Positions 1-15,077 of a stretch of 15,077 bases of DNA are shown here, in pieces. Position numbers and translations under genes: made by a program. Numbering within the stretch: the stretch's first letter is position 1; every line of letters starts with the position of its first letter. Under the pieces are notes generated by a model. It saw only the letters and a program-made list of their open reading frames with translations, was not told the origin of the DNA and made no database searches. Origin of the DNA: Deltaproteobacteria bacterium (GTDB lineage Bacteria > Bdellovibrionota_F > JAHFAK01); assembly GCA_023250585.1 (NCBI GenBank), contig JAHFAK010000003.1, positions 44,954 to 60,030 on the forward strand, in the 5' to 3' direction.

Positions 1-172
1 AAAAAAAAGGTTTAACGTAATGAATATTTTACTCTTCAGTCACATTAGAAAACGACCACCTAACGATGTTCAATGTTTTTCATTGTTGATCTATTTCCAG
101 AATAAAAGTTTTTTTAAGCATTTAGGAACCTATTTCACAATAGGTAGTTTCATTTTCCCCCCGAAATGTGAT

Positions 173-210
173 AAGGCTTAAAGGGCCCAATTAAACCTTT
201 AAGCCTTTTT
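173..210 (+). terminator. Rho-independent terminator-like hairpin
   Basis: A perfect 12-bp stem (173-184 with 196-207, arm AAGGCTTAAAGG) encloses an 11-nt loop and ends in a run of five T (206-210). On the plus strand this is the classic intrinsic-terminator layout. On the minus strand no T run follows the stem, so it points one way only. It would end a transcript entering from left of the window. Its T run merges into the outer arm of the repeat at 208-332. Confidence 0.55.
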
Positions 211-332
211 AAATCTTCTAAAATCAAACGATACATTGTTCTCGGCAAAAATTCTCAACGACGTATTAAGATATACGCCTTATTCGAATTTTTGCCTGCG
301 GCCTCGTCTCGTTTGATTTTAGAAGATTTAAA
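208..332. repeat. Nested inverted repeat with 24-bp perfect outer arms
   Basis: The outer arms 208-231 and 309-332 are perfect reverse complements (24 bp). Inside them, 244-254 and 286-296 pair perfectly over 11 bp (GGCAAAAATTC), and inside those 262-266 pairs with 273-277. The element could fold as a three-tier hairpin in DNA or RNA. It has no coding potential. It may be a miniature palindromic element or a structured non-coding RNA; the sequence alone does not decide. Its inner arm ends (ATCTTCTAA then ACGA) resemble those of the inverted repeat at 4462-4573. Confidence 0.7.
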
Positions 333-380
333 TGAAATGAACGTGGATGTGTACTCTTGAAATTAATTACTATTATGGCA

Positions 381-408
381 TTGTAATTGCACATACTATT
401 TATTAAAT
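381..408 (+). promoter_or_regulatory. Possible sigma-70-like promoter for the S41 peptidase
   Basis: TTGTAA (381-386), a 16-nt spacer and TTAAAT (403-408) give a fair match to a -35/-10 pair upstream of the GTG start. The region is so A+T-rich that such matches arise by chance. TATAAC at 420-425 is another possible -10 box. Confidence 0.25.
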
Positions 409-457
409 AGATTAGCGTATATAACACTCTGAAATTATTGTTATTTTATTGTAAACC

Positions 458-2098
458 GTGAAAAATAAATATCAAAAAATTGTATATTATGTAATTTTTT
501 CAATAGGTTTGATCAGTATTGTTGGGTGTAAAACTAAAAATACCGTTAAAACTGAGCCCATTAATTCCTCTCCCGTGCAACAGAATTTACCGCTACAAGA
601 CAGTGCTGAGTCTTCAAAAAATCATCAATTTGATGAAAAGAGACTGTATGTTTTTAGTTGGTTGAGGCGATTAAATCCTTCCGAAAATCCTACCACTATT
701 GCAGATCAAGTTTTGAATTACAGTGATACAGAGATCAATACCCTCATTCAAAAAATTAATACCATGGTTGCATATAATTATACATTGCTTGATACATTTA
801 ACATCGTTAGATTTGATCATCTCAACGATCCATGCACTGAGTTTCGTGAACTCCTACAACGATCACTCAATGTTCATCTTACAAAAAATCCAAAAGATTT
901 TGGAGAAATATATAAGGAAACAGCAAAGTCTCTTTTGATGTATCATATTGCTGATTTGAAAAAGAATGGCATTACTATTAGTGACGAAGAATCAAAACAG
1001 CAATTCGAAAAAATTAGTCACTATCAAGATTCAGACAAAAATTGCGATCTTATATATGATGGATTTGACTATGTTCTAAAAAAATTGAAGGGAGAAGGAA
1101 GTCTTGATAAAGTTAAAATACCTATTTTGCAAGAATCTTTACGTATAGCAATGGGGTATATGGATTTTTTTTCGTCGTATAATAATAAGCTCTTTATATC
1201 ACATTTATTGGAAAAAAATCATAGCGAAGAAAAAAAAGAATCCACCACAGTCATTCCCCTGCCATTTACTGTTGAAGATGTTTCGATTGGATATATTAAG
1301 ATTCAAAGATTTGAAGAAGGGATGAGTAATGTAGTTGCACAAGCTGTTTCACAATTCCCCTCGAGCATAGGAGGAATCATTATTGATCTTCGCGATAATA
1401 GAGGAGGAAGTGTCGATGAAATGTTGAAGCTCGTTCATTATTTTGTTAAAGATGCATATGTATATCGTATACTTAAACAGTCGAGTAGATTGAACGGAAA
1501 AGAAAATACTAATTCTTATATTACTGAAGCACTTACACGGGATGAGGATACCCCTAAAACTCCGCTTTTTGGAGGGCCTCTTGCGATACTGATTAATGAA
1601 GGAACGGCAAGCGCTGCTGAGCTCTTTACTCAAGCTATGAAAGATTATGGTCGAGCTCTCATTTTGGGAAAAAGAAGTTTTGGTAAAGGAATTGGACAAT
1701 TTGTTATGAGGCTCCAAGAAAATACTAATTTCGGTGGTGAAATTGCCGTAACAAATTCCATCTTTTTTTTCGTTAATAATAAAACAGACTCACGCAGAAG
1801 CTTCCCTCAAATAGAAGGAGTCAGTCCTCATATTATAGTAAGCGATGGAAATAAAGAAGTTGAAAAGCATATGAAGGATTTCCCGAATATCATTGATCCG
1901 ACATTATTTATCAGCATTGCTAAAAATTACACCAACGCAGATAAAAATTTTATTCCCTTTAATACTCAGTTGGGTTCTGTTATAAATCAATTGAAGTCTC
2001 CAGATACTTCATCTCTTGCGAGTAAAGAACAGCAATTAGAAGTCAGCAAAAAAATTATGTATGACTTTATAAAACTTACAGCATCAAAAAATAAATAA
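458..2098 (+). CDS. Lipoprotein, S41-family (C-terminal processing) serine peptidase
   Basis: A 546-residue predicted envelope protease. The N-terminus is a lipoprotein signal peptide: basic start, hydrophobic stretch about 8-22, and lipobox I-V-G-C with Cys24. Residues 50-280 are a helical, family-unassigned region. The S41 fold follows: GGIIIDLRDNRGG at 305-317, then NEGTASAAE with the predicted nucleophile Ser385, and SFGKG with the general base Lys410. The 25-residue Ser-Lys spacing equals that of E. coli Prc (S430/K455), so the dyad looks intact. I see no clear PDZ signature ahead of the catalytic core, whereas classical CTPs carry one. The start is GTG with no recognisable ribosome-binding site, chosen because it gives a complete signal peptide. 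It stands alone as a transcription unit. The family cleaves C-terminal tails of envelope proteins; the substrate here is unknown. Confidence 0.88.
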   Translation: MKNKYQKIVYYVIFSIGLISIVGCKTKNTVKTEPINSSPVQQNLPLQDSAESSKNHQFDEKRLYVFSWLRRLNPSENPTTIADQVLNYSDTEINTLIQKINTMVAYNYTLLDTFNIVRFDHLNDPCTEFRELLQRSLNVHLTKNPKDFGEIYKETAKSLLMYHIADLKKNGITISDEESKQQFEKISHYQDSDKNCDLIYDGFDYVLKKLKGEGSLDKVKIPILQESLRIAMGYMDFFSSYNNKLFISHLLEKNHSEEKKESTTVIPLPFTVEDVSIGYIKIQRFEEGMSNVVAQAVSQFPSSIGGIIIDLRDNRGGSVDEMLKLVHYFVKDAYVYRILKQSSRLNGKENTNSYITEALTRDEDTPKTPLFGGPLAILINEGTASAAELFTQAMKDYGRALILGKRSFGKGIGQFVMRLQENTNFGGEIAVTNSIFFFVNNKTDSRRSFPQIEGVSPHIIVSDGNKEVEKHMKDFPNIIDPTLFISIAKNYTNADKNFIPFNTQLGSVINQLKSPDTSSLASKEQQLEVSKKIMYDFIKLTASKNK

Positions 2099-2133
2099 GT
2101 GATACCAGCTCAGTTAATGGGAAAAATGAAGAT

Positions 2134-2211
2134 GGATCCCGTGGTCAAGCCACGGGATGACAAACGGGAAACACTCTCAAATTGTCATCCCGCGGCTTGA
2201 CCGCGGGATCC
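2134..2211. repeat. REP-type palindrome doublet (GC-rich dispersed repeat)
   Basis: Two 30-nt arms (2134-2163 and 2182-2211) are inverted copies with two differences. Each arm is also its own hairpin: ATCCCGTGG/CCACGGGAT on the left and ATCCCGCGG/CCGCGGGAT on the right, both with perfect 9-bp stems and 5-nt loops. The two differences are compensatory within each hairpin (T-A versus C-G). Similar GTCATCCCGCGG-type elements are scattered in many bacterial genomes. The high G+C stands out from the surrounding A+T-rich DNA. It lies just after the S41 gene but has no T run, so it is not a canonical terminator. Confidence 0.85.
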
Positions 2212-2260
2212 AGTTCCATAGAAAAATTACTTAATCACTCCCATTTACCAAGCTGTTACA

Positions 2261-2290
2261 AATAAGTGTTCTAGATCATTGACACTTATT
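2261..2290. promoter_or_regulatory. Operator-like dyad overlapping the prkA -35 box
   Basis: AATAAGTGT (2261-2269) and its exact reverse complement ACACTTATT (2282-2290) are separated by 12 nt. The half-site centres are 21 bp apart, two helical turns, as expected for a dimeric regulator on one DNA face. The right half-site covers most of the -35 hexamer, so a bound protein would be expected to repress. No T run follows, arguing against a terminator. The regulator is not identifiable. Confidence 0.5.
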
Positions 2291-2307
2291 CCGAAAAAAG
2301 CTATAAT
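2279..2307 (+). promoter_or_regulatory. Perfect-consensus sigma-70 promoter of prkA
   Basis: TTGACA (2279-2284), a 17-nt spacer and TATAAT (2302-2307) match the consensus at every hexamer position with the optimal spacing. Transcription would begin near 2314, giving a leader of about 55 nt before prkA. It is the strongest promoter I can see in the window, and the dyad overlapping its -35 box suggests that it is actively controlled. Confidence 0.8.
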
Positions 2308-2356
2308 AATAGGTGTGATACTTTATGGTGTAATTTTTATAACCCATTAGAATCAT

Positions 2357-2360
2357 GAGG
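2357..2360 (+). promoter_or_regulatory. Shine-Dalgarno site of prkA
   Basis: GAGG ends 8 nt before the ATG at 2369, a standard spacing, and fixes this start. Confidence 0.6.
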
Positions 2361-2368
2361 TTCTTATC

Positions 2369-4441
2369 ATGTATGACCATAAACGCTCTAATCTTTTTAC
2401 ATTTATTCAAGATAAACACAATGTCGTGGAGTATAAATCGCTTCATTGGGAAGGCACGTTTGACGAATACCTTCACATGGTTGAAAAGTCTCCAGAAATA
2501 GCACGCACGGCCTTTCAACGAATGTACGATATGATCCTTTCCTATGGTGTAGAAGAATACATTGATGCACGTAAAAAAATCTTTAAATATCGATTTTTCC
2601 AAGATCCGATTGATAAAGGCAAGGATGCAATTTTTGGATTAGATTTACCGCTTTCCAAACTCGTTAATAGTTTTATTGCAGCTGCTCGTCATTATGGCAC
2701 TGAAAAGAGAGTGCTCTTACTACATGGGCCTGTTGGAAGTTCAAAAAGTACAATTGTACGACTCCTCAAAAAAGGGCTCGAGCGTTATTCAAAAACCGAT
2801 GAAGGAGCATTGTATACCTATAAATGGAAATTGCGTGAAGAGGTAAAATCACTTCATCCTCCAATAATTACTGAATCAGAATTTCAATGTCCTATGCACG
2901 AAGAACCACTGCGATTAATTCCAGAAAATATTCGTGAAGAAATTTTGAAAAAACTCAATGAAGATAAACAAGAAGAAAAAAAGATTTATGTCGATGGATC
3001 ACTGTGTCCGGCTTGTAAACAAATCTATACAGAACTCATGAATTATTACGATGGCGATTGGACAAAAGTCATGAGCAATGTCGTCGTTAAACGTTTAGTT
3101 CTGAGTGAAAAAGATCGTGTGGGCATTGGAACGTTCCAACCAAAAGATGAAAAAAACCAAGATTCAACGGAGCTCACCGGTGATATAAATTACCGGAAGA
3201 TTGCATTATACGGACGCGAGTCAGATCCCCGCGCATTTAACTTTGATGGTGAATTCAATATTGCCAATCGAGGTGTGGTAGAATTTATTGAAGTATTAAA
3301 ACTCGATGTTGCATTTTTGTACGATTTATTAGGAGCAAGCCAGGAGCATGTCATTAAACCTAAGAAATTTGCTCAAGTGGATATTGATGAAGTCATTATT
3401 GGACATACCAATGAACCTGAATATCGTAAACTCCAAAATAATGAATTCATGGAAGCGCTTCGAGATAGAACCGTAAAAATCGATATTCCGTATATTACGA
3501 AACTTTCTGAAGAAGTTGAGATTTATAAAAAAGATTATAACCGCGACAAAATCAAAGGCAAACATATTGCTCCACACACCATTGAAATGGCAGCAATGTG
3601 GGCAGTGCTCACACGTCTTGAAGAACCAAAAAATACGCAAATGAGTCTTTTACAGAAATTAAAGCTCTACGATGGCCGTCATGTTCCAGGATATACCGAA
3701 GATACGGTTAAAGAATTGCGTAAGCAAGCGATGCGCGAAGGTCTAAATGGAATTTCGCCTCGTTATATTCAGGATAAAATTTCGAATGTTTTAGTCAGCG
3801 ATAAATCCGGAAGTTGTATTAGTCCATTTATGGTACTCAATGAATTACAAAGCGGGCTCAAACATCATTCTTTAATTTCATCAGAAGAGCTTAAAAAGAA
3901 ATTTCTCGAACTTATTAATGTGGTGAAACAAGAATACGAAAATATGGTCAAAAAAGAAGTGCAAAGAGCCGTTTGCGCTGATGAAGAATCAATTAAAAAA
4001 CTCTGTGGAAATTACATTGATCATGTTAAGGCATATGTCTTTAAAGAAAGGGTCAGAAACCAATATACAGGCCAAGATGAAGAGCCTGATGAACGACTCA
4101 TGCGTTCTATTGAAGAAAAAATTGAAGTTCCTGAAAGTAGAAAAGAGGATTTCCGAAAAGAAATCATGAATTATATTGGTGCTCTTGCGGTTGAAAAGAA
4201 AACCTTTGATTACCGAACCAACGAGCGACTTTTGCGAGCACTTGAATTAAAACTTTTTGAAGATCAAAAAGACACGATTAAACTAACGAGCATTATTTCT
4301 AAAGTTATTGATAAACAAACACAGGATAAAATTGATATCATTAAAAAGCGACTCATCGATAATTGTAAATACTGCGATTCATGCGCGACAGATGTTTTAA
4401 ATTATGTTGCAAGTATTTTTGCTCGTGGTGACGTAAAATAG
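2369..4441 (+). CDS. prkA: PrkA-family serine protein kinase / AAA+ protein
   Basis: A 690-residue PrkA/YeaG homologue, slightly longer than E. coli YeaG (about 644). The N-terminal PrkA AAA+ domain carries a clean Walker [10 protein letters not shown] at 120-128. A Cys/His set (C174-P-M-H177 and C213-P-A-C216) looks like the metal-site insertion seen in this family. A Walker B-like segment with VVEFIEVLK follows. The C-terminal helical domain ends in a Cys-rich tail (CKYCDSC). PrkA proteins were described as serine kinases. The Bacillus protein has also been reported to act as an ATP-dependent protease in sporulation, and E. coli YeaG acts with YeaH in starvation responses. Here it leads an apparent prkA-yeaH-spoVR operon behind a consensus promoter and an operator-like dyad. 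Cytoplasmic; the substrate is unknown. Confidence 0.95.
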
Positions 4442-4461
4442 GTGTATATTAATTAATCCAG

Positions 4462-4573
4462 CAGAGAGTTCATATGTTCTTTTTTTATCTTCTAACGACG
4501 TCGCTTCCATAATACTTTTAAGAACAGAAAGCGCGATCGTTAGAAGATAAAAAAAGAACATATGAACTCTCTG
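4462..4573. repeat. Perfect 37-bp inverted repeat between prkA and yeaH
   Basis: Arms 4462-4498 and 4537-4573 are exact reverse complements over 37 bp, with a 38-nt loop that has a minor inner pairing (CGCTT 4502-4506 with AAGCG 4529-4533). Each arm contains a run of seven T or A. In RNA this would be an extremely stable hairpin. It starts 20 nt after the prkA stop and ends 23 nt before the yeaH start. No T run follows the right arm, so it is not a canonical terminator. It could be a miniature mobile palindrome, an RNase III-type processing site, or an attenuator separating kinase from partner expression. Confidence 0.9.
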
Positions 4574-4596
4574 TTACTTAGCAACAAGTATTTTCT

Positions 4597-5712
4597 ATGG
4601 TTTTAAAAATTAATTCAGATTATAACCGTTTTAAAGAAATTGTTCGTGGGCATATCAAGAAAGAGCTCCGTAAATATATGTCCACCACGGAAATTATCCA
4701 AAAAAAAGGTGACAATGTTGTTTCCATTCCCATGCCTTATATTGAATTGCCTCGTTTCAAATACGGCGATCAAGATGAAGGTGGTGTTGGACAAGGTGAA
4801 GGAGACGTTGGCACGAGCATTGGTAAAAAAGGCGAAGAAGGTTCAGAGAGCGAAGGAGGACGAGCAGGAAATTTGCCGGGCGAACATGCACAAGAAACAG
4901 AAGTAACCATTCACGAACTTGCTCAGATTCTCGGCGAAGAACTAGCATTGCCAAAAATCGAACCAAAAGGGAAAAAGAATATTGAATCGGAAAAAGATCG
5001 TTATACAAGTATTCATAAAGTAGGACCAGAAAGTCTTCGTCATTTTAAACGGACATTTAAAGAAGCTTTGAAACGGCAAATTGTCAGTGGCTATTATGAT
5101 TATAACGATCCTGTAATAATTCCCATTAAAGAAGATAAAAGGTTTCGTTCATGGAAACAAAAAAAAGTTCCAGAAAGTAATGCACTGATTATTTACATGA
5201 TGGACGTTTCTGGTTCAATGGGCGATGAGCAAAAAGAAATTGTTCGCATCGAAGCATTTTGGATAAACACCTGGCTGAAATCGCAATATCGAGGGTTGGA
5301 AGCAAAGTATATTGTTCATGATGCTGTGGCTCGAGAGGTAGATGAAGAAACATTTTTTCGTACTAAAGAAAGCGGTGGAACTATTATCTCTTCTGCATAT
5401 AAGTTATGTGTTAGCATTATTGAAAATGAATACAGCCCTGATAATTGGAATATCTATCCATTTCATTTTTCTGATGGAGATAATTGGTCGGGCGATGATA
5501 CCTCGGCGTGTATTGAGATTTTGAAAAAAAAGCTTATTCCTTATTCGAATATATTTTCGTATGGCCAGGTAGAAAGCCAATATGGCAGTGGCCAATTTAT
5601 TAAAGATTTAGAAGCATCATTTTCTGATGAAGAAAAAATGACACTTTCAAAGATTGAAAATAAAGAAGATATTTATCGATCGATAAAAGATTTTTTAAAA
5701 AAAGGAAAATAA
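4597..5712 (+). CDS. yeaH: DUF444 / YeaH-YhbH family protein with vWA-like domain
   Basis: A 371-residue member of the YeaH/YhbH (DUF444) family, whose members are usually about 390-430 residues. The N-terminal region, with its conserved basic helix and the [13 protein letters not shown] segment, is followed by a Gly/Glu-rich, probably disordered linker (about 50-100). The C-terminal half is von Willebrand A-like: MDVSGSM with the MIDAS-type D203-V-S-G-S207, then GGTIISSAY and FSDGDNW. Such domains bind a divalent metal and mediate protein contacts. In E. coli the yeaGH pair is co-transcribed and linked to sustained nitrogen starvation. Here it follows prkA after a strong palindrome and abuts spoVR with no spacer. 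I see no good ribosome-binding site before this ATG. Confidence 0.93.
5701..5706 (+). promoter_or_regulatory. Shine-Dalgarno site deciding the TTG start of spoVR
   Basis: AAAGGA lies inside the last codons of yeaH, 6 nt before TTG at 5713. This spacing supports the rare TTG start and suggests translational coupling. Confidence 0.55.
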
Positions 5713-7044
5713 TTGTTACCATCATACTTACAGTCAACGCGAGAAGAAGTTATTGAATATGCTCGTGCAGCTGGACTTGATTTCTTTGAAGTAATTTTCG
5801 AAATGCTCACCTCTGATGAAATGAGTCAAATTGCAAGTTACGGCGGATTTCCTACACGTTATCGTAATTGGCGTTTCGGTATGGAATATGATCGTTTTTC
5901 TAAAACCTATCAGTATGGCTTATCCCGAATCTATGAGCTCGTTATTAATAATGATCCCTGTTATGCATATTTACTTGAAAGTAATACTCCGCTCGATCAG
6001 AAACTTGTTATGGCTCATGTGTATGCCCATTCTGATTTTTTTAAAAACAATGCCCATTTTGGCCATACAAACCGTAAGATGGTTGATGAAATGGCAAACC
6101 ATGGAACACGAATATCAAACTATGTCGATCGTTATGGGCTTTCAGAAATTGAAGATTTTTTAGATTACAGTCATTCGATTGATAATCTCATTGATACGCA
6201 TTATCAAGGAACTGTAAGTAAGATAGACGAAAAAAGAGATATACTGAATTTTTTAGTCCATAATGCTGATCTTTCAGAATGGCAGCATGATATTCTTTCG
6301 ATTGTCCGTAAAGAAAGTTATTATTTTCTTCCACAAATGCAGACAAAGATTATGAACGAAGGATGGGCGACATTTTGGCATTCAAAAATTATGACTGAGA
6401 ATGCCCTTCGTGATGATGAAGTTATTGATTATGCACTCTCGCATTCAGGAACAGTTGCTACCTCGCCAGGACGAATTAATCCCTATAAAATGGGAGTGGA
6501 ACTCTTTCGTCATATTAAAGATCGATGGGATAAAGGAAAATTTGGCCAGGAATTTGAATCATGTGAAGATATCCAAGTGAGAAGTAAATGGGATAAACAT
6601 TTAGGTCTCGGCATTAAAAAGGTCTTTGATGTGCGAAAAATATACAACGATATCATGTTTCTTGATGAATTTTTAACTGAAGAATTCTGTGTCGAACAAA
6701 AGCTTTTTATTTATCAGCTTGATCAAAAAACAGGGCATTACATTATTAAGGATCGAGATCATCGTAAAGTAAAAGAGAAAATTCTTTTTTCTCTGACAAA
6801 TTTAGGAAATCCCATTATTCTCTTACGTGATGGTAATTACGAGGGAAAGGGTATTTTATATCTCTATCATAAACATATTGGTTCGGATTTAAAACTTGAT
6901 AAATCAAAAGATACACTCAAGGCTCTGCATCACATTTGGAAAAAATCCGTCTATCTTGAAACAAAAATACAAGATAAAGGCTTACTGCTTACTTTTGATG
7001 GTCGTGATCATCGGGAACATCCGATCAATTATAGCGAAGAGTAG
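5713..7044 (+). CDS. spoVR: SpoVR family protein
   Basis: A 443-residue SpoVR/YcgB homologue (Bacillus SpoVR about 468, E. coli YcgB about 510). Recognisable family blocks are the N-terminal AAGLDFFEVIFE, YGGFPTRYRNWRFGMEYD, the His-containing HVYAHSDFFKNN, MNEGWATFWHSKIM and RINPYKMGVELFRHIKDRW. Bacillus SpoVR is needed for normal spore cortex, but the family occurs in many non-sporulating bacteria beside PrkA and DUF444, and its biochemical activity is not established. The TTG start directly follows the yeaH TAA with a good Shine-Dalgarno, so the two are almost certainly co-translated. The 3' end overlaps the oppositely oriented TPR lipoprotein gene by 20 bp. Confidence 0.95.
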   Translation: MLPSYLQSTREEVIEYARAAGLDFFEVIFEMLTSDEMSQIASYGGFPTRYRNWRFGMEYDRFSKTYQYGLSRIYELVINNDPCYAYLLESNTPLDQKLVMAHVYAHSDFFKNNAHFGHTNRKMVDEMANHGTRISNYVDRYGLSEIEDFLDYSHSIDNLIDTHYQGTVSKIDEKRDILNFLVHNADLSEWQHDILSIVRKESYYFLPQMQTKIMNEGWATFWHSKIMTENALRDDEVIDYALSHSGTVATSPGRINPYKMGVELFRHIKDRWDKGKFGQEFESCEDIQVRSKWDKHLGLGIKKVFDVRKIYNDIMFLDEFLTEEFCVEQKLFIYQLDQKTGHYIIKDRDHRKVKEKILFSLTNLGNPIILLRDGNYEGKGILYLYHKHIGSDLKLDKSKDTLKALHHIWKKSVYLETKIQDKGLLLTFDGRDHREHPINYSEE

Positions 7045-8494
7045 AGACAAGTTTTTTCTTCAAATCTTTTCTTTCATCCAAATAAATTTGTTGTATCGTC
7101 TGATCTTCAGGTGCGAGAAAGAACCAACTATCTTTTTCTTGTACGAGAATGAAATATTTCTTTATAATGACAATTTTTTTCTCGTGTTCTTCATGTAGCA
7201 TTGCTTTTACCAACATATGGGTCTCGTCAATATATTCTATTTCATTGATGAGATAGAGAACGATTTGATGAGGCCAATGTTCTTTTATTTTTTTTTCAAA
7301 GACTATTTCATTGATTTGCTCTTTCGAAAAGTTGGATTGCATGTTATACAGATCAAAAAAATGTCTTTTTTGTAGAGATGTTATATAGGCGTCTATTTTT
7401 TGTTTTACTATTTTTTTATTATCAATTTTTTTTATCGAGTTAATTGTTTCTTCTGTACTTTGTTTTTGTTGAGTTTGAATTCTAGCAATGCTTTTAAAAA
7501 TAATTTGTGCATCACTAAATTTCATTTGTTTTTCGTATATGCCTGCAAGCACCTGTCTGAAACGAATATCAAGTGCATTATGTTGGATCATTTTATTACA
7601 CATATCTTGGGCTTTCTCGTATAAATCATTGTTTAGGTAGACGGTAACGAGCATATAATTATTTTCGGTAAAAAAAGGACTTATTGCTGAAGCTCTTTCT
7701 AATAATTCAAGAGCAGCCTTTTGATCTTTGATGATTTTGTGCTGCCCAAAATAATAATACTTAAATGCTAATGAATCTACCGTACCTCCGATTATCTCTT
7801 TTATGATCTCTCTTGTTGTTTCAATAGATTCATCTTTTGTTTGAATGGTCGAAATTACAGTAAGAGCTTCAGAGGGATTATTTTCGATAATAAAAATAGA
7901 AGCTAAGAGATTCTTTGCTGCTGTACTATTTGAAGAATTTTTTTCTTGTGTGTGTAAAGCTTTTTGAACATATTTTTCTGCATTTTGTATTTCTTCTAAG
8001 TTTAAAGAAATTTTTGCATGCAGCATATATACTTCAAATTCTATATCCTGATCATTATCAATAACTCTGTAATCCAATGATTGGTTTTTAATAAATGATT
8101 TTTTAAGTAGTATTTCTTCGGCATCATTTAAATACATGTCTGCTTCGTGCTCTTTCCCTTGTTCATAATTGACTCGAGCAAGCTCAATGTATGGATAAAT
8201 AAAATTTTTATCGAGATTTATTGCGTGTAGGTATTTGAAATGTGCATTATCTAAGTCACTTTGAAAATAATAGCTCGCTCCTAAAAAATAGTAAGCGTAA
8301 GGGTTTGATGGATTTTTTGTCAACGCTTTTTCGCATTCTATTTTTGCTTTTTCGAAATGATGACTTTTTAAATATGTAATAGCTTGAACGAGATGATGTG
8401 TTTCTTCATGAGAGCTTTTTGAAGTACATGAAAGAAGAAAAATACTCCATGATATAAGTATAATTTTTACAACTGAGCATTGGCCGCGGATCAC
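7025..8494 (-). CDS. TPR-repeat lipoprotein
   Basis: A 489-residue predicted lipoprotein. The signal peptide ends in the lipobox L-L-S-C with Cys23. Tetratricopeptide repeats follow: a clear block at about 35-125 (YLKSHHFEKAKIECEKAL, then AYYFLGASYYFQSDLDNAHF), a looser block at about 150-225, and another at about 250-345. The last 110 residues are not TPR and look like an alpha/beta module of unknown type. The role is probably scaffolding or assembly in the envelope. The GTG start overlaps the stop of the upstream cyclase gene as GTGA, so translation is probably coupled. The lipid attachment side and partners are unknown. The few basic residues in the signal n-region (R3, K10) leave slight doubt about the exact start. 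Confidence 0.82.
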   Translation of the reverse strand: MIRGQCSVVKIILISWSIFLLSCTSKSSHEETHHLVQAITYLKSHHFEKAKIECEKALTKNPSNPYAYYFLGASYYFQSDLDNAHFKYLHAINLDKNFIYPYIELARVNYEQGKEHEADMYLNDAEEILLKKSFIKNQSLDYRVIDNDQDIEFEVYMLHAKISLNLEEIQNAEKYVQKALHTQEKNSSNSTAAKNLLASIFIIENNPSEALTVISTIQTKDESIETTREIIKEIIGGTVDSLAFKYYYFGQHKIIKDQKAALELLERASAISPFFTENNYMLVTVYLNNDLYEKAQDMCNKMIQHNALDIRFRQVLAGIYEKQMKFSDAQIIFKSIARIQTQQKQSTEETINSIKKIDNKKIVKQKIDAYITSLQKRHFFDLYNMQSNFSKEQINEIVFEKKIKEHWPHQIVLYLINEIEYIDETHMLVKAMLHEEHEKKIVIIKKYFILVQEKDSWFFLAPEDQTIQQIYLDERKDLKKKLVSTLRYN

Positions 8495-10509
8495 TGAGCT
8501 CTCTGTTTTTTAAATCGAGTTAATGCAATTAAGGGAAAATAATCTTTATATCCACCATAACGCAGATAAAAATGTCGAGGGAATCCGGTCCCCGTATATT
8601 CACGTTCATCCCAGTTGCCTTCAGGATTTTGTGTAGTAATAAGATAGTTAATTCCTGAAAGTACCGCTGGATGATTGATGTAATTAGCAGCTATAAGACC
8701 CATTATAGCCCATGCGGTTTGGCTTGGTGTACTTTGTCCTTTACCCCAATATTCTTTTGAGTCATATGATTTACATGATTCACCCCAGCCGCCATTGGGA
8801 TTTTGTTTATTGATAAGCCATCGAGCAGCTTTTTTGAGCCACGGCTTACTCATGTTTTCGCCAAGAGCGGCAAGACCGCAAAGGGTGGCGGACGTTCCAT
8901 AGATGTAGTTAACTCCCCATCGTCCGTAAAAACAGCCTTCTTCTGCTTGGTCTTTTTGTAAGTATTCTATAGCACGGATGACTTCTGGACTATTTAATGT
9001 ATATCCATAGGGCGCTAATGCTTCAAGTACATGTCCGGTAATGTCAGGACAACTTGGATCTAAGAGACTTTTTAAGTCAGCAAAAGGAATTTTATTTAAT
9101 ATTTCACGTTTATTATCTTTATCAAAAGCCGCCCATCCTCCATCCTTATTTTGCATCGACAGTGTCCAATCAATCCCTCGTTTAATGGAGTCTTTCAGAT
9201 TAAACTGTGGTGCAACTTCGAGTCCATGAAGGGCAAGGAGAACCAAAGCCGTATCATCGATATCAGGATAAAAATCATTATTAAATTCAAATGACCATCC
9301 ACCGGGAAGACTGCGCTTATTTTTTACATACCAATCTCCATAGCGAAAACCCTGTTTTGTCATAAGCCAATTTGTTGCCTTTTGAAGAGCGTTTTTTTCT
9401 TTGAGTCCTTCAACTTCTTTTAAACCAGATAGAGTAATTGCCGTATCCCATACGGGTGAAACGGTCGAACGTAAATAGAGAGAATTTTTTTCTTCTACTA
9501 AAAAATGCTCAATGGCATGTATGCCTTTTTTGATTTCGGTGTCGGTATTTTTATATCCAAGGCATTTAAGAGCTAAACAAGAATTCATCATTGCTGGATA
9601 AATACCGCCCCAATGGCCTGAATAATCTTGATGCGACACAATCCATTCTTCTGCTTTTTTAAGTGCACGTTTACGTAATGGTTTTAATTTTGACTTTTCA
9701 TAGAAGTGAGTCAATCTATCGAGTTTAATAAAGAGATTTTCAATAGTTAAAAAACCCTGTTGAGGTTTGAAAAGATAATCTGATTTTTTTAGGTTTGGCA
9801 AAAAGAGCTCGGAGACCCCTTGTTCTTTGGGTATTTTACACAGTGGTCTAAATGCATAGAGTACCGTTAAAGGAATAATAACTGCGCGAGACCAACTCGA
9901 AAATTCATAAAAATTAAAGGGAGTGCCTTTAGGAAGTAAAATAAGTTCAGGAGGCATATTGGGTAAACATTCCCAGGGATATTCTCCAAACATTGCTAAA
10001 TTAATTTTGGTAAAAACCCGAGCGCTCGTGACTCCACCACGATCAAGAATAAACTTTCGCGCACGGATGAGAGCAGGGTGGTTTTTATTAAAACCGGCAA
10101 GTTTTAGTGCATGATATGCTTCAATTGTAGCGCTTAAATCACCTTCAGCTCCGTAATAGACACTAAAGCTTCCATCGCTGTTTTGAGTATCAATAATGTG
10201 CTGACATGCTTTTTCCTGATGGACTTTGTTAATTACACCCACAAGATACATAAACATTACATATTCAGACGTAAGGGTGATGTTATCGTAGAGATTAAAG
10301 TGCCAATATCCATCGGGGTGTTGCTCGTTTAAAAGATAGCGAGCAGAAGCCTGTATTGCCTTTTCAAGTTGTGCGGGTGAGACTTCAATATTGGAAGGTT
10401 GATTTTTTTCTACACTCGGAGTTTTAATTTTAAGAATCTCTTGATTTAATAACGTTTCCTGCATTTCTTGTTCTAATTCCAGTTCTGTATTTTGTAATCC
10501 ATTACTCAT
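8491..10509 (-). CDS. shc: Squalene-hopene cyclase (class II terpene cyclase)
   Basis: A 672-residue enzyme within the usual 630-670 range plus a short polar N-terminal tail. The acid motif DxDD is present as D416-I-D-D419, in YPDIDDTALVLLAL, the site that protonates the terminal double bond. Several QW-type repeats are visible: QNKDGGWAAFD, YGRWGVNYIYGT, QNPNGGWGE and NPEGNWDE, along with STPSQTAWA. Family knowledge: such enzymes cyclise squalene to hopene or diplopterol, the first committed step to hopanoids, membrane-bound on the cytoplasmic face. No other hopanoid gene is in the window. It is followed by a TPR lipoprotein with GTGA overlap and preceded by tRNA-Arg. A related triterpene cyclase with another product cannot be excluded from motifs alone. 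Confidence 0.95.
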   Translation of the reverse strand: MSNGLQNTELELEQEMQETLLNQEILKIKTPSVEKNQPSNIEVSPAQLEKAIQASARYLLNEQHPDGYWHFNLYDNITLTSEYVMFMYLVGVINKVHQEKACQHIIDTQNSDGSFSVYYGAEGDLSATIEAYHALKLAGFNKNHPALIRARKFILDRGGVTSARVFTKINLAMFGEYPWECLPNMPPELILLPKGTPFNFYEFSSWSRAVIIPLTVLYAFRPLCKIPKEQGVSELFLPNLKKSDYLFKPQQGFLTIENLFIKLDRLTHFYEKSKLKPLRKRALKKAEEWIVSHQDYSGHWGGIYPAMMNSCLALKCLGYKNTDTEIKKGIHAIEHFLVEEKNSLYLRSTVSPVWDTAITLSGLKEVEGLKEKNALQKATNWLMTKQGFRYGDWYVKNKRSLPGGWSFEFNNDFYPDIDDTALVLLALHGLEVAPQFNLKDSIKRGIDWTLSMQNKDGGWAAFDKDNKREILNKIPFADLKSLLDPSCPDITGHVLEALAPYGYTLNSPEVIRAIEYLQKDQAEEGCFYGRWGVNYIYGTSATLCGLAALGENMSKPWLKKAARWLINKQNPNGGWGESCKSYDSKEYWGKGQSTPSQTAWAIMGLIAANYINHPAVLSGINYLITTQNPEGNWDEREYTGTGFPRHFYLRYGGYKDYFPLIALTRFKKQRAQ

Positions 10510-10512
10510 AAT

Positions 10513-10529
10513 AAAATTGTCACAATTTT
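10513..10529. promoter_or_regulatory. Perfect 17-bp palindrome at the shc start region
   Basis: AAAATTGT (10513-10520), one central C, then ACAATTTT (10522-10529) form a perfect dyad between the putative -10 box and the shc start codon. A repressor binding there would sit over the transcription start. It is too compact for an RNA hairpin, so a protein-binding operator is the natural reading. Confidence 0.4.
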
Positions 10530-10555
10530 TTAAAGGAAAAAAAATCTATTTTCAA
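10527..10555 (-). promoter_or_regulatory. Possible sigma-70 promoter of shc
   Basis: On the minus strand TTGAAA (10555-10550), a 17-nt spacer and TAAAAA (10532-10527) give 5/6 and 4/6 matches with ideal spacing. The leader would be short (about 10-15 nt) and I see no Shine-Dalgarno in it. Confidence 0.4.
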
Positions 10556-10617
10556 GGAATAAACACTAACTTTAGGACATAATTAGATTATTTGCAAATA
10601 GATTATTGAAATAGTAA

Positions 10618-10691
10618 CGCGACTGGCAGGACTTGAACCCGCAGCCTACTGATCCGAAGTCAGTCGCTCTATCCAGTTGAGCTACAGTCGC
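10618..10691 (-). tRNA. tRNA-Arg (anticodon TCG)
   Basis: Complete cloverleaf on the minus strand. Acceptor arms GCGACTG and CAGTCGC pair over 7 bp, the anticodon stem ACTGA/TCAGT encloses the loop CTTCGGA, giving anticodon TCG (reads CGA/CGG), and the T loop TTCAAGT is standard. The discriminator is G, and CCA is not encoded (TTA follows). Many bacteria read CGN with an ACG anticodon, so a UCG isoacceptor is of mild interest. Confidence 0.95.
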
Positions 10692-10704
10692 ATGAGGACA
10701 GACA

Positions 10705-10731
10705 CGTATCACACAAAATTTTGTCTATCAA
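10705..10731 (-). promoter_or_regulatory. Possible tRNA-Arg promoter
   Basis: Minus-strand TTGATA (10731-10726) and GATACG (10710-10705) with a 15-nt spacer would start transcription just before the tRNA. The -10 match is poor and the spacer short. A perfect TATAAT (10763-10758), at the very end of the protease gene, is an alternative but lacks a convincing -35. A 12-bp palindrome (10713-10724) lies in the spacer. Confidence 0.25.
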
Positions 10732-10758
10732 GATGAAACATGTGGAGTTAAAAAATGA

Positions 10759-11148
10759 TTATACTTGATGAATACTAATTACTTGTTTTTGAGGATGTAT
10801 ACACCAATCAAATTTTTCAAGAAAATTCATGCCAAGAAGTCCTTCAATACCTTGTTCTTGGAGATCATGACAACGTACTTCAATTCTTGAGAATTTATTT
10901 CCCAATGTTTCAAGAGATTCAAGTATGAGACGATATCCTTGTTCTTTTCCGAGAACAGAAGAGACAGTCGATTGACCAATGCCATCACGAGCTGAATAAC
11001 CAATAGCTTCTGCGAGGCTATGATCTATAATGGTAAATGAAGCTCCTGTATCTAGTATAAATCTTCCCATAGTTTTATATTTTTTCCCATAAATGATAAC
11101 AGGGAGAGTAATAAGGCGTTTATCTAGTTTGTATGGGAAATCTGCCAT
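10759..11148 (-). CDS. Retropepsin-like aspartyl protease
   Basis: A 129-residue single-domain protein with the aspartic-protease signature FILDTGAS (catalytic D33-T-G) and, near the C-terminus, the hydrophobic-hydrophobic-Gly motif G103-L-L-G106 (EGLLGMNFL). That layout fits a retropepsin-like protease, which would work as a homodimer supplying one Asp per subunit. There is no signal peptide, so it should be cytoplasmic. Its ATG lies inside the end of the preceding small gene (25-bp overlap) without a Shine-Dalgarno, which suggests translational coupling. The substrate is unknown. It ends 67 nt before tRNA-Arg. Confidence 0.8.
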   Translation of the reverse strand: MADFPYKLDKRLITLPVIIYGKKYKTMGRFILDTGASFTIIDHSLAEAIGYSARDGIGQSTVSSVLGKEQGYRLILESLETLGNKFSRIEVRCHDLQEQGIEGLLGMNFLEKFDWCIHPQKQVISIHQV

Positions 11149-11387
11149 AAAAGAGGAATTTCAGGATTTTTTATTAGTTCTCCAGTATAAAGAAGTGCCA
11201 TATCTTTATATCTAGGAATTACACGGCCAACTGCTTTGTGAAATTTTTTTCTATCAGGATGATGTACTACAAGAGTTCCTTCGATGTCTTCAGCACCTTT
11301 TTGAGTATAGTCGACAAGTGCTACCCATTCATCTGGAAAGTTTTTTACTAATTCTTGCCAGGTAATTTTATGTTCTTTAGCCTTCAT
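11124..11387 (-). CDS. Small DUF5678-like protein paired with the aspartyl protease
   Basis: An 87-residue soluble protein with no signal peptide or membrane segment. The pattern ITWQELVKNFPDEWVALVDY, then GTLVVHHPDRKKFHKAVG and LLYTGELIKNPEIPLLW, resembles small proteins (DUF5678-like) that I recall being encoded next to retropepsin-like proteases in other bacteria. That pairing is from memory, not a search. It lies 37 nt downstream of mlaD and overlaps the protease by 25 bp, so all three may share a transcript. Possible roles are partner, substrate or regulator of the protease; none is shown by the sequence. Confidence 0.65.
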   Translation of the reverse strand: MKAKEHKITWQELVKNFPDEWVALVDYTQKGAEDIEGTLVVHHPDRKKFHKAVGRVIPRYKDMALLYTGELIKNPEIPLLWQISHTN

Positions 11388-11424
11388 AGGGTAAAAACAT
11401 CATATGTTGTTCATAAAATCAACG

Positions 11425-12366
11425 TTAATGCGACAAGAAGTTAACCTTAATTCCTTCTTTTTTCAGGAATTCTTTTGTTTCATCGATGAGTTCTCTGAGG
11501 TCATTATAATCAATGGCTTCAAGCTTCTTCAACGTAACTCGCAGACGTTTCGCGGTTTCATTGAAGTTCTGTTGATTTTCAGGAAGGTTATCCAGGACGA
11601 CTTTCAGTGATGCAATTAAGTCATCGATGTCTTCTTTTAATTTTGGATAATCCTTATTTACTGCTGCCATAAGCTCTGCGGTTTTTGGGATTAATGCCGT
11701 TTTATTCAGACTTTTCGATGATTGTTCTAAATTGGAAATCAATTGATGAAGATTTCCTGAATTATTGTCGATGAGAGAATTAATTCTTTCCATTGTAGCT
11801 TGGCTTGTAGTAAGGGTTTGATTAAGCGTATCCAGTGAATTATTTACCGTTACCTTCATACCCGTTAGATCTTTCAATATAGTTTTAATATTTTGTACGT
11901 CTTCCTTACGAAGAACTTTTACAAGATCCCCGAGAATTGTGACAAGATCTTGAATATCGATGGGAATCATCGCATTTTCTATAGTATCTCCATTAGCGAG
12001 ATAGGGAGATCCTCCGTTTGGCGAGGTAATCTCTAAATATTTTTCACCAAGAATGCTCTTTGGTTTTATTTCTGCACGACATTTTTTTGATAAACTGACA
12101 TTGGAATCAATGACAAGTGTAAGTAATACTCCATCATGTTCAATTTCCATGGTTTCTACTTTGCCAGCTTTTACTCCATACACATATACATCAGAATTTG
12201 GTACGAGACCAACGACGGTTGGGAAATGAACCTGGAGCCTATACGTATCTTTGAGAAATGAAAAAGCTCCCATTTTAAAAGTAAGTATAATAAATGAGCA
12301 AAGAGCAATGATAAAAAAGAACGCTAAAAGAAGTTCTTTTTTATACTTTTTGAAATAGTTATTCAT
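11425..12366 (-). CDS. mlaD: MCE-domain lipid-transport protein (MlaD family), long form
   Basis: A 313-residue protein with one N-terminal membrane anchor (about 12-31) after a basic stretch and a single MCE domain (about 42-130, including VVGLVPNSDVYVYGVKAGKV and ILGEKYLEI). A long helical tail (about 140-310), rich in Leu/Asn/Lys heptads, follows. E. coli MlaD is only about 183 residues. The long tail resembles MCE proteins whose C-terminal helices form a tube across the periplasm. Family role: a hexameric ring on the inner membrane that passes phospholipids to or from the outer membrane. It starts 11 nt after the mlaF stop, so it belongs to the same operon. No mlaC or mlaB follows. Confidence 0.92.
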   Translation of the reverse strand: MNNYFKKYKKELLLAFFFIIALCSFIILTFKMGAFSFLKDTYRLQVHFPTVVGLVPNSDVYVYGVKAGKVETMEIEHDGVLLTLVIDSNVSLSKKCRAEIKPKSILGEKYLEITSPNGGSPYLANGDTIENAMIPIDIQDLVTILGDLVKVLRKEDVQNIKTILKDLTGMKVTVNNSLDTLNQTLTTSQATMERINSLIDNNSGNLHQLISNLEQSSKSLNKTALIPKTAELMAAVNKDYPKLKEDIDDLIASLKVVLDNLPENQQNFNETAKRLRVTLKKLEAIDYNDLRELIDETKEFLKKEGIKVNFLSH

Positions 12367-12377
12367 AAATAATACGC

Positions 12378-13115
12378 CTATCCTATCTTTTTTCTATTGC
12401 GTTGTAAAAACTTTTGTACAATTTCGTTGTTACTTTGAAAAAAATCATGTTTTGTCGCAAATTCTATAAGTTCGGTATTATAGATCATTCCAATATAGTC
12501 GGCGACATTATGTGTTCCAACAATATCATGGCTGATAATAATAAACGTGACTCCAAGCTTTTCTTTAGTCTTAATAATTAATTCATCAATTATATCTGAC
12601 ATCATTGGGTCAAGGCCACTTAAGGGTTCATCGAAAAGGACAATTTCTGGATCGAGAATAATTGCTCGCGCGAGACTTACGCGTTTTCGCATACCTCCCG
12701 AAAGTTCTCCTGGTAATTTTTGCTCAATACCTGAAAGTCCGACCATTTCAAGTTTTTCTTTTACTAATTTTTCTATCTGGAATTCACGAAATTTGGTGTG
12801 ACGCCTGAGAGGGAAAGCAATATTTTCATAGACATTAAGGGAATCAAAAAGTGCGCCATCTTGAAACATCATACCGAACTTTTTTCTTTGTTCAAAAAGC
12901 TGATCTTGATTCAAAGCGGTAATTGATTTTCCATTAAGAAATATTTCTCCTTTGTCAGGCTTCATCAAACCAATGAGGAGTTTAATAAAAACACTTTTTC
13001 CCACACCTGAAGGACCGACGATAACCGTTGTCTTATTTTTTTCGATTTTACAATTTATATTGTGTAAAACCGGTTTTCCGTTAAAGCTTTTATGTATATT
13101 TCGGTATTCAATCAT
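12378..13115 (-). CDS. mlaF: MlaF-family ABC transporter ATPase
   Basis: A 245-residue ATPase starting at MIEYRNIHKSF. All ABC motifs are intact: Walker A GPSGVGKS (34-41), Q-loop Q85 in MMFQDGALFDS, signature LSGGMRKR (138-145), Walker B IVLFDE (158-163) and switch H196 in IIISHD. MMFQDGALFDSL is typical of the MlaF/Mkl branch that powers lipid transport by MlaE permeases. The reading frame stays open 36 nt further upstream to a TTG, but those residues (LRFARNDN-type) are a translated dispersed repeat, so I place the start at the internal ATG. The repeat ends 10 nt before this ATG, leaving no Shine-Dalgarno visible. Confidence 0.95.
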   Translation of the reverse strand: MIEYRNIHKSFNGKPVLHNINCKIEKNKTTVIVGPSGVGKSVFIKLLIGLMKPDKGEIFLNGKSITALNQDQLFEQRKKFGMMFQDGALFDSLNVYENIAFPLRRHTKFREFQIEKLVKEKLEMVGLSGIEQKLPGELSGGMRKRVSLARAIILDPEIVLFDEPLSGLDPMMSDIIDELIIKTKEKLGVTFIIISHDIVGTHNVADYIGMIYNTELIEFATKHDFFQSNNEIVQKFLQRNRKKIG

Positions 13116-13125
13116 AAGTACACAA

Positions 13126-13194
13126 TTGTCATTGCGAGCAAAGCGAAGCAATCTAATAATGTTAAAGATTGCTTCGCTTTGCTCGCAATGACAA
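13126..13194. repeat. Perfect 29-bp inverted repeat between mlaE and mlaF
   Basis: Arms 13126-13154 and 13166-13194 (core GTCATTGCGAGCAAAGCG) are exact reverse complements with an 11-nt loop. This is a dispersed-repeat type known from many bacteria, which translates into the spurious LRFARNDN string. It lies 7 nt past the mlaE stop and 10 nt before the mlaF start, filling nearly the whole junction. In mRNA it would be a strong hairpin. Confidence 0.9.
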
Positions 13195-13201
13195 ATATAA
13201 T

Positions 13202-13936
13202 TTAATCATAAAATATTGCCGTTACAAAATAATTTAAGACAATACAAAGTACGCATCCCACAACAACAGCTCGATTCGTTGCTCGTCCAACGCCTTCAGG
13301 CCCTGGATCAGAGTGAAACCCACAATAGCATGATACCATGCAAATCGTCAGCCCAAAGGTCAAGCCTTTAATAAGGCCAATGAGCACATCGGAAAGAGAA
13401 GTAAATGTTCGTATATTATCCAAAAAAATTCCGCTTCCGACATTGAGTTGGTAGATTGCTACATAGTAACCAGAGAAAATGCAAAAGAAATTTGCAATGA
13501 GTACCAAAAGGGGAAGGGTAATGATAATTGCAATAAATTTTGGAATAACAAGATACGCGATGGGATCAACGCTCATTACTTCCAGAGCATCGATTTGTTC
13601 TTTGATTTTCATGGTCGCAAGATTTGCCGCAATAGCTGAGCCTGCTTTTGCTCCCACCATGGCTCCTGCAACAATAGGTGCCATTTCACGGAGGCCTGCG
13701 AGTGAGACAAAAATACCAACGAGATTTTGTCCGCCAATACTTTTAAATGCATTATAGCCTTGAAGCGCCAAGTTGGTTCCAATAAAAGCAGAAACAAAAA
13801 TAACAATGGGGAGAGATTCTACACCAATCATAAATGATTCATTGAGAATATTTTTATATTCAACTTTTCCTCGGCTCGAGCGTACGATTTTTTTAAGGAA
13901 AATTCCAAACTGCTTTATTTCTTGAATCGTTTTCAT
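13202..13936 (-). CDS. mlaE: MlaE-family ABC transporter permease (second of two)
   Basis: A 244-residue integral membrane protein of the MlaE/YrbE permease family. The hallmarks are LALQGYNAFKSIGG, LREMAPIVAGAMVGAKAGSA and KIKEQIDALEVMSVDPIAYLV, with five or so hydrophobic segments. It works with MlaF and MlaD to move phospholipids through the inner membrane. The start is placed at the ATG of MKTIQEIKQF because AGAAGG (13949-13944) lies 7 nt upstream. The longer frame to 14032 would add VIPAKAGIQ and RLRGDD-type residues, which are a translated dispersed repeat. A paralogous permease lies just upstream. Confidence 0.94.
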   Translation of the reverse strand: MKTIQEIKQFGIFLKKIVRSSRGKVEYKNILNESFMIGVESLPIVIFVSAFIGTNLALQGYNAFKSIGGQNLVGIFVSLAGLREMAPIVAGAMVGAKAGSAIAANLATMKIKEQIDALEVMSVDPIAYLVIPKFIAIIITLPLLVLIANFFCIFSGYYVAIYQLNVGSGIFLDNIRTFTSLSDVLIGLIKGLTFGLTICMVSCYCGFHSDPGPEGVGRATNRAVVVGCVLCIVLNYFVTAIFYD

Positions 13937-13943
13937 AGTTAAG

Positions 13944-13949
13944 CCTTCT
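13944..13949 (-). promoter_or_regulatory. Shine-Dalgarno site deciding the mlaE start
   Basis: AGAAGG on the minus strand, 7 nt before the ATG at 13936 and just outside the upstream repeat. It supports the trimmed start over the longer frame. Confidence 0.65.
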
Positions 13950-13954
13950 CGTTT

Positions 13955-14026
13955 GTCATCCCCGCGAAGGCGGGGATCCAGTCTTATTAAACTTTGTTTC
14001 TGGATTCCCGCCTTCGCGGGAATGAC
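13955..14026. repeat. REP-type palindrome doublet between the two permease genes
   Basis: Arms 13955-13981 and 14000-14026 are inverted copies (25 of 27 positions) around an 18-nt loop. Each arm is also a perfect 8-bp hairpin with a 4-nt loop: ATCCCCGC/GCGGGGAT and ATTCCCGC/GCGGGAAT. The two differences are again compensatory inside each hairpin. The right unit fits the ATTCCC-N8-GGGAAT pattern known as dRS3 in Neisseria. It is translated as VIPAKAGIQ-type residues in the false extension of mlaE. Confidence 0.88.
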
Positions 14027-14072
14027 ATTCATTTGTAGTTTCTTCCTTCACAATTCTTAGAAGACTCCATTT

Positions 14073-14834
14073 TTACAAGTGCACAATATTAAAAAAGAGT
14101 GTTGTTAAAAAATAATTTAAAAATATAAAGGCTAAAATTGAATTTACAACCGAGCGATTGACTGCAATACCAACCTCGCGGGCACCACCACTAACATTAT
14201 ATCCATAGAAACATGATAGGGATGCGATAATGAGACCATAGAGAAATGCTTTGAGGGTACAAAACGCCGGGTCAAACCAACTCGCAAATATAAAGAGATT
14301 ATCCCAATAAACGCCGCTTGATTGGCCTTTCATAAGAACGGCAACCAAATATCCGCCAAGAATACCACACATAAGCGAAATCATGTTGACGATAACACAG
14401 GCGAGTGAGAGGCCAAGAATCTTTGGAATAATGAGATATTTCAAGGAAGGTATACTCATTACTTCAAGCGCGTCTATTTCTTCTTTTACGCGCATGGCTC
14501 CAAGTTCGGCTGAGATGCTACTTCCTGCCTGTGCGGCAATCATAATGGAAGTAACGCCAGGTGAAAGTTCTCGAACAAGAGAAATAAACGTGAGTCCTGA
14601 AACCATATATTCGGTGCCAAATATTTTGAAAATATTAAAGCCTTGTAAGGCAACAACCATCCCAAATGGAGTAAGAACAATTGCAACGGGAAGTAAACAC
14701 TGAAGGGTAATTGTCGATGTTTCATGGAGAATTTCTGTGAGATACAGAGGCTTTTTGGAAAGTGTTTTAAAAGAATCGAGTAGAAAAACATGAAATGATC
14801 CAATTCGCCTTAAGATGTCTAATATAAACTGCAT
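14073..14834 (-). CDS. mlaE: MlaE-family ABC transporter permease (first of two)
   Basis: A 253-residue paralogue of the next gene. The family core is present: ALQGFNIFKIFG, LVRELSPGVTSIMIAAQAGSS and RVKEEIDALEVMSIPSLKYLI, with several membrane segments. It is clearly diverged from its neighbour (RELSPG against REMAPI, AAQAGSS against GAKAGSA), so this is an old duplication and not an assembly artefact. Paired YrbE permeases occur in mycobacterial mce loci, suggesting a heterodimeric channel here. I chose the ATG (MQFILDILRR); a TTG seven codons upstream (14855) is an equally open start, and neither has a good Shine-Dalgarno. It lies 57 nt after tRNA-Gly with no clear promoter between, so it may be read through from the tRNA. 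Confidence 0.9.
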   Translation of the reverse strand: MQFILDILRRIGSFHVFLLDSFKTLSKKPLYLTEILHETSTITLQCLLPVAIVLTPFGMVVALQGFNIFKIFGTEYMVSGLTFISLVRELSPGVTSIMIAAQAGSSISAELGAMRVKEEIDALEVMSIPSLKYLIIPKILGLSLACVIVNMISLMCGILGGYLVAVLMKGQSSGVYWDNLFIFASWFDPAFCTLKAFLYGLIIASLSCFYGYNVSGGAREVGIAVNRSVVNSILAFIFLNYFLTTLFFNIVHL

Positions 14835-14891
14835 AGAGAGATGAGAAACTGCCAAAAACTTACGGCTTACAACTTAAAACTGCTCGAGCAA

Positions 14892-14964
14892 AGCGGGTGA
14901 CCGGACTCGAACCGGCGACATTCACGATGGCAACGTGACACTCTACCAACTGAGTTACACCCGC
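14892..14964 (-). tRNA. tRNA-Gly (anticodon GCC)
   Basis: Complete cloverleaf on the minus strand. Acceptor GCGGGTG/CACCCGC, D arm with AACTCAGTTGGTAGAGT, anticodon stem TCACG/CGTGA around the loop TTGCCAT giving anticodon GCC, and T arm with GGTTCGAGTCC. The discriminator is T (U73), as usual for bacterial tRNA-Gly, and CCA is not encoded. A 10-bp palindrome TGCTCGAGCA (14881-14890) lies immediately 3' of it. Confidence 0.95.
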
Positions 14965-14980
14965 ATGAAAGATCCCAATG

Positions 14981-15007
14981 ATTATGCAAAATCAACTGGT
15001 GAATCAA
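14981..15007 (-). promoter_or_regulatory. Possible tRNA-Gly / mla operon promoter
   Basis: Minus-strand TTGATT (15007-15002) and CATAAT (14986-14981) with a 15-nt spacer would start transcription just ahead of the tRNA. The -10 matches 5 of 6, but the spacer is shorter than ideal. If correct, it may also feed the mla genes downstream. Confidence 0.35.
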
Positions 15008-15077
15008 GAAATTTTTCTTATGAGTTTTAAACTTTACTCGGAATCAAAATGCGTTTACATTATGATGCAGTTATATG

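Follow-up and report, generated by a model that had tools for sequence, protein, structure and literature searches.

The window (the whole stretch of 15,077 nucleotides analysed here) encodes on its minus strand, between positions 11425 and 14834, two MlaE permeases, one MlaF ATPase and one MCE protein. The first permease gene, mlaE1 (E1; 14073..14834, 253 aa), is YrbEA-like and is followed by mlaE2 (E2; 13202..13936, 244 aa), and both products match the MlaE/YrbE permease family PF02405 (E=7e-64 and E=1.8e-70, respectively). For E2, position 13936 is the most likely start; the longer frame from 14032 crosses a dispersed palindromic repeat. The remaining two genes encode an mlaF/mkl-type ATPase (12378..13118, 246 aa; PF00005, E=1.2e-32) and an MlaD-like protein of 313 aa (11425..12366; PF02470, E=4.5e-16) that combines a transmembrane (TM) helix, one MCE domain and a long tail. 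These domain matches agree with a preliminary description of the locus, which had listed two permeases, one ATPase and one MCE protein and had found neither MlaB nor MlaC in the operon. Two different palindromic repeats occupy the gaps between mlaF and mlaE2 (13105-13215) and between mlaE2 and mlaE1 (13954-14027); when up to two mismatches were allowed, the repeat arms gave 19 and 31 matches in the genome and the backward control gave 0. Downstream, on the same strand, lie a squalene-hopene cyclase, a small aspartyl protease and an 87-aa frame (8491-10509, 10759-11387). A hopanoid link through the cyclase is unsupported, as none of the eight neighbouring genes in the window recurs near the operon in relatives.

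The whole genome (2.24 Mb, 96.7% complete) was searched by domain profiles, which returned four MlaE and three MCE proteins in all, with two single-permease MCE operons in addition to that of the window. The first of these, on contig C125 (L010), encodes a 506-aa MlaD (1115-2635) with a single MlaE and MlaF, and the last ~190 residues of this MlaD appear strand-rich by eye. The second, on contig C159 (L011), encodes one MlaE, a 312-aa MCE protein and a 209-aa ATPase (9904-10533) that matches PF00005, yet by eye seems to have neither a Walker A nor a signature motif and is possibly a catalytically dead subunit. A separate mlaA/mlaB set was sought and not found: the whole genome yielded no match to MlaA (PF04333) or to the MlaB-type STAS_2 domain (PF13466), and its sole PF01740 STAS domain lies within a 575-aa frame, so that this protein is not a small MlaB-like one. 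Two MlaC-domain proteins (PF05494) were detected on contigs C27 and C38, unlinked to the window operon. The C27 protein (L012, 6196-8418) is 740 aa long and carries its MlaC domain C-terminally (residues 593-728), with no other Pfam match. Neither MlaC lies near an MCE gene in the stretch examined, with C38 cut off immediately upstream of its MlaC. The genome-wide search for mlaA, mlaB and mlaC that the preliminary description had proposed therefore finds the first two missing and MlaC-domain proteins present.

Divergence, distribution and phylogeny of the permease pair

E1 and E2 share 35% identity over 246 aa and form separate conserved clades, which rules out a recent tandem duplication. 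At the position equivalent to R111 of E. coli MlaE (numbering taken from the alignment), E1 proteins carry Gln in 22 of 22 cases and E2 proteins Lys or Arg in 18 of 18, with Arg or Lys in single MlaE, which suggests that E1 and E2 are not interchangeable copies. Two prolines, P49 and P56, are near-invariant in E1 and also occur in some YrbEA; neither is the most frequent residue in E2, YrbEB or single MlaE. Both window permeases retain the R97/E98/K205 cluster known from E. coli MlaE (PMC7790496) and have Asn in place of D250.

An E1 alignment used as query against named genomes retrieved 80 loci, and among these, adjacent E1 and E2 genes occur in metagenome-assembled genomes (MAGs) titled Deltaproteobacteria, Sericytochromatia/Cyanobacteria, Nitrospinota, Planctomycetota and Dadabacteria. 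An ATPase gene and, in most cases, a single MCE gene accompany the pair, commonly in the order E1-E2-F-MCE, and this exact order recurs at a locus that was not used in the query (L140). Departures from it include a divergent MCE gene (L067, L072 and L074), two ATPases with two MCE genes (L073), the absence of an MCE gene within the locus (L065) and E1 with no E2 nearby (L061, L062, L066 and L071). At L062 and L066, from two Sericytochromatia MAGs (~4700-10000), the E1-type permease stands alone, with no E2, ATPase or MCE gene, between a preceding secretin/pilus-protein-like gene and a following TPR-like gene. No partner swapping was seen, and the E1 and E2 distance matrices correlate (r=0.87, Mantel p 0.0005, 17 pairs), a value to which shared species history contributes. 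In a sample of 290 genomes, in which most families were represented by one or two, about six gave an E1-type match clearly above the MlaE score continuum, five of them already in the query alignment, and the two-permease system is therefore rare. This survey, proposed in the preliminary description, accordingly finds the two permeases kept together in several phyla, although seldom encountered.

ML trees of the permeases were computed with 101 rows and then with 65 rows, long branches having been removed. In the 101-row tree, one branch (98/96) places E1, E2, YrbEA and YrbEB together on one side, apart from single MlaE; a second family of tandem permeases also falls outside that side. E1 groups with YrbEA in both trees (96/96 with 101 rows and 99/99 with 65), and the 65-row tree recovers an E2 clade and a YrbEB clade, each at 100/99. 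An E2+YrbEB clade is absent from the trees and is not rejected by the AU test (p 0.46, 0.37). In the ATPase tree, thirteen ATPases of two-permease operons cluster with a support of 85, and the window's ATPase groups with those of other two-permease operons. The MCE tree, obtained by a quick method with SH-aLRT support only, unites 16 two-permease MCE proteins in one group (83) adjoining the actinobacterial Mce proteins (93, a group that includes one very long-branched single-permease row), with a joint support of 98. Since E1 groups with YrbEA (99/99) and the MCE protein lies beside actinobacterial Mce (98), the window operon is, as judged from these trees, related to the mycobacterial Mce system, but belongs to a diderm bacterium and has a single MCE gene in place of six. 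The same groupings bear out the comparison with YrbEA/YrbEB made in the preliminary description.

We favour, without holding it proven, a single permease duplication common to the diderm E1/E2 and to YrbEA/YrbEB. Alternatively, the diderm duplication could have been independent of the actinobacterial one within the same architecture, in which case the likeness to mycobacteria would be convergent. The AU test leaves standing both YrbEA+YrbEB as one clade, corresponding to an independent actinobacterial duplication (p 0.42, 0.28), and diderm E1+E2 as one clade (p 0.095); moreover, since the second tandem family branches elsewhere in the tree, permease duplication has occurred more than once. These points are countered by the E1+YrbEA support in both trees, the occurrence of P49 and P56 in some YrbEA, the agreement of the E1-E2 gene order with that of YrbEA-YrbEB, and the separately built MCE tree, which also joins both groups. 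We consider an independent origin unlikely, although it retains a real share of the probability, and prefer the common duplication. A single origin for all tandem MlaE pairs is unsupported, given that the Myxococcota/Bdellovibrionota pairs branch elsewhere; most loci of this second family (L119, L122-L124, L136 and L137) have the pair flanked by ATPase genes on both sides.

The MCE protein and its C-terminal motif

In the AlphaFold2 monomer model, the 313-aa protein comprises one TM helix, an MCE domain of high-pLDDT strands (residues 41-133; 11968..12246) and a low-confidence tail (~138-313) that is predicted to be helical to residue ~303. The helical part, residues 138-303 (11458..11955), has a pLDDT mostly below 50 and is the segment that we propose as a needle; its extent fits the tail of about 170 helical residues that had been read from the sequence in the preliminary description. 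Against the Mtu_fam_mce profile (TIGR00996), the window protein scored 131 bits, below the cut-off of 140.5, and the genome's other two MCE proteins scored 98.7 and 69.9 bits. Actinobacterial operons for comparison were obtained through a plasmid search. A profile comparison with actinobacterial Mce proteins gave E=2.5e-33 and spanned the ring and most of the tail. The best four Foldseek matches were the B, F and C chains of Mce1; because the rmsd is large, these matches reflect a common order of elements and not a common rigid shape.

The tail ends in a conserved, strand-like E-G-[IV] motif (FLKKEGIKVNFLSH, residues 300-313; 11428..11469), which might contribute one strand to a six-stranded cap. 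G305, within this motif, is the sole invariant residue beyond the MCE domain among 16 relatives. The pattern [FLIYM][FLIMV][RKQHE]..EG[IVLM].[VIFLY], with D, Q, H or N allowed for E, was found in 13 of 16 two-permease MCE proteins, in 1 of 9 of the other tandem type and in none of 45 actinobacterial or 16 single-permease proteins, several of the latter ending early at locus ends. The pattern was written after viewing the two-permease sequences, so the information in this count lies in its absence from the remaining groups. Two further details concern individual loci: L063 has the motif though the script missed it, and L140 carries the variant EKRGIKARV. The AlphaFold2 monomer model leaves the C-terminal strand unformed, and a C-terminal barrel within the MCE protein was discarded as a candidate, the model containing none.

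Proposed transporter and comparison with known systems

Taken together, we think it probable that the operon encodes an Mce-type ABC lipid transporter. E1 and E2 would pair as a single permease, a heterodimer seated on an ATPase homodimer encoded by the one mlaF gene, and six copies of the single MCE protein would form a ring on the permease. The helical MCE tails would then assemble into a hydrophobic needle spanning the periplasm. Near the outer membrane, a small six-stranded barrel, built from the last strand of every chain, would close this needle. A hydrophobic substrate (a phospholipid, fatty acid or other membrane lipid) would pass through this tube, most likely inward, the analogy with Mce1 favouring import over export. 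Since the substrate would move through the tube, a soluble MlaC shuttle would be unneeded. The template for this proposal is Mce1, a ten-subunit complex of a YrbE1A/B heterodimer, an MceG homodimer, an MCE ring and a helical needle that extends ~225 Å into the periplasm and ends in a six-stranded barrel, one strand per chain (PMC9882608). By homology with the solved YrbE1A/YrbE1B heterodimer (PMC9882608), an E1/E2 heterodimer is likely. Of this picture, the gene content, the conservation of the pair, the kinship with actinobacterial Mce and the C-terminal motif are observed, and the heterodimer, homohexamer, needle, cap, direction and substrate are inferences.

Further points in favour are the separate E1 and E2 clades conserved across several phyla, their correlated distances, the differing residues at the R111 position, the presence of one ATPase gene for both permeases, the closeness of the MCE protein to actinobacterial Mce, the absence of MlaA and MlaB from the genome and the terminal strand-like motif of the MCE tail, which recalls the Mce1 portal. 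If fully helical, the 166-residue tail would reach at most ~250 Å (1.5 Å per residue), in principle enough to cross a periplasm. Two MlaD proteins that lack a barrel have been predicted to carry small six-stranded caps (PMC10665443). On the other side stand the low pLDDT of the tail, the unformed C-terminal strand of the monomer model, the few loci with E1 and no nearby E2, and the two MlaC-domain proteins of the genome, which make a shuttle possible. The preliminary description had proposed a periplasm-spanning tube as the explanation for the missing MlaC. The tube itself is plausible and has been argued before for other long MlaD proteins, but it is not needed as a reason: across bacteria, 85% of MlaD homologues are of the long kind, with MlaABC as the exception (PMC10665443), so the missing MlaC calls for no special explanation.

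The two permeases could instead form E1-E1 and E2-E2 homodimers, that is, two transporters with different substrates that use a common ATPase and MCE protein. E. coli MlaE is a homodimer (PMC7790496), and the conserved residues of E1 and E2 clearly differ; nevertheless, the pair is kept across phyla alongside a single MCE gene and, in most cases, one ATPase gene, and a heterodimer is known from the closest characterised relatives (PMC9882608), making homodimers improbable. Slightly less probable still is that one or both of the MlaC-domain proteins encoded on other contigs serve as a shuttle for the window system, given a genome devoid of MlaA and MlaB-type STAS_2, MlaC genes with no MCE gene nearby in the stretch examined, and the long tail of the window MCE protein.

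The components of the proposed heterodimer-and-needle machine are individually known, and the frequent occurrence of long MCE proteins in the absence of MlaC has been established; the combination of two permeases with one MCE protein is less familiar. In the literature searched, which left most subscription journals and all bioRxiv preprints outside its scope, no diderm system with two permeases and one MCE protein was described as an Mce relative. The nearest statement is that of Casali and Riley, who noted that the DUF140 or ATPase gene is sometimes duplicated in Gram-negatives (PMC1810536). If our reading is correct, diderm bacteria contain a relative of the tuberculosis-type Mce importer with a much simpler make-up, in which the role of the permease heterodimer is separated from that of six different MCE subunits, two features that are coupled in mycobacteria. 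It would also suggest in what order of steps the Mce machine evolved. Tentatively, and with the chances close to balanced, the diderm E1-E2-F-MCE arrangement may represent the state ancestral to actinobacterial Mce, the permease pair having appeared first, atop a homohexameric trans-envelope MCE needle, and the six different MCE genes having arisen later, in actinobacteria; the operon of this uncultured two-membraned bacterium may then show the Mce machine before its parts multiplied.

Among known systems, actinobacterial Mce (YrbEA, YrbEB, MceA-F and MceG/Mkl) likewise has a tandem pair of diverged permeases, ordered as in the window, together with an Mkl-type ATPase and MCE proteins with a long helical tail and a terminal strand. 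It differs in having six MCE genes, compared with one in the window operon and three MCE domains in the whole genome, and in the long C-terminal extension of MceG, which the window ATPase lacks; the window system, unlike actinobacterial Mce, belongs to diderm bacteria, and its MCE protein falls short of the TIGR00996 cut-off. The MlaEFD system of Veillonella parvula also pairs a long helical MCE tail with an operon lacking MlaA and MlaC, and has been proposed as a trans-envelope bridge (PMC10665443), but it has only one MlaE, and each chain carries a C-terminal barrel of ten strands, in contrast to two MlaE and one proposed terminal strand per chain in the window. Of MlaA, MlaB and MlaC, which the Veillonella type lacks, none is encoded in the window operon, and the genome has neither MlaA nor STAS_2 yet carries two MlaC-domain proteins elsewhere. 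Within this genome, the C125 operon looks nearer to the Veillonella type, the tail of its 506-aa MlaD resembling the Veillonella MlaD barrel by eye. Proteobacterial Mla (MlaFEDB, MlaC and MlaA) shares an MlaE-family permease, an MlaF-type ATPase and an MCE ring protein with the window system, but has a single MlaE, a short MlaD (~180 aa, compared with 313 aa here) and the mlaB, mlaC and MlaA components that the window operon lacks, MlaC domains occurring in this genome only on C27 and C38. Finally, the second tandem-MlaE family (F-E-E-F-MCE) of Myxococcota/Bdellovibrionota likewise has tandem, diverged MlaE permeases, with MCE proteins of ~320-360 aa; it forms a separate branch in both the permease and the MCE trees, often has two ATPases, and its MCE proteins mostly end in an HPWK-like motif, as opposed to the EG-strand of the two-permease type described here.
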